Below are positions 1 through 64,000 of a DNA stretch of 64,000 nt, piece after piece. The position numbers were made by a program, and so were the translations under genes. The notes under the pieces are model-generated. The model saw only the letters and a list, made by a program, of their open reading frames with translations. It searched no databases and was not told the DNA's origin. The DNA comes from Smithellaceae bacterium (GTDB taxonomy: Bacteria; Desulfobacterota; Syntrophia; Syntrophales; Smithellaceae): assembly GCA_030690945.1 (NCBI GenBank), contig JAUYFM010000021.1, forward strand, positions 1 through 64,000, read 5' to 3'. Position 1 is the first letter of the stretch, and each line of letters opens with the position of its first letter.

Positions 1-80
1 TTTGAGCACTCCTTCTCCTCCTGCATTTTTCATGGTCGGTAAATTACCAACTTCTTTAGCAGGATTTGTCCGGCTCAGGG

Positions 81-135
81 TGGTCAATGTTCGGTTATCA
101 CTACCTCCCAATACTGATCAATTTTCGGTTATCAC
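81..135. repeat. Two 21-bp direct repeats (TGGTCAATGTTCGGTTATCAC / TGATCAATTTTCGGTTATCAC), possibly an IS-terminus remnant
   Basis: Seen directly at 81-101 and 115-135 with 2 mismatches; multiple terminal direct repeats resemble IS21-family ends, but no transposase is visible. Confidence 0.4.
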
Positions 136-378
136 AACTACAACTGGATGCGGCGCCGGTCGGAGGCAGCAATCAAACGCTGGTTGTCACGGCGCAGGGG
201 AAACGAATTAAGGTGGAGGATTACGTTGTCTCTGAGCAACAGGTCTCGGCAAAGGTAATGTATGCAGCTGTGCAGGCGCTGGTTCCAAGGGATATTTGGG
301 AGCGGTTGAAGGCGAGGCGTCAACAGTACATGCAAGAGCAGCGGCACAGATAGGATACAGCCGTTAAACGGTGCAGGC

Positions 379-431
379 TAACAAGAGCAATACGGCCGAC
401 CGCTACGCTCCGGCTGATTTCTTCGTTGTAC
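379..431 (+). repeat. attC-like site 1
   Basis: TAACAAGAGCAATACGGCCGACCGCTACGCTCCGGCTGATTTCTTCGTTGTA; AAC..GTT ends with imperfect palindrome. Confidence 0.75.
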
Positions 432-449
432 CAATACCAAGGTCTCTAT

Positions 450-914
450 ATGAAAGAATTTACCATTTTAAAAGCAAACGAAGATGACCTCCCCACCATC
501 CTCGATGTCCAGAAGAAAGCATTCCTGGAGGTGGTTAAAAAGTTTAATTTGAAATCTCTTCCAGCGCTGGAGCAGTCGCTGGAAAGTCTAACCATTGATT
601 TTTCCAAAGGCATGATTCTGAAAGTGGCTATCGGAAATACCATCGTGGGCTCAGTGCGAGCATATAAAAATAACGATACCTGCCATATCGAGAGGCTAGT
701 GGTTCTTCCAGAATATCAAAACCGGGGCATCGGCAAAGCACTAATGAATGAAATTGAAACTAGGCATACAAACATCATTAGGCGATATGAACTCTTTACC
801 GGTTCTCGTGATTCCAGAAACCTACATTTTTATGATCAACTGGGCTACAAATCTTATAAAACTGAAAAACTTAACGATGAAGTTACTTTTGTATTCATGG
901 AAAAAAGTGTTTAG
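450..914 (+). CDS. GNAT family N-acetyltransferase (cassette)
   Basis: ORF with LVVLPEYQNRGIGKALMNEIE acetyl-CoA binding motif. Confidence 0.85.
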   Translation: MKEFTILKANEDDLPTILDVQKKAFLEVVKKFNLKSLPALEQSLESLTIDFSKGMILKVAIGNTIVGSVRAYKNNDTCHIERLVVLPEYQNRGIGKALMNEIETRHTNIIRRYELFTGSRDSRNLHFYDQLGYKSYKTEKLNDEVTFVFMEKSV

Positions 915-952
915 GAGAAAAGGGCTTTTTCTAGTTTTAAATTATAGTGAAG

Positions 953-1017
953 GTACAACCAGTCGCTCCACCCGATCGCAGCCCGCTGGGCTGCTCCGGG
1001 TGAGCTTTTCGTTGGGC
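953..1017 (+). repeat. attC-like site 2
   Basis: TACAACCAGTCGCTCCACCCGATCGCAGCCCGCTGGGCTGCTCCGGGTGAGCTTTTCGTTGGGC; R' GTTGGGC fits GTTRRRY. Confidence 0.85.
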
Positions 1018-1058
1018 TGCATTACGTGAAAGCTGCGTAAGAAAAATAGAGGCAACGC

Positions 1059-1202
1059 ATGACATCAAAAATTGTTAAACATGGGCATGGAACGCCTAAC
1101 CCGATAATTATGAGGGAAGAAGAATTGATGTTGGCTCAGGTAGATAAAGTACTGGCATCGACATCTAACTCGCAAACGATAGGTAGAAATGGAGAAATCT
1201 AA
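1059..1202 (+). CDS. 47-aa hypothetical protein (cassette)
   Basis: ATG..TAA ORF MTSKIVKHGHGTPNPIIMREEELMLAQVDKVLASTSNSQTIGRNGEI overlapping the next ORF start. Confidence 0.45.
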   Translation: MTSKIVKHGHGTPNPIIMREEELMLAQVDKVLASTSNSQTIGRNGEI

Positions 1203-1425
1203 GTTGAATTACAAAATCATTACCTTTATTGGTGAAGAAAATAGCCAAAATAACAATGCTTTTGAGAAACTTGAAAATATGGTAAATGTTTATTTAAATG
1301 AAGGGTGGAGAACGGTCGGGGGAATTTCAGTGTCTTCTGTACTAGGTCCTAAAACCGCTGGTTCAACAAAAGACACATGGTTTACACGAGCAGCGCAGGC
1401 CATCGTGTTTGAAACAGACGAATAA
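1189..1425 (+). CDS. DUF1737-like small protein (cassette)
   Basis: YKIITFIGEE...LENMVNVYLNEGWRTVGGISVSS pattern. Confidence 0.65.
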   Translation: MEKSKLNYKIITFIGEENSQNNNAFEKLENMVNVYLNEGWRTVGGISVSSVLGPKTAGSTKDTWFTRAAQAIVFETDE

Positions 1426-1448
1426 AATCTAAATATTGGGGAAATACT

Positions 1449-1670
1449 ATGCAAAAACAACTCACTGCAATTATTGAGCGCGAAGGTAACGGTTATGTTT
1501 CACTTTGTCCGGAACTCGATATTGCCAGTCAAGGCAATACTATCGAGGAAGCCCGTGTAAACCTTAAGGAAGCTCTAGAACTTTTTTTTGAAGCAGCCTC
1601 ACCGGCGGAAATTCAAACAAGATTACATGCGGAAGTATATGTAACACAGGTGGAGGTTGCCGTTGGGTAA
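1449..1670 (+). CDS. hicB: HicB-family antitoxin
   Basis: IIEREGNGYVSLCPELDIASQGNTIEEARVNLKEALELFFE HicB signature; overlaps downstream HicA. Confidence 0.88.
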   Translation: MQKQLTAIIEREGNGYVSLCPELDIASQGNTIEEARVNLKEALELFFEAASPAEIQTRLHAEVYVTQVEVAVG

Positions 1671-1884
1671 GCTTCGCGTTCTTTCTGGAAAGCAAGTATG
1701 CAGCATCCTTTCCCTGCATGGATTTGTAGAAGTGCGCCAACGGGGCAGCCACATTGTCATGCAAAAACATCTTCCTGACACAACGATCACCATACCAGTT
1801 CCTAATCATTCTGAACTCCGAATAGGGACACTACAATCCATCATTCGCCAATCTGGTGTTTCAAAAAGTGAATTTGAATCTTAA
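1657..1884 (+). CDS. hicA: HicA-family mRNA interferase toxin
   Basis: SGKQVCSILSLHGFVEVRQRGSHIVMQK dsRBD-like HicA motif with catalytic His. Confidence 0.88.
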   Translation: MPLGKLRVLSGKQVCSILSLHGFVEVRQRGSHIVMQKHLPDTTITIPVPNHSELRIGTLQSIIRQSGVSKSEFES

Positions 1885-1940
1885 TTCCAACAAAATCAAT
1901 CCAGCCGATCGCTGCGCTCCGGATGATTTTTTCGTTATGC
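1885..1940 (+). repeat. attC-like site 3
   Basis: TTCCAACAAAATCAATCCAGCCGATCGCTGCGCTCCGGATGATTTTTTCGTTATGC. Confidence 0.85.
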
Positions 1941-2010
1941 ATAAATATGACCATATATAAGCCCATACTATTATATTGCATTATATACATAAATCTGGCA
2001 TAGTAAACTC

Positions 2011-2298
2011 ATGATAAAAGTAACCTTTGAATGGGATGAGGCAAAGAATAAAGAAAATCAATCGAAGCATGGCGTTTCTTTTTCAATCGCGCAGCAGGCT
2101 TTTCTTGATCCTCGTCGTGTTATTGCGGAAGACATTACCCATAGCAACGAAGAAGATCGGCATTATTGCATGGGGTGTGTCGGTGAAGGTATCGTAACGG
2201 TCAGGTTTACGTATCGTGGTAACGTAATACGCATCTATGGTGCGGGCTATTGGAGGAAAGGAAGGAAAATCTATGAAGAGCAAAACAAAATATACTGA
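2011..2298 (+). CDS. BrnT-family toxin (cassette)
   Basis: FEWDEAKNKENQSKHGVSF...RVI BrnT signature. Confidence 0.88.
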   Translation: MIKVTFEWDEAKNKENQSKHGVSFSIAQQAFLDPRRVIAEDITHSNEEDRHYCMGCVGEGIVTVRFTYRGNVIRIYGAGYWRKGRKIYEEQNKIY

Positions 2299-2512
2299 AG
2301 AACCTATGGGGCATTTGAGAGTCGTTAAAGACTTTCTCCCGCCCCCAGACAAGTTAGTGCTAAAAGAAGATAACGTGAAGGTAACTATTTCCTTGAAGAA
2401 ATCCAGCATATCCTTCTTCAAAGAACAAGCAAAAACGCAAAAGACTTCATATCAGAGAATGATAAGAGAAGTAATAGATTGGTACGCTACCCATTATCAA
2501 AAAAGCGCATAA
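2273..2512 (+). CDS. BrnA-like/CopG-type antitoxin (cassette)
   Basis: Follows and overlaps brnT; C-terminal RHH-like KVTISLKKSSISFFKEQAKTQKTSYQRMIREVIDWY. Confidence 0.75.
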   Translation: MKSKTKYTEEPMGHLRVVKDFLPPPDKLVLKEDNVKVTISLKKSSISFFKEQAKTQKTSYQRMIREVIDWYATHYQKSA

Positions 2513-2571
2513 CCCGTCGCTCCACCGGATCGCAGCGCCTGGCGCTGCTCCCGGTGAGCTTGTCGTTCGGC
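2507..2571 (+). repeat. attC-like site 4
   Basis: GCATAACCCGTCGCTCCACCGGATCGCAGCGCCTGGCGCTGCTCCCGGTGAGCTTGTCGTTCGGC. Confidence 0.85.
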
Positions 2572-2733
2572 CGCGCTGCGCGCGCCCGAACGGCGAGTTG
2601 CGCGGTCGCACTCGCCCGATTAGTCCGACCGCGCGCTGACTCGCGCGTTCGAACTAATCGTTCGAGCGCAAATCCCGTCGGCCTTGGTATGCAAGCATAC
2701 CAGCCCGCCGTGATTTCGCTCAACTCGCCGTTA
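2565..2733 (+). repeat. 169-bp ORF-less palindromic element, copy 1 (attC-only cassette candidate)
   Basis: GTTCGGC..GTTA; terminal inverted repeat AACGGCGAGTTG (2589-2600) / CAACTCGCCGTT (2721-2732); near-identical copy at 4165-4333. Confidence 0.85.
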
Positions 2734-2771
2734 TATGCACCAAAATAATATCTTTCAATTTTAGATAATGA

Positions 2772-2798
2772 TGTGTATAATATAACGTAGCATACACA
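2772..2798 (+). promoter_or_regulatory. Putative vapBC promoter/operator
   Basis: TATAAT at 2776-2781 inside inverted repeat TGTGTAT..ATACACA, 14 bp before the VapB ATG. Confidence 0.5.
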
Positions 2799-2811
2799 TA
2801 GGAGGCAAAAA

Positions 2812-3006
2812 ATGAGAACAAACGTAGTCATAAATGATAATCTGATGGCATCAGCCTTAAAGGTTTCCGGTTTCAGAACGAAAAAGGATGCCATAGAAGA
2901 GGGTTTGAAACTGTTGGTCCAAATGAATAGCCATAAAGAAATCAAGCAGTTTCGAGGAAAGCTGAAATGGTCCGGCAATCTTAATGAGATGAGGACAGAT
3001 AAATGA
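2812..3006 (+). CDS. vapB: VapB-family antitoxin
   Basis: MRTNVVINDNLMASALKVSGFRTKKDAIEEGLKLLV; overlaps PIN toxin. Confidence 0.88.
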   Translation: MRTNVVINDNLMASALKVSGFRTKKDAIEEGLKLLVQMNSHKEIKQFRGKLKWSGNLNEMRTDK

Positions 3007-3398
3007 TTCTCGTTGATTCGTCCGTCTGGATCGACTACTTCAACGGTAATCAAACATCTCAAGCGGACTGGCTCGATTCTTCACTTGGAAATACACCAAT
3101 CGTAATTGGTAATCTTATTCTAACGGAAGTTCTCCAAGGATTCCAGAATGACAAAGATTTTAAGATAGCAAAGGATCTTCTTTTTAGAATTCCGTTCATG
3201 TCAATGGGGGAACAGACATTGGCGCTGGAAAGTGCTATGAATTATAGGCTTCTGAGGAGAAAAGGAGTTACCGTAAGGAAAACTATAGACGTTATTATTG
3301 GAACTTTCTGCATACGCAACCAGCTAACACTCTTACATTGTGACCGTGATTTTGATCCTATGGTCAAATATTTAGGTTTGAAAATAATCGATATATAA
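3003..3398 (+). CDS. vapC: VapC PIN-domain ribonuclease toxin
   Basis: MILVDSSVWIDYFNG... PIN-domain acidic residues. Confidence 0.92.
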   Translation: MILVDSSVWIDYFNGNQTSQADWLDSSLGNTPIVIGNLILTEVLQGFQNDKDFKIAKDLLFRIPFMSMGEQTLALESAMNYRLLRRKGVTVRKTIDVIIGTFCIRNQLTLLHCDRDFDPMVKYLGLKIIDI

Positions 3399-3448
3399 CA
3401 AAGGTAATACAGCCGATCGCTACGCTCCGGGTGATTTCGTCGTTGGGC
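3393..3448 (+). repeat. attC-like site 5
   Basis: TATAACAAAGGTAATACAGCCGATCGCTACGCTCCGGGTGATTTCGTCGTTGGGC. Confidence 0.85.
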
Positions 3449-3471
3449 ATCACAGTTCATCTAAGAATCTA

Positions 3472-3500
3472 TTGACAAAGTGTAGCCAATGGGCTACGAT
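3472..3500 (+). promoter_or_regulatory. Sigma70-type promoter of the RelE/HigA cassette
   Basis: TTGACA-N17-TACGAT with inverted repeat GTAGCC-AATG-GGCTAC (3482-3497) across spacer and -10. Confidence 0.75.
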
Positions 3501-3506
3501 CATCCT

Positions 3507-3797
3507 ATGATTGAAATTCGAAAAACCGAAATATTCGCCATGTGGATTGATGGTCTGCAAGATATTCGTGGGCGTGCGCGTATTCAGGCAAGAATCGAGA
3601 GACTGGCTATGGGCAATTCTGGAGATGTTAAGCCTGTAGGTGAAGGAGTTTCGGAAATGCGCATTGATCATGGTCCCGGCTATCGGGTTTATTATATTCA
3701 GCGTGAGCGCACAATGATAATCCTGCTGGCTGGTGGAGACAAAAGTACACAGGCAAAAGACATTAAAACTGCACTTCGCTTAGCAAGAAATTTATAG
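3507..3797 (+). CDS. RelE/HigB-type addiction-module killer protein
   Basis: Gp49/RelE-like: DIRGRARIQARIERLAMGN..VSEMRIDHGPGYRVYYIQR...LLAGGDKSTQAKDI. Confidence 0.9.
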   Translation: MIEIRKTEIFAMWIDGLQDIRGRARIQARIERLAMGNSGDVKPVGEGVSEMRIDHGPGYRVYYIQRERTMIILLAGGDKSTQAKDIKTALRLARNL

Positions 3798-3806
3798 GAG
3801 TTAATT

Positions 3807-4157
3807 ATGGCAAGAACAGTTACCACAAAATATGATGTATCCGAGCACCTTCGTACACCTCAAGAAATGGCGGCTTATTTGGAAATGTGCATTGAGGAAT
3901 CAAACGGTGATGCAGCGTTTATTGCAAAGGCATTGGGAGACATTGCAAAAGCTAAAGGTATGTCGCAAGTTGCACGAGATGCCGGGTTGTCACGTGAAAG
4001 CTTATATAAAGCTCTATCCGGTGAAAGGAGTCCGGGATTCGATACTATTCTTAAAGTAATTAGCGCTCTGGGGATAACGCTTCATGCAGAGGCCACCCGC
4101 TCAACAAAATCAACAGCCCAACAAAAGCAATCCAGCCGATCGCTACGCTCCGGCTGA
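3807..4157 (+). CDS. HigA-like addiction-module antidote (XRE HTH)
   Basis: SQVARDAGLSRESLYKALSGERSPGFDTILKVISALGI HTH; C-terminus runs into attC. Confidence 0.9.
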   Translation: MARTVTTKYDVSEHLRTPQEMAAYLEMCIEESNGDAAFIAKALGDIAKAKGMSQVARDAGLSRESLYKALSGERSPGFDTILKVISALGITLHAEATRSTKSTAQQKQSSRSLRSG

Positions 4158-4171
4158 TTTTTTCGTTCGGC
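4116..4171 (+). repeat. attC-like site 6
   Basis: GCCCAACAAAAGCAATCCAGCCGATCGCTACGCTCCGGCTGATTTTTTCGTTCGGC. Confidence 0.85.
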
Positions 4172-4333
4172 CGCGCTGCGCGCGCCCGAACGGCGAGTTG
4201 CGCGCGCTGACTCGCCCGATTAGTCCGACCGCGCGCTGACTCGCGCGTTCGAACAAATCGTTCGAGCGCAAATCCCGTCGGCCTTGGTATGCAAGCATAC
4301 CAGCCCGCCGTGATTTCGCTCAACTCGCCGTTA
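4165..4333 (+). repeat. 169-bp ORF-less palindromic element, copy 2
   Basis: Same length and near-identical to 2565-2733, also directly behind an attC-like site. Confidence 0.85.
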
Positions 4334-4375
4334 CGGCGTAAAATTATCAATACATCAGAAACATAAAGAAAGATA

Positions 4376-5173
4376 ATGATGGAAAAAACGATATTTAAAA
4401 TTAAACAAATGGATTGTCCTTCAGAAGAAAACTTAATTCGATTGAAATTAGACGGAATCCTCGGCATTGAAAAGCTTGATTTTGACATTCCCCATCGACT
4501 ACTTACGGTCCATCACAGCGGTCATATTGAAGAAATTGAAAATAGCGTGCTTGAACTAAAATTAGGAGGGAAAAAGATATCCTCCGAACACTCTAGCCCA
4601 ATAGACCTTCAAAAAGATACGATTCAAAAGAAGTTGCTATGGGCTGTGCTTGCCATAAACTTCGCGTTTTTTCTGATTGAAATGGCGACAGGATTGATTT
4701 CAAAATCAATGGGACTTGTTGCGGATAGTCTGGATATGCTTGCGGACTCATTCGTTTACGGGATAAGCTTATTTGCAGTTGGCGGAACAATCATTTTAAA
4801 AAACAAAATAGCAAAAGTTGCGGGTTACTTTCAAATTACGCTTGCAGTTGTCGGCATTGCTGAAGTCTTGAGACGATTTTTCGGAACAGAGAAATTACCG
4901 GATTTTTCAACGATGGTTTTTGTTTCTATTTTAGCCCTGATTGCAAACGGTATTTGTTTGTATTTGCTTCAAAAGACAAAAGGCAAAGAAGAAGCACACA
5001 TCAAAGCAAGTTTGATTTTTACTTCAAATGATGTGATTATCAATTTGGGAGTTATTGCAGCAGGTTTCCTGGTTAACTTATTAAACTCTAATAAACCCGA
5101 TTTGATCATAGGAACAATTGTTTTTATAATAGTTATCCGAGGTGCAATACGGATACTAAAAATAGGCAAATAA
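4376..5173 (+). CDS. Cation diffusion facilitator-like transporter with N-terminal HMA-like region
   Basis: N-term KIKQMDCPSEENLIRLKLDG; multiple TM with SMGLVADSLDMLADSFVYGISL CDF motif. Confidence 0.85.
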   Translation: MMEKTIFKIKQMDCPSEENLIRLKLDGILGIEKLDFDIPHRLLTVHHSGHIEEIENSVLELKLGGKKISSEHSSPIDLQKDTIQKKLLWAVLAINFAFFLIEMATGLISKSMGLVADSLDMLADSFVYGISLFAVGGTIILKNKIAKVAGYFQITLAVVGIAEVLRRFFGTEKLPDFSTMVFVSILALIANGICLYLLQKTKGKEEAHIKASLIFTSNDVIINLGVIAAGFLVNLLNSNKPDLIIGTIVFIIVIRGAIRILKIGK

Positions 5174-5262
5174 AAGGGACACCATAACAAAAGCAATCCA
5201 CCCGACCCGGGCACCCGATCGCTACGCTTTCAGGTCAGGTTCCTCTTGGTAGATATTGCATC

Positions 5263-5392
5263 CTAGTGTCTCGTCAATCAAGAAATGTCATTTCGACCCC
5301 CATTCTGGGGGCAAGACCGCAGGGAGAAATCTAAGATTTCTCAGTCGTTATGACTCCTTCGAAATGACAGAGTATCGTTGACAGGACACTAG
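5263..5392. repeat. MITE/REP-like imperfect palindromic element
   Basis: Outer IR CTAGTGTCTCGTCAA / TTGACAGGACACTAG; inner TGTCATTTCGA / TCGAAATGACA (5286-5369); related copy at 62114-62244. Confidence 0.75.
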
Positions 5393-5473
5393 TAAAATAT
5401 CAAAGTGGCATCGAAGACTGGTATTTCGTATTTGACGTAAAATAGAATATTTTGCACACAGCAAAAACATTTT

Positions 5474-5537
5474 TTATAACAAGACGCTACACCGGATCGG
5501 CGCGCACGCGCGCCTCCCGGTGAGCTTTTCGTTACCC
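5474..5537 (+). repeat. attC-like site 7
   Basis: TTATAACAAGACGCTACACCGGATCGGCGCGCACGCGCGCCTCCCGGTGAGCTTTTCGTTACCC. Confidence 0.85.
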
Positions 5538-5623
5538 GTAAAAGATAGGAATAATATTTCCATTAATTTTGACAAAAGCATCTATTGGTGGTACGGGTAA
5601 CAATACAATAGGAGGTACAACCA

Positions 5624-5905
5624 ATGCCAAATGCACCAAAAATCATACCCATTTCCGACCTTAGGCAAAATGCCAGCGATGTAGTGAAGAGTGTTTCATC
5701 TTCAAGGGAACCGGTTTTTATTACACAGCGTGGAAGAGCGGCTGCTGTACTGGTAAGCATGGAAGTCTATAAAAACACACAGCATGAAATGGATATTTTA
5801 CATTTACTAGCCAGAGGCGAGAAAGAAATAGCGGCGGGAACTGGTTATGAACTTAACGATGTGCTAAGAGAGGCAGACCTTTATCTTGGGGCTGCAAAAC
5901 CTTGA
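5624..5905 (+). CDS. Phd/YefM-family antitoxin
   Basis: IPISDLRQNASDVVKSVSSSREPVFITQRGRAAAVLVSMEVY. Confidence 0.92.
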   Translation: MPNAPKIIPISDLRQNASDVVKSVSSSREPVFITQRGRAAAVLVSMEVYKNTQHEMDILHLLARGEKEIAAGTGYELNDVLREADLYLGAAKP

Positions 5906-6192
5906 GAATATTATTTACGCCTACAGGCCGCCGCCAATTTCTTGAAGCCATTGCGTATATACACAGAGACAAGCCTTCTGCTGCATTATCTTTTTGCCAA
6001 AAAGCGGAGAAATCTCTATCTCGGCTCAAGAAGTTTCCTGAGTCGGGAAGGCCGCTGCCAGAGTTTCCAGAACTTCTTTTTCGTGAAGTCATTGTAAAGC
6101 CCTATCGTTTTTTCTATAAGGTTAAGGATAACGATGTATGGGTAGTTGCGGTATGGCATGGTGCTCAGTTGCCTGATGAACCAGCAAATTAA
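5902..6192 (+). CDS. RelE/ParE-family toxin
   Basis: FTPTGRRQFLEAIAYIHRDKPSAALSF...RPLPEFPELLFREVIVKPYRFFYKV. Confidence 0.92.
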   Translation: MRILFTPTGRRQFLEAIAYIHRDKPSAALSFCQKAEKSLSRLKKFPESGRPLPEFPELLFREVIVKPYRFFYKVKDNDVWVVAVWHGAQLPDEPAN

Positions 6193-6193
6193 T

Positions 6194-6225
6194 GGGTAAC
6201 CAGTCGCTAGAGCCTTTCGTTCGGC
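6194..6225 (+). repeat. Internally deleted attC-like site 8
   Basis: GGGTAACCAGTCGCTAGAGCCTTTCGTTCGGC: outer R''/R' blocks retained, central stem absent. Confidence 0.6.
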
Positions 6226-6260
6226 ACAATAACAAACCAAACAATTAGGAGGAACAGACG

Positions 6261-6632
6261 ATGATCCCGGAGAAACTACAGGAAATCATGAAGAAGGACG
6301 GAGTTGTTGCAATCGCCACCCTGGGACCTGATGGGCCCCACATGGTCAATACTTGGAATAGCTACCTCAGAATATCGCAAGATGAACGGCTGTTTATCCC
6401 CGCAGGTTACATGCACAAGACGGAGGCCAACATTGCTCACAATCCGGACGTTTTGATTACATTGGGAAGCAGTAAGGTTGAGGGTCTGCATGGAGCGGGT
6501 GCCGGTTTCTTGATCAAGGGAAAGGCGAGGTTCGTGACATCCGGCCCTGATTTTGATTTCATGAAAGAGAAGTTCAGTTGGCTACGTGCCACCTTGGCCG
6601 TTACAATCGACTCTGCCACGCAAACTTGGTGA
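6261..6632 (+). CDS. Pyridoxamine 5'-phosphate oxidase-like FMN-binding protein
   Basis: VVAIATLGPDGPHMVNTWNSYLRI...KGKARFV split-barrel pattern. Confidence 0.82.
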   Translation: MIPEKLQEIMKKDGVVAIATLGPDGPHMVNTWNSYLRISQDERLFIPAGYMHKTEANIAHNPDVLITLGSSKVEGLHGAGAGFLIKGKARFVTSGPDFDFMKEKFSWLRATLAVTIDSATQTW

Positions 6633-6689
6633 AGCACAATTGCATGATTTCTGCAATCTATATACCAAGTATAGATCACGACAGGAATT

Positions 6690-6754
6690 GCCGAACCCTT
6701 CGCTACTGCCTATCGCGGCCCGCTGGGCCGCTCCGGCTGAATTTTTCGTTCGGT
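6690..6754 (+). repeat. attC-like site 9
   Basis: GCCGAACCCTTCGCTACTGCCTATCGCGGCCCGCTGGGCCGCTCCGGCTGAATTTTTCGTTCGGT. Confidence 0.8.
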
Positions 6755-6798
6755 GAAAGGTTATAGAAATATGCATGATTTTATGATAACTATCAATT

Positions 6799-6981
6799 AT
6801 GATTAAAAAAGTTGTTCGCAAAGGTAGTCTTTATAATCTCCAATCTGCCAAGACCGATCTCTTGTACTGGTTAAGCCGACCTGCGGAAGAACGCGTTGCA
6901 ACCGTCGATTATCTGAGAAAGCAATATTATGGAAGCACAGAAAGACTTCAAAGAGTTGCTAGAGTTATTCAACGGGCATAA
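6799..6981 (+). CDS. Small protein upstream of nucleotidyltransferase (putative partner)
   Basis: 60-aa ORF overlapping the following ORF by 53 bp. Confidence 0.6.
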   Translation: MIKKVVRKGSLYNLQSAKTDLLYWLSRPAEERVATVDYLRKQYYGSTERLQRVARVIQRA

Positions 6982-7375
6982 AGTTGAATACATGATTGTT
7001 GGGGCTTATGCTCTCGCATACCATGGAGCGCCGCGTTTTACCGGCGATATTGATATTTTTGTTAAACCTTCGCTCAATAACGCACAGAGAATCTTATCTG
7101 CTTTGTCTGATTTTGGTTTTGGCTCTCTGAACCTGACAATTGAAGATTTTCAGAATCCTGACTCCGTAGTTCAGCTCGGTGTTCCCCCAGTTCGCATTGA
7201 CATCATTACTTCAATAACTGGTGTTACATGGCTAGAGGCTGATAAAGGGAAGCTGGAAGGGGTATATGGAGATATTCCTGTTTACTTCCTTGGCAGAGAA
7301 CAATACATAGCCAATAAACGGGCTATTGGCCGGAAAAAAGATCTAGCAGACCTTGAATCTCTTGGTGAAGAATAA
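6929..7375 (+). CDS. Nucleotidyltransferase (DUF6036/AbiEii-like)
   Basis: EYMIVGAYALAYHGAPRFTGDIDIFVKPS: GA(Y)A..DIDIF NTase motif. Confidence 0.82.
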   Translation: MEAQKDFKELLELFNGHKVEYMIVGAYALAYHGAPRFTGDIDIFVKPSLNNAQRILSALSDFGFGSLNLTIEDFQNPDSVVQLGVPPVRIDIITSITGVTWLEADKGKLEGVYGDIPVYFLGREQYIANKRAIGRKKDLADLESLGEE

Positions 7376-7388
7376 TTTTGCAATAAAA

Positions 7389-7444
7389 GCCGAACAAAAT
7401 CAATGCCGCCGATCGCTACCCTCCGGCTCATTTCTTCGTTAGTA
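7389..7444 (+). repeat. attC-like site 10
   Basis: GCCGAACAAAATCAATGCCGCCGATCGCTACCCTCCGGCTCATTTCTTCGTTAGTA. Confidence 0.85.
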
Positions 7445-7465
7445 GTATCATCATGAATTTATCCT

Positions 7466-7493
7466 TTGACTATTTATTGGCAATACGTATAAT
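7466..7493 (+). promoter_or_regulatory. Promoter of MazF-like cassette
   Basis: TTGACT-N16-TATAAT, 22 bp before ATG with GGAGG RBS. Confidence 0.7.
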
Positions 7494-7515
7494 GCACGTG
7501 TAAAGGAGGTACGCT

Positions 7516-7746
7516 ATGCAGAAAAAATTAACCATAACAGTAGATGAAGAAGTTTATACGGGACTCCATAAAGTAATTGGTCCACGAAAAATTAGCAGAT
7601 TTGTTCAGGAAATAGTGCGTCCTTATGTTGTGCGTCCTGATTATGAATCGGCTTACGCCGAGATGGCAAAAGACAAAAAAAGGGAGAATGAAGCCCTCGT
7701 GTGGGCTGAAACTACTATCAAGGATATGGATCATGAAGCGATGTGA
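7516..7746 (+). CDS. RHH/MazE-like antitoxin
   Basis: KKLTITVDEEVYTGLHKVIGPRKISRFVQEIVRP; overlaps MazF-like toxin. Confidence 0.8.
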   Translation: MQKKLTITVDEEVYTGLHKVIGPRKISRFVQEIVRPYVVRPDYESAYAEMAKDKKRENEALVWAETTIKDMDHEAM

Positions 7747-8056
7747 AATTTGGTGGGTAAATTTTGATCCTTCTGTTGGCGGGGAAATAAAAAGGAAACG
7801 ACCTGCCGTAATCATCAGCAATAATGCGTCAAATAAATTTCTTAATAGAGTTCAGGTTGTTCCTCTCACAAGTAATACAGATCGTCTCTATCCCAGTGAG
7901 GCACGGGTGGCTTTTGATGGAAAAGAAAGCAAGGCTATGGCAGATCAATTGGCCACTGTAAGCAAATTAAGGCTGCTGAATCGAGCCGGTGTTCTTTCTG
8001 AAGAGGACATGCGTAAAGTTGAGGAAGCTGTCAAAATTCAACTTGGTATTCTTTAA
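7733..8056 (+). CDS. PemK/MazF-family toxin
   Basis: MKRCEIWWVNFDPSVGGEIKRKRPAVIISNN...VVPLTSN. Confidence 0.93.
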   Translation: MKRCEIWWVNFDPSVGGEIKRKRPAVIISNNASNKFLNRVQVVPLTSNTDRLYPSEARVAFDGKESKAMADQLATVSKLRLLNRAGVLSEEDMRKVEEAVKIQLGIL

Positions 8057-8064
8057 TAAAAAAA

Positions 8065-8118
8065 TGCCAACAAGGCAATCCAGCGATCACTGCGCTCCGG
8101 CTAATTTTTTTGTTCGGT
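8065..8118 (+). repeat. attC-like site 11
   Basis: TGCCAACAAGGCAATCCAGCGATCACTGCGCTCCGGCTAATTTTTTTGTTCGGT. Confidence 0.8.
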
Positions 8119-8127
8119 GAAGATAAA

Positions 8128-8829
8128 ATGATTTCAGTAATTACTCCGGCTCACAATGAAGAACTATTTATAAAGAAATGCCTATGCTCCGTTAAAGCGG
8201 CAGCAAAAGAAGTGTCCGAAGAAGTTGAGCATGTTGTGGTGCTGAACTGTTGCACGGACAGGACTGGAGAAATTGCTGGTGAATGGGGTGCAAGGGTTAT
8301 AACTGACGACTCCCGAAATTTGAGCCGTATTCGAAACAAGGGGGCTGAAGTATCCAAAGGTGATATCCTCATTACGATAGACGCTGATAGCGAAATGACA
8401 TCGAATATGCTGAGGGAGGTATTACAAAAACTGGATTCGGGTAAATATATCGGTGGTGGTGTTAAGATTTTGCCGGAAAGAATATCGTTTGGGATACTTT
8501 GCAGCCTGTTGGTTGTGGCTCCCTTTGTTTTATGGCATGGCGTGAGCGCCGGGATGTTCTGGTGCTTAAGAAAAGACTATGAGGCAATTGGGGGATTCGA
8601 TGAAAAGCTTGTTTGCGTTGAAGATATCGACTTTGGCCAGCGGTTGCAGAAGTATGGAATAATTCAAGGAAAGCGATATTGCACAATTCGAAAGGCTCAT
8701 ATTGTAACATCGTGCAGAAAATTTGATCAATTTGGCGATTGGTATTTTGTTAGGAACCCAATGGTTGTTTACCGGGTTTTTAAGAGAGATCCAAAACAAG
8801 CGGATCAGTTTTATTATGATGCCAGGTGA
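8128..8829 (+). CDS. Family 2 glycosyltransferase (last cassette)
   Basis: ISVITPAHNEELFIKKCLCSV...ILITIDADSEM...GGFDEKLVCVEDIDFGQRL. Confidence 0.88.
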   Translation: MISVITPAHNEELFIKKCLCSVKAAAKEVSEEVEHVVVLNCCTDRTGEIAGEWGARVITDDSRNLSRIRNKGAEVSKGDILITIDADSEMTSNMLREVLQKLDSGKYIGGGVKILPERISFGILCSLLVVAPFVLWHGVSAGMFWCLRKDYEAIGGFDEKLVCVEDIDFGQRLQKYGIIQGKRYCTIRKAHIVTSCRKFDQFGDWYFVRNPMVVYRVFKRDPKQADQFYYDAR

Positions 8830-8849
8830 GGCATTACCAAACCAGTCAA

Positions 8850-9245
8850 CATGCGGAAATTTACGATCACTTTCCGGTTGCAGTAGAGCGGGCCATGGAT
8901 TTTCTGAAAAAACATGCCATGCGAGGCGCCAACCTCTCTCAATTGCATCGACGGGATGTCATGTCTGGAGCATTCCCTTGTCGATCCTGCGTGAAGCGGT
9001 AGTAAACGCAGTTGTTCATGCCGACTACTCCCAGAAAGGCGCTCCCATCAGGGTTTCTTTTTTTGACGACCGGATTGAAATTGAAAACCCCGGAATTCTG
9101 CTACCCGGGTTGACGTTTGATGATATCCGTCAGGGTGTTTCCAAACTGCGGAACCGCTTTATAGCAAGTGCTTTCAGAGAGATTGACTTTATCGAACAAC
9201 GGGGTAGCGGTATTCTCCGGATCTCGGCGCTATCACCAAAAAGTT
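8850..9245 (+). pseudogene. Fragment of AlbA_2/ATP-binding transcriptional-regulator-like protein
   Basis: ILREAVVNAVVHADYSQKGAPIRVSFFDDRIEIENPGILLPGLTFDDIRQGVSKLRN...FIEQRGSGI without an intact N-terminus. Confidence 0.75.
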
Positions 9246-9247
9246 TA

Positions 9248-9275
9248 TTGACTTTATGTATACTGAAGGTATAAT
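9248..9275 (+). promoter_or_regulatory. Promoter of second BrnTA module
   Basis: TTGACT-N16-TATAAT just before the brnT ATG at 9285. Confidence 0.6.
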
Positions 9276-9284
9276 AATTATACT

Positions 9285-9548
9285 ATGATATTTGAATTTG
9301 ATCCGATGAAAAGTAACAGTAATAAGGAAAAACATGGGATTGACTTTTACGAAGCCCAAGGCATGTGGAATGATCCTGATTTAATTGAGATCCCGGTTCA
9401 AACCACCGATGAACCAAGATTTCTAGTAGTCGGCAATATTTCAGGGAAGTGTTGGTCAGGCGTTATTACTTATCGGTTTGAAAAGATAAGAATTATTTCG
9501 GTGCGGCGATCCAGAAAAGAGGAGATTAATATATATGAAAGCTCGTGA
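9285..9548 (+). CDS. brnT: BrnT-family toxin
   Basis: FEFDPMKSNSNKEKHGIDFYEAQGMWNDPDLIEI. Confidence 0.9.
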   Translation: MIFEFDPMKSNSNKEKHGIDFYEAQGMWNDPDLIEIPVQTTDEPRFLVVGNISGKCWSGVITYRFEKIRIISVRRSRKEEINIYESS

Positions 9549-9759
9549 GTTTGACAAAGAATTTGATAAAGGCGGGGATATTTCCCAACATCTTGACACA
9601 TCAAAGGCAAGACGACCGGAACAGGAGCAGAAAAGAGTAAATGTAGATTTTCCCGTTTGGATGATTCAATTACTGGATAAAGAAGCAAGGAGATTAGGTG
9701 TGCCCAGACAATCTATTATTAAAGTTTGGGTAGCAGAGCGTCTTGAAAAAGCATCTTGA
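9535..9759 (+). CDS. brnA: BrnA-family antitoxin
   Basis: DTSKARRPEQEQKRVNVDFPVWMIQLLDKEARRLGVPRQSIIKVWVAERL. Confidence 0.85.
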   Translation: MKAREFDKEFDKGGDISQHLDTSKARRPEQEQKRVNVDFPVWMIQLLDKEARRLGVPRQSIIKVWVAERLEKAS

Positions 9760-9993
9760 AGTGAGATGCTAACGAAGAGGGAAGATGAGAGACGTTGGTA
9801 TCCGGCTGCACATTTTGACGGAAGATGGTGAATCAATGCTTGGAATTATTGAAAAAATATGTATATTAAAAAAAGGTTCCGATCAGGGCGGATATTAATA
9901 AAATTCGGCAAAATCGGGAAGGACGGATGATTGAAGTCATTCCCCGATGAACAGGAGCGGGAAGACTGAATATTTAAAACACGGAGGTCCATA

Positions 9994-11100
9994 GTGCCGG
10001 TAGATGTAGCGCCTGAAAAAATTCCGGTCGTCTTATTGTATAATGTTGATCCTCATTGGACACAGGCTGAAAAAGAGGAGGTCATCAACCTCTCGACGCA
10101 ACTTGGCCACGCCTTGATCGAGGTGGGTTATCCCATCGTCTTCGTTCCCATTGCCGATGATAACATCGCCAACCATCTTCATTCTTTTGATCCTTCAGAA
10201 TATATTATTTTTAACTGGTGCGAAAGCCTGCCGGGGCTTATGCACAGCGAGTGGCTGGTGGCCAAACGGCTCGAGATGCTGGGCTTTACCTTTACCGGCG
10301 CCGATTCAGAGGCTTTGGCCCTGGCTCAGGATAAGTATCGGGTCAAAGTTCTCCTGGATCAGGCCGGCATCCCGACGCCCGCCTGGCGGATATTTCATCA
10401 GGCCGAGCCGTGCGAATGGAACAGTTTTCCGGCTATTGTTAAACCGATGAATGAACATTGTTCCGCAGGGATCACCCGTGACGCTGTTGTGCTCAATCCA
10501 GTGGAACTGGAAAATAGAATCCCCTTTATTCTGGATACCTACAATCAACCGGCCATGGTCGAAGACTTTATCGACGGGCGCGAATTTCATGTGTCTGTCT
10601 GGGGAAACGAAAAGCTCACCGTACTACCTGTTGCGGAAATGGACTTTACTTTTTTCAGCGACATCAAAGACCGGCTTTGCACGTATGATTCCAAATTTAT
10701 TCCCGGCTCCGATCATTATGAAAAAATAGAAACACTGCTGCCCGCGCCGCTGACCCCTGAAGAGACGATGGCGCTGGAAAAGGTATGCTGTGACGCTTAC
10801 CGGATTTTGGGGTGCAGGGATTATGCCCGCCTGGACATCCGTCTGCGGGATAACATTTTCTATGTTCTGGACGTCAATCCCAACGCGGACATAAGTCAGG
10901 AAGCCAGTATGGCCGGCGCAGCGGAAGTTGCCGGCATCAGTTACGGGGAGATGGGAAGTCTGTTCGTTCGCCTGGCCGCCCGCCGTCACCCCGTTTTTGG
11001 CAAAATAACGGAATTGCAAGAAACGGAAAGAAAAAAAGTTGCCTTCAAACGGCCCCGTGTCAAAAAGACATCCTCCCTTAAAACACCCCAGGCCACCTGA
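9994..11100 (+). CDS. D-Ala-D-Ala ligase-like ATP-grasp protein
   Basis: PAIVKPMNEHCSAGIT...DVNPNADIS ATP-grasp motifs. Confidence 0.85.
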   Translation: MPVDVAPEKIPVVLLYNVDPHWTQAEKEEVINLSTQLGHALIEVGYPIVFVPIADDNIANHLHSFDPSEYIIFNWCESLPGLMHSEWLVAKRLEMLGFTFTGADSEALALAQDKYRVKVLLDQAGIPTPAWRIFHQAEPCEWNSFPAIVKPMNEHCSAGITRDAVVLNPVELENRIPFILDTYNQPAMVEDFIDGREFHVSVWGNEKLTVLPVAEMDFTFFSDIKDRLCTYDSKFIPGSDHYEKIETLLPAPLTPEETMALEKVCCDAYRILGCRDYARLDIRLRDNIFYVLDVNPNADISQEASMAGAAEVAGISYGEMGSLFVRLAARRHPVFGKITELQETERKKVAFKRPRVKKTSSLKTPQAT

Positions 11101-11290
11101 GGGAGCAAGGCAATTTTTAGATTGAGCTTTATTTTCAACCATTGTTCCCTATTGCATTATTTAAAGATAATCCCTTGATGTTCAAGAGAAATTCATTGTC
11201 ATCCCGGTTAAAAAAATATTCCACTTCTAATTCCAAAGATGGTATAAGAACGCACTTTGGAAAAGTCGGCAATATTTTAAGGAGCGTTTT

Positions 11291-13693
11291 GTGACTAAAA
11301 GCTTTAAAATAAAAAATCTTCTCGATAAACAGGTCATTATTCTGGACGGAGCCACTGGCACCGATCTGCAGGAAAAAGGGCTGCCGGAGGGTGTCTGCCC
11401 GGAAATCTGGTGCCTGGAAAATCCAACCGTCATTCAGGACGTCCATGCGTCCTATCAAAAGGCCGGCGCCCAGGTCGTCTATACCTGCACCTTCGGCGCG
11501 AATCGTTTCAAACTCAAACAATACAATGTAAAAAAAGATGTTTATTCGGTGAATCTGGAACTGGCGCGCCTGGCCAAACAAGCGTGCGGGAAAAAAGCGC
11601 TGATCGCCGGAGACATCGGTCCTACCGGCTTATTTATCGAGCCCTTTGGCCCGCTTTCCTTTGAAGAAGCGGTGGACGCTTTCAGGGAACAAGCGCGCGG
11701 TCTGATCGACGGCGGCTGTGATTTGATTGTGATCGAAACCATGATCGATATTCAGGAAGCGCGCGCGGCCTTACTGGCGGTGAAAGAACTTTCGGATATC
11801 TTCACCATGGTTTCCATGACGTATGAAAAAGACGGACATACGCTGGGCGGAACACCTCCGGAAAGTGCGCTCATCACCTTGCAGAGTCTGGGCGCGGACG
11901 CCGTGGGCTGCAATTGTTCCGCCGGTCCCGAACAAATGGTGGAATTTATCGCCGCGATGAAGCCTTACGCGACCGTGCCGCTTCTGGCCAAACCCAATGC
12001 CGGCATGCCCAGACTTGAAGGTTTGAAGACCGTTTTCGACATGGATGCCAAAACATTTGCCGTTTATGCCAAGAAGCTTGTGGCGGCAGGCGCCAATCTG
12101 CTGGGCGGTTGCTGTGGAACGACGCCGGATCATATTCAAGCGTTGGCCAAAGCGGTGACGGGTAGAAAACCGGTCAAACCCCGTCGCACGTCAGTTGCGG
12201 CGCTCAGTTCCGCGCGGAGCTTTTTGCATCTGGATGAGAATCAGCCGCTGTTTGTGGTCGGCGAAAGGATCAATCCCACAGGGAAAAAAGCCCTGCAACA
12301 GGAACTGATGGAAGGCAAAATGTCCATCATCCGCCAGATGGCGCAGGAGCAGGAAGCGCAGGGAGCTTCTCTTCTGGATATCAACATTGGCCAGCCGGGT
12401 ATCGATGAAGTTCAAACGATCAAAAAAGTGATTGGACTTTTATCCACTTCAGCCCGTTTGCCGCTGGTGATTGATTCATCCAGGGTCGAAACTATTGAAG
12501 CCGCGCTACGGATCTATCCGGGCCGGATGCTGATCAATTCCATTTCCGGCGAAAAAGAAAAGATGGCCAGACTTTTACCGCTTGCAGCAAAATACGGCGC
12601 GATGTTTATCCTGCTGCCGTTAACGGACGGCGATATTCCGCACACGGCCAAAAAACGCCAGATGGTTATTCAGAGTATTTTCCAGAAAGCGCAAAAGTTT
12701 GGTTTGACCAAAGATGATTTTATCGTTGACGGTCTGACGATGGCGGTTGCTTCCGACGCGACAGCCGCCAGAGAAACGCTGGCCACGCTCGGCTGGTGCA
12801 AAAAAACTTTCAAGTGTAAAACGATTTTGGGCTTGTCCAATGTTTCTTTCGGTATGCCGGGGCGTCCCTGGCTCAACGCTGCCTTTCTGGCCATGGCGCA
12901 ATATTGCGGCCTGACGATGGCCATTGCCAATCCGGCAAGTTTGGAACTGATGAATGTGAAGAAAGCCTCCGATACGCTCATTGCCAAAGATAAGGCCGCC
13001 CTGCATTTTATTAACCATTTTGCCGAGCCTTCCGCGGCCGTCTTGCCCAAAAGCGCCGGGGTTGACGTTTCGCCCGACCAAAAAGTTACCGCGGCCATCC
13101 TGGACGGAGACAGGGATCATATTGCGACTTTAATCGAAGCGGTTCTCAAAGGCGGCAGGCAGGCAGGCGTGTTGGTTGATGAAATCCTGATTCCGGCCAT
13201 TGTGCGTGTGGGGGATTTGTACGAAAAGAAGATTTATTTTCTGCCGCAATTGATGGCCGCGGCGGAAGCGATGAAAAAAGCGCTGACCTACCTGGACCCG
13301 TATCTGAAAAAAACGACTGCCGCTGAAAAGGGCAAGGTAATGCTGGCCACGGTCCGGGGCGACATTCATGACATCGGCAAGAATATTGTCGCGCTGCTTT
13401 TGAGAAATTACGGATATTGTGTTATTGACTTGGGAAAGGATGTTCGGGATGAGGTTATTATTGAGGCGGCCAAAAAAGAGAAGCCGGATGTGATCGGCCT
13501 TTCCGCGCTGATGACCACGACAATGGTCAACATGAAAGAGGTCATCAGGCTGGTGCGGGCTCAAGGAATCAAAACGGATTTTCTCGTCGGCGGCGCGGTA
13601 GTCACGGAAGCTTATGCTGCATCCATCGGCGCGTCCTTTGCAAAAGACGGTGTGGCAGCCGTCAGAGTAATTGATCAATTAATAAAAAAGTAG
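11291..13693 (+). CDS. metH: Cobalamin-dependent methionine synthase-like protein (Hcy-binding, pterin-binding, B12-binding; no activation domain)
   Basis: LDGATGTDLQ, GGCCGTTPDHI, GERINPTG, GDIHDIGKNIV motifs. Confidence 0.9.
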   Translation: MTKSFKIKNLLDKQVIILDGATGTDLQEKGLPEGVCPEIWCLENPTVIQDVHASYQKAGAQVVYTCTFGANRFKLKQYNVKKDVYSVNLELARLAKQACGKKALIAGDIGPTGLFIEPFGPLSFEEAVDAFREQARGLIDGGCDLIVIETMIDIQEARAALLAVKELSDIFTMVSMTYEKDGHTLGGTPPESALITLQSLGADAVGCNCSAGPEQMVEFIAAMKPYATVPLLAKPNAGMPRLEGLKTVFDMDAKTFAVYAKKLVAAGANLLGGCCGTTPDHIQALAKAVTGRKPVKPRRTSVAALSSARSFLHLDENQPLFVVGERINPTGKKALQQELMEGKMSIIRQMAQEQEAQGASLLDINIGQPGIDEVQTIKKVIGLLSTSARLPLVIDSSRVETIEAALRIYPGRMLINSISGEKEKMARLLPLAAKYGAMFILLPLTDGDIPHTAKKRQMVIQSIFQKAQKFGLTKDDFIVDGLTMAVASDATAARETLATLGWCKKTFKCKTILGLSNVSFGMPGRPWLNAAFLAMAQYCGLTMAIANPASLELMNVKKASDTLIAKDKAALHFINHFAEPSAAVLPKSAGVDVSPDQKVTAAILDGDRDHIATLIEAVLKGGRQAGVLVDEILIPAIVRVGDLYEKKIYFLPQLMAAAEAMKKALTYLDPYLKKTTAAEKGKVMLATVRGDIHDIGKNIVALLLRNYGYCVIDLGKDVRDEVIIEAAKKEKPDVIGLSALMTTTMVNMKEVIRLVRAQGIKTDFLVGGAVVTEAYAASIGASFAKDGVAAVRVIDQLIKK

Positions 13694-13703
13694 ATATTTT
13701 CCT

Positions 13704-14426
13704 ATGACGACTGAAAAACAAAACAAATTATTGGGCATTTGCACATCGCTTATGCTGCACGGCGTGGCGGCGGCCATTTTGATTTTCAGTGTGTCCGGTA
13801 CGGCGATGATGCCACGAGACCCGGGTAAACTTGATTTTGTGTGGGTATCGCTCTCCGCAAAGGATAAAACTTCTTTTTTATCTATCGAAAAAGACACCCG
13901 GCAAAAAACACAACCAACAGCAACCCGGACCGGCCGAACGCCGGAATTGTCGGCAATACAAAATTTCCACGTGGCATCGGAAACAACAACCGCTCAAAGG
14001 TCCGAAGAGAGTTCATACGACAAAACGATGGCTTTTTCCGGGTCTAAAGTAGTCGCCTATGCCGCGGCAGGCAGTCATCACCCTGTTTCCGATGCAGGCC
14101 GGCAGACGGTGGCATCAGGCGAGGCGCCTGTCTTTTCCAACGCCTATCCCCTGTACAGGGAAAATCCGCCGCCCGGTTATCCGGAAATGGCTCGGCAGCA
14201 AGGCTATGAGGGCGTTGTGCTGGTCGCGGCTGAAATTCTGGCGGATGGACGCGTCGGCAAGGCCGTCGTCAGTAAATCATCCGGCTATGCCATTCTGGAT
14301 CAAACCGCGATTAAAGCGGTCATGGCCTGGAAATTTGAACCGGCTAAAAAGTCGGGAATCCCTTATAAAACGTGGGCGGAATTGCCTATCAAATTTCTGC
14401 TAAACAACAATAATTCTCAATCATGA
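13704..14426 (+). CDS. Energy transducer TonB-family protein
   Basis: C-terminal PPGYPEMARQQGYEGVVLVAAEI..GRVGKAVVSKSSGYAILDQTAIKAVMAWKFEPA. Confidence 0.88.
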   Translation: MTTEKQNKLLGICTSLMLHGVAAAILIFSVSGTAMMPRDPGKLDFVWVSLSAKDKTSFLSIEKDTRQKTQPTATRTGRTPELSAIQNFHVASETTTAQRSEESSYDKTMAFSGSKVVAYAAAGSHHPVSDAGRQTVASGEAPVFSNAYPLYRENPPPGYPEMARQQGYEGVVLVAAEILADGRVGKAVVSKSSGYAILDQTAIKAVMAWKFEPAKKSGIPYKTWAELPIKFLLNNNNSQS

Positions 14427-14453
14427 AAAATCTCTACCGGAGGAAATATCAAT

Positions 14454-15044
14454 ATGACCATCTCTAAGAAAAAGGAACGTCTCGGTGAAATCATTCTGGA
14501 ACGTTCCTTCAAATACAGTGACAACCCGCCTTTCACGCTGGCCTCGGGCCGGCAGAGCAATTTTTATTTTAATTGCAAGCCGACCACGCTCGATCCGGAA
14601 GGGATGAACCTGATCGGCGAGATTATTTTTGATATGATCAAGGACGCGCCGGTCACCGCAGCGGGAGGGCTCACGCTGGGCGCCGATCCTATCGCCAACG
14701 CGCTTGCCGTCATTTCCTATCAGCTGGGCCGGCCGGTCAAAGCGTTTGTCGTGCGCAAAGACGTGAAGGATCACGGCACAAAAAGCGCCATCGAGGGCAA
14801 CGTCACGGCCGGAGAAAAAGTGGTGATTATTGACGATGTGATCACAACCGGCGCCTCCACGATTACCGCCATTGAACATGCCCGCAAAGCCGGGCTGATC
14901 ATTGACCGCGTGATTACACTGATTGATCGCGAAGAAGGCGGCAGAGAAAATATTCTTCAGCATGTTGAACACATCCAGTCTGTTCTGACCCGAACTGAAA
15001 TCATGGCGTTGCGCGCGAAAAAAACAGCAGGCCAACCTGGCTAG
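14454..15044 (+). CDS. pyrE: Orotate phosphoribosyltransferase
   Basis: FTLASGRQSNFYFNCKPTTL; VVIIDDVITTGAST PRPP motif. Confidence 0.93.
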   Translation: MTISKKKERLGEIILERSFKYSDNPPFTLASGRQSNFYFNCKPTTLDPEGMNLIGEIIFDMIKDAPVTAAGGLTLGADPIANALAVISYQLGRPVKAFVVRKDVKDHGTKSAIEGNVTAGEKVVIIDDVITTGASTITAIEHARKAGLIIDRVITLIDREEGGRENILQHVEHIQSVLTRTEIMALRAKKTAGQPG

Positions 15045-15057
15045 AAATATTTTATAA

Positions 15058-15160
15058 TCAACCACCCGCGAGCTCGCTGTCGAGGTATGAAATGAACGTC
15101 ATGATATCGCGAGCAAGCTCGCGGAGAATTAACGCTCGTCCCGCAACAGCGGGATTAAAT
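15058..15160. repeat. 103-bp dispersed palindromic repeat, copy A
   Basis: Near-identical in reverse complement to 40458-40560; contains CGCGAGC-AA-GCTCGCG and CCCGC-AACA-GCGGG hairpins. Confidence 0.88.
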
Positions 15161-15177
15161 ACAAGGAGAATTCTGGA

Positions 15178-18156
15178 ATGCCGCAAGTAAATGTTCCACA
15201 ACCGACCATGCAACCTGGTGATATATTCAGCGGTTTTAAAGTATTGCGAGTAGAAACCATTCCGGCCGTGCGCCTCACCGCCTACGAAATGGAGCATCAA
15301 AAAACCGGCGCGAAAGTTTTGCACCTTCATGCCTTTGACCGGGAAAATTTATACGCGATAGGCTTTCGCACACCGCCTGCGGATTCCACGGGCTTGCCCC
15401 ACATTCTGGAACATTCCGTGCTCGCGGGCTCGGAAAAATATCCACTCAAGGACACCTTCAAAGAGCTGATGCGCTCCACGATGCAGACGTTCATCAATGC
15501 CTTTACCTATCCGGACAAAACCCTTTATCCGGTGGCCAGTCAGATCAAAGCGGATTTTTTTAATCTCGCTCGTGTTTACACAGATCTTGTTTTACACCCC
15601 CGGATGCTCAAAGAAACATTTTTGCAGGAAGGCCATCATCTGGAATTTTCGACACCCGGCGATATCGAAAGCGACCTGATCATCTCCGGTATTGTCTATA
15701 ATGAAATGAAGGGCGCTTACTCGTCGCCTGACTCCCTGATGTACAAAGACATCCAGGAAAAGCTTTATCCCGATACTGTTTATGCGCTGGATTCCGGGGG
15801 CGACCCGGAGGTCATTCCCACGCTCACCTATGAACAATTTCTGGACTTTCACCGGAAATATTATTCGCCGACCAACGCGCGTTTTTTTATCTACGGCGAT
15901 ATTCCGACCGCTGAGCATCTGGAATTCCTGGCCGAAATGCTGGACGGATTTGACCGGGTCGACGTTGACTCATCCATAAAAAGCCAACCGCTTTTTTCCA
16001 AACCAAGGCTAACTTCCGGCACCTATCCCGTGGAAAAGGACGAGTCGCTTTCACGCAAAACGATGGTCAACATCGCCTGGATGCTGGCGGAAAATAAAGA
16101 TTTTGAAACGGCGCTGATGCTGGAAATTATTTCCGGGCTACTGGTGGGCAGCGCGGCCAGCCCATTGCGTCAGGCGCTGATCGATTCAGGCTTGGGTGAA
16201 GATATGTCGCCGGTCAGCGGTATCGAATCCGATATCAAACAACTGATGTTTTGCGCCGGCTTGCGTAATGTGGAGAGCGCCGATGTTCAGAAAATTGAAA
16301 AGCTCATTCTCGATACGCTGCAAAAGATTGTCGCCGAAGGGTTTGACAAAGAATTAATCGAAGGTATTCTCCATCAGGTCGAATTTCACGGCAAGGAAAT
16401 TTCCCGCGGATCTTACCCCTATGGCATTACGCTGATGGGCAGCGTTTTTCAAACCTGGCTCTATGATGGCGATCCCTTCATCGGCCTTGATTTCTCTCGC
16501 GCGATTGAAAAGATTCGCAAGCTCTGGACGGACGATCCGCAAGTGTTCCAGAAAATGACCCAAACGTGGCTGGTGGATAATCAACACCGTCTGCTTGCGG
16601 TGATGGAGCCTGATCCCGGCTTCAGCGAAAAAAGTGAAGCAAAGTTCAAAGAGAAAATGGCTGCTTTGAAAGCCGGTTTTACGAAAGAACAGTTACGGCA
16701 AATCGACGAACAGGCGGCCCGGCTGAAAGCCTTTCAGTCTGAGACGGATTCATCCGAAGCCGAGGCGACTCTGCCTAAATTGAAAATGGAAGACGTTCCC
16801 CGGCAGGTGGAGACCATTCCGACACAGCACAAGACCCTTGCTTCGGTTGCCGCTTTGGAGCAAGACCTGTTCACCAACGGTATTGCCTATGTTGATCTGG
16901 CTTTTGATATTGCCCACGTTCCCGAAGATCTTCAGCTTTACCTGCCGCTCTTGGGAAAAATCATGAGCGGCATGGGCGCGGCGGGCTTCTCTTATGATGA
17001 CATGGCCAAACGCATTGCGCTCAACATGGGCGGATTCGGTTATGACCTGTCTGCCGGTTTTTCCGTGGACGCGACCGACACCTGGCAGAAAATGATCTTT
17101 TCCTTTAAAGCGCTCTATCGCACCTTTCCGGAAGCCATCAATATCGTTTGCGATATAATTTGTTCAGGAGATTTGGATCAAGAAGCAAGAATGCGGGATT
17201 TAATCGCTGAACGAAAAAATAATCTTCAATCCTCCATTGTCCCGTCCGGACATATCTTTGCCAAGCGAGCGGCAGGAGCGGCGCTTACACTGCCGGCTTA
17301 TCGCGATGAACAATGGCATGGCCGGACCCAGTTGCGATTTGTTCAGCAGCAGTCGGGTGACTTCGATAAGTCCAGAAAGAACTTGTGCGAAAAACTGGAA
17401 CAATTAAAAAAAATCATCTTTAGCAAGAATAACCTGACCATCAATATCACCGCCGAGGCCGATGGCTTGAAGCTCGCCTGCGAGCATATCAACCGGCTTC
17501 TGGAAAAACTGCCGGCAGGCCGTCGTACGGACAGGCCGGGCGAGCCTTCGCTTGTGCCCGTCTATGCGGGTATTGCCGTTCCCACGCAGGTATCTTATAT
17601 CGCCTGCGCCATGAAAGCGCCCGCATACAATGACCCGTCCTCCGCGCTTCTGATGCTGGCGTCACGGGAGCTTTCCAACAGTTACCTCTATAAGTATATC
17701 CGTGTTCAGGGCGGCGCTTACGGCGGCATGTCGTCATTCGACGCGACGCTGGGAATTTTCGCGTTTCTGTCCTATCGTGATCCGCATATTAACGAAACGC
17801 TGAACGTCTTTGACGAAGCGCAGAAATTTTATTCCGAAAATGATATGACTGCCGACGATATGGAAAAAGCCATCATCAGCACGCTTAGCGCACTCGATAA
17901 ACCCCTTGATCCGTCAGGCCGCGGTTACGTTGCCCTGATCCGCCATTTTGCCGGCGCAACAGATCCGATGCGTCAGGCCTTCCGGGATCAGATATTTGCC
18001 GCGACGCCGCGAAAAGTAAGGGACACACTGGCAAACTATTTCAAGAAGGCCGCCGGGTCCAAAGCCGTTGCGGTTTATTCGGCACAGGAAAAACTGGATG
18101 AAGCCAACAAGCTTCTGACGGATAAACTGAATCTGGAGAAGTTGGCGGAGGCATAG
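15178..18156 (+). CDS. M16C-family (presequence protease-like) metallopeptidase
   Basis: GLPHILEHSVLAGSEKYPLKDTF HxxEH motif; 992 aa. Confidence 0.92.
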   Translation: MPQVNVPQPTMQPGDIFSGFKVLRVETIPAVRLTAYEMEHQKTGAKVLHLHAFDRENLYAIGFRTPPADSTGLPHILEHSVLAGSEKYPLKDTFKELMRSTMQTFINAFTYPDKTLYPVASQIKADFFNLARVYTDLVLHPRMLKETFLQEGHHLEFSTPGDIESDLIISGIVYNEMKGAYSSPDSLMYKDIQEKLYPDTVYALDSGGDPEVIPTLTYEQFLDFHRKYYSPTNARFFIYGDIPTAEHLEFLAEMLDGFDRVDVDSSIKSQPLFSKPRLTSGTYPVEKDESLSRKTMVNIAWMLAENKDFETALMLEIISGLLVGSAASPLRQALIDSGLGEDMSPVSGIESDIKQLMFCAGLRNVESADVQKIEKLILDTLQKIVAEGFDKELIEGILHQVEFHGKEISRGSYPYGITLMGSVFQTWLYDGDPFIGLDFSRAIEKIRKLWTDDPQVFQKMTQTWLVDNQHRLLAVMEPDPGFSEKSEAKFKEKMAALKAGFTKEQLRQIDEQAARLKAFQSETDSSEAEATLPKLKMEDVPRQVETIPTQHKTLASVAALEQDLFTNGIAYVDLAFDIAHVPEDLQLYLPLLGKIMSGMGAAGFSYDDMAKRIALNMGGFGYDLSAGFSVDATDTWQKMIFSFKALYRTFPEAINIVCDIICSGDLDQEARMRDLIAERKNNLQSSIVPSGHIFAKRAAGAALTLPAYRDEQWHGRTQLRFVQQQSGDFDKSRKNLCEKLEQLKKIIFSKNNLTINITAEADGLKLACEHINRLLEKLPAGRRTDRPGEPSLVPVYAGIAVPTQVSYIACAMKAPAYNDPSSALLMLASRELSNSYLYKYIRVQGGAYGGMSSFDATLGIFAFLSYRDPHINETLNVFDEAQKFYSENDMTADDMEKAIISTLSALDKPLDPSGRGYVALIRHFAGATDPMRQAFRDQIFAATPRKVRDTLANYFKKAAGSKAVAVYSAQEKLDEANKLLTDKLNLEKLAEA

Positions 18157-18161
18157 GAAAA

Positions 18162-18353
18162 AGGCTATAGACTGGAGGCCGAAGGCTATAGGCTGAAGGT
18201 TTATTTTGTTGGCCTTTGGCCTTTTTATCTTTCTGGATGTCGGCCTCCGCCGCCATGACGGTGCGTTTCGCGCCTTTCGCCTTAACCTTCAGTCTTCGGT
18301 CTCGCGCCCCCTCGAGTCACCTTTAGGTGAGCAAGGGGGTCGGTCTATAGCCT
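18162..18353. repeat. Intergenic imperfect palindromic repeat element
   Basis: AGGCTATAGAC..GAAGGTTTA mirrored by TTAACCTTCAGTCTTCGGTCT..GGTCTATAGCCT, with nested hairpin CCCCCTCGAGTCACCTTTAGGTGAGCAAGGGGG. Confidence 0.65.
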
Positions 18354-18370
18354 ATATATGGAGTTTTTCA

Positions 18371-18577
18371 ATGGCGGAAAACAAAAAAGCAGGCACCCTT
18401 ATCAATTGTTTTTTCTGCGAACACTTCTATATTACCCATGAGGCTAAGTTTCCCTATGGCTGTCGCGCGACAGACTTCAAATCCGTTCGTATGCCCGCCG
18501 TAGATGTTTATAACAATTCCGAAATGGACTGTGCGCTTTTTGTCCGCAAGGAAAGAGGCCATCAGCATCACAACTGA
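18371..18577 (+). CDS. Small Cys-containing conserved protein
   Basis: NCFFCEHFYITHEAKFPYGCRATDFKS..C. Confidence 0.6.
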   Translation: MAENKKAGTLINCFFCEHFYITHEAKFPYGCRATDFKSVRMPAVDVYNNSEMDCALFVRKERGHQHHN

Positions 18578-18625
18578 CCGACGCAAACAACCATGGTCTC
18601 ATCGACTGGAAAGGAGAAAACAAAC

Positions 18626-18934
18626 ATGAACATTTCAGAGTGGCTGGATAAAAAAGAAGCCCAGGGTGTCGATGTGTCCCATATTGTTTTGCCCGCAGAT
18701 CTGGCCAATGAGGAAGAGCCCGACGAAACAATATTTTTTAAGGAAATCCGAATATGCAGTATTCTCTGCGCCGGCAATCATCCGTTTGCCACGGTCGAGC
18801 GATTTGGTCATTGGTATTATGGCCGGGGTCGGGAAAAAGAATCAGGCCCGCACACCACCAAACCGCAGTGGTGGCTGTTCACCAAAGACAAAGACCTCGC
18901 CGTCAGGACAGCCCGGTTGCATATTGAAGAATAG
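18626..18934 (+). CDS. Hypothetical protein
   Basis: ORF with RBS GGAG upstream. Confidence 0.6.
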   Translation: MNISEWLDKKEAQGVDVSHIVLPADLANEEEPDETIFFKEIRICSILCAGNHPFATVERFGHWYYGRGREKESGPHTTKPQWWLFTKDKDLAVRTARLHIEE

Positions 18935-19087
18935 TCGATATGGCGGGATTATCTATGGCAGATACAAAGCGTGGGTGATATACTGTTAATTATTGACCAG
19001 TATTGCTTTTAGCCTCCTAAGTTCTTGACATGCACCTGACGACTTCCTATACTCCGCGAAAAAATACCCTCTTTTCGAATTCACACA

Positions 19088-20377
19088 TTGCATATATTTC
19101 TGAATCTGAAGTGGATTGGAAAAGTGGAGAAGGTTAAAGCAGATTTGGACCAATCAGTCCCCACGAAAGATCAGAAACGCAATTACTGGATACTCGTCCT
19201 CAGTTGCGTCGGGCTGCAAATAACATCTTCCACAATCTACATGGTGCTCCCTGTTTTTTTTCAGAACTATGGGATCAGTAATTCCGGTGTGGGTGTCCTG
19301 ATCAGTGTCGGCACGTTTGGGGGTGTCATCAGCGGCATTATCGCCGGCAAATTCAGTGACAGATATGGCCGCAAGCCTGTCCTGACTGCGGGGGCGTTGC
19401 TCTACGGCATCGTGTTTTTCTTTTTTGCATTTCTCGAAAAAAATTTCACGACATTCCTGATCCTGCGATTTATTGAAGGCTTTGCTTTTTTCATGATTCC
19501 TGTCACGGTCATCACCATTGCCGCCGACACCTTTCCTCCCCTGCAACTGGGGCGGGCCATTGCCCTCTTCAGCGTCAGCAGTGGCATCGGCCAGTTGATC
19601 GGCCCGATCTTTGCCGGGTATTTTGTCGAGGCATCCAACTTCATTGTTTATTTCATTTTCTGCGGAGCATTCAGCCTGATCAGTCTGGGTATTATTTTAT
19701 TTTTTGTAAAGGAAACTCTTGATAAAACCAGGATTCACCAAACTGTCGTGACCGGGAAAAGAGGATTCGGGCAGAGTGTTAAGAATTTTATACTGCAAAC
19801 CAAAAGCCTTGGGATGATTTACTTCATCTTTCTTGCCGCCGTCATCATCTACCGCCTTGGCTACACCATGGTGGACCCGCTTTTCAGTTTATTTTTGAAA
19901 AATGATCTTAACATGAATATGAGCAGCATGAGCTGGATGTTTGCCGTTCGCGCCCTGTGCACTATTGCGTTTGCCCCCATATGCGGATATTATGCCGACA
20001 AAATAGGGCGCAAGCCTACTTTTCTGGCCGGCATCGCCCTCTGCGGAATAACGATGGTTTCTTACACTTTTGCCACATCATTCGGAGCCGTTTTTATGGT
20101 GCGTATCCTGGACAGCATCAGCACGGTCGTTCTCCTAACAGTCATCCGCACTATGATCTCAGACATGGTTAACCCCCGGCAGCGTGGATTTGGACAGGGA
20201 TTGGCCAGCAGCATCAGTCAGGAAAGCAGCACAATCGGCGCGATTTTTGGAGGCATTATTACGGACGCCTTCGGATTCAACGGTGTTTTTATGACCGCGG
20301 CTGCCGGTGCTGCCATCGCTATGTTTATTGTCTATCGCTGGGTTCCGGAACCGGCAAAACACATAGGGCATCTATGA
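19088..20377 (+). CDS. MFS transporter
   Basis: GKFSDRYGRKPVLTAGALLYG, YADKIGRKPTFLAG MFS loops; 12 TM-like pattern. Confidence 0.92.
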   Translation: MHIFLNLKWIGKVEKVKADLDQSVPTKDQKRNYWILVLSCVGLQITSSTIYMVLPVFFQNYGISNSGVGVLISVGTFGGVISGIIAGKFSDRYGRKPVLTAGALLYGIVFFFFAFLEKNFTTFLILRFIEGFAFFMIPVTVITIAADTFPPLQLGRAIALFSVSSGIGQLIGPIFAGYFVEASNFIVYFIFCGAFSLISLGIILFFVKETLDKTRIHQTVVTGKRGFGQSVKNFILQTKSLGMIYFIFLAAVIIYRLGYTMVDPLFSLFLKNDLNMNMSSMSWMFAVRALCTIAFAPICGYYADKIGRKPTFLAGIALCGITMVSYTFATSFGAVFMVRILDSISTVVLLTVIRTMISDMVNPRQRGFGQGLASSISQESSTIGAIFGGIITDAFGFNGVFMTAAAGAAIAMFIVYRWVPEPAKHIGHL

Positions 20378-20417
20378 ATTGCTTTATAATAACAGCCAAA
20401 GGATTTAGAGACTACCC

Positions 20418-21356
20418 ATGATATACCTCGCACCAATCCAGGGGATAACCGACAGGATTTATCGCAACCTGTTTCCTCTTTATTTTAAGGGAGTTGATAT
20501 GGCTATTGCGCCTTTTATCTCCTCATCGAAGAAAATGAAACCGGTGAATAACCTTCTGCGCGAATTTTATCCTGATAAAAATACGGGGATTCCCACGATA
20601 CCGCAAATTATGAGCTCCGACCCGGATGACTTCACCAAGCTTGCCAATGCGTTATACGATATTGGATGCGGAACGGTAAACTGGAACATCGGCTGTCCGT
20701 TCCCCATGGTTGTGAAAAAGGGTAGAGGGGCGGGTATGCTTTGTCATCCGGCCAGGATCGAATCTTTTCTTGAAAAAACGATGCCTGCACTAAAACCGAA
20801 ATTATCGATAAAGCTCAGGATAGGGTTAACCTATCCTGACGAGGTGTTGCAGCTCATTCCGATTTTCAACCAGTTCTCGCTTACGGAACTGATCATCCAT
20901 CCGAGGACTGGTGTGCAAATGTATGCAGGTGACGTTGACCTCGATATTTTCGAGCAGTGTCTTGGCCTATCGAAACACAGGATTGTCTATAACGGGGACA
21001 TCAATTCTTTTGAGAAACTGGAGATGCTCTCGCTTCGGTTCGGATCAATAGAGCGATGGATGATCGGCAGGGGCCTGCTCGGAAACCCTTTCCTTGCGGA
21101 AAAAATTAAATTCAACACGGAAAAGCCTTATGATGAAAAAATCAAAATCATCAGGATTTTCCATGATCATTTATTCGATGAATATTCTAAAATTTTGTAT
21201 GGTCCCTCGCATATTACCAATAAAATGAAAGAAATCTGGACTTACATGGGAGGCTTTTTCGAAAACGGGGAAAAAATTCGAAAGAAAATAAATAAAACAC
21301 ATCACAGGGATAATTATGTTGATGTGGTAAAAAATGTTTTTGATGAGCTTATTTGA
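20418..21356 (+). CDS. tRNA-dihydrouridine synthase family protein
   Basis: LAPIQGITDRIYRNLF; NWNIGCPFPMVVKKGRGAGML. Confidence 0.9.
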   Translation: MIYLAPIQGITDRIYRNLFPLYFKGVDMAIAPFISSSKKMKPVNNLLREFYPDKNTGIPTIPQIMSSDPDDFTKLANALYDIGCGTVNWNIGCPFPMVVKKGRGAGMLCHPARIESFLEKTMPALKPKLSIKLRIGLTYPDEVLQLIPIFNQFSLTELIIHPRTGVQMYAGDVDLDIFEQCLGLSKHRIVYNGDINSFEKLEMLSLRFGSIERWMIGRGLLGNPFLAEKIKFNTEKPYDEKIKIIRIFHDHLFDEYSKILYGPSHITNKMKEIWTYMGGFFENGEKIRKKINKTHHRDNYVDVVKNVFDELI

Positions 21357-21419
21357 TTTTTCGAAAATTAAATAGAACTCCCCCAATGCGCAACTTTATT
21401 ATGGAGTAACAAATCCGTT

Positions 21420-21794
21420 TTAAACAATCTTTATTCCCGTTTCTAAAATTTCTTTGACAAAGTAATCACTGTCGTTGAAATCTTCCGGGCGGAACGGCAT
21501 CGGGGAAATATCGCTGTTGATCTGCAATGTAATTTTACGGATTTTGTTTCTGTCTTCAAATCTGTTCCCTGCAAAATCGTTCGAAACAATTGCCAGGTCA
21601 ATATCGCTCCACTCGTCATATTTCCCGCTGGCATAGGAACCGAATAAAATCGCCTGCTGAACATGAATGCCGATATTTTCCAGTTGTGCAATATAGGATT
21701 TGACGGTTTTTTCTATTTTTCGATCTGCTTTTTGAGCCACGCGCGCATCTCCTTTATTCTTCTTAAGTAATCCGTTGCGAATTGTTTGTCGCAT
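21420..21794 (-). CDS. MNT-domain nucleotidyltransferase (HEPN/MNT antitoxin)
   Basis: AILFGSYASGKYDEWSDIDLAIVS: GSX10DXD motif. Confidence 0.9.
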   Translation of the reverse strand: MRQTIRNGLLKKNKGDARVAQKADRKIEKTVKSYIAQLENIGIHVQQAILFGSYASGKYDEWSDIDLAIVSNDFAGNRFEDRNKIRKITLQINSDISPMPFRPEDFNDSDYFVKEILETGIKIV

Positions 21795-22099
21795 TTGCGG
21801 GCAAATTGATTCTTCTCGTCGGGATATCTGCCCTCCATGTTGAAATCGGAAACCTCGCTTAGAAAAACCAATTGTTCATCACTTAAATTCAGACTGGTCG
21901 ATTTGGCAAGTTTTACCAGATCGTGAATTCTAGGCGCAATTTTTTGATGTTCTCTGACATAAATCGCCTTTAAGATTTTTTCCAAAACAAGATGCCCGAT
22001 GAATAAGCACCAGGTGTAATGCCCCTTTTCCAGCATGCTTTCTGCTACCGGCAAATCATTGTCTGATTGTGTAAGCCAATATTCGACCTGTTTTTTCAT
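21713..22099 (-). CDS. HEPN-domain protein (HEPN/MNT toxin)
   Basis: YWLTQSDNDLPVAESMLEKGHYTWCLFIGHLVLEKILKAIYV; overlaps MNT gene. Confidence 0.88.
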   Translation of the reverse strand: MKKQVEYWLTQSDNDLPVAESMLEKGHYTWCLFIGHLVLEKILKAIYVREHQKIAPRIHDLVKLAKSTSLNLSDEQLVFLSEVSDFNMEGRYPDEKNQFARKCDKQFATDYLRRIKEMRAWLKKQIEK

Positions 22100-22275
22100 G
22101 ACATCCCTTATTAAAAATTATTGTGTCTTTTTAATAACATAGCCGGAATGTTTGTCAAGGGAATTGTTGGGCGGAATATTTTCTCGGCAATCATCTGTGT
22201 TATATTTCTTCCACACCCGTCAGCGGGGGACACGCAAAACACTATTTGCCCTAAAAGCCTACAGTCCAATAACCT

Positions 22276-22803
22276 TTAGCCTCCTAAGTACGCTTCCTTC
22301 ACTCTTGGATTCCCCGTTAGGTCCTTGCCGGTGCCGGATAGCACAATACGGCCGGTTTCCAGAACGTAGCCGCGAGAGGCGATGTGCAAGGACATGTTGG
22401 CGTTTTGTTCGACAAGCAAAATGGTTTTCCCTGCGTGATTGATGTCCTGAATGATCTTGAAAATTTCTCTTACCAGAACCGGCGAGAGCCCCATGGAGGG
22501 TTCGTCAAGCAGCAGCATTTGCGCGTCACTCATGAGCGCGCGTCCCACGGCCATGAAACCGGCATGTCCGACGGAGAATTCGCCCATATAGCCGTTGATC
22601 AGATTGAGGCTGACGGTGAGGATGATATTGATGCCCACGTAAATTAAAATCAGTTGCAGATATAAATCCATAAAGCCATAGGTGTCGACAGCAACGCAAA
22701 ACGCGAGTCCCGCGATCATGAAGACAGGCCAGAAGAGTTTGTAACCGGTGAGCATATGCCAGTGTGCAAGCAGGGTATGATATGCGGCTTTGAATGAAGA
22801 CAT
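22276..22803 (-). pseudogene. In-frame LivM (N-term) :: LivF (C-term) chimera, apparent deletion scar
   Basis: LivM-like ..NLINGYMGEFSVGHAGFMAVG fused to LivF-like RALMSDAQMLLLDEPSMGLSPVLV...EAYLGG; rest of livM, livG and 5' livF missing. Confidence 0.88.
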
Positions 22804-22805
22804 AC

Positions 22806-23666
22806 TTACACCTTTTGCGGATGGGGTTTTCCCAAGATGCCGTAAGGCCGGACGATTAAAAGAATAAAGAGCAGCGTGAAGGCCACAAAGTCACGGTAGG
22901 TGGACGGGAAAAACGCGGCCACCATAATTTCCACCGCGCCCAGAATAAAACCGCCGATCATCGCGCCGCGGATATTGCCGATGCCGCCGACCACGGCGGA
23001 GATGAACGCTTTCCAGCCGACCATGATGCCCATATAAGGATCGATCACCGGATAGGCCAGGCCATACATCATCCCGGCCGCGCCGCCGAGTCCCGTGCCG
23101 ATGGCAAACGTGAGTGAGATGATTTTATTCACCGGCACACCCATCAGCGGAACAATAGTTTTATCCCAGGAAATAGCGCGCATGGCCATGCCCGCCTTGG
23201 TCCGCTGCACGACAAAGTCCAGGATAAGCATGAGGACCAGCGAAAGGACAATGACCAGAATTTGCAGCGAGGAAATGGAAACTGTACCGATCGTCCAGGT
23301 CGTATGCTCGATCAGCGCCGGTATATGTTTGGGATAGGGGGAAAGCGCCAGCGTGAAATTTTCCAGAAAGAGGCCAACGCCCAGGGCGGTGATGATAGCG
23401 GAGACGCGCGGGGAGTTGCGCAGCGGTTTGTAGGCCAGGCGCTCGATGACCACGCCCAGTATCGTAAACAGCAGGGTCGGGACAAAGGAGAGTTTGAGAT
23501 AGACGGCTAAGAGAAAACAGAAGAAAGCGCCGACCATGAACAGGTCGCCGTGGGCGAAGTTGATCATGGTCAGAATGCCGTAAACCATGGTGTAGCCCAG
23601 GGCGATCAGAGCGTAGATGCTGCCCAGCTGCAGGGCATTGAGAGCTTGTTGAAATAAATAGGCCAT
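22806..23666 (-). CDS. livH: Branched-chain amino acid ABC permease LivH
   Basis: LQLGSIYALIALGYTMVYGILTMINFAHGD. Confidence 0.93.
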   Translation of the reverse strand: MAYLFQQALNALQLGSIYALIALGYTMVYGILTMINFAHGDLFMVGAFFCFLLAVYLKLSFVPTLLFTILGVVIERLAYKPLRNSPRVSAIITALGVGLFLENFTLALSPYPKHIPALIEHTTWTIGTVSISSLQILVIVLSLVLMLILDFVVQRTKAGMAMRAISWDKTIVPLMGVPVNKIISLTFAIGTGLGGAAGMMYGLAYPVIDPYMGIMVGWKAFISAVVGGIGNIRGAMIGGFILGAVEIMVAAFFPSTYRDFVAFTLLFILLIVRPYGILGKPHPQKV

Positions 23667-23673
23667 AATTACT

Positions 23674-24810
23674 TCAGGGCTTGGCGTTGGCGAACCACGT
23701 AAACTTCCCATCCTTTATTTTTAAAATGACCGCGCTCTTGACCGGGTCGCCGGAGCCTTCCTTGAACTGCATGTTGCCCGTGACACCTTCATATTGCGGA
23801 ATTTTCGCCAGCGCATCGCGCACGGCCTGACGGTCGTTCTTTCCGGCGGTTTTCAGCGCTTGAAAGATCAAACCAAAAGAGTCGTACGTTAGTGCCGCCA
23901 CATCATCCGGTGTCGTGCCGTACTTCGCTTTGTAGTCTTCAATAAACTTTTTTGTGGCTGCGGTTGATGCATCGGCGGCGTAATGCATGCTGAAATAATA
24001 ATCGTTGCAGTCCTTGCCGCAGAGCTTGATCAGTTCTTCAGAACCCCAGGAATCGGAACCGATAAACGGGGTGGTAATGCCCAAGCGCTTGGCCTGCTGA
24101 ATTTGTAGAGGCACTTCGCTGTAATAGTTGGGCAGGAAGATAATGTCCGGCCCGGCCTTTTTAATTTTGGTGAGCTGCGATGAAAAATCTTTGTCGTTGG
24201 TGGTGTAGGTTTCAAACGCGACGACCTTGCCGCCGTTTTGCTCATAGACTTCCTTGAAAATTTCGGCGATGCCCTTGTTATATTCGGAAGCAACGTCATA
24301 CAGAACCGCCGCCTTTTTCACTTTGAGATTATCCAGGACAAATTTCGCGAGCACCCGTCCCTGAAAAGGATCGATAAAACAGGAACGGAAAATATATTTT
24401 TTGGGGGCTCCTGTTTTGGAATCAAGCGTTGTTTTGGGAGCGGTCGACCAAGGGGTGATGAGCACCACTTTACCCGATTCGGCAATTTCGGCGGCGGGCA
24501 GGGCGTAGCGGCTGGCATTGGGGCCGACAATCGCAACAACTTTATTTTGCGTAATCAGCTTTTGCGCGGAAGACGCCGATTGATCGGCTTTCCCGGTGTT
24601 ATCCTCGATGATGAGTTTCACCGGATATTTCTTATCGCCCAGTTGAATGCCGCCGGCATCGTTGATTTCGGCTGCGGCCATTTCCGCCGCGTTTTTACAG
24701 GATGCACCCACGGCCGGAATATCACCGGTCAGCTCGGCAATGACACCGATTTTGATCTGGGAAGAATCATCTTTGCTGCAACCGCAAATGCACAGAGAGA
24801 GAATCACCAA
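23674..24810 (-). CDS. livK: Branched-chain amino acid ABC substrate-binding protein
   Basis: IKIGVIAELTGDIPAVGASCKNAAEMAAAEINDAGGI. Confidence 0.93.
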   Translation of the reverse strand: MVILSLCICGCSKDDSSQIKIGVIAELTGDIPAVGASCKNAAEMAAAEINDAGGIQLGDKKYPVKLIIEDNTGKADQSASSAQKLITQNKVVAIVGPNASRYALPAAEIAESGKVVLITPWSTAPKTTLDSKTGAPKKYIFRSCFIDPFQGRVLAKFVLDNLKVKKAAVLYDVASEYNKGIAEIFKEVYEQNGGKVVAFETYTTNDKDFSSQLTKIKKAGPDIIFLPNYYSEVPLQIQQAKRLGITTPFIGSDSWGSEELIKLCGKDCNDYYFSMHYAADASTAATKKFIEDYKAKYGTTPDDVAALTYDSFGLIFQALKTAGKNDRQAVRDALAKIPQYEGVTGNMQFKEGSGDPVKSAVILKIKDGKFTWFANAKP

Positions 24811-25009
24811 AAGAATAATAAAAACCGCTGATTTTTCATGGAATGTCTCCTGTTTTGCTTCGATATTTTGTCCACAGGTTATAAGGGGAGGCTATGTTCA
24901 TGTCAACGAAAAAAGAGGAAAACACAATTTACATATCCCGACGGGATATAACATTTATAGAAACAGGAATATTTTCCCAAACCCTGCGACCCCGTCGGGG
25001 TCGAACATA

Positions 25010-26113
25010 TTAAGATAATAATTTCTTTACATACCGGGCAATCGCCGGTGAGGCGGTCAGCCCCGGTGATTCGATGCCGACGAGATTGATAAAACCGGGG
25101 GCGTCCTGTCGAATGACAAAGTCGGCGAAGGCATCATTTGGCCCCTGAAGCTTCGGGCGGATGCCGGCCATGTCGGGATGAACATTTTCCGGTTTCAGGA
25201 AGGGCAGGAATGATCGGGCCTGCTCATAAAAAAGGGCGGCCTTTTCCGACGCCACGTTGTAGTCTTCAATTCGGTCAATGTAGGTCGCGTCCGGCCCCAG
25301 CTTTAAACGGCCGTTTAAGTCGAGGGTCAGATGCACGCCCAGGCCCGCATGATTTTTTACCGGCGCGGGATAGATCAACCGTCCGATTAGTCCAGGTTTC
25401 ACGCCGGAGATGCCGCAATAATCGCCTTTACAATAATGAAGGTGATAACGGCCGCAGGCCTGGTTAGCGATGATGTCGGATGATAGCCCGGCGGCGTTGA
25501 TGACAAGCGCTGAGAAAAAATCAAAGCCCTCGCCTTTGTCGTTTGCCGCAAATATTCGCCAGCCATTTGTTTCCATTTCGATACGCAACACCTCTGTACG
25601 GCAAACCAGATGTGCCTTGTTGTTTTGCGCCTGTTTTAAGAAGTAGTTCATCAAGTCATGGGCGCTGATGATACCCGTATCCGGTGAATAAAGCGCAGCC
25701 TCGGCCTGAATATGAGGTTCCAGTTGTGCAATTTGCCGCTTGGTGATGAGAGATAGAGACTCTACACCGTTATTTCGTCCGTTTTTATGGAGTTTTTCAA
25801 TTTCTTCAATTTCCCCGGAATTTGCCGCGACAATCAGCTTGCCGATTTTCTGGTGAGGGATGCCATTTCGGACGGCTATTTCGTAGAGCATTGGGTTTGC
25901 GGTAACGCACAGTCCGGCCTTGAGCGATCCTTCAGGATAATAAATTCCCGCGTGAATGACTTCGCTGTTGCGGGAACTGATCCCGCCGCCGTGGGATGTA
26001 TTCTTCTCCAGAATGAAGACGCTTAAATCCGGATGCGCCAGTTCGGCGGCTATGGCCAGTCCTACAACGCCCGCTCCAATAATTGTAATATCTGCTCTGT
26101 CCATTTTGTCCAT
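25010..26113 (-). CDS. FAD-dependent oxidoreductase, L-2-hydroxyglutarate dehydrogenase (LhgO)-like
   Basis: DITIIGAGVVGLAIAAELA...SSRNSEVIHAGIYYPEGSLKA. Confidence 0.88.
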   Translation of the reverse strand: MDKMDRADITIIGAGVVGLAIAAELAHPDLSVFILEKNTSHGGGISSRNSEVIHAGIYYPEGSLKAGLCVTANPMLYEIAVRNGIPHQKIGKLIVAANSGEIEEIEKLHKNGRNNGVESLSLITKRQIAQLEPHIQAEAALYSPDTGIISAHDLMNYFLKQAQNNKAHLVCRTEVLRIEMETNGWRIFAANDKGEGFDFFSALVINAAGLSSDIIANQACGRYHLHYCKGDYCGISGVKPGLIGRLIYPAPVKNHAGLGVHLTLDLNGRLKLGPDATYIDRIEDYNVASEKAALFYEQARSFLPFLKPENVHPDMAGIRPKLQGPNDAFADFVIRQDAPGFINLVGIESPGLTASPAIARYVKKLLS

Positions 26114-26128
26114 TTTCGAATTCCATCC

Positions 26129-26158
26129 CGTAGGGAACGGTCGCGACCGTTCCCTACG
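26129..26158. repeat. Perfect 30-bp palindrome
   Basis: CGTAGGGAACGGTCGCGACCGTTCCCTACG equals its reverse complement. Confidence 0.95.
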
Positions 26159-26260
26159 ACAGACCTATACACGATTTCAAAGACTCCTGCAAAAAATCTT
26201 GAGCGTAAGCGCCGGTCATGGTAGTAAACGTCAACAAATGACGAAAGGTTTTGCCGAAAT

Positions 26261-27040
26261 TTGAAAATTGCCACCTACAATGTCAACTCCATCCGATCCC
26301 GCCTGCATATTGTATTGCCCTGGCTGCAAAACAATATGCCTGATATTTTCTGCATGCAGGAGACGAAAGTTGAGGATGCCAAATTTCCCGCCGCTGATTT
26401 TGAAGCGCTGGGCTATGTTGTGAGCTTCCGCGGCAATAAACAATACAACGGTGTGGCCATTGCCTCCCGGAGAAAGCCACAAAAAGTTACTTTCGGCCTT
26501 CTCGATGAACCGGCTGATCCCGACCGTCTGGCTCAGGCGCAATTTGACGATCTGACTGTTTTAAATGCCTATGTGCCTCAGGGGCAGGATATCGATAAGC
26601 CGCAATTCGCTTATAAGCTCGCCTGGCTTGGCCGCCTGAAAAAATATCTGCAAAATAATTTTAAGCCGGATCAAAAATTAATTCTGTGCGGCGATTTCAA
26701 CGTCGCGCCCGAGCAAATTGATGTCCATGATCCCAAACGGATTCTGGGGCATGTTTCTTTTAATCCGGAAGTTTGGAAGGCCTACGAAGACGTCCTCTCA
26801 TGGGGGCTTACGGATGTTTTCCGTAAGCATCATCGTGATGAACCGGGGCAATATACTTTTTTTGATTATCGCGTCCGCGACTCCGTTGGCCGCAATCTGG
26901 GTTGGCGGGTTGATCATATTCTGGCAACGAAAACACCAGCCGCTCAATCTATTAGCTGTACAATTGATCTGGCGACGCGCCTTGCCGAAAAGCCGTCCGA
27001 TCATGCGGTTATTTACGCTCAGTGGGAAGGAAAATTCTGA
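26261..27040 (+). CDS. xth: Exodeoxyribonuclease III
   Basis: KIATYNVNSIRSRL...CMQETKV...LCGDFNVAP. Confidence 0.92.
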   Translation: MKIATYNVNSIRSRLHIVLPWLQNNMPDIFCMQETKVEDAKFPAADFEALGYVVSFRGNKQYNGVAIASRRKPQKVTFGLLDEPADPDRLAQAQFDDLTVLNAYVPQGQDIDKPQFAYKLAWLGRLKKYLQNNFKPDQKLILCGDFNVAPEQIDVHDPKRILGHVSFNPEVWKAYEDVLSWGLTDVFRKHHRDEPGQYTFFDYRVRDSVGRNLGWRVDHILATKTPAAQSISCTIDLATRLAEKPSDHAVIYAQWEGKF

Positions 27041-27615
27041 TGGGTAAAAAAGAAGACATTCAGCGCATGAACGAAGAAATTGCCGCTCGTTTTAGTAAAA
27101 TTGAGGACGATGTTTCATCTGCCGAAACCATTGCCGGCCTTTTTGAAGTCCTGCTTGACGGGATTGAAAAAGAATTTGCCGTTCCCTTTGTCTGGCTGAC
27201 TTTAATCGATCATGTCAACGCAGCGCCTTTGATTAAGGCTGTCAACGCGTCGGACATTTTAAAAAACAGACTTTGTGTTGTCTCGCAAGAACTGTTTGAG
27301 AAAATTATGCCCGAAGGTTTAAAACCTGTCCTGGCCAATAAAGACTTGCCGCCTTTTTATAAACTGCTGCCGTCAAGCAGAAAATATTTTGTCAAGTCGC
27401 TGGCGGTTGTGCCTTTTGCGCTTGATGGTCAAACGATCGGCTCTTGGAATAATGGCGACGCCGTCGCAGATCGTTATACGGCGGATATGGATACGGCCTT
27501 GCTGGCATCACTGGCCCGCCGGATTTCCCTGCAACTGACGCGACTGACCGCAGGTAACAACGCCGTGTCCAAGAATAACCAAAACAATGAACAGCCGGGA
27601 GGTCTTCATGGTTGA
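27040..27615 (+). CDS. DUF484/GAF-like protein
   Basis: ORF overlapping xth stop; GAF-like C-term. Confidence 0.6.
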   Translation: MGKKEDIQRMNEEIAARFSKIEDDVSSAETIAGLFEVLLDGIEKEFAVPFVWLTLIDHVNAAPLIKAVNASDILKNRLCVVSQELFEKIMPEGLKPVLANKDLPPFYKLLPSSRKYFVKSLAVVPFALDGQTIGSWNNGDAVADRYTADMDTALLASLARRISLQLTRLTAGNNAVSKNNQNNEQPGGLHG

Positions 27616-27955
27616 ACAATGGATTAAAGAGATAAAAAAAGAGTGTCCGCCGGACATGCTCGGGATGATCCTGGTGCATAACGGTATTGTGCGGGCAACG
27701 TCTAAAAAGGGCGAACACGTCGGGGCCATGAGGCTTTCCTATGATCAGGCTGCGCTGGATGAAGTCGTAAGCCGGTTTGCGGGCATGGAAGGCATTGTGG
27801 ACATTCGGGCCTGGATCAATGAAGGTCTGCTGAAAGTCGGCGATGATATCATGTATGTCTGTGTGGCGGGAAGATTCCGCAAGGACGTTCTGCCGGTTTT
27901 TCAGGAACTCATCACGACGATTAAGACGGAGATAGTCAGGGAAGAAGAACTGTAA
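27608..27955 (+). CDS. MoaE-like molybdopterin synthase catalytic subunit
   Basis: MILVHNGIVRATSKKGEHVGAMRLSYDQAALDEVV. Confidence 0.75.
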   Translation: MVEQWIKEIKKECPPDMLGMILVHNGIVRATSKKGEHVGAMRLSYDQAALDEVVSRFAGMEGIVDIRAWINEGLLKVGDDIMYVCVAGRFRKDVLPVFQELITTIKTEIVREEEL

Positions 27956-27957
27956 AT

Positions 27958-28557
27958 ATGAACAAAGTCCTTATCCTTTTTGCCCATCCCCGGTTTGAAA
28001 AGTCAAAGACCAACCGCGCTCTGCTTGCGGGTGTGGATAAGATTGAAGGCGTCACATTAAATGATCTCTATGAGCAATATCCCGATTTCAATATTGATGT
28101 TGAACGGGAGAAAGATCTTTTACTCGCCCATGAGGTGATCATCTGGCATCACCCCCTTTATATGTACAGCGCGCCGGCCGTGCTCAAGCAGTGGATGGAT
28201 CTGGTGCTGGAATATGGCTGGGCGCATGGCTCTCAGGGGAACGCCCTGAAAGATAAAATGGTCTTTAACGCTCTGACGGCTGGCGGCGCCAGAGAATCTT
28301 ACGCAATCAATCAGCATAATCGTTTTACGCTTCGGGAATTTCTTGTCCCCTTTGAACAGACTGCCACACTCTGCAAGATGATTTATCTGCCGCCTTTTGC
28401 GGTTCACGGCACGCACCTGTTGTCCGATCAGCAACTGGCCGAACAGGCGCGCTTATACCGGAATCTGCTGGGGCGACTGGTCGCAGGCGGGCTTCCCCTG
28501 GGGTCCATCTGCACGTATGATTATCTCAACGACTGGCTTCCGGCGGGTGAAGGATGA
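27958..28557 (+). CDS. KefF/KefG-like NAD(P)H oxidoreductase
   Basis: ILFAHPRFEKSKTNRALLAGV...HHPLYMYSAPAVLKQWMDLVLEYGWAHG. Confidence 0.9.
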   Translation: MNKVLILFAHPRFEKSKTNRALLAGVDKIEGVTLNDLYEQYPDFNIDVEREKDLLLAHEVIIWHHPLYMYSAPAVLKQWMDLVLEYGWAHGSQGNALKDKMVFNALTAGGARESYAINQHNRFTLREFLVPFEQTATLCKMIYLPPFAVHGTHLLSDQQLAEQARLYRNLLGRLVAGGLPLGSICTYDYLNDWLPAGEG

Positions 28558-28565
28558 ACTAAACG

Positions 28566-30422
28566 ATGAGCAGCGCTTTCTTACAGGATGCTTTAATTTA
28601 TCTGGCCTGCGCGGTTGTTTTCGTGCCGATCGCCAAAAAGCTGGGGATGGGTTCCGTGCTGGGCTATCTGCTGGGCGGCATTATCATCGGCCCTTTTTTT
28701 CTGGGTTTTATCGGCGCGGAAGGAAAGAACATCATGCACTTTGCCGAATTCGGCGTGGTGATGATGCTCTTTCTGATCGGACTGGAACTGGAGCCGGCCA
28801 CATTCTGGAAGATGCGCAGGCTGATCCTGGGGATGGGAGGCATGCAGCTGGGCGCGACGACGCTCTTGTGTTTTGCCGCTCTGTTGGTGTTTGATTTTAC
28901 CTGGCAGGCGGCGCTGGCCTGCGGCCTGGCTCTTTCCATGTCTTCCACGGCAATTGTCATGCAGACGCTCAAGGAAAAAGGATTGACCAAAACCGAATCG
29001 GGAAGAAGCTCCTTTGCCGTGCTGATCTTTCAGGATATTTCCGTAATCCCGATCCTGGCGCTCCTGCCGCTTCTGGCGCTATCCGCCACGCAGGCGCCTT
29101 CGGGCGAGCATGCCACATTAATGACGGGATTGCCCGGCTGGGCGCAGACCTTAACCCTGTTGATCGCCGCCAATGCGGTTGTGCTGATCGGCCGTTTTGT
29201 CTTTGTGCCTTTTTTACGATTTATCGCCCGCATTCGTCTGAGGGAACTTTTTACCGCGGCGGCGCTGCTGATTGTGATCGGAACGGCCTACATCATGATG
29301 CTGGTGGGTTTAAGTCCCGCGCTGGGAACATTTCTGGCCGGTCTGGTTCTGGCCACGAGCGAATTTCGGCACGAACTGGAGAGCGACATTGAACCTTTTA
29401 AAGGCATCCTGCTGGGATTGTTCTTCATCGCGGTCGGCGCCTCCATCAATTTTAAGTTGATTATCAATAACCCTGTGCAGATCATGGCTCTGGTTTGCGG
29501 CGTCATCGCCATAAAATCACTCGTGCTGTATGCAACCGGTAAAGCGTCCCGCTTAAGTTTCGATCAGAACATGATTTTTACTTTAGGACTGGGACAGGTC
29601 GGCGAATTCGCGTTTGTCCTGTTTGCGTTTATCGCCCAGCTTCAGATTCTGTCCGCTTCATGGACGGATATGATGATGGGCGCAACGGCCATCAGCATGA
29701 CGGTCACGCCGCTTCTGCTCCTGATCAATGAACGTCTGATCCTGCCGCGATTCGGAACCAGGAAGGCGATGGAGGAAAAGGCGGCGGATGTCATCGAAGG
29801 TGAGCATCCCGTCATTATCGCGGGATTCGGCCATTTCGGCAGCACCATCGGGCGGTTTCTGAGGGCCAACGGCATCAGCGCGACGATTCTGGACAATGAT
29901 TCGGACCGGGTGGAGCTTTTAAGAAAGATGGGCTTTACGGTTTTTTACGGTGACGCCACTCGTCTGGATATTTTGAAATCCGCCGGGGCGGATCAGGCAA
30001 AAATTTTGATTGCCGCTATTGACTCTCCCGAGATCAACTTTGGTTTGGTCGAAAGAATAAAAAAAGAATTTCCTGATCTGAGACTCATGGTGCGTGCGAA
30101 AAGCCGCCTGGATGCCTACGACCTGCTGGATATGGGGATTGAGGATATTTACCGGGAATCGCTCGACACCTCTGTGCGTCTCGGTGTTGATGTGCTGATG
30201 AAGCTGGGTTTCCGCAAATATAGCGCCACCCGCGCCGGCCAGAACTTTATCAAGTATGATGAAGCGGCGCTACGTACCCTGGCGGCGCATCGCCATGATC
30301 AGGAAGCGTATCTCTTCAATACACGCGAACAGATCGCACTTCAGGAACAGCTTCTGGCCAACGACCGCGAGGTTTTCCCTAATGTTCATGATGATGCATG
30401 GGATAAACAGGATGAAGACTAA
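28566..30422 (+). CDS. KefB/KefC-type monovalent cation:proton antiporter-2 with TrkA-N domain
   Basis: CPA2 TM region plus HPVIIAGFGHFGSTIGRFLRANGI. Confidence 0.92.
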   Translation: MSSAFLQDALIYLACAVVFVPIAKKLGMGSVLGYLLGGIIIGPFFLGFIGAEGKNIMHFAEFGVVMMLFLIGLELEPATFWKMRRLILGMGGMQLGATTLLCFAALLVFDFTWQAALACGLALSMSSTAIVMQTLKEKGLTKTESGRSSFAVLIFQDISVIPILALLPLLALSATQAPSGEHATLMTGLPGWAQTLTLLIAANAVVLIGRFVFVPFLRFIARIRLRELFTAAALLIVIGTAYIMMLVGLSPALGTFLAGLVLATSEFRHELESDIEPFKGILLGLFFIAVGASINFKLIINNPVQIMALVCGVIAIKSLVLYATGKASRLSFDQNMIFTLGLGQVGEFAFVLFAFIAQLQILSASWTDMMMGATAISMTVTPLLLLINERLILPRFGTRKAMEEKAADVIEGEHPVIIAGFGHFGSTIGRFLRANGISATILDNDSDRVELLRKMGFTVFYGDATRLDILKSAGADQAKILIAAIDSPEINFGLVERIKKEFPDLRLMVRAKSRLDAYDLLDMGIEDIYRESLDTSVRLGVDVLMKLGFRKYSATRAGQNFIKYDEAALRTLAAHRHDQEAYLFNTREQIALQEQLLANDREVFPNVHDDAWDKQDED

Positions 30423-33400
30423 CTTTCATCCGGCACAAGCGGTATATCAACCTCGAGTGTATGCTCCTGCCGGTCGTCAACTAACTGTATCTCCGCAGCG
30501 GGCATGACCAGACCGTCCAGCGTCAAAACAGCCGTTGTTCCGGCGGCTTGACGGATGATGATATGATAGAGCGTTTCTTCATACCGGTAGTGAATCTTAA
30601 TTTCATTCCAGGAAGCAGGCAGGCATGGAGAAAAACTGATTTTGCCGTTTTTCAGCGACAGACCCAGCAGGGACTCCACAATCAGCCGGTACATCCAGGC
30701 GGCGGAGCCGGTAAACCATGTCCATCCGCCGCGCCCGATATGTGGTGCGAGAGCATAGATGTCGGCTGAAACCACATAGGGTTCTACTTTATAGATTTCC
30801 ACTTCTCCCGGAGACCGGGCATGATTGATCGGGTTGATAATATCCATGACATCCCAGGCGCGCTTCCTATCGCCTAATGCGGCAAAAGCCATAGCCACCC
30901 AGATGGCCGCATGGGTGTATTGTCCGCCGTTTTCTCTCACACCCGGAACATAACCTTTAATATAACCCGGTTCCATCTCCGATTTATCGAATGGCGGATC
31001 AAGGAGCTGAACCAGTTTTTTATCCCGATGCACAAGAAATTCATCTACGGCATTCATAGCCTGGCGGGCTCTTGTCTTCTCGCCCGCTCCGGATAGAACG
31101 GACCAGCTTTGGGCCACCGAATCAATGCGGCATTCCGTGTTGGCGCCTGATCCCAATACGGAACCGTCATCGCTATAAGCACGGCGATACCACCCACCGT
31201 CCCAGCCGTTTTGCTCAATGTTGCGCTGAAGTTTCACCGCTTCTTGCCCGCACAAATCGGCAAAGGGTACATCGTTTTTGAGGCGGGCAATTTCCGCAAA
31301 CTTGTTCAGTACTTCATACAGGAAAAAGCCCATCCAGACACTTTCACCCTTGCCTTCGTCCCCGACTTTATTCATGCCGTCATTCCAATCGCCGGAACCC
31401 ATGAAGGGCAACCCATGACTGCCGAATCTCAGGCCTCTTTGGATGGCCCGCACACAATGTTCATACAAACTATTTTTTTCATCCGTTACACTCGGCAGAT
31501 CGTAATAGGAATCCTCATCAGCTCTGAGCTGACGTCCCTCAAGAAAGCTGACGTTCTCATTCAAAATCCCCACATCACCCGTAGAGCTGACATAGCGGCT
31601 CACGACTAGAGGCAGCCACAGGTAATCGTCGGAACATTGCGTGCGTATGCCCCGGCCGGTGGGCGGATGCCACCAGTGCTGGACGTCTCCCTCTAGGAAT
31701 TGACGGCTCGCGCACAAAAGCAGGTGCCCGCGGACAAGGGCGGGTTGGGCATAAACAAGCGCCATAACATCCTGTAACTGGTCGCGGAAGCCGAAAGCAC
31801 CGCCTGACTGGTAATAACCGTTACGCGCCCAGAGCCGGCTGGACAGGGTCTGATATAAAAGCCAGCCGTTCGTCAAAATATTGAGGGATGGATCGGGCGT
31901 TTCGATCTGCAGGGCGCCCAGTGTTTTCTTCCAATAGCGATGCACCGCTTCCAGTTCGTTTTGCGCGATGGTTGATCCCCGGAAGTCGCGCACCGTTTTA
32001 CTGGCATCGTCGGCGCCTCGCCTGCCGGTAACGCCCAGCCGGAAAATGACCTCGTGCTCCTGTCCGCTATTCAATCCAACTGTCACTTGGATGGTGCCAC
32101 AGGGATCCAGGCCGGCGCCGACCTGGCCTGAGAGTTCTGATCGCGTCATCGCTGCCGGCTTGGATAGTTCGCCATTGCGGCCGATAAATTCGTCGCGATC
32201 GCAGGTGTATGTCCGCGTTGGATTATCCACGTCAAAGAAAGCCACCCGATCGGCAAAGTCCGTGTTATATTGATTTCTGGCAAAAAGCGCCCCGCTTCCC
32301 GCGTCCACTTCGGTTATGACATGCATGGCCGTTTTCGGGCGCAAATCACCCAGCACCCACTCCAGATATCCGGTAACGGAAAGTGTGCGACTGCGCCCCG
32401 ATTCATTGTGCAATTTTAAAACCATAAATTTGACCGGTGCGGTGACGGACACATAAATCCACAGCTCCGACCGGATGCCGTCTTCCGTATGCTCGAAAAC
32501 GCTGTACCCGAAACCGTGGCGACAGGCGTAAGGTGTTCGGCCGCCTGCGGGGAGGGGTGTGGGGGACCAGACTTGTCCTGTTTCTTCATCGCGGATGTAA
32601 AACGCTTCGCCGTTGATATCGCTTACCGGATCGTTATTCCACGGGGTAAGACGGTATTCGTGGGCGTTCTCGCTCCAGGTTGAGGCGGAACCACTCTCGG
32701 AAATAATCGATCCAAAGTGGGGATTCGCCAGGATATTCACCCAGGGTAGCGGTGTTTTCTCTCCGGGTTTTGTGATGGTCACATATTCACATCCGTCCGG
32801 GGAAAATCCCCCGAGACCGTTGGTAAAAAGCAGACCAGGATAAGAAAACACTCCCTCATCTTTGCTTTTCGCACTCTGGTTTTTGACCGGTTTCAAACGC
32901 GGTGCGGCAATAGTCTTCATTTTGTGTCGGCTGATCTGTTCCGCAAGCGTTCCCATATCGTCCTTGATGATAACGCGGGAAACCGTCTGCAGCAAAATGC
33001 GGTCTTCGCTGGATATCTGATCTCCCGGTCTCACAAAGATGCCGCCCGGCCGGTCGGCAACCTTGTTTTCCATACTGGTGGCGATCAATCCCACAATCTG
33101 GTCATGAAGCGATTGCCGGTAGATGGCATTATCCTCATTCCAGATGACGAGATCGACGGCCAAACCTTTTAAACGCCAGTAGGCATGGGCCTGCTGGAGC
33201 TGACGGACAAGTTCAATGTTGGTATGGTCGTTAATCTGAAGCAACACGATGGGTAAGTCTCCGGAAATGGCGTAACCCCATAAGCCGGATTGCCCGCGAC
33301 GGTTTTTTAGAATGATCCTCGGATCAGTGCGCAGGGATGAATTGGCGTAAATAACGGAACCGGCCAGACGTCCGTAAAGATGGGCGTCTTCCGGGGTTGC

Positions 33401-36400
33401 ATTGATTTGCCTGAGCATGACCTGGCTGTGTGTCCAGGCCAGATTAAAAACGCGGTCGGCCAGGCGGTTGTCGTGGTATTTTTCAATAAGGCCGAGCGCT
33501 TTGGCGCGGGTTTCAGCGATGCCGGAAACGATATCCATCGTCACCGATTCTCCTGGTGAGAGTTTGATCGGGCGGCGGATCGCAACAACCGGATCCAGAA
33601 CGGAACCTTCCGTGTTCGACAGGGCTTTTGTCCCATTCGTTGAACCCTTCATGGCCGCGGGACAAGATAGCGTATTGCCGCGGCCGACAAACTTTAAGCG
33701 ATCCGTTTCATAAGAGACCTCGCTTTGGTCAGTGCCATGCAACGCCATTAAATGAAAAGTCCAGTAGGTGGGCTCATCCTTGGAACGTGGTCTTCGTGTA
33801 CAGAGAATCGCTTGACGATTCCGGATAATTTCCGTTTGAACAAAAAGGTTGCTAAACGCCGGATGCATCGCATCGGCCGCAGGCGTAGCGATCACAACTT
33901 CCGCGTAACTGGTCAGATCCAGTTCACGGCGTTTTCTGGAACGATTGGTGATACGAATGCGCCTGAGTTCAATATCGTCTTCCGGTGAAACGGCTATTTG
34001 GGTGTGCGTGTTAATTTCATCATCGCGCCTGCGAAACTCGACCTTCGAGTCGGAGAAAATAGCCTCGTATCTTTCAGGCTTTTTCAGCGTTGGCTGATAG
34101 GCGTTGGACCAGAATTCTCCCGTGGAAACATCGCGGATATAACAGAACATGCCCCAGGGATCGCGGGTGGCGTCTTCGCGCCAGCGCGTCACCGCGATAT
34201 CCTTCCAGCGGCTGTATCCGCCACCGGCATTCGTAATCATGACGTGATATCTGCCGTTGGACAACAATTGCACCTCCGGTACAGGCGTATCGGGGGTTTC
34301 AATCATGCGCGATGGAACTTTCTGCGGGGCGGATGATTTCCGGACATTAATATCGTCGGCGATCTGCCTGTAGAAGGAAACGGCTTTGGGGATGCGTTCC
34401 TGAAGCAAAAGCATTGCCGATTGAAACATCGGTTCGGACTCAAAGCGCTTCTGCATCGGACGATTCAGTAAGAGATGGGACAGGGCCAGTAAACTCATTC
34501 CCTGGTGATGCGCCATGAAGGATCGGACGGCAACGCTTACCTGACCGGCAGGCAAACGCGTCGCGGTATAATCCAGTGCTTCATAAAAACCGTACGCCCC
34601 CATCATGCCTTTGGCGGCCAGTCGCTGGAGATTTTCACAGGCCTCCTCCGGTGCGATCATCAGCGCCAGCGCTGACGCATACGGAGATATCACCAGATCG
34701 TCGCTAAGCCCACGCTTGAGTCCCAGGCCGGGGACACCGAAAGCGCGATACTGGTAGTTCAAATGAACATCAATGGTGTTATAACCGGATTCCGAAATGC
34801 CCCAGGGCACTCCCCTTTTTTCTCCATACGCTATCTGTCTTTTGACCACCGCCTTGTAGGTTTGGTCCAGTAACGTGTTTTCGTAGTTCGGCATGACCAG
34901 GAGCGGCATCAGGTACTCAAACATCGACCCGTCCCAGGAAAGGAGAACGGGATCACCTCCCGGATTGGTCAGCATGCGTCCCAGGGCAAACCAGTTTTCC
35001 TTCGGTAGTTGTCCCTGCGCAATGGCGACAAAACTGCAAAATCTGGCCTCGGATGCCAGCAGGTCATAGAAGCTTGTGTCCCGGCGGCGATCGCCGACGC
35101 TATACCCGATGGTTAACAACTGATGTCCTTTATCATAGAGGAAGCTGTAATCCATATCGGCGAATTCCCCGGCTTTTTTAATGAGCGTTTGAATGAGGGA
35201 TAGTCTTTCCCGCGAAAGCCTGCTTCCTTCCAAAACCAGTTTGTGAAACTCGCGTGACCACGCCTGTTCTTCATCATTGGCAGAAGGCCCGATTATCTCT
35301 TCCACGGAGGAAAGCCACCTTGCGGACAGGTCTGAAACTTCCCGCAAGGTGGGAATACCGATTTCCTCGAAAAGACGGGCAACACCGGCCGTAGGGATTT
35401 GCAGCGCTGCCCAGGGGCAGAGTGTCATCAGTTCATCCACCGCATCCCGGCATTGATGGACAAGAGCCTGCGCCCATCCGTAGGACTGACTTTGCGGATC
35501 GGCCTCAAAGCTTGCGGCAAGAATTGATGCTGATTGTGTCAGCATATCGAGACGCAACCACCAGTCATTAACCGTCGCCCGCTTTGGAGACACAGGCCTT
35601 TCCAGATGTTTTTTAAATTCGGCCAGTTCATTTTTAAACGTATTTCCGGCAACATCTTTGAGGACGCTATAGGTGTCGGCAATGCCTTCCAGTAATCGAT
35701 TCTCTGATGAAATCCTGTCTGGAAGATCAAGGAGTCCCTGCTTCAGCGTCAACAGATAACCACAAAGATTCCCGCTGTCCACGGTCGATATGTAATGCGG
35801 CGGCAGTGTTTTTAGGGTTTGCGTATCATACCAATTGTAAAAGTGGCCCCGGTGGCGATCCATCTTTTCCAAGGTGCCGAAAGTATTTGCTGTGCGTCTG
35901 AGAAATTCACCGGGTGTCGCATAACCAAAATCACAGGCGGATAAATTTGCCAGGAGCGCCAGTCCTATGTTGGTGGGCGACGTGCGGTGCGCAATCACAG
36001 AGCCGGGCTGCTCCTGATAGTTGTCCGGCGGAAGCCAATGCTCTTCCGCTGTAACAAACGTTTCGAAAAACGACCAGGTTCTGCGAGCTGCTTTTCTTAA
36101 GAAAATGATTTGTTCATCGTTCAGGGTGATTCCTTCTTTGACGGAAGGCCTACTGGCCCACCAGGTAATGGCAGGGGACAAAAACCAGAGGATCAGCACG
36201 GGCAAGGCGGCGCAAAGCGCGCCGGGTCTCGCAATCGAGATATAAGTCAATACCGCTGCGGACAGGACAGGGGCTATCCACATGGCCCTGCAGGATGCCA
36301 CCAGATCATTTGCGGCTGGATGCGGCTGGTTTTGGAAGGGATTCCACTCCAGTAATCGTTTGTGCGTTACCAGCATCCGCGAGCCGGTGCGCAAAATCGC

Positions 36401-39208
36401 ATCCAGACTGTAAAAAGCTTCGAACGGCAGGCAGGCGATCGTGAATAAAATCTGCAGACCATGCCTCCTCGCCTGACGCATCACGTAGGTCAGGTGATCC
36501 TGCCACAGCACGTCTCCCGGTTTACGAAACAGATCAAGAAGGACGGCGCCCATGGAAGGAATGAGAAGAATCGCCGCCAGAAGCAGCGTCCATAGCCAAG
36601 CCTGCGGCAATATCGTCCAGCCGGCAACCAACATGATGGTCAGCGCGGCGGGAACGAGACTGCGGCGAAGGTTGTCGAATATTTTCCACTGGGAAAGACA
36701 TGATAATACATTCTTTTGATGTTCTCCGCCCAAAACAGGAACCTTTAATCTCAGCCAACCGGCGATTTGCCAGTCCCCGCGAATCCAGCGGCGTCTGCGA
36801 CTCACATCCACCCGGTACTGAGCCGGATATTCTTCATACAACTCCACATCGGAAATAAGACCCGAGCGCGCATGACAACCCTCGATCAGGTCGTGACTGA
36901 GTATCCGGTTTTCGGGAAGACGGTTGTGCAGCGCTTGTTCAAACGCGTCGACATCATAGATGCCCTTGCCGACAAAGGAACCTTCGCCGAAGACATCCTG
37001 ATAAATATCGGAAACCATGCGCGTATAAGGGTCGATCCCCGTGTGGCCTCCCCACAATCGCGAATACCGGGTCTGTCTGGCCCCGGATAAGCTTTCCGTT
37101 AGCCTAGGCTGAAGGATGCCGTAACCGGCGTTAATGATTTTTTTCGATTCGTCAAAACGGGGACGGTTCAGCGGATGGGCCATCGTCCCGATGAATTTTT
37201 CCGCGGCATCGCGAGGCAGTTGCGTATCCGTATCCAGGGTAATGACATACTTCACATTGGATAATAATTCCGCGGCGCCGACAATCTTTGAAAAACTATC
37301 TTTCGCGCCGCCTCGCAGCACGGCATTCAACTCGGCCAACTTGCCGCGTTTACGTTCGTAGCCCATCCAGATGCCTTCCTCCGGATTCCAAAGACGCGGG
37401 CGGTGAAAAAGGAAAAATGTTCCTCCTTTGACGCCCCTGTATTTCTCGTGGAGGTCTTTAATCCCCTTCTCGGCCAGGCGCAAAAGCTCGTCGTCTTCAG
37501 GCATTTTCTCCTGAGGGGCGTCGCAAAAATCAGTAAGAAGACCGAAGTGCAGGTTATCTTCTCTGTTCGTCAGAAATCGAATTTCCAGCGCTTCGACCAA
37601 ATCTTCCACGTTTTGAACATTGTTGAGCATCGTGGGGATGATCACCAGCGTGCTCGACTCCGGCGGAATTTCCAGAGAAAAGTCCATGCGCGGCAAGGGA
37701 TGGGGATGCGTGAGCAGCGTGACCAGCCAATTGGTCAGAGCCACGCCCAGAGAGCTTGCGCTAAGAACCAGGACAATAGCCGCAGGTCCCATGATCCAGC
37801 CGTGAACACCTGCTGCATGAATCTTTGTAAGCAGATATCCCGCCAATAAGAAAGTCATCCCAATGATGCTGCCCAGATAGAGCAATAAGGGAACCCGGTC
37901 CAGAGCTCTTCTTACAGACTCGGATAAAGAAAGGCGCATCTCGGCGCTTTTTTCAAGTTCAGGTAATCCTTTGTCAATCAGATAATAACCAACATGGGTC
38001 ATCCGCTCATCGCCGCTTTTCCGGGGCAGGGCGGATTTAGCCAAATCGATGGCTTTTTGTGCGACATCCCTTTCGAGCATCGGACTGTTTTTGGCAATTT
38101 TTTCTACGACATGACGATAATGGTCGCGCGTGACAAAATCCATTCGAACATAGACATCGCCGGGATCTTCCCGCAGCACTTTTTCAACCACACTCATGGT
38201 CTCGACAAATTCCCGCCAGTTCATCGTCGTCAGAAACCGGAGAGAGCCGATACTATTGCTGACGGACGCCTGGTCGGCGGCCAGTTGATGATTTCCCGAC
38301 CGGATCACCTGTTCGATGGTCAAATGCGATTCGGAAAGCCGCTGTTCGATCCAGCCCAAAGGCAAGGCCAACGCCGGACTCTTTCCCTGCAAACGGCGGG
38401 CAAATTCCGCGACAAACGGATTTAAAAGCGGAGGATCAGACCGGGCCATATCCGCAATGGCTAAGACAAGACTTTTGGGGTCACGCCTCGCGACATCAAT
38501 CATCTGATCCGCCCAATAACTGGCGCGCTCCCGGTCGGCAATATCGGCCATGATACGCGTTCCGATCCGCCGGAGATTTTCAATCAGCGCCAGACGCAGC
38601 ATGATCGGAATAGCCCACAACTCGCCTAGTTTCAGATGGGAAACCGACTGGTAGGCTGTAATAAAACTAACAAGGTTTTCCAGATCCACTCTGCCGTCGC
38701 CGTGGGAAATAATCTCCTGCGCGATATCATAAACCCTGGGCAGTCCGGCGGAAGTCCCGCCGACCAGCCGGGGCAGGCTCCGGCTGAATCCACGGGATAA
38801 GTGACGTTTGGCTGTGCGGACATTTTCTTCAATCAAATAAAAGTTATCCAGCAGCCATTCCTCAGCTGGAGCGACAGGGCTGTTCGTCTTGACGACGGCA
38901 GTCAACTGCCGGATGGTTTCAATCAGAATATCGTCATTGTCCTGGAGTCGTTCCAGGAGTTTTTCAGTCGCTTCCTTATTGGTTAATTGATGCAGGCTTG
39001 CCAGATTTTTACCATGCTGTTTCATCTGGTCGGAACTGAGCAATTCGGATCGCAAGGGGGATTCGTCGCGGGTATACTTTTTCCCGAAATGACTTTTCGA
39101 AAGGTACTTTTTCAAAAATAATAAAGTATTGGCTGCTGTCTTGTAAATCAAATTCAATTTTTGTCTCCTTGTGGAAGAGCAGAGGCGGCCATCATGCCCC
39201 GGACTCAC
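30419..39208 (-). CDS. Giant cyclic beta-1,2-glucan synthase-like protein (NdvB/ChvB type; GT84 + glycoamylase-like + GH94)
   Basis: 2,929 aa; VITLDTDTQLPRDAAEKFIGTMAHPLNRPRF, ISESGYNTID, MGSGDWNDGMNKVG motifs. Confidence 0.9.
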   Translation of the reverse strand: MSPGHDGRLCSSTRRQKLNLIYKTAANTLLFLKKYLSKSHFGKKYTRDESPLRSELLSSDQMKQHGKNLASLHQLTNKEATEKLLERLQDNDDILIETIRQLTAVVKTNSPVAPAEEWLLDNFYLIEENVRTAKRHLSRGFSRSLPRLVGGTSAGLPRVYDIAQEIISHGDGRVDLENLVSFITAYQSVSHLKLGELWAIPIMLRLALIENLRRIGTRIMADIADRERASYWADQMIDVARRDPKSLVLAIADMARSDPPLLNPFVAEFARRLQGKSPALALPLGWIEQRLSESHLTIEQVIRSGNHQLAADQASVSNSIGSLRFLTTMNWREFVETMSVVEKVLREDPGDVYVRMDFVTRDHYRHVVEKIAKNSPMLERDVAQKAIDLAKSALPRKSGDERMTHVGYYLIDKGLPELEKSAEMRLSLSESVRRALDRVPLLLYLGSIIGMTFLLAGYLLTKIHAAGVHGWIMGPAAIVLVLSASSLGVALTNWLVTLLTHPHPLPRMDFSLEIPPESSTLVIIPTMLNNVQNVEDLVEALEIRFLTNREDNLHFGLLTDFCDAPQEKMPEDDELLRLAEKGIKDLHEKYRGVKGGTFFLFHRPRLWNPEEGIWMGYERKRGKLAELNAVLRGGAKDSFSKIVGAAELLSNVKYVITLDTDTQLPRDAAEKFIGTMAHPLNRPRFDESKKIINAGYGILQPRLTESLSGARQTRYSRLWGGHTGIDPYTRMVSDIYQDVFGEGSFVGKGIYDVDAFEQALHNRLPENRILSHDLIEGCHARSGLISDVELYEEYPAQYRVDVSRRRRWIRGDWQIAGWLRLKVPVLGGEHQKNVLSCLSQWKIFDNLRRSLVPAALTIMLVAGWTILPQAWLWTLLLAAILLIPSMGAVLLDLFRKPGDVLWQDHLTYVMRQARRHGLQILFTIACLPFEAFYSLDAILRTGSRMLVTHKRLLEWNPFQNQPHPAANDLVASCRAMWIAPVLSAAVLTYISIARPGALCAALPVLILWFLSPAITWWASRPSVKEGITLNDEQIIFLRKAARRTWSFFETFVTAEEHWLPPDNYQEQPGSVIAHRTSPTNIGLALLANLSACDFGYATPGEFLRRTANTFGTLEKMDRHRGHFYNWYDTQTLKTLPPHYISTVDSGNLCGYLLTLKQGLLDLPDRISSENRLLEGIADTYSVLKDVAGNTFKNELAEFKKHLERPVSPKRATVNDWWLRLDMLTQSASILAASFEADPQSQSYGWAQALVHQCRDAVDELMTLCPWAALQIPTAGVARLFEEIGIPTLREVSDLSARWLSSVEEIIGPSANDEEQAWSREFHKLVLEGSRLSRERLSLIQTLIKKAGEFADMDYSFLYDKGHQLLTIGYSVGDRRRDTSFYDLLASEARFCSFVAIAQGQLPKENWFALGRMLTNPGGDPVLLSWDGSMFEYLMPLLVMPNYENTLLDQTYKAVVKRQIAYGEKRGVPWGISESGYNTIDVHLNYQYRAFGVPGLGLKRGLSDDLVISPYASALALMIAPEEACENLQRLAAKGMMGAYGFYEALDYTATRLPAGQVSVAVRSFMAHHQGMSLLALSHLLLNRPMQKRFESEPMFQSAMLLLQERIPKAVSFYRQIADDINVRKSSAPQKVPSRMIETPDTPVPEVQLLSNGRYHVMITNAGGGYSRWKDIAVTRWREDATRDPWGMFCYIRDVSTGEFWSNAYQPTLKKPERYEAIFSDSKVEFRRRDDEINTHTQIAVSPEDDIELRRIRITNRSRKRRELDLTSYAEVVIATPAADAMHPAFSNLFVQTEIIRNRQAILCTRRPRSKDEPTYWTFHLMALHGTDQSEVSYETDRLKFVGRGNTLSCPAAMKGSTNGTKALSNTEGSVLDPVVAIRRPIKLSPGESVTMDIVSGIAETRAKALGLIEKYHDNRLADRVFNLAWTHSQVMLRQINATPEDAHLYGRLAGSVIYANSSLRTDPRIILKNRRGQSGLWGYAISGDLPIVLLQINDHTNIELVRQLQQAHAYWRLKGLAVDLVIWNEDNAIYRQSLHDQIVGLIATSMENKVADRPGGIFVRPGDQISSEDRILLQTVSRVIIKDDMGTLAEQISRHKMKTIAAPRLKPVKNQSAKSKDEGVFSYPGLLFTNGLGGFSPDGCEYVTITKPGEKTPLPWVNILANPHFGSIISESGSASTWSENAHEYRLTPWNNDPVSDINGEAFYIRDEETGQVWSPTPLPAGGRTPYACRHGFGYSVFEHTEDGIRSELWIYVSVTAPVKFMVLKLHNESGRSRTLSVTGYLEWVLGDLRPKTAMHVITEVDAGSGALFARNQYNTDFADRVAFFDVDNPTRTYTCDRDEFIGRNGELSKPAAMTRSELSGQVGAGLDPCGTIQVTVGLNSGQEHEVIFRLGVTGRRGADDASKTVRDFRGSTIAQNELEAVHRYWKKTLGALQIETPDPSLNILTNGWLLYQTLSSRLWARNGYYQSGGAFGFRDQLQDVMALVYAQPALVRGHLLLCASRQFLEGDVQHWWHPPTGRGIRTQCSDDYLWLPLVVSRYVSSTGDVGILNENVSFLEGRQLRADEDSYYDLPSVTDEKNSLYEHCVRAIQRGLRFGSHGLPFMGSGDWNDGMNKVGDEGKGESVWMGFFLYEVLNKFAEIARLKNDVPFADLCGQEAVKLQRNIEQNGWDGGWYRRAYSDDGSVLGSGANTECRIDSVAQSWSVLSGAGEKTRARQAMNAVDEFLVHRDKKLVQLLDPPFDKSEMEPGYIKGYVPGVRENGGQYTHAAIWVAMAFAALGDRKRAWDVMDIINPINHARSPGEVEIYKVEPYVVSADIYALAPHIGRGGWTWFTGSAAWMYRLIVESLLGLSLKNGKISFSPCLPASWNEIKIHYRYEETLYHIIIRQAAGTTAVLTLDGLVMPAAEIQLVDDRQEHTLEVDIPLVPDES

Positions 39209-39228
39209 ATCTTTTTACCGGGCCTACT

Positions 39229-40326
39229 TTAGAGAATAGATCGTTTGCCGTTATACCGTTCGGTATCGTAATATTTATCCACATCGATGAGATTCAGGTG
39301 ATCGGTAACATCTTTCATGGGCACCGATGTGATCTCACCATGGCGATAGCTTACCATCCTGCCGAAATCCTCGTTGACAATCATGTCCACGGCCGCGATC
39401 CCGAACCACCTCGCCATCAGGCGGTCCCGGGCCGACGGCGATCCTCCCCGCTGAAGGTGACTCAATGTGACATGGCGGGTTTCCAATCCCGTTTTCCCCT
39501 CGATTTCCTTCGCGATATAGGCGGCAATGCCCCCCAGTGACCGGTGACCGAACTCATCCACCTTATTGTCCTTGCAGAATTCTTTATTGACAGTCATTGT
39601 CGCGCCCTCGGAAACGACGATGATACTGTACTGAATCTCCCGGCCACGGCGTTCTTCGAGAAGATCGCAGACCCGTTCCATATCAAAACGGTGCTCGGGG
39701 ATCAGAATGATGTAAGCGCCGCTGCATTCGCCGCCGTGCAGGGCGAGCCAGCCCGCATGCCGGCCCATGGTTTCCACCACAAAGATCCGGTTGTGGGACC
39801 CGGCGGTCGTCCGGAGGCGATCGATCTCTTCCATGATGATATTCACCGCCGAATCGAAGCCCAATGAATAATCGGTGCCTGCAAGATCGCCGTCAATGGT
39901 CTTGGGAATGCCGATGGTCTTGATGCCCAGCCGATGGAGTTTGGAGGCAACGCCGAGGGTATCCTCGCCGCCGATGGCCACAATGACGTTGATGCCAAGT
40001 CGGTCGATATTGTCCATCACTTTTTGCGAGGCGTCATTTTTTGAATTGAAGGGGTTGGTCCGGGATGTTCCGAGATTTGTCCCTCCGTAGCGGTCCCACG
40101 TGCGCACAATCTCCTCGTCGAGCTTCATGGTGTGACGGGTCAGGCTCTCCGGACAACCCGGATCGACCTCCACGAGGCCCTTCCACCCGTCCCGGATGCC
40201 GATGACGTCGAAGGTGACGGACCGCTTCTTCGCGAGAAGGGGATCAAGAGCCGTTTTAGTCACCCATTTGATCGCGCCGTTGAGGCCCGGACAATCGCCG
40301 CCACCCGTTAAAACCGCTATTCTCAT
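39229..40326 (-). CDS. 6-phosphofructokinase family (PPi-type signature)
   Basis: LTGGGDCPGLNGAI; GGEDTLG; PKTIDGDLAGTD. Confidence 0.9.
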   Translation of the reverse strand: MRIAVLTGGGDCPGLNGAIKWVTKTALDPLLAKKRSVTFDVIGIRDGWKGLVEVDPGCPESLTRHTMKLDEEIVRTWDRYGGTNLGTSRTNPFNSKNDASQKVMDNIDRLGINVIVAIGGEDTLGVASKLHRLGIKTIGIPKTIDGDLAGTDYSLGFDSAVNIIMEEIDRLRTTAGSHNRIFVVETMGRHAGWLALHGGECSGAYIILIPEHRFDMERVCDLLEERRGREIQYSIIVVSEGATMTVNKEFCKDNKVDEFGHRSLGGIAAYIAKEIEGKTGLETRHVTLSHLQRGGSPSARDRLMARWFGIAAVDMIVNEDFGRMVSYRHGEITSVPMKDVTDHLNLIDVDKYYDTERYNGKRSIL

Positions 40327-40457
40327 TGCTATTTTTCCTATTTAAAAGAATATTGCATATTCCTTGGTTTTTATCAACTGAAGAGTTTTGACCAGGCTAT
40401 CCGGCCGCTATTCGCCGAGCTTGACCACCCTGTCTTTCGGTGTTAATGGGGTTTCAG

Positions 40458-40560
40458 TTTAATCCCGCTGTTGCGGGACGAGCGTCAATTCTCCGCGAGC
40501 TTGCTCGCGATATAATGACGCTCATTACATACCTCGACAGCGAGCTCGCGAGGTGGTTGA
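40458..40560. repeat. 103-bp dispersed palindromic repeat, copy B (inverted relative to copy A)
   Basis: Reverse complement matches 15058-15160 with few substitutions. Confidence 0.88.
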
Positions 40561-42399
40561 TTGACGAGGATTATTTTGAAAAAAAGCAAACAGGATTCTT
40601 TCTGGGGCGGCGTTGTTCGCTCAATGGGGATTGTGTTCGGCGATATCGGCACAAGCCCCATCTATACGTTAACCGTTGTGTTTGTCCTGACCCCGAGAAC
40701 CCAGGATAGCGTCTTGGGAATTCTTTCCCTCGTTGTCTGGACATTGCTGATCCTCGTCACGGCCGAATACGCCTGGCTGGCCATGAGCCTTTCCTATAAA
40801 GGACAAGGCGGGGAAATCATGCTGCGGGAAATCCTGAGCAGAACGCTCAAACCCGGCCGCAAGCTGGCCTTTGCCGGAGTTCTTACGTTCATCGGCGTCT
40901 CACTTTTATTGGGCGACGGGGTCATCACGCCCGCGATTACCATTCTTTCCGCCGTGGAAGGAATCCTGCTTGTCCCCGGCCTGGAAAACATGCAACTGGG
41001 AATTCTGATGCTGATTGCGGTAGCGATTGCCGTCGTACTTTTTGCCGTTCAATCCCGGGGAGTGGATAAAGTCGCCGGGATATTCGGACCGGTCATGCTG
41101 GTTTGGTTTATTTGCCTGGCACTAACGGGACTGGCCTCCGTGATTACCATGCCGGGAATCCTGAAGGCCGTCAATCCCTATTATGCCTTCAAATTTCTTT
41201 CGGAAAATGGCCTGGCGGGATTTTTTGTCCTGTCCGAGGTCATTTTGTGCGCCACCGGCGGCGAGGCCCTGTATGCCGACATGGGCCACCTGGGCAAAAA
41301 ACCGATTCTGCGTGCCTGGTATTTCGTATTTGCCGCCATCCTTCTCAATTACATGGGTCAGGGTGTCTTTGCCATTGCCCATCCGGACGTCAAATACCTG
41401 CTCTTCGGTATGGTCCAGCATCAGGCCCCCTATCTTTATATTCCATTTCTTCTGCTCACCGTCGGGGCAACGATTATCGCGTCACAAGCGATCATCAGCG
41501 GAACTTTTTCCGTGGTCTATCAGGGAATTACCACGAGACTCATGCCGCTGATGAAGGTCGCCTATACATCCAGCCAGATTAAATCACAAATCCATATTCC
41601 AGTCGTGAACGGGATATTGATGTGCGCAGTCATTTTCATGATCCTGATCTTTCAAAAATCGGAAAATCTGGCTGCGGCATACGGCATGGCGGTGACCGGA
41701 TCGATGACCATCACAGCTTTGATGATGGTTCTGGTTTTTTCGCAAATCAAAAAATGGAAATGGAAGCTTCCCTTCGCCGTTATCGTCAGCGGCATTGCCT
41801 TTGCTTTTTTTGTCGCCACACTGAGCAAGCTGCCTCACGGCGCCTATTGGTCGCTAATCCTGGCCGCCATCCCCTTTTGCCTCATTCTTATCTGGACAAA
41901 GGGGCAGAAACGCCTGTTCAAATCTCTGCGGCCATTGGATCTGGAAACGTTTCTCATCAGCTACGAACAGATCTACGCCAAAGGCAGAAACATTGCCGGC
42001 ACCGCCCTTTATTTCTGTCGGGGTTACAAAATGATCTCGCCCTATATTGTCCACAGCATCTTCCGCAGTAACATTATCTATGAGCGGAATATCCTGATTT
42101 CCATCAGCCGGACCGATGAACCCTTCGGCATTAAGGTGGATCTGAAGCAGGATCTGGCGCCGGGCCTCGAGGCGCTGGAAGTGGAAGCCGGTTACCGGGA
42201 AATTTTCGATCTGGAAGGTCTGATCAAAGAACAGGGCATTCAGGAAAAGGTTATCTTTTACGGCGTGGAGGACATCGTTACACGCAATCCTATCTGGCGC
42301 ATCTTCAGCGTGATCAAGCGGATCACGCCCAATTTCGTTCAGTTCAGCAAACTGCCGCCCAGCCGTCTGCAGGGGATTGTCACGCGAGTGGAAATGTAA
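40561..42399 (+). CDS. kup: Kup-family potassium uptake transporter (start possibly TTG at 40576)
   Basis: GIVFGDIGTSPIYTL; GQGGEIMLREIL. Confidence 0.92.
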   Translation: MTRIILKKSKQDSFWGGVVRSMGIVFGDIGTSPIYTLTVVFVLTPRTQDSVLGILSLVVWTLLILVTAEYAWLAMSLSYKGQGGEIMLREILSRTLKPGRKLAFAGVLTFIGVSLLLGDGVITPAITILSAVEGILLVPGLENMQLGILMLIAVAIAVVLFAVQSRGVDKVAGIFGPVMLVWFICLALTGLASVITMPGILKAVNPYYAFKFLSENGLAGFFVLSEVILCATGGEALYADMGHLGKKPILRAWYFVFAAILLNYMGQGVFAIAHPDVKYLLFGMVQHQAPYLYIPFLLLTVGATIIASQAIISGTFSVVYQGITTRLMPLMKVAYTSSQIKSQIHIPVVNGILMCAVIFMILIFQKSENLAAAYGMAVTGSMTITALMMVLVFSQIKKWKWKLPFAVIVSGIAFAFFVATLSKLPHGAYWSLILAAIPFCLILIWTKGQKRLFKSLRPLDLETFLISYEQIYAKGRNIAGTALYFCRGYKMISPYIVHSIFRSNIIYERNILISISRTDEPFGIKVDLKQDLAPGLEALEVEAGYREIFDLEGLIKEQGIQEKVIFYGVEDIVTRNPIWRIFSVIKRITPNFVQFSKLPPSRLQGIVTRVEM

Positions 42400-42452
42400 T
42401 TACACCCTTTCTTCATCAAGCGGCATTGCTTTATGCATATTTTCCGTCGCTT

Positions 42453-42866
42453 TCAGCGGTTAAGAAAAGTCATGGTTAAAATATTGCTGTCCCCTTCCCG
42501 TCGGTAGGCCACTTGATCGGTCATCTTACGAATCAGGAACACGCCCATGCCACCGACCTTGCGACAGGCCAGATCGGGTTGCAAATCGGGATCGGCAAGG
42601 GAGAGAGGATTGAAAGAAACACCTGCATCACGGATTTCAATCGTCAGCGCCGAATCATCCGAAGCCGAACACCGCACTTCGACCTGTCCCTGGTTTTGGG
42701 CATAGCCATGCACAAACACATTGACCAGCGCCTCTTCCGCAACCAGTTCGATCTGCTGCCGGGCCTCTTCGGAGAATCCCTTTTTTTTCGCCTCGGCCGT
42801 GATAAAAGTCAACAAGTCATGCAGGCTTTCTACCCGGGCGGGCATTTGTTTGATCAGCATAGACAT
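42453..42866 (-). CDS. Anti-sigma regulatory factor (RsbW-like HATPase)
   Basis: ELVAEEALVNVFVHGYAQ...VGGMGVFLIRKMTD. Confidence 0.88.
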   Translation of the reverse strand: MSMLIKQMPARVESLHDLLTFITAEAKKKGFSEEARQQIELVAEEALVNVFVHGYAQNQGQVEVRCSASDDSALTIEIRDAGVSFNPLSLADPDLQPDLACRKVGGMGVFLIRKMTDQVAYRREGDSNILTMTFLNR

Positions 42867-42888
42867 AGACGCTCATTTCGGCTCGACG

Positions 42889-43224
42889 CTATTGGAGGGC
42901 GTCTTGGGCCGCTCCCAGGGTTTCGAATGCAGGGATAAGGGCGATAAATCCCGATATGGTGAACACGTCTTTCACGTTATCCCGGAGCCTGGCCATGCAC
43001 AGCTTCCCGTCGCGCGCTTTCATCTTTTTGGCGGTGGTGAGAAATACTCTCAGGCCGGCGCTGCTGATATAGTCGAGTCCGTCGAGATCGAAAACCAGCT
43101 TTGTTCCCGATTGTTCAAACCACTGGTTGATCCGCTCTTCCAGCTCGGGAACGGTTACAGCATCCAGCCTGCCTCGAATCGCAAAAACGAAAATATCTGA
43201 CTCATTGGTAACGACAATTTCCAT
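42889..43224 (-). CDS. STAS-domain anti-sigma factor antagonist
   Basis: RGRLDAVTVPELEERI...LDGLDYISSAGLRVFLTTAK. Confidence 0.92.
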   Translation of the reverse strand: MEIVVTNESDIFVFAIRGRLDAVTVPELEERINQWFEQSGTKLVFDLDGLDYISSAGLRVFLTTAKKMKARDGKLCMARLRDNVKDVFTISGFIALIPAFETLGAAQDALQ

Positions 43225-43310
43225 GGGTATACTCCTTTTATGATGGCTCGAACCTAAAATGCATTCAGGCACCTCAAGTATAGAAAGAACGAAAACGCAT
43301 GTCAATGAGT

Positions 43311-43435
43311 TTTAAGTAACATAAGTTTTAAGTAATTAAGATTTAAGGGTTAAGTAAAAAATATTAACTTAAAACTCAATTACTTAAAACTTAACTACTT
43401 AAAACTTAACTACTTATAACTTAAATCTTAAGACT
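43311..43435. repeat. AT-rich TTTTAAG/CTTAAAA repeat cluster upstream of PaaK-like gene
   Basis: Multiple TTTTAAG, ATTTAAG and reverse-complement CTTAAAAC copies. Confidence 0.8.
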
Positions 43436-43501
43436 TTTGTTTTGAGGTGAATTTATGCTATAGGGGTGCAAATATTTTTGACCTGAGGAGAACCGTAACC
43501 C

Positions 43502-44809
43502 ATGATCTACAATGAAGAATTCGAAACCCTCCCCCGGGAAGCCCTGGAAGCGCTGCAACTCAAAAGACTGCAGCAGGTTGCCTCACGGGTTTATCATAAC
43601 GTCGGCTTTTATAAAAAGTCCTTCGATAAAGCGGGTGTCTCGCCCGATAATCTGAAATCCCTCGACGACCTCAAACGGTTTCCCTTCACCACCAAGCAGG
43701 ATATGCGGGATAATTACCCCTTTGGATTATTCGCCACGCCGATGAGCAATGTCGTTCGTCTGCACGCCTCGTCGGGCACAACCGGCGCGTCCACGGTGGT
43801 CGGCTACACCAAGCGCGACATTGAAACCTGGGCGGAACTCATGGGACGCTGCTTTGTGGCCGCGGGCCTCACCAAAAACGACATCATCCATAACGCATAT
43901 GGATACGGCTTGTTCACCGGGGGCCTGGGCGCTCATTACGGCGCGGAAAAAATCGGCGCCAGCGTCATCCCGATGTCCGGGGGCAACACCAAACGCCAGA
44001 TCACGATTCTGCAGGATTTCGGCCCCACGGCCATCTGTTGCACGCCTTCCTATGCGCTCAATCTGGCCGAACAGGGTCGTGCCATGGGCGTGGATATGCG
44101 CGCGCTTTCGCTTCGCGTGGGCGTCTTCGGCGCGGAGCCCTGGAGCGAACAGATGCGTCAGGAAATTGAAAAAGCACTGGATCTGACAGCCATGAATATT
44201 TACGGCCTGTCCGAAATCATGGGTCCGGGCGTATCGATGGAGTGCATCGAAGCGCGCGACGGAATGCATATCTTTGAAGATCATTTTTTGGTAGAAACCA
44301 TCAATCCGAAGACCGGCGAAGTGCTGCCGCCAGGCGCTGAAGGCGAACTGATTTTTACGACACTGACCAAAGAAGCCTTTCCGCTCATCCGTTACCGGAC
44401 GCGCGACATATCCCGTTTGAATCCCGCGCCCTGCCGCTGTGGACGAACGCACTACCGCATGGACCGCGTTATGGGCCGCAGCGACGATATGCTCATTATT
44501 CGCGGTGTCAACGTTTTCCCCTCGCAGATCGAAGCCGTGCTGGTGGGCATCGAAGGTCTCGAACCACATTACCAGTTGATTGTTGACCGGGTGGGCACAC
44601 TCGACACACTGGAGGTGCAGGTGGAAGTGACGGAAAAACAGTTCGAGGGCGCCGACGAAGTCAAGGTGCTGCAGAAACTGGAAAAACAACTCCTCAAGGA
44701 CATGAAAGATTATCTGGGCATCACCGCCAAGGTCAAACTGGTGGAACCTAAAACCATCCAGCGCTCCGAAGGTAAGGCCAGTCGGGTGATTGATAAAAGA
44801 AAGTTTTAA
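43502..44809 (+). CDS. paaK: Phenylacetate-CoA ligase-like AMP-forming ligase
   Basis: [65 protein letters not shown]. Confidence 0.93.
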
Positions 44810-44852
44810 GTTTTAAGTTTTAAGATTTAAGATTTAAGATTTAAGATTTAAG
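44804..44852. repeat. Heptanucleotide tandem repeat (TTTTAAG)3(ATTTAAG)4
   Basis: Seven perfect-length 7-bp units, first one spanning the ligase stop codon. Confidence 0.95.
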
Positions 44853-44898
44853 GTGGAACGTGAAGCGCGGAGTTCGGCGAATCCAGCATGCGCCGGAG

Positions 44899-45801
44899 CT
44901 AATCAGCAAGAGTTCCATAGACATTATTCGGCGGGATGATTCCTCTTTTATCCACTGATACGATACATTCAGTGAAGTGTTGGTTTCCCTTGCGGTTATG
45001 GGCTACCAGTGCCTGAACCACTTCCCATCTGACTTCATTTCTTTCTGCCATCATCGTGATATGTTCGAGAGCAGTGCGATTGTCGAATGATACGGGTCGG
45101 TAAGGCCTTTGGGACGTAAGGGCGTCATAGATATCGCAGATGGCCACGATCTCGACCATCCGGTCACTCAGCCTTATGCCCCGGGGATACCCCGAACCGT
45201 CGATCCTCTCATGATGATCTCTGGCGACGCGGGCGGCAATGTGATCGACGTTCTGTGAGTAATAGCAAAGGAGAATATACCCCGCTGTTGTATGATGTTC
45301 CAGATTTTTTCTTTCGTCGCGCGTGAGAGGAGATGCCTTCGTTAGTATCTCAAGAGGAACGCATACTTTGCCTATGTCATGCAACGGACTTGTTGCCATC
45401 TCTGTTATTCTGGCCTGATAATTGGGCACAAGTTCCCTGGAGAGAAGAGTTAAATAGGCAAATACCATCAAGATGTGGCGGTAGGTATAAGAATCATGTT
45501 GTTTGAAATATTCTATAGAATCTAGTTTAGGCCCGGCGAGCTGTACCTGTTCCATTAAGTAAATAATTTCAGCAAGTTCCTCCTTATTCCTGAAAACTGT
45601 GTTGCCGGGAGGCTGACTGACAAAATTAAGGATATCTTTTCTTACCGTTCCAAATTGCATGAGGGAATATTTTTTTTGATAATCAGCGCTGCTTGAAGAT
45701 ACGAGGGCATGAAAATCATCTTCCGACAGAGTGGTTCCGGCCGGAAGCAGCAAGTGTCGGTCCAATGAATAAACTGGATAATCAAGTGTCAATTTAGACA
45801 T
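44899..45801 (-). CDS. HD-GYP domain protein (putative c-di-GMP phosphodiesterase)
   Basis: SPLHDIGKVCVP...DHHERIDGSGYPRGI. Confidence 0.92.
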   Translation of the reverse strand: MSKLTLDYPVYSLDRHLLLPAGTTLSEDDFHALVSSSSADYQKKYSLMQFGTVRKDILNFVSQPPGNTVFRNKEELAEIIYLMEQVQLAGPKLDSIEYFKQHDSYTYRHILMVFAYLTLLSRELVPNYQARITEMATSPLHDIGKVCVPLEILTKASPLTRDERKNLEHHTTAGYILLCYYSQNVDHIAARVARDHHERIDGSGYPRGIRLSDRMVEIVAICDIYDALTSQRPYRPVSFDNRTALEHITMMAERNEVRWEVVQALVAHNRKGNQHFTECIVSVDKRGIIPPNNVYGTLAD

Positions 45802-45953
45802 GAAATCGCCCTTCATTATTGAAGCGAGTGTTTTTCCAGAAAATGCCACTCACCTTTTGTGCAGCCGCGCAATGAGTAGTGGCGGGATGACCCCGCCTCT
45901 ACTCCTGACGTTTCACGCTTCACACTTTGCGAGCCACGCGCTTTTCTTTTTTC

Positions 45954-46049
45954 CTACCTCTGACCCAACAGCTTCCTTGCCACGACGACGCGCTGTATTT
46001 CGTTGGTGCCTTCGTAGGTATTCTTGCCCTTAAGCAGGGTTCGTTTGAA
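45954..46049 (-). pseudogene. C-terminal remnant of a second acyl-CoA dehydrogenase
   Basis: Minus strand reads ..GKNTYEGTNEIQRVVVARKLLGQR* with no upstream gene body. Confidence 0.8.
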
Positions 46050-47882
46050 CTACATGAAACTTTCTTCGGGGATATCAATAGCGCTGCGGTCGCCGCATTT
46101 CATAGCCTTCTCGTATCCGAAGATATCGGGGACATGATTCATGACATAGAACTTGGCGGTGGCGATTTTGCCCTTGTAGAAATTGACATCGATGTCACCT
46201 TGCTCTTTGAGCTTGGCGGCCGCAAGCAGCGCCTGGTCGAGCAGCAACTTGCCACAGTAGACTCTTGCGCCTGCATGCAGGGTCCGGGTGGCGTAGAGCT
46301 GTTTCATCTGCTTGTCGCCGGTCGTCCAGCTAGCATTCATATCGACGATATCTTTGAAAGCAGCCATGGCATCCGCCATCATCGCGAACTGGGCAGCAAA
46401 TTCTGCAGTCTTCTTACCGGCGACGAAGGCGTCTATTTCCGCCACCCACTTCGTAAACGGCGCACTGTCCTTCATGGTGAACTTGCGTCCGGTATAGTCC
46501 TGTGCCTGGATGAAGTTGGTGCCTTCCCAGATACCGTAGATCACGACGTCCCGGTACAGTTCCGCCGGCGCGTACTCTTCCGTGAAGCCGTAGCCGCCGA
46601 GGCAGTTGATTGCATCCCCGGTTGAAAGCCTCGCCATGTCGGACGTATAGGCCTTGCAAAGCGGGTTGTTGATCGCAAACATGTCATCACAATAATCCCG
46701 CTCTTCCTTTGTGGCCGCATCAACAGCCAGGTCGCGGTAGAAATAGGACTGGTAAATCAGCGCCCGGCAGGCCTCCAGAATGGATTTCTGGGACAACAGC
46801 ATGCGGCGGACATCTTCGTGCTCGATGATCCGGACGCTGGGGCCTTTGGGATTGGTGGAATGTTTGCTCTGCACCCGGATCTTGGTATAATCCAGAGCCG
46901 CGTAATAAGCGGAGCCAATGCACCCCAAAGAGAATAGTCCGGTGTTCAGGCGTTCTTCGTTCATATAGGCAAACATCTGCTTCATGCCGATGCCGCGGCC
47001 GTCCACCACTTCCGCCTCGCCGACTATCCAGCCGTAACAGTTATCGTTTTCACCCATGGACAGGGTGGCGGTCGTAGAACCGTGAATGCCCAGTTTGTGC
47101 TCAATGCCCATGGTGGTTACGTCATTCCAGGCGCCCACAGAGCCATCGTCGTTGACCCAGAACTTGGGCACGATGAACAGAGAGATACCGGCGGTGCCTT
47201 CTTTGGAGTTCGGAGTCTTGGCCAGCATCAAATGGATGATGTTTTCCGCAAGGTCATGGTCGCCCGAAGAGATGAAGCATTTCGTACCCGTGAGCTTATA
47301 CTTGCCGGGGACATCCGTGGGAACGGCCCGGCTCTTAACCGCGCCAACCTCGGAGCCTGCGCCCGGTTCGGTAAGCCCCATGGTACCGCCCCACTCACCT
47401 GTCCGCAGCTTGGGCATGAACAGGTCCTGCTGTTTTTGGGTGGCAAATTCATGAAGTACGGTGATTGCGCCCTGGGTCAGACACCAGAACATGACGATCG
47501 ACGGCGACGCAGCAGACTGCATTTCCAGGATCGGAGCATACCAGCACAGCGGTATTTTTCCTTCGCCGCGGTAGCCGAACTGGGGTCCCAGTTCCGCCTC
47601 CATAACGGTTTTATAAACATTCTTGAACGAGTCAGGGGTAACAACCGCATGTTCATTACCGCCCACAAATTTCGCGCCGGGTTCATCGGCATCTTTATTG
47701 GCCGGACACATCACGTCGCGGCAGACTTTGAAGTTAACATCGAGGAAACTATCGATGTCGTCAATCCCGTAGTATTCTTTGTAAGCATCAAGACTCAAGA
47801 GCTTATCCATGCCGAGCCATTCTTTAATCTGGAACGTGATGTCCCGCGTTTGATACAACCAATTACTGTGTGCCATATTCAA
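46050..47882 (-). CDS. Acyl-CoA dehydrogenase (long form, ~600 aa)
   Basis: MGLTEPGAGSEVGAVKSRA; INCLGGYGFTEEYAPAELYRDVVIYGIWEGTNFIQAQD. Confidence 0.92.
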   Translation of the reverse strand: MNMAHSNWLYQTRDITFQIKEWLGMDKLLSLDAYKEYYGIDDIDSFLDVNFKVCRDVMCPANKDADEPGAKFVGGNEHAVVTPDSFKNVYKTVMEAELGPQFGYRGEGKIPLCWYAPILEMQSAASPSIVMFWCLTQGAITVLHEFATQKQQDLFMPKLRTGEWGGTMGLTEPGAGSEVGAVKSRAVPTDVPGKYKLTGTKCFISSGDHDLAENIIHLMLAKTPNSKEGTAGISLFIVPKFWVNDDGSVGAWNDVTTMGIEHKLGIHGSTTATLSMGENDNCYGWIVGEAEVVDGRGIGMKQMFAYMNEERLNTGLFSLGCIGSAYYAALDYTKIRVQSKHSTNPKGPSVRIIEHEDVRRMLLSQKSILEACRALIYQSYFYRDLAVDAATKEERDYCDDMFAINNPLCKAYTSDMARLSTGDAINCLGGYGFTEEYAPAELYRDVVIYGIWEGTNFIQAQDYTGRKFTMKDSAPFTKWVAEIDAFVAGKKTAEFAAQFAMMADAMAAFKDIVDMNASWTTGDKQMKQLYATRTLHAGARVYCGKLLLDQALLAAAKLKEQGDIDVNFYKGKIATAKFYVMNHVPDIFGYEKAMKCGDRSAIDIPEESFM

Positions 47883-48072
47883 TTTCTCCTATCTTCAATT
47901 TTAACAGGCGTAAAATGAAACGAATCATCTTCCCTGTAAGATTCAAACCCCTCTTACTCAATCCGCGCATGTCCCCACTTCCAGGACATTGATCCATGTA
48001 AACCCGTTTTTCATTGACTGCCGTTTACGTTTCGATTCGTTCGCTCTCTTCATCCCCCGCCGTTCCAAACGA

Positions 48073-48855
48073 TTATTTCCCCTTAAATACCGCGGCGCGC
48101 CGTTCAATAAAAGATTGCAGACCTTCCCTCATATCTTCACTTTTCATGACTTCCGCTACATCTTTATAAATCAAAGCCTTGGCGGTTTCTTCACCCTGAA
48201 GGGCGGCCACGCGGCATGATTTTAAAGCACTCTGCACAGCCAGCGGAGCGGCGCTCGCCACGCGCCTGGCCAGCTCCAGGGCTTTTTCTAACTGCCGGCC
48301 CGGCTCGGTCAGATGCTGAACCAGCCCCAACCGATAGGCCTCCGCCGCGCTCATGTCGTCACCGGTCAGCATATAACGCTGGGTGTTGCCCCAGCCGATT
48401 TCCTTGGGCAGTCGAAGTGTTGCTCCGGCGGCCGGGAAAAAACCACGGCGCACCTCCAGCATGCCGAACCGGGTGTCCGTAGCCGCCACGCGGATGTCCG
48501 TATTGAGCATCATCTCAAAACCCCAGGTATAGCAATAGCCCTGAACAGCCATGATGATGGGTTTGCGGCAGCGGGCATCGCTCATCATGTAAAACGGATC
48601 AATTTCGTTTTCGTTGACGAACGGGAAGCCTTTGCCGGCATCAAATGTGCCTCCCCAATCCGTTAATTCCAGCCCGGAAGTAAAATGAGGCCCTACGGCA
48701 TACACAAGACCCACGCGCGCTTCGGCATCCGCATCCAGGTTGAAGTAGGCGCGAGCCAACTGGTGATACATGTCCTGCGACATGGCATTATATTTTTCAG
48801 GACGATTAACTTCGATCAACAGAATATGCTCTTCTTTTTTAATGTTAATGGTCAT
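48073..48855 (-). CDS. Enoyl-CoA hydratase/isomerase family protein
   Basis: EVNRPEKYNAMSQDMYHQL...AVQGYCYTWGFEMMLNTDIRVAATDTRFGMLEVRRGFFPAAGA. Confidence 0.9.
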   Translation of the reverse strand: MTINIKKEEHILLIEVNRPEKYNAMSQDMYHQLARAYFNLDADAEARVGLVYAVGPHFTSGLELTDWGGTFDAGKGFPFVNENEIDPFYMMSDARCRKPIIMAVQGYCYTWGFEMMLNTDIRVAATDTRFGMLEVRRGFFPAAGATLRLPKEIGWGNTQRYMLTGDDMSAAEAYRLGLVQHLTEPGRQLEKALELARRVASAAPLAVQSALKSCRVAALQGEETAKALIYKDVAEVMKSEDMREGLQSFIERRAAVFKGK

Positions 48856-48992
48856 AAAAGGTTCCTTTTCCCAATTATCTGACCGGCAGTATAAGGAAAG
48901 GACGGATGCCTGTCAATGAAATAAGGATCGAGGCACAATAGTGATCCGTTGTTCGGTTGCATTTTTAATGGCAGTAAATCTTCTCCCCGCAC

Positions 48993-49457
48993 TTATCGGG
49001 AGGCTATCATGTCTTCAACCATCGCGGCGGCATCACGCACACAGGGGCGGCAAACTAAACTGAAGCATTCGTTGTTTTTAAAATACGCCTGCCCATCCGG
49101 CGTGCTCAAGTCACAACCGCTTAATAATTCACGGCAAAGGCAGGAGCCGTGTTTAGCGGAAAAACGATTCATGAATTCGCGGATTTTCGCATACGCAATA
49201 TCCGTTTGGGCGCGTTCATCCTTTTCTCTCCTGCCGAATTTCAGGCCCAGCGCCATAATTCCGCCCGATACGGCGCCGCAGACTTCGCCCATGCGCCCCA
49301 TGCCGCCGCCAAAACCGCACGACAGCGCTAAGGCATTATCCACGTCCAGTCCCAATTTATCACAAAAGGGAAATAAAACGGACTGTGCACAATTGTAGCC
49401 TTCCACAAATTTTGCTTCGGCAATTTCAGGATGTTTTTTCATGGCCATTCCTTTCAA
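48993..49457 (-). CDS. C_GCAxxG_C_C family protein
   Basis: GYNCAQSVLFPF..SCGFGGGMGRMGEVCGAVSGGIMALG. Confidence 0.9.
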   Translation of the reverse strand: MKGMAMKKHPEIAEAKFVEGYNCAQSVLFPFCDKLGLDVDNALALSCGFGGGMGRMGEVCGAVSGGIMALGLKFGRREKDERAQTDIAYAKIREFMNRFSAKHGSCLCRELLSGCDLSTPDGQAYFKNNECFSLVCRPCVRDAAAMVEDMIASR

Positions 49458-49600
49458 TTAAATTTTCAATTTTTTCGGAATCTGATATGTTTTTCGTTAA
49501 CCATGCATCGTTAGAATAACATTTTTACTTTCATATTTAAACGATTATTACCCATCAACCATACGCCGAGACTCCCTCACTTATTTTCCAACTTTTTCTC

Positions 49601-49633
49601 TTGACAAATCAAAATATAGTTGCATATTACAAC
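49601..49633 (+). promoter_or_regulatory. Putative promoter/operator of marR-hgcAB
   Basis: TTGACA at 49601-49606 followed by pseudo-palindrome GTTGCATATTACAAC (49619-49633) just before ATG 49638. Confidence 0.55.
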
Positions 49634-49637
49634 CATT

Positions 49638-50099
49638 ATGAAAAAGAACAAGGATAATCAAGTCGAATTAATCGATGTTTTCATCGGGCTTGCGCAGGCG
49701 ACGCGATGTTGCAGGCAGGATACCGCCTTCTGCGGCGGGGTGACTTTTCATCAGTTTGTCATCCTGGATGCCGTTGCCAAAAACAAAGAACTCAAGATTT
49801 CGGATTTGCACTCGCTTTTGGCCGTGGAAAAAAGCACGACGACCCGTCTGCTGAATCCGCTGCTCGCCAAAGGCCTTCTGAACAAAGCAAAGTCTATCTC
49901 TGATTCCAGAGCCTTTGTTCTGACACTCACAAAAAACGGCAGGGAAACGCATCACCGGGTTCAGGCCTGCCTTGAGGATTTTTTCAGTAAGGTTGCGGGC
50001 AATCTGCCGGCGAACAAGCAGGAGATTATTTTGCAGGCGGTGCAAACTTTTATCAGTGCCATCAAAAATGCATCCGGCACGTTTAATTGTTGTAGTTAA
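49638..50099 (+). CDS. MarR-family transcriptional regulator, Cys-rich
   Basis: wHTH LKISDLHSLLAVEKSTTTRLLNPLLAKGLLNKAKSISDSRAFVLTLTKNGRE; Cys at CC..C and C-terminal CC. Confidence 0.85.
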   Translation: MKKNKDNQVELIDVFIGLAQATRCCRQDTAFCGGVTFHQFVILDAVAKNKELKISDLHSLLAVEKSTTTRLLNPLLAKGLLNKAKSISDSRAFVLTLTKNGRETHHRVQACLEDFFSKVAGNLPANKQEIILQAVQTFISAIKNASGTFNCCS

Positions 50100-50119
50100 T
50101 GTTATCGAGGGTATCCAAT

Positions 50120-51289
50120 ATGGAGAAAAATAAAAAGAATCTTAGTCCGGCCGACAAATTTGAGTTTCCGGTCATCCAGGAACAGACCAGTTGTGGGTGC
50201 GGCACAAGCACCGCACCCAATGCCGTTTATACGATGCCCCGGCTGGATCAATCTTTTGTCTCGGGATCGATGACCACACCGGCAGGCGAACTGCCCAAAG
50301 TATCATCAGTACTGACCCGGCATGACCGGTGGGGGACAATCAAGGCCCGCCTGGGCGCCGGTAGGATGCATTACATCGTTGATCCCGGACTTTATGCTTT
50401 GGGCCATCCGGATGCTCAAGCGCCCATCCTGGTTACCGCCAATTACAAAATGAGCTTTGACTATCTGCGGCAGGCGCTCGCGGGCCGCAATGCCTGGATT
50501 CTGGTTTTGGATACCAAGGGCATCAACGTATGGTGTGCGGCAGGGAAAGGCACATTCGGCACGGAAGAACTCATCCAGAGAATAGAGACGAGCGGCCTTA
50601 AAAAAGTCGTCGATCACAGAAAACTCATTCTTCCCCAGCTGGGAGCGCCCGGCGTGGCGGCGCATCAGGTCAAACAGTTCACCGGCTTCAAGGTGTATTA
50701 CGGCCCCGTGCGCGCGGCGGACTTGACGGATTATCTTGACGCCGGATTAAAGGCCACAAAAGAAATGAGAATTATGGTTTTCCCGTTAAAAGACCGGGCG
50801 GTGTTAATTCCCCTTGAGCTTCTGATCACGGCTAAACCCTTCATTCTTGTGTCACTTGCTCTTTTAATTCTGTCGGGCATCCTGGGACAATCTGGATTTC
50901 AGACAAACATTTTCCATGATGGATTATTTGCCGTCGGGGCGCTGGCCTGCGCTATCCTGGGCGGTGCGGTGATCAATCCACTGCTATTACCTTATATTCC
51001 CGGACGCGCTTTCTCTGTCAAGGGGCTTATCATCGGGCTGGTCATTGCCTTAGGACTGATTTATCTGCGCGGTATTGATGTGCAGCTCTGGGCGGGTCGC
51101 GCGGAAGCACTGGCTTGGCTGCTGATTATTCCGGCGGTATCGGCTTATCTGGCCATGAATTTTACCGGCTGCTCAACCTATACATCGCTTTCCGGTGTAA
51201 AAAAAGAAATGCGGTTTGCTTTGCCTCTGGAAATGACGGCGGGGATTCTCGGTCTGGCCGTATGGATAACATCATTAATCATGACATAG
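50120..51289 (+). CDS. hgcA: HgcA, corrinoid membrane protein for mercury methylation
   Basis: Cap-helix motif NVWCAAGKGTFGTEELI; corrinoid domain plus C-terminal TM region; followed by hgcB. Confidence 0.94.
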   Translation: MEKNKKNLSPADKFEFPVIQEQTSCGCGTSTAPNAVYTMPRLDQSFVSGSMTTPAGELPKVSSVLTRHDRWGTIKARLGAGRMHYIVDPGLYALGHPDAQAPILVTANYKMSFDYLRQALAGRNAWILVLDTKGINVWCAAGKGTFGTEELIQRIETSGLKKVVDHRKLILPQLGAPGVAAHQVKQFTGFKVYYGPVRAADLTDYLDAGLKATKEMRIMVFPLKDRAVLIPLELLITAKPFILVSLALLILSGILGQSGFQTNIFHDGLFAVGALACAILGGAVINPLLLPYIPGRAFSVKGLIIGLVIALGLIYLRGIDVQLWAGRAEALAWLLIIPAVSAYLAMNFTGCSTYTSLSGVKKEMRFALPLEMTAGILGLAVWITSLIMT

Positions 51290-51297
51290 GAGCAATA

Positions 51298-51624
51298 ATG
51301 GGAAACATGGTTTATCTGAAAAATGTCGCAACGCTGGCGATGGACACGACCAAATGCACCGGCTGCGGACTTTGCCTGGATGTCTGTCCCCACAATGTAT
51401 TTAAAATGAATGGAAAAAGCGCGAAAATTGCGGATCGCGATGCTTGTATGGAGTGCGGCGCTTGCAGCCGAAATTGTCCAGCGGACGCGATCAGCGTTCA
51501 ATCCGGCGTCGGCTGCGCGGCTGCCGTCATTAACAGCCTGCTGGGACGCAACGGCGGCGAATGCTGCTGCGGGCCGCAAACGGATAGCTCAAGTGCGCCC
51601 AGAAGCGGCGGCTGTTGCGGCTGA
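51298..51624 (+). CDS. hgcB: HgcB, 2[4Fe-4S] ferredoxin for mercury methylation
   Basis: CTGCGLCLDVCPHNVF and CMECGACSRNCPADAI; Cys-rich tail ECCCG...GGCCG. Confidence 0.94.
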   Translation: MGNMVYLKNVATLAMDTTKCTGCGLCLDVCPHNVFKMNGKSAKIADRDACMECGACSRNCPADAISVQSGVGCAAAVINSLLGRNGGECCCGPQTDSSSAPRSGGCCG

Positions 51625-51827
51625 GCTTTTCACTTGACAAGGGCTATACCCTCGCACGGGCCTGGCGGGAATATCTGGGATTGACCCAGAAAGAGGTCGC
51701 ATCAAGGATGGGAATCAGTCAGGCGGCGCTTTCGCAGATGGAATCAGGAGAAAAGAAACTCCGCAAGGCTTCGCTGGAAAAATTGGCCGAGGCCCTGGAA
51801 CTCAATGTTGAACAGTTGCGCGACTGA
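51615..51827 (+). CDS. XRE-family HTH protein, likely N-terminally truncated antitoxin type
   Basis: AREYLGLTQKEVASRMGISQAALSQMESGEKKLRKASLEKLAEALEL; starts by overlapping hgcB 3' end. Confidence 0.7.
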   Translation: MRLSFSLDKGYTLARAWREYLGLTQKEVASRMGISQAALSQMESGEKKLRKASLEKLAEALELNVEQLRD

Positions 51828-51902
51828 TTTTTTAACCACGGTGGGTTAAATGGATGTTTCCATTTCCTGCATTTTTACCCAGTCCTTCACATCAAACGCT
51901 TC

Positions 51903-52658
51903 ATGAAAGGAAGCGGGATGAAAGACATACTTAAGAAAATCGATTCGATCAAAACAAAGATTGATGCAAACAGGCCGCTGGATTCTCACATGGTTAAACA
52001 GCTTCGGGAATATTTCCGAATCGGCATGACCTATTCAAGCAATGCCCTGGAAGGAAACTCTTTAACCGAAACGGAAACGAAGATCGTCATTGAAGACGGA
52101 ATCACCATTGGCGGCAAGTCGGTCAAAGATCATCTTGAAGCTTTGGGACATTCAGAGGCGTATGATTTGCTTTTCCGGTTGGCTAAACATCAAGACATTT
52201 CAGAAGCGAATATCAAAGAACTGCATCGGTTGTTTTATTATCGGATTGACGAGGATCAGGCCGGGAAATACCGGAAACAAAAAATCATCATTACCGGCAC
52301 AACCTTCATTCCCCCAGCGCCCGAACAGATACCGGATTTGATGAAGTCGTTTGTTGCCGGGATACCCGATGACCGGTCAAAGCATCACCCCGTTGAATAC
52401 GCGGCAATCCTTCATCGAAAACTTTTGACCGTTCACCCCTTTATTGACGGAAACGGACGGGCGGCACGTCTATTGATGAACCTTGCCTTATTGCAGGCAG
52501 GCTACCCCGTGGCGATTATTCCCCCGGTCTTGCGGCGCGAATATCTGGACACCCTGAACAAAACCCACAAGAACGATTTTAAACCATTCAACAAATTTAT
52601 TGCCGGTGTCTGCTATGAATCAGCAAAAGAATATCTAAGGCTTCTTGGAGGAAGTTAA
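51903..52658 (+). CDS. Fic-family protein
   Basis: HPFIDGNGRAARLLMNLALL; N-terminal SSNALEGNSL inhibitory-type motif. Confidence 0.93.
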   Translation: MKGSGMKDILKKIDSIKTKIDANRPLDSHMVKQLREYFRIGMTYSSNALEGNSLTETETKIVIEDGITIGGKSVKDHLEALGHSEAYDLLFRLAKHQDISEANIKELHRLFYYRIDEDQAGKYRKQKIIITGTTFIPPAPEQIPDLMKSFVAGIPDDRSKHHPVEYAAILHRKLLTVHPFIDGNGRAARLLMNLALLQAGYPVAIIPPVLRREYLDTLNKTHKNDFKPFNKFIAGVCYESAKEYLRLLGGS

Positions 52659-52687
52659 AAAGGCCATCGAGAAATTGGAGGCACAAC

Positions 52688-52878
52688 ATGGAAAATAAAA
52701 TTGATAAATATACATACCGGATTGAATGATCAGAGGAAGATAACTGCCATGTAGCCCGCTGTTTGGAATTTCCTTCTCTTTCCGCTCATGGGAAAACTGC
52801 TGACGCTGCTTTGCGGGAAGTGATACCAAGTTGCATTCAAAGGGTAACAAACCAATGTAGTCCGAACCTTTAGGTTCG
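52688..52878 (+). pseudogene. HicB-like antitoxin remnant with in-frame stop
   Basis: MENKIDKYTYRIE*SEEDNCHVARCLEFPSLSAHGKTADAALREV: TGA at 52727-52729. Confidence 0.75.
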
Positions 52879-52988
52879 CGTGTTTAACGGGTCTAAAGAC
52901 CCATACTACTGTTGACTTTTGACGGCGACTTGGTATGAGTTTGTCGTGAACGAATCTATTAACTGGCTTAAAACTATTGATTTTATTT

Positions 52989-53063
52989 TGGTAGTCCCAC
53001 AGGGAGTTGAACCCTGGTTTCCGGCGTGAGAGGCCAGCGTCCTAACCACTAGACGATGGGACC
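52989..53063 (-). tRNA. tRNA-Glu (anticodon CTC)
   Basis: Cloverleaf readable: acceptor GGTCCCA/TGGGACT, anticodon arm CTGGC-CTCTCAC-GCCGG, T arm CAGGG-TTCAACT-CCCTG, CCA encoded. Confidence 0.9.
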
Positions 53064-53067
53064 ATGT

Positions 53068-53140
53068 TGGCTGGGGATCAGGATTTGAAGCTAGGTAGCA
53101 GGGTTCAGAACCCTGAGTCCTGCCTCCAGACGATCACCCA
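53068..53140 (-). tRNA. tRNA-Gln (anticodon CTG), degenerate, possibly pseudo
   Basis: Anticodon arm CAGGG-TTCTGAA-CCCTG intact, CCA encoded; mismatches in acceptor and T stems. Confidence 0.7.
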
Positions 53141-53241
53141 ACAGCAAGGAAAGTCGAGCGTGAGTATCTATTCAATTCGACTTTAAAAGTCAAGACGAAA
53201 GTGACGCGCTTTGTATAACGCCGCAGCTTTTCCGCATGGAC

Positions 53242-54648
53242 CTATTTATTTTGATTGTCAATGTAGGCAACCGCCGCGTTGATCCTTTGCACAACACGAT
53301 CCTTACCCAGTGTGACCATGATTTCATCAATGCCGGGGCTGACTGTTTTCCCGGTCAGAGCCACCCGTAGCGGCTGGGCGATCACTTTAAACTTAATATT
53401 ATTTTCTTCGGTGAAAGCCTTGAGAAATTCTTCAAGACCCTCCTTGGTAAAATTCTGCACCGACGGAATTGCAGCGGCCATAGCCTTTAAATGGGCGGCC
53501 ACTTCGGGTACCAGAAACTTCTGCGCGGCTTGTTCCTCATACTGAATCTGATCGGTAAAATAGAAATTCGCCGCCCCGGCCAGCTCGACCAGCGTTTTGA
53601 CGCGCGGTTGCAAGTCAACAATGACTTTTTTCGTAAAATCGGCATCGCCGATATTGGTCCCGGCAGGCCACAGTGTCTTCATTTCTTCCGCTAATCGTTC
53701 AGAAGTTGCTTCCTTTATATAGTGCGCATTAAGCCAGAGCAATTTTTCGGGATTGAAAATGGCGGGCGATTTGCCGACGGCGGAAAGAGCGAAATACTCA
53801 ATCAGTTCTTTTGGCGAAAAAATTTCCTGGTCTCCGTGCGACCAGCCCAAACGCACCAGATAATTAACAAGGGCTTCCGGCAGGTAGCCCATCTCTTTGT
53901 AGGCCATAACGGAGGTGGCTCCGTGACGCTTGCTTAAGCGTGCCTTATCCGATCCCAGAATCATCGGGACATGGGCAAATTTCGGCACATCAAACCCCAA
54001 TGCCTGATACATCAAAATCTGGCGCGGGGTATTGTTGACATGATCGTCGCCGCGAATGACGTGCGTGATGTTCATGAGCGCGTCGTCGATGACGACGGCA
54101 AAGTTGTAGGTGGGATACCCGTCGCCGCGTTCAATGATCAAATCATCCAACTCATCATTATTAAAACTGATATTGCCTTTAATGAGGTCTTCCACAATCG
54201 TGATGCCGGTTTGCGCGCCGCGAAAGCGCACAACGCTGCCAGGCGATTTCTTTAAGTTTTTATCGCGGCAGGTACCGTCGTATTTGGGTTTTTTCCCGGC
54301 GGTAAGCGCCGATTTTCTTTTTGTTTCAAGCTCTTCGGAGGTACAGGTACAGATGTAGGCCTTGCCTTCATTGATCAGCTTTTGAACCATATCACGGTGC
54401 AGATCGACGCGTTGGGCCTGAAAATGTGGTCCTTCATCCCAATTCAGGCCCATCCAGGTCATGGCATCCAGAATCGCTTTTGTGGATTCGTCGGTTGAAC
54501 GCTCCTGATCGGTGTCTTCAATTCTTAAAACAAATTCACCGCCGTTATGACGGGAGAAAAGCCAGTTGAAAAGAGCGGTTCGCGCTCCTCCGATGTGCAA
54601 AAAACCGGTCGGGGACGGTGCAAAGCGGGTGCGTATTTTCGTGGTCAT
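53242..54648 (-). CDS. gltX: Glutamyl-tRNA synthetase
   Basis: RFAPSPTGFLHIGGARTALFNW; DKARLSKRHGA. Confidence 0.96.
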   Translation of the reverse strand: MTTKIRTRFAPSPTGFLHIGGARTALFNWLFSRHNGGEFVLRIEDTDQERSTDESTKAILDAMTWMGLNWDEGPHFQAQRVDLHRDMVQKLINEGKAYICTCTSEELETKRKSALTAGKKPKYDGTCRDKNLKKSPGSVVRFRGAQTGITIVEDLIKGNISFNNDELDDLIIERGDGYPTYNFAVVIDDALMNITHVIRGDDHVNNTPRQILMYQALGFDVPKFAHVPMILGSDKARLSKRHGATSVMAYKEMGYLPEALVNYLVRLGWSHGDQEIFSPKELIEYFALSAVGKSPAIFNPEKLLWLNAHYIKEATSERLAEEMKTLWPAGTNIGDADFTKKVIVDLQPRVKTLVELAGAANFYFTDQIQYEEQAAQKFLVPEVAAHLKAMAAAIPSVQNFTKEGLEEFLKAFTEENNIKFKVIAQPLRVALTGKTVSPGIDEIMVTLGKDRVVQRINAAVAYIDNQNK

Positions 54649-54815
54649 GTTGTTTCCCTTAATTTTTGCAGTGTTATAGGGTTGCGGTTCGTCATTTGTC
54701 AAGCGCCTTTTGCCTTCTGTAGAGCAAATTGTTCTTGACAACACGATGATTTTATCATTTACTCACCGGCTTAGCGCGGTTGGCTTAATTTTTTTAACAA
54801 GGCAATAAGGGTTCC

Positions 54816-55358
54816 ATGTCCGATTCTTTGAAAATTAATCTGACGATTCTTCCTGAGGAAGGGTTGCGATTGGCTTTTTCCGAAGGCGCCGCGTGGTTCA
54901 AAGAATGTTTTTCCGGTGATGAACTGCCTGAGTTTTCAATGATTAAGGCGGATCTTAACTGTCTGATCACCAAATCAGGCGAGACCATTTATATCCGGGG
55001 GGAACTGGCGGCGCAAATCAGCCAGGAGTGCGGCCGCTGTCTGGAACTGGCGACAATTCCCATCGGTGGGGAGTTTGTCTATACGTTGGTTCCGGCAAAG
55101 GCAGAGGTCGAAGAAGACCTGGAGCTTACCGACCAGGAACTCGAAACGAGCTATTATCGCGGTGATTTTATCGATCTGGCGCCGTTGATCTGCGAGCAGA
55201 TTGTCCTGCAGGCGCCGATGAAAATTCTGTGCGCCGACGATTGCAAGGGCTTATGCCCGCGTTGCGGCGTTAATTTGAATAACGGTTCCTGTAACTGCCG
55301 TTCGGATGTTGTGGATGATCGTCTGGCCGTGCTGAAAAAATTTAGAGTAAACAATTAA
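54816..55358 (+). CDS. DUF177/YceD family protein
   Basis: C-terminal CADDCKGLCPRCGVNLNNGSCNC; precedes rpmF. Confidence 0.92.
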   Translation: MSDSLKINLTILPEEGLRLAFSEGAAWFKECFSGDELPEFSMIKADLNCLITKSGETIYIRGELAAQISQECGRCLELATIPIGGEFVYTLVPAKAEVEEDLELTDQELETSYYRGDFIDLAPLICEQIVLQAPMKILCADDCKGLCPRCGVNLNNGSCNCRSDVVDDRLAVLKKFRVNN

Positions 55359-55382
55359 TTTTAAAAAAGAGGATAATTGACC

Positions 55383-55568
55383 ATGCCAAATCCAGTAAAA
55401 AGACATTCCAAAACAAGACGCAATACCCGAAGGGCGCATGACTTCTTAAAACAGCCCTCCATGTCGGTCTGCCCGCAATGCAGTGAACCGAAAATGCCCC
55501 ACCGTGTTTGTCCGAATTGCGGCACCTATAAAGGCAGAGAAGTGATTTCGGCGGAAAAGATTTCCTAA
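55383..55568 (+). CDS. rpmF: 50S ribosomal protein L32
   Basis: [20 protein letters not shown]...[26 protein letters not shown]. Confidence 0.96.
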
Positions 55569-55877
55569 AACAGCATAGCCGTTTTGAGGCAAATGCCGGC
55601 TTCTTGAGCGGCTGTCGATTGTTTTTGTGACAGGTGGTTCAGAATAAACCGGATGATTCAGTCTGCGGGAATCTCTGCCAGGCAAAAGGCGAGAAGGATT
55701 CGGTAAAAGCGTATCGGTTTAACCGGCAAGTATCGCCCGGTTGAAAGCTAAACGGATCTAAAATGCAAATGGCTCCTGCATTGAAAAAAGTAAGGAAATT
55801 TTTTTCAAAAACAGGTAATAAAGGCAGCACTTGCTATAATTTATTTTAGTATAATATTGGATCGGAGGAGGGAATTC

Positions 55878-56123
55878 ATGTCATCAGAATTAGAAGAAAA
55901 AGTTATTCAACTCGTCATGGAGCAGTTGGATGTGACCCGGGAACAATGCAAGCTGGAAGCGTCATTTATTGATGATCTGGGCGCCGATTCTCTGGATCTG
56001 GTTGAGCTGATCATGGAGATGGAAGAAAAATTCGGCGTGGAGATCGCCGACGAAGAGCTGGAAAAAATTCGAACGATTCAAGATGTCGTCGATTTTATTA
56101 AGAAAAAAGGTATTAATCTTTAA
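55878..56123 (+). CDS. acpP: Acyl carrier protein
   Basis: [27 protein letters not shown]. Confidence 0.96.
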
Positions 56124-56148
56124 GTCTTTTAAATCAGGATCATTGCTC

Positions 56149-57390
56149 ATGAAAAGGCGTGTCGTTATAACAGGGCTCGGTGCCCTGACTCCCCTTGGTA
56201 ACTCCGTTTCGGAATCATGGGCAGGCGCCATTGCGGGAAAGTCCGGTATCGGTCCCATTACCCGGTTTGATGCCGCCGCTTTCAGCTCCCGAATCGCAGG
56301 CGAAATTAAAAACTTTGATCCTACACAATATGTCGATAAAAAAGAAGTCCGGCGCTACGACAACTTTGCCATTTATGCGCTGGCCGCTTCGCAGATGGCG
56401 ATGGAGGATGCCGCGCTGACCATTGGCCCGGAGATTGCCGAGCGGGTCGGCGTGATTATTGGTTCCGCCATCGGCGGTGCTTATACCATCGAAGAACAAG
56501 TCCTGGTTCTCCATAACTCAGGCCCCCGTAAAGTGTCGCCTTTTGGTGTTCCGGCTATCCTGCCCAATCTGGCATCAGGCCATGTCTCCATGCGTTTTGG
56601 CGCGAAAGGTCCTATCAGTTGTACCGTGACGGCCTGCGCCGCAGGCACGTCGGCCATCGGCGATTCTTACAAAATCATCGCTTACGGCGACGCGGATGCC
56701 ATGATTACCGGCGGTGTCGAAGCAGCGGTGACGCCGTTGGGTGTCGGCGGGTTCTGCGCCATGCGCGCTCTCTCGACCAGTAATGATGATCCGCAAAAAG
56801 CCAGCCGGCCTTTCGACAAAGGACGCAATGGCTTTGTCATCGCCGAAGGCTGCGGTATTTTGATTTTGGAAGAATTATCCTTTGCACTCAAAAGAGGCGC
56901 AAGGATTTACGCCGAAATAGTCGGCTACGGATGCACATCCGATGCCTTTCACCTGGCAGCGCCCCCGCCTGAACACGAAGGCGCCGGCCGCAGCATGCAG
57001 GTGGCGCTCAAAGACGCTGGTCTGCAAACAACGGATATTGACTATATCAATGCCCACGGGACATCCACACCACTCAATGATCTGTATGAATCGCAGGCGA
57101 TCAGGAATCTTTTCGGCGAACATACAAAAAAGCTGATGGTCAGCTCGACCAAATCCATGACCGGCCACATGCTGGGAGGCACAGGCGGTGTGGAAGCGAT
57201 TTTTTGCGCGAAAGCGATTCAAGAGGGTATCATTCCACCGACCATCAATCTGGAAAATCCGGATGCGGACTGTGGTCTGGATTACGTGCCGAATGTCGCC
57301 CGGCATAAAGAAATTTCCACCGCCATGTCCAATAGTTTTGGGTTTGGCGGTGTTAATGCAGTGATTGTTTTGAAGAAATACAGAGATTAG
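56149..57390 (+). CDS. fabF: 3-oxoacyl-ACP synthase II
   Basis: [33 protein letters not shown]. Confidence 0.95.
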
Positions 57391-57414
57391 TTATTTCTGG
57401 AGGAATTTTTATCA

Positions 57415-58665
57415 ATGTCATTTTTAGATCAGGTTGATCCGGAAGTCGCAAAGGCCATAGACCTGGAAACAAGGCGTCAGGCGGGAAAACTGGAACTCAT
57501 CGCTTCGGAGAATTTTGTCAGCGAAGCCGTTTTGGAAGCCCAGGGTTCTGTGATGACCAATAAATACGCTGAAGGTTACCCGGGTAAACGCTATTATGGC
57601 GGCTGTGAATATGTCGATATTGCAGAGAGTCTGGCGATTGAACGTTGCAAAGCGCTTTTTGGCGCGGAGGCTGTCAATGTGCAGCCGCACTCCGGAACGC
57701 AGGCCAACATGGCTGTTTATTTTGCGGCGTGTTCTCCCGGCGATACGGTTTTAGGTATGAATTTGTCGCATGGCGGCCATTTGTCGCACGGCAGCCCGGC
57801 GAATTTTTCCGGGAAATTTTACAAGATCGTTCCTTACGGCGTCAGCCGCGATACGGAAACCATCGATTATGACGAAATGGCCAAATTGGCCCGTGAACAT
57901 AGACCCAAAATGATTGTCGTCGGCGCGAGCGCCTATCCGCGGACGATTGACTTCAACAGATTCCGCGCCGTGGCCGATGAAGTCGGCGCGGTGATCATGG
58001 CGGACATCGCGCACATTGCGGGACTGGTTGCGGTGGGCCTGCATCCCTCGCCGATTCCCGTTTGCGAATATGTTACCACCACCACGCACAAAACACTGCG
58101 CGGACCGCGCGGTGGACTCATCATGTGCAAGGAACCTTACATAAAAATCCTCAACAGTCGCGTTTTCCCCGGCATGCAGGGCGGTCCTTTGATGCATGTC
58201 ATCGCCGCCAAGGCCGTGGCCCTGAAAGAAGCATTGTTGCCCGAATTCAAGGAATATCAACAGCAGATTGTTAAAAACGCTCAGGCGATGGCGGACGAAT
58301 TAAAGAACGAAGGCTTCCGTCTGGTGTCGGGCGGTACGGACAATCACCTGATGCTCGTTGATCTGACTGCCAAAGGCGTGACGGGCAAGGATGCGCAGGA
58401 AGCGCTGGATCGCGCGGCTATTACCGTTAATAAAAACGGGATTCCTTTTGATACGCAGGGGCCGATGGTTACCAGTGGCATCCGTATCGGCACGCCGGCG
58501 CTCACGACCCGTGGCATGAAGGAAAATGAAATGCGCCTCATCGCCTCGCTGATTGCCGATGTGATCAATCATATTAATGATGAGCAAACCATCAAAGCCG
58601 TGGCCGAAAAAGTGAAAACGCTTTGTGCCCGGTTCCCGCTGTATGCGCAAAGGATAAAAGGATAA
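57415..58665 (+). CDS. glyA: Serine hydroxymethyltransferase
   Basis: [42 protein letters not shown]. Confidence 0.97.
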
Positions 58666-58718
58666 AAGGGGATTCCGACGGGCGCAGGTACAGGCGACTC
58701 ATCAGAAAGCGGAAAAAC

Positions 58719-59213
58719 ATGACGGAAAAACACGTGCCGTCGCATCATGTTTCGGACAAAGTCAATTCCCGTCCCGACTGGGATACGTATTTTCTGGATA
58801 TTGTCGATCTGGTTTCGAGACGCAGCACTTGTCTGCGCCGCGCGGTAGGGGCCGGCCTTGTTCGCGACCGGAGGATTCTGGCCACCGGCTACAACGGTGC
58901 CCCGTCCAAATTGCAGCATTGCCTGGATATCGGTTGCCTGCGCGAACAGCTCCATGTGCCGTCCGGCGAACGCCATGAATTATGCCGTGGCCTGCACGCG
59001 GAACAAAACGCGATTATTCAGGCCGCCCTGCATGGTGTCAGCGCAAAAGATTCCACTCTGTATTGCACCAATCATCCCTGCGTCATTTGCGCCAAGATGA
59101 TCATCAATGCCGGCATCACGCGCATTGTCATCCGCGACGGCTACAGCGACCAATTGGCCACGGATATGTTCAAAGAAGCGGGTATCGGCGTTGTGCAGTT
59201 GAAGAACCTATAG
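58719..59213 (+). CDS. dCMP deaminase-like cytidine/deoxycytidylate deaminase
   Basis: [30 protein letters not shown]. Confidence 0.93.
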
Positions 59214-59233
59214 AGGATCGGTCGAGCGAAATC

Positions 59234-59695
59234 ATGAAATGTCCCTTTTGCGGTAACGCGGAAAACAAGGTGATTGATTCCCGGATCAGCAAGGACGGCA
59301 AAGCCATTCGACGCCGTCGTGAATGTTTGGGTTGCGCCCGGCGCTTTACCACGTATGAATATGTGGAAGATATTCTGCCGATGGTGGTGAAAAAAGACGG
59401 GCGGCGCGAACCGTTTGACCGGATAAAAATACGCAACGGAGTGATGACGGCCTGTGAGAAACGCCCGATCAGCATGGAGGACATGGAAAAAATTGTCGAA
59501 AACGTGGAAGCCGCCTGTCAGGAGTTTCAGGGAGAAGAAATTCTATCCTCGGTGATTGGAGAAAAAGTAATGGCCGAACTCAAGACACTTGACGGTGTGG
59601 CTTATGTGCGGTTTGCGTCGGTGTATCGTCAATTCCGCGACGTCGGCGAATTTATGGCGGAATTAAAAGACTTGTTGAGCAAGGGCAAAAAATAA
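59234..59695 (+). CDS. nrdR: Transcriptional repressor NrdR
   Basis: [42 protein letters not shown]. Confidence 0.96.
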
Positions 59696-59697
59696 TT

Positions 59698-60333
59698 ATG
59701 TTTACCGGCATTGTCGAAGGATCGGGAAAAGTTGTTCGCCTGACGATGAAAGGCGCGGATGCCCTGTTGGAAATTGAGGCCGCAATCGATTTGAGCGAGG
59801 TGTCCCTGGGCGACAGCATTGCGGTCAACGGCGCTTGCCTGACGGTGATCTCCAAAACGGCCAAAACATTTACCGCCGACGTTTCCGCCGAATCATTGAG
59901 CAAGACGACACTCAAGCACTTGCAGACCGGACATCCAGTCAATCTGGAGAAATCCCTGCGCATCGGCGGCTTTCTGGGCGGCCATTTTGTGCTGGGGCAC
60001 GTGGACGGGATCGGCCGCATTCTCTCCAAAACGCAGAAGTCCGGATCGATCATTTTCGCCATTGAAGCCGATGAGCCATTGTCGCGTTATATTGTGGAAA
60101 AAGGCTCGGTGGCCATCGACGGCATCAGCCTGACGGTGAACAAGCTTGAAAAAGGCCGATTTTATGTTAATATCATTCCACACACAGCCGTCCACACGAC
60201 GCTGACCGGGAAAAAAGAAGCCGAATGGGTGAACATTGAAACGGATATTCTGGGGAAATATGTAGAAAAGTTATTGCAAACACCGCGGGGAATCGATAAG
60301 GATTTTCTCGCCGAACATGGTTTTATCAAATAA
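59698..60333 (+). CDS. ribE: Riboflavin synthase alpha subunit
   Basis: [34 protein letters not shown]. Confidence 0.95.
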
Positions 60334-60345
60334 GAAGGGTAAAAA

Positions 60346-61548
60346 ATGGCAGTCAGTAAAATTTCGGAAGCAATTGAAGACATTCGCAATGGGAAGATGG
60401 TTATTCTTGTTGATGATGAAGATCGGGAAAACGAAGGTGATCTTTTTATGGCGGCGCAGTTTGTCACGCCGGAAGCGATTAATTTTATGGCGAGATTGGG
60501 ACGCGGGTTGATTTGCCTGACGATTAATGAAGAAATCGCCAACCGTCTGAAGCTCCATCTGATGGTGAAAGACAATCAGGCGCGTTTCGGTACGGCGTTT
60601 ACCATTTCCATCGAAGCGCGTCACGGCGTTTCCACCGGTATTTCGGCGGGAGACCGCGCCACAACGATTCTGGCGGCGGTGAATCCCGCAGCCAAGCCGG
60701 ACGATGTTGTGAGTCCCGGGCACGTGTTCCCGATTCTGGCGCGCAAAGGCGGCGTTCTGGTGCGTACAGGCCAGACCGAAGGATCAGTGGATTTATGCCG
60801 ACTGGCCGGACTCACGCCGTCGGGTGTGATTTGCGAAATCATGAAGGACGACGGCACGATGGCGCGGATGCCGGACCTGGAAATTTTTGCCCGTGAGCAC
60901 AACCTCAAGATCTGCACAATCGCTGATTTGATTGATTACCGGATGCAGAACGAATCGCTCATCCGGCGGGTGGCGGAAGCAGCGCTTCCCAGCTCTTTTG
61001 GCGGCGATTTTCAAATCATCATTTATGAAAACGATGTGGACGACATGCAGCATATCGCTCTGGTGAAAGGCGAAATCAGCAAAAATGATGAAGTGCTGGT
61101 GCGGGTGCATTCAGAGTGCCTGACCGGCGACATTTTTTCGTCCGCCCGGTGCGACTGCGGCGATCAGCTTCATCGCGCCATGGAAATGATCGGCGAAGAA
61201 GGCAAAGGCGTCATTGTCTATATGCGGCAGGAAGGACGGGGCATCGGCCTGGTCAACAAGATCAAGGCTTATGCGCTTCAGGAAACAGGACACGACACTG
61301 TAGAAGCCAACATCGCCCTGGGCTTTAAAGCGGATTTGAGAGATTACGGCATTGGCGCGCAGATTCTTGCGGATCTGGGCGTGCATAAAATGCGGCTCCT
61401 GACCAACAATCCTAAAAAGATTGTCGGACTGGAAGGCTACGGCATTGAAGTCACGAAGCGTGTGTCGATTGAAATTCCGCCCAACGAAAGTAATATTCGA
61501 TATATGACCACCAAAAAAAGCAAGATGGGTCATATTCTGGAACTTTAA
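60346..61548 (+). CDS. ribBA: Bifunctional DHBP synthase/GTP cyclohydrolase II
   Basis: [62 protein letters not shown]. Confidence 0.97.
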
Positions 61549-61608
61549 AAGTGGGGAGGCGCATTGCGCGCAGATTAATAATTTTAAACTAAGGATGGTG
61601 TTGAAATC

Positions 61609-62079
61609 ATGCCGAAAATAATTGAAGGAAAAATTGTTGCCAAGGGAATGAAGTTCGCGATTGCCGCGAGCCGTTTCAACGATTTCATCAGCGGACGGTT
61701 AATTGAAGGCGCGGTTGATACGCTGATTCGAGCTGGTGCGGATGAAAAAGATATCGTCATTTACAAAGTACCCGGCGCGTTCGAACTGCCACTGGCGGCA
61801 AAAAAGATTGCCAAGAGCGCGCGCTTTGACGCGGTGATCTGTCTGGGCGCGGTGATTCGCGGCGCGACCCCGCATTTTGAATATGTCAGCGCGGAAGTCT
61901 CCAAAGGGATTGCCAGTGTCGGACTGGACGCGGAAATTCCGGTGGTCTTCGGTGTGCTGACGACAGACACCATTGAACAGGCCATTGAACGGGCGGGCAC
62001 AAAGTCCGGCAACAAAGGTGCGGATGCGGCGATGGCGGCGATCGAAATGGTCGATCTGTTCAAAAAGATTAACGCATAA
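61609..62079 (+). CDS. ribH: 6,7-dimethyl-8-ribityllumazine synthase
   Basis: [34 protein letters not shown]. Confidence 0.96.
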
Positions 62080-62113
62080 TTTGACGTGTGCCTACTTGCA
62101 TAAGTTTGCATTC

Positions 62114-62244
62114 TGTCATTTCGACCGCAGGGAGAAATCTTTTTAACAATCTAAAAGATTTCTCAGTCGCTTAGCTCCTTACCCTGATCACCTGATGACC
62201 TAAAGGTCACGCGAGGTGACTCGAGGGCACGCGTCGAAATGACA
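62114..62244. repeat. MITE/REP-like palindromic element, second copy of the TGTCATTTCGAC family
   Basis: Perfect 12-bp terminal IR TGTCATTTCGAC / GTCGAAATGACA; shared internal CGCAGGGAGAAATCT..AGATTTCTCAGTCG with 5263-5392. Confidence 0.82.
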
Positions 62245-62317
62245 TCTTGTTATCGTAAACATTTGCTATTGAAACAGCGCTGCAATCATATGGGCGCTTA
62301 GGGAATTTGAGGATTAG

Positions 62318-62773
62318 ATGCAAGAACGGAGAAAGGCGCGCGAAGTTGCCTTACAGGTTCTTTACAGTTTGAATTTTGTCAATCTCGATGTGGAAAAGGC
62401 CCTGGAGCTTTTCTGGGGAAATTTTGTCGCGCCCAAGTCGGCCAAGGAATTTGCGGCCACTCTCGCCTCCGGCACCTGGCATCATCGTGAAGAGTTGGAC
62501 GGGCTGATCGCCGGCTGTTCGGACAACTGGTCGCTCAGCCGTATGTCGAAAGTTGATATCAGCATTTTGCGGATGGCTGTGTTTGAATTTCTTTACTGCG
62601 ACGACATCCCACCCAAAGTCAGCATCAACGAAGCGGTCGATCTGGGGAAAATATTCGGATCGGAAAATTCCGGATCTTTTATCAATGGCATCCTCGATGC
62701 TCTCAATTTGAAATTGAATAAAAACAATGCAGCTAAATCTGTCCACCCATCCGCCCGACCGACAAAAGCATAA
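62318..62773 (+). CDS. nusB: Transcription antitermination factor NusB
   Basis: [68 protein letters not shown]. Confidence 0.96.
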
Positions 62774-63299
62774 GTGTCTGGTTCTGGGTTATTTCAGCGA
62801 TGAAAAACCACCGCGGGGTATTTGCGGACTGATGGATTGGCGTCTCAACGGCATGATTTCATGGGAAATCAAACAGGGTCACATCAACGGCGAGTTCAAG
62901 GAAAAGGTGGTGATCCCCTATCCGCAACGCATCGGCTCCGAGTTACTTTTTCTTTTCGGGCTGGGTAATCTTACCGATCTTTCCTACGACCGCATTTACA
63001 CCGTGGCCTATGAAATTGCCGGCGCGATTGACGCCATGAAACTTCGGGAATTTGCGTTTGATCTGCCGGGAGAAGGGCGTTCGGAATTGACCACTGCCGG
63101 TATGCTGGAAGCCATGATGACCGGTTTTTTTGATTTCTTATCGAATGACGTCAGCAAACTCGCCAATGTCAGTATCTGTCTGCTTACTTCTTCAGAGCGC
63201 TTAGCAGGCGTTGAGCAGGGGATTGCCCAATTTCATAAAAATGTGCGGCACATGGGTTTGGTCGATTTCAGCGCGGTTCATGACGAATCTCCTTCATGA
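62727..63299 (+). CDS. M17 aminopeptidase N-terminal-domain-like protein
   Basis: [28 protein letters not shown]...ELLFLFGLG...AF. Confidence 0.7.
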
Positions 63300-63401
63300 A
63301 CCGCTTTATCTGTCGTTATTTTCCAGCTCTGTTTCTGACTCGCTCCCCTTATAAAAACATTGACACATTATATCGATCTCCCTATAATCACGCCGCATTA
63401 A

Positions 63402-64000
<599 letters not shown>

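Follow-up and report, generated by a model that had tools for sequence, protein, structure and literature searches.

A MarR-family regulator gene and a conserved palindromic operator upstream of hgcAB in a Smithellaceae bacterium: a putative regulatory unit for mercury methylation genes

In the window, i.e., the whole stretch of 64,000 nucleotides of Smithellaceae DNA that was analysed, the mercury methylation genes hgcA and hgcB are preceded by a gene for a MarR-family transcriptional regulator, and marR-hgcA-hgcB (49601-51624) probably constitute one transcription unit in which MarR would act as a thiol- or metal-sensing, autoregulated repressor dedicated to hgcAB, a reading given a probability of roughly 0.78. 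We infer co-transcription, repression, sensing with its ligand, and Hg methylation from the genes, their neighbouring DNA and their relatives. The novelty is best placed in the detail of the regulatory arrangement, as hgcAB itself is known. HgcAB produces the neurotoxin methylmercury, and a regulator of its own that binds at a defined site would offer a direct handle on the signal that switches hgcAB on in syntrophs, a group prominent among the hgcA carriers of peatlands (PMC7438021, PMC8524442). An earlier note had reported the hgcA-hgcB pair at 50120-51624, an interval that omits the upstream marR and its promoter and operator (49601-50099), by position part of the same transcription unit.

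The marR gene (49638-50099, forward strand) encodes 153 residues from the ATG at 49638, ends 20 bp ahead of hgcA and is the first gene of a likely three-gene operon. Its open frame reaches back to a TTG at 49620, and the ATG is the likely start since the bases before it belong to the operator. The protein scored above the cut-offs of two Pfam MarR families (PF01047, 35.0 bits against 24.6, E=1.3e-8; PF12802, 32.8 against 27), and its predicted structure, a monomer model with a pLDDT of 84 that is informative on the fold but not on cysteine geometry, has the winged-helix MarR fold and matches MarR proteins in the PDB. ArsR (PF01022) was absent among the Pfam and NCBIfam matches of this upstream regulator, which were to MarR families instead, and no close marR paralogue was found in the host genome. 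Six cysteines are present at positions 24, 25, 32, 111, 151 and 152, among which C32 and C111 are invariant in 42/42 loci and C151 is conserved in 41 of the 42, with C24, C25 and C152 present in most of them.

The candidate promoter of the operon is of the sigma-70 type, TTGACA-16 bp-CATATT (49601-49628, forward strand), with 10/12 consensus positions matched. As a match at a single locus it is at chance level (2 found versus 2.6 expected), and its support therefore comes from conservation across loci. Since just 9 nt separate the -10 element from the marR ATG, the mRNA probably has little or no leader. Overlapping this element is a candidate palindromic operator, TAGTTGCATATTACAACCA (49617-49635), with the core GTTGCATATTACAAC at 49619-49633, which is conserved upstream of marR; the putative MarR target site reads GTTGTATNATACAAC, and the host copy is imperfect as a palindrome (GTTGCA...TACAAC). 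The consensus of the relatives is TAGTTGTATNATACAAC(C/T)A, and the wider consensus TAGTTGTATNATACAACTA takes in the -10 hexamer (TATNAT) and stops 1-4 bases short of the marR ATG.

Conservation of this site closely follows the regulator gene. The core GTTG(T/C)A-NNN-TACAAC was recovered at the promoter in 40/40 MarR loci whose upstream DNA was readable (37 strictly, three with one change), and in 1/39 hgcA loci lacking MarR. A TTGAC(A) box precedes the palindrome by 12-14 bp in 37 of the 40 loci, and the combination of TTGACA and palindrome occurred once in the window and in none of 100 shuffles. The host genome, at 3.15 Mb, contains a single exact copy of the core; across the class (155 genomes), exact cores were present in 46/56 genomes with MarR versus 11/99 without it, and a reversed control pattern was almost absent. 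A wider regulon in the host genome was considered and rejected, as the exact core is single and near matches with up to two mismatches were about as frequent as those of the reversed pattern.

Some occurrences of the palindrome depart from the common arrangement. The single MarR-less locus with the core lies on a Nitrospinota-labelled contig (L045:3856), where the palindrome is directly 5' of hgcA with no adjacent marR, and hgcB is located ~730 bp downstream of hgcA. Perfect operator copies with a TTGACA box also occur away from hgcAB in two relatives (L162:2735 and L161:1500), and the site may therefore not be confined to hgcAB in all genomes; the L162 copy sits just ahead of an IS1595-like transposase gene and might represent a captured promoter or a further target.

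In the proposed mechanism, a MarR dimer would occupy the palindrome and thereby block the -10 element of the marR promoter, limiting transcription of both its own gene and hgcAB. The MarR cysteines suggest that a thiophilic metal(loid) or oxidation of thiols would release the protein, once C32, C111 and C151 (plus C24, C25 and C152) bind a soft metal(loid) or become oxidised. OhrR, MexR, AbfR, AdcR and ZitR are precedents for thiol or metal sensing in MarR proteins. These regulators share the fold with the present protein, being among its structure matches, and have palindromic operators, comparable to the candidate site here; sequence identity is only ~15-25%, and the positions of the cysteines may or may not correspond. 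As for the enzymes under this putative control, the established mechanism, assigned here by homology, would have HgcA pass the methyl group of its cobalamin to Hg(II), with HgcB keeping the cobalamin reduced and handling Hg(II) via its cysteines.

The association of marR with hgcA was followed in 81 hgcA loci, comprising that of the window and 80 relatives, and MarR is immediately upstream in 42 of them, mostly with small gaps. Among the 155 genomes surveyed in the class, 56 matched the MarR profile, 79 had HgcA and 53 had both, and marR is directly upstream of hgcA on the same strand in all 53 genomes bearing both (Fisher p = 5e-18 for co-occurrence, not corrected for relatedness). Pairwise distances of HgcA and MarR are correlated (r = 0.85, 0/5000 permutations). 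Most MarR-bearing HgcA sequences fall into one supported clade of 41 rows in the HgcA tree, and a few MarR-bearing loci lie outside this clade or outside the class; in the three strongest cases from beyond the class, MarR, operator and hgcA have likewise stayed together. Only placement within HgcA was used from this tree and its root was disregarded; a CFeSP outgroup had been dropped because several of its frames were badly extracted, giving branch lengths of 10 and a meaningless root. The "Myxococcota" labels in the tree, which derive from submitter titles ("Deltaproteobacteria"), were likewise disregarded. MarR is absent from 26/79 hgcA-bearing genomes of the class, some of them incomplete, and is therefore not needed for HgcAB function.

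Three genomes contain MarR without hgcA, namely G045, where marR runs off the contig end, G059 with a decayed marR, and G138 with a remnant. In G059, which belongs to the same genus as the host, hgcAB is gone and the decayed marR and the operator remain (L165, G059:C250:42000-47000), flanked by enoyl-CoA hydratase and acyl-CoA dehydrogenase genes and a GAPDH-type gene, as around hgcAB in relatives. This shows that hgcAB was lost and the regulator left to decay.

The same flanks invite a reading of MarR as a conserved bystander, or as a ligand-sensing regulator of general metabolism that lies upstream of genuine hgcAB by happenstance, since genes for an acyl-CoA dehydrogenase, an enoyl-CoA hydratase and a phenylacetate-CoA-ligase-like protein occupy the other side of the neighbourhood, and many MarR proteins sense aromatic acids, with PcaV, HosA and BpsR among the fold matches. 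However, conservation of these acyl-CoA genes stops at the closest relatives, while MarR accompanies hgcA in 53 genomes and several families; the operator and the -10 element of marR overlap, and near-invariant cysteines would be unexpected in an aromatic-acid sensor. This reading is regarded as unlikely. It is also quite unlikely that MarR acts as an activator or a dual regulator of hgcAB instead of a repressor. MarR-family members can indeed activate as well, as some are generally known to do, but a palindrome that covers the -10 hexamer and ends at the start codon has the usual geometry of steric repression.

Regulators upstream of hgcA have been described before, and among the closest is an ArsR-like regulator in Pseudodesulfovibrio, for which PMC10349881 and PMC7438021, citing Gionfriddo 2023, report a location directly upstream of hgcA with evidence of co-transcription and hgcAB control. 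As described there, it resembles the present case in being a winged-helix regulator encoded directly 5' of hgcA, and differs in that the present one belongs to the MarR family, has a cysteine pattern of its own and comes with a separate conserved operator. If the proposed control is true, the MarR inducer would reveal a natural signal for hgcAB that is separate from ArsR control, which is tied to arsenic. In the close relative Smithella sp. SDB_sulfate1, a co-oriented regulator gene of ArsR type, by sequence appearance only, is found in the place of MarR 5' of hgcA (L017:3579-3968), and the type of regulator therefore appears replaceable; a gene for a small thioredoxin-like protein lies 3' of hgcB at the same locus.

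Dethiobacter alkaliphilus and Geobacter daltonii have MarR-family genes ahead of hgcA that receive a passing mention in PMC10349881; they are of the same family and in the same position, a likeness by description that does not imply orthology, and that mention describes no operator, cysteines or survey. In 112 genomes, McDaniel et al. 2020 reported a putative transcriptional regulator that is conserved ahead of hgcAB, occurs in Deltaproteobacteria too and is transcribed in peat (PMC7438021). It shares conservation and the position directly 5' of hgcAB with the present MarR and may or may not include it, as the family is not named in the text concerned. Within the literature consulted, nothing more specific than the reports above was found on hgcAB or hgcA together with MarR or a regulator. 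The balance is tipped slightly towards a previously uncharacterised, hgcAB-dedicated MarR-type sensor with distinct cysteines and an essentially single-target operator in Syntrophales and some other Desulfobacterota-related bacteria. The operator could further serve as a DNA marker for MarR-type hgcAB regulation in metagenomes.

The two structural genes were evaluated with curated equivalog families of NCBIfam, and both proteins passed, bearing out the claim of the pair at its reported place. HgcA (389 aa, 50120-51289, forward strand) reached 461.6 bits against a cut-off of 275 (HgcA_corrinoid, NF040863, E = 1.3e-138), and HgcB (108 aa, 51298-51624, forward strand), the 2x[4Fe-4S] ferredoxin of mercury methylation, reached 123.1 bits against 99 (HgcB_ferredoxin, NF040864, E = 3.1e-36). 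HgcA is the membrane corrinoid protein, whose CFeSP-like corrinoid domain corresponds to a Pfam CdhD match at residues 87-202 and contains NVWCAAGKGTF, i.e., the cap-helix motif N(V/I)WCA(A/S)GK with the Co-coordinating Cys, which is intact in 80/81 hgcA loci. Five candidate helices of a C-terminal membrane domain were recognised by hydropathy only, as hydrophobic stretches at residues 234-388, in agreement with the earlier description of a cap helix and C-terminal transmembrane helices. The description of HgcB also held, with the two CxxCxxCxxxCP motifs CTGCGLCLDVCP and CMECGACSRNCP, a GVGC and cysteine pairs in the C-terminal tail; at least one CxxCxxCxxxCP motif is kept in the matched stretch in 79/79 loci of relatives with an HgcB match. 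The gap between the two genes is 8 bp (51290-51297) instead of the 9 bp given in the earlier note.

Placement among CdhD/CFeSP paralogues, a check proposed along with the original claim, was also run, and HgcA scored 199.6 bits for the HgcAB-like fusion family (NF043039, cut-off 285) and 69.7 bits for the CFeSP gamma subunit or CdhD-type paralogue (NF003195, cut-off 306), the latter through a C-terminal domain match only. It is highly improbable that the pair represents an HgcA-like paralogue of the fusion family or CFeSP without mercury methylation, as might be argued from the C-terminal corrinoid domain common to HgcA and CFeSP (PDB 2h9a, matched by the HgcA corrinoid domain with E=1.9e-12) and from the apparent lack of another CFeSP large subunit in the host, which could suggest a substitute role, because the scores are far under both paralogue cut-offs and over those of HgcA and HgcB, hgcA and hgcB are two separate genes with no fused protein, and the cap-helix Cys and membrane segments are in place. 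By these family scores and motifs, the pair is a genuine mercury-methylation gene pair, and a Hg-methylating host is predicted from the identity of the genes. It agrees with known HgcAB (NF040863, NF040864) in passing the equivalog cut-offs and in the order hgcA-hgcB, the cap-helix Cys, the membrane domain and the Cys-tailed 2x[4Fe-4S] ferredoxin, and by sequence differs in nothing essential.

The host is a Smithellaceae/Syntrophaceae-type syntroph with a genome rated 100% complete and a single hgcA, and its nearest HgcA relatives, at 95-96% identity, come from Syntrophaceae/Smithellaceae-type metagenome-assembled genomes. Smithella and related syntrophs have been reported as hgcA carriers and as hgcA-expressing peat bacteria (PMC7438021, PMC8524442); the pair itself is therefore ordinary for such syntrophs. 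No CFeSP large subunit beyond HgcA's own domain was found in the host genome or in the listed genomes of its genus, so the methyl group of HgcA would need a route other than the classical CFeSP. Neither aprA nor merA had a match over the cut-off in the host genome, and classical sulfate reduction and mercuric reduction are thus not evident in the host. A dsrA match over the cut-off was located at G000:C57:2672-3829, with a weaker second match adjoining, and dsrA without aprA suggests that sulfite is reduced instead of sulfate, or that the gene has some other role.

Downstream of the pair, the frame of an XRE-type regulator (51615-51827) overlaps the end of hgcB and is followed by a Fic-domain gene (51903-52658); both were rejected as parts of the operon, as they do not adjoin hgcB in relatives. 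On the other side, a gene for a C_GCAxxG_C_C redox-active protein (48993-49457 of the window) is divergent from marR and adjoins it in the close relatives L002, L003, L005, L006, L007 and L049.
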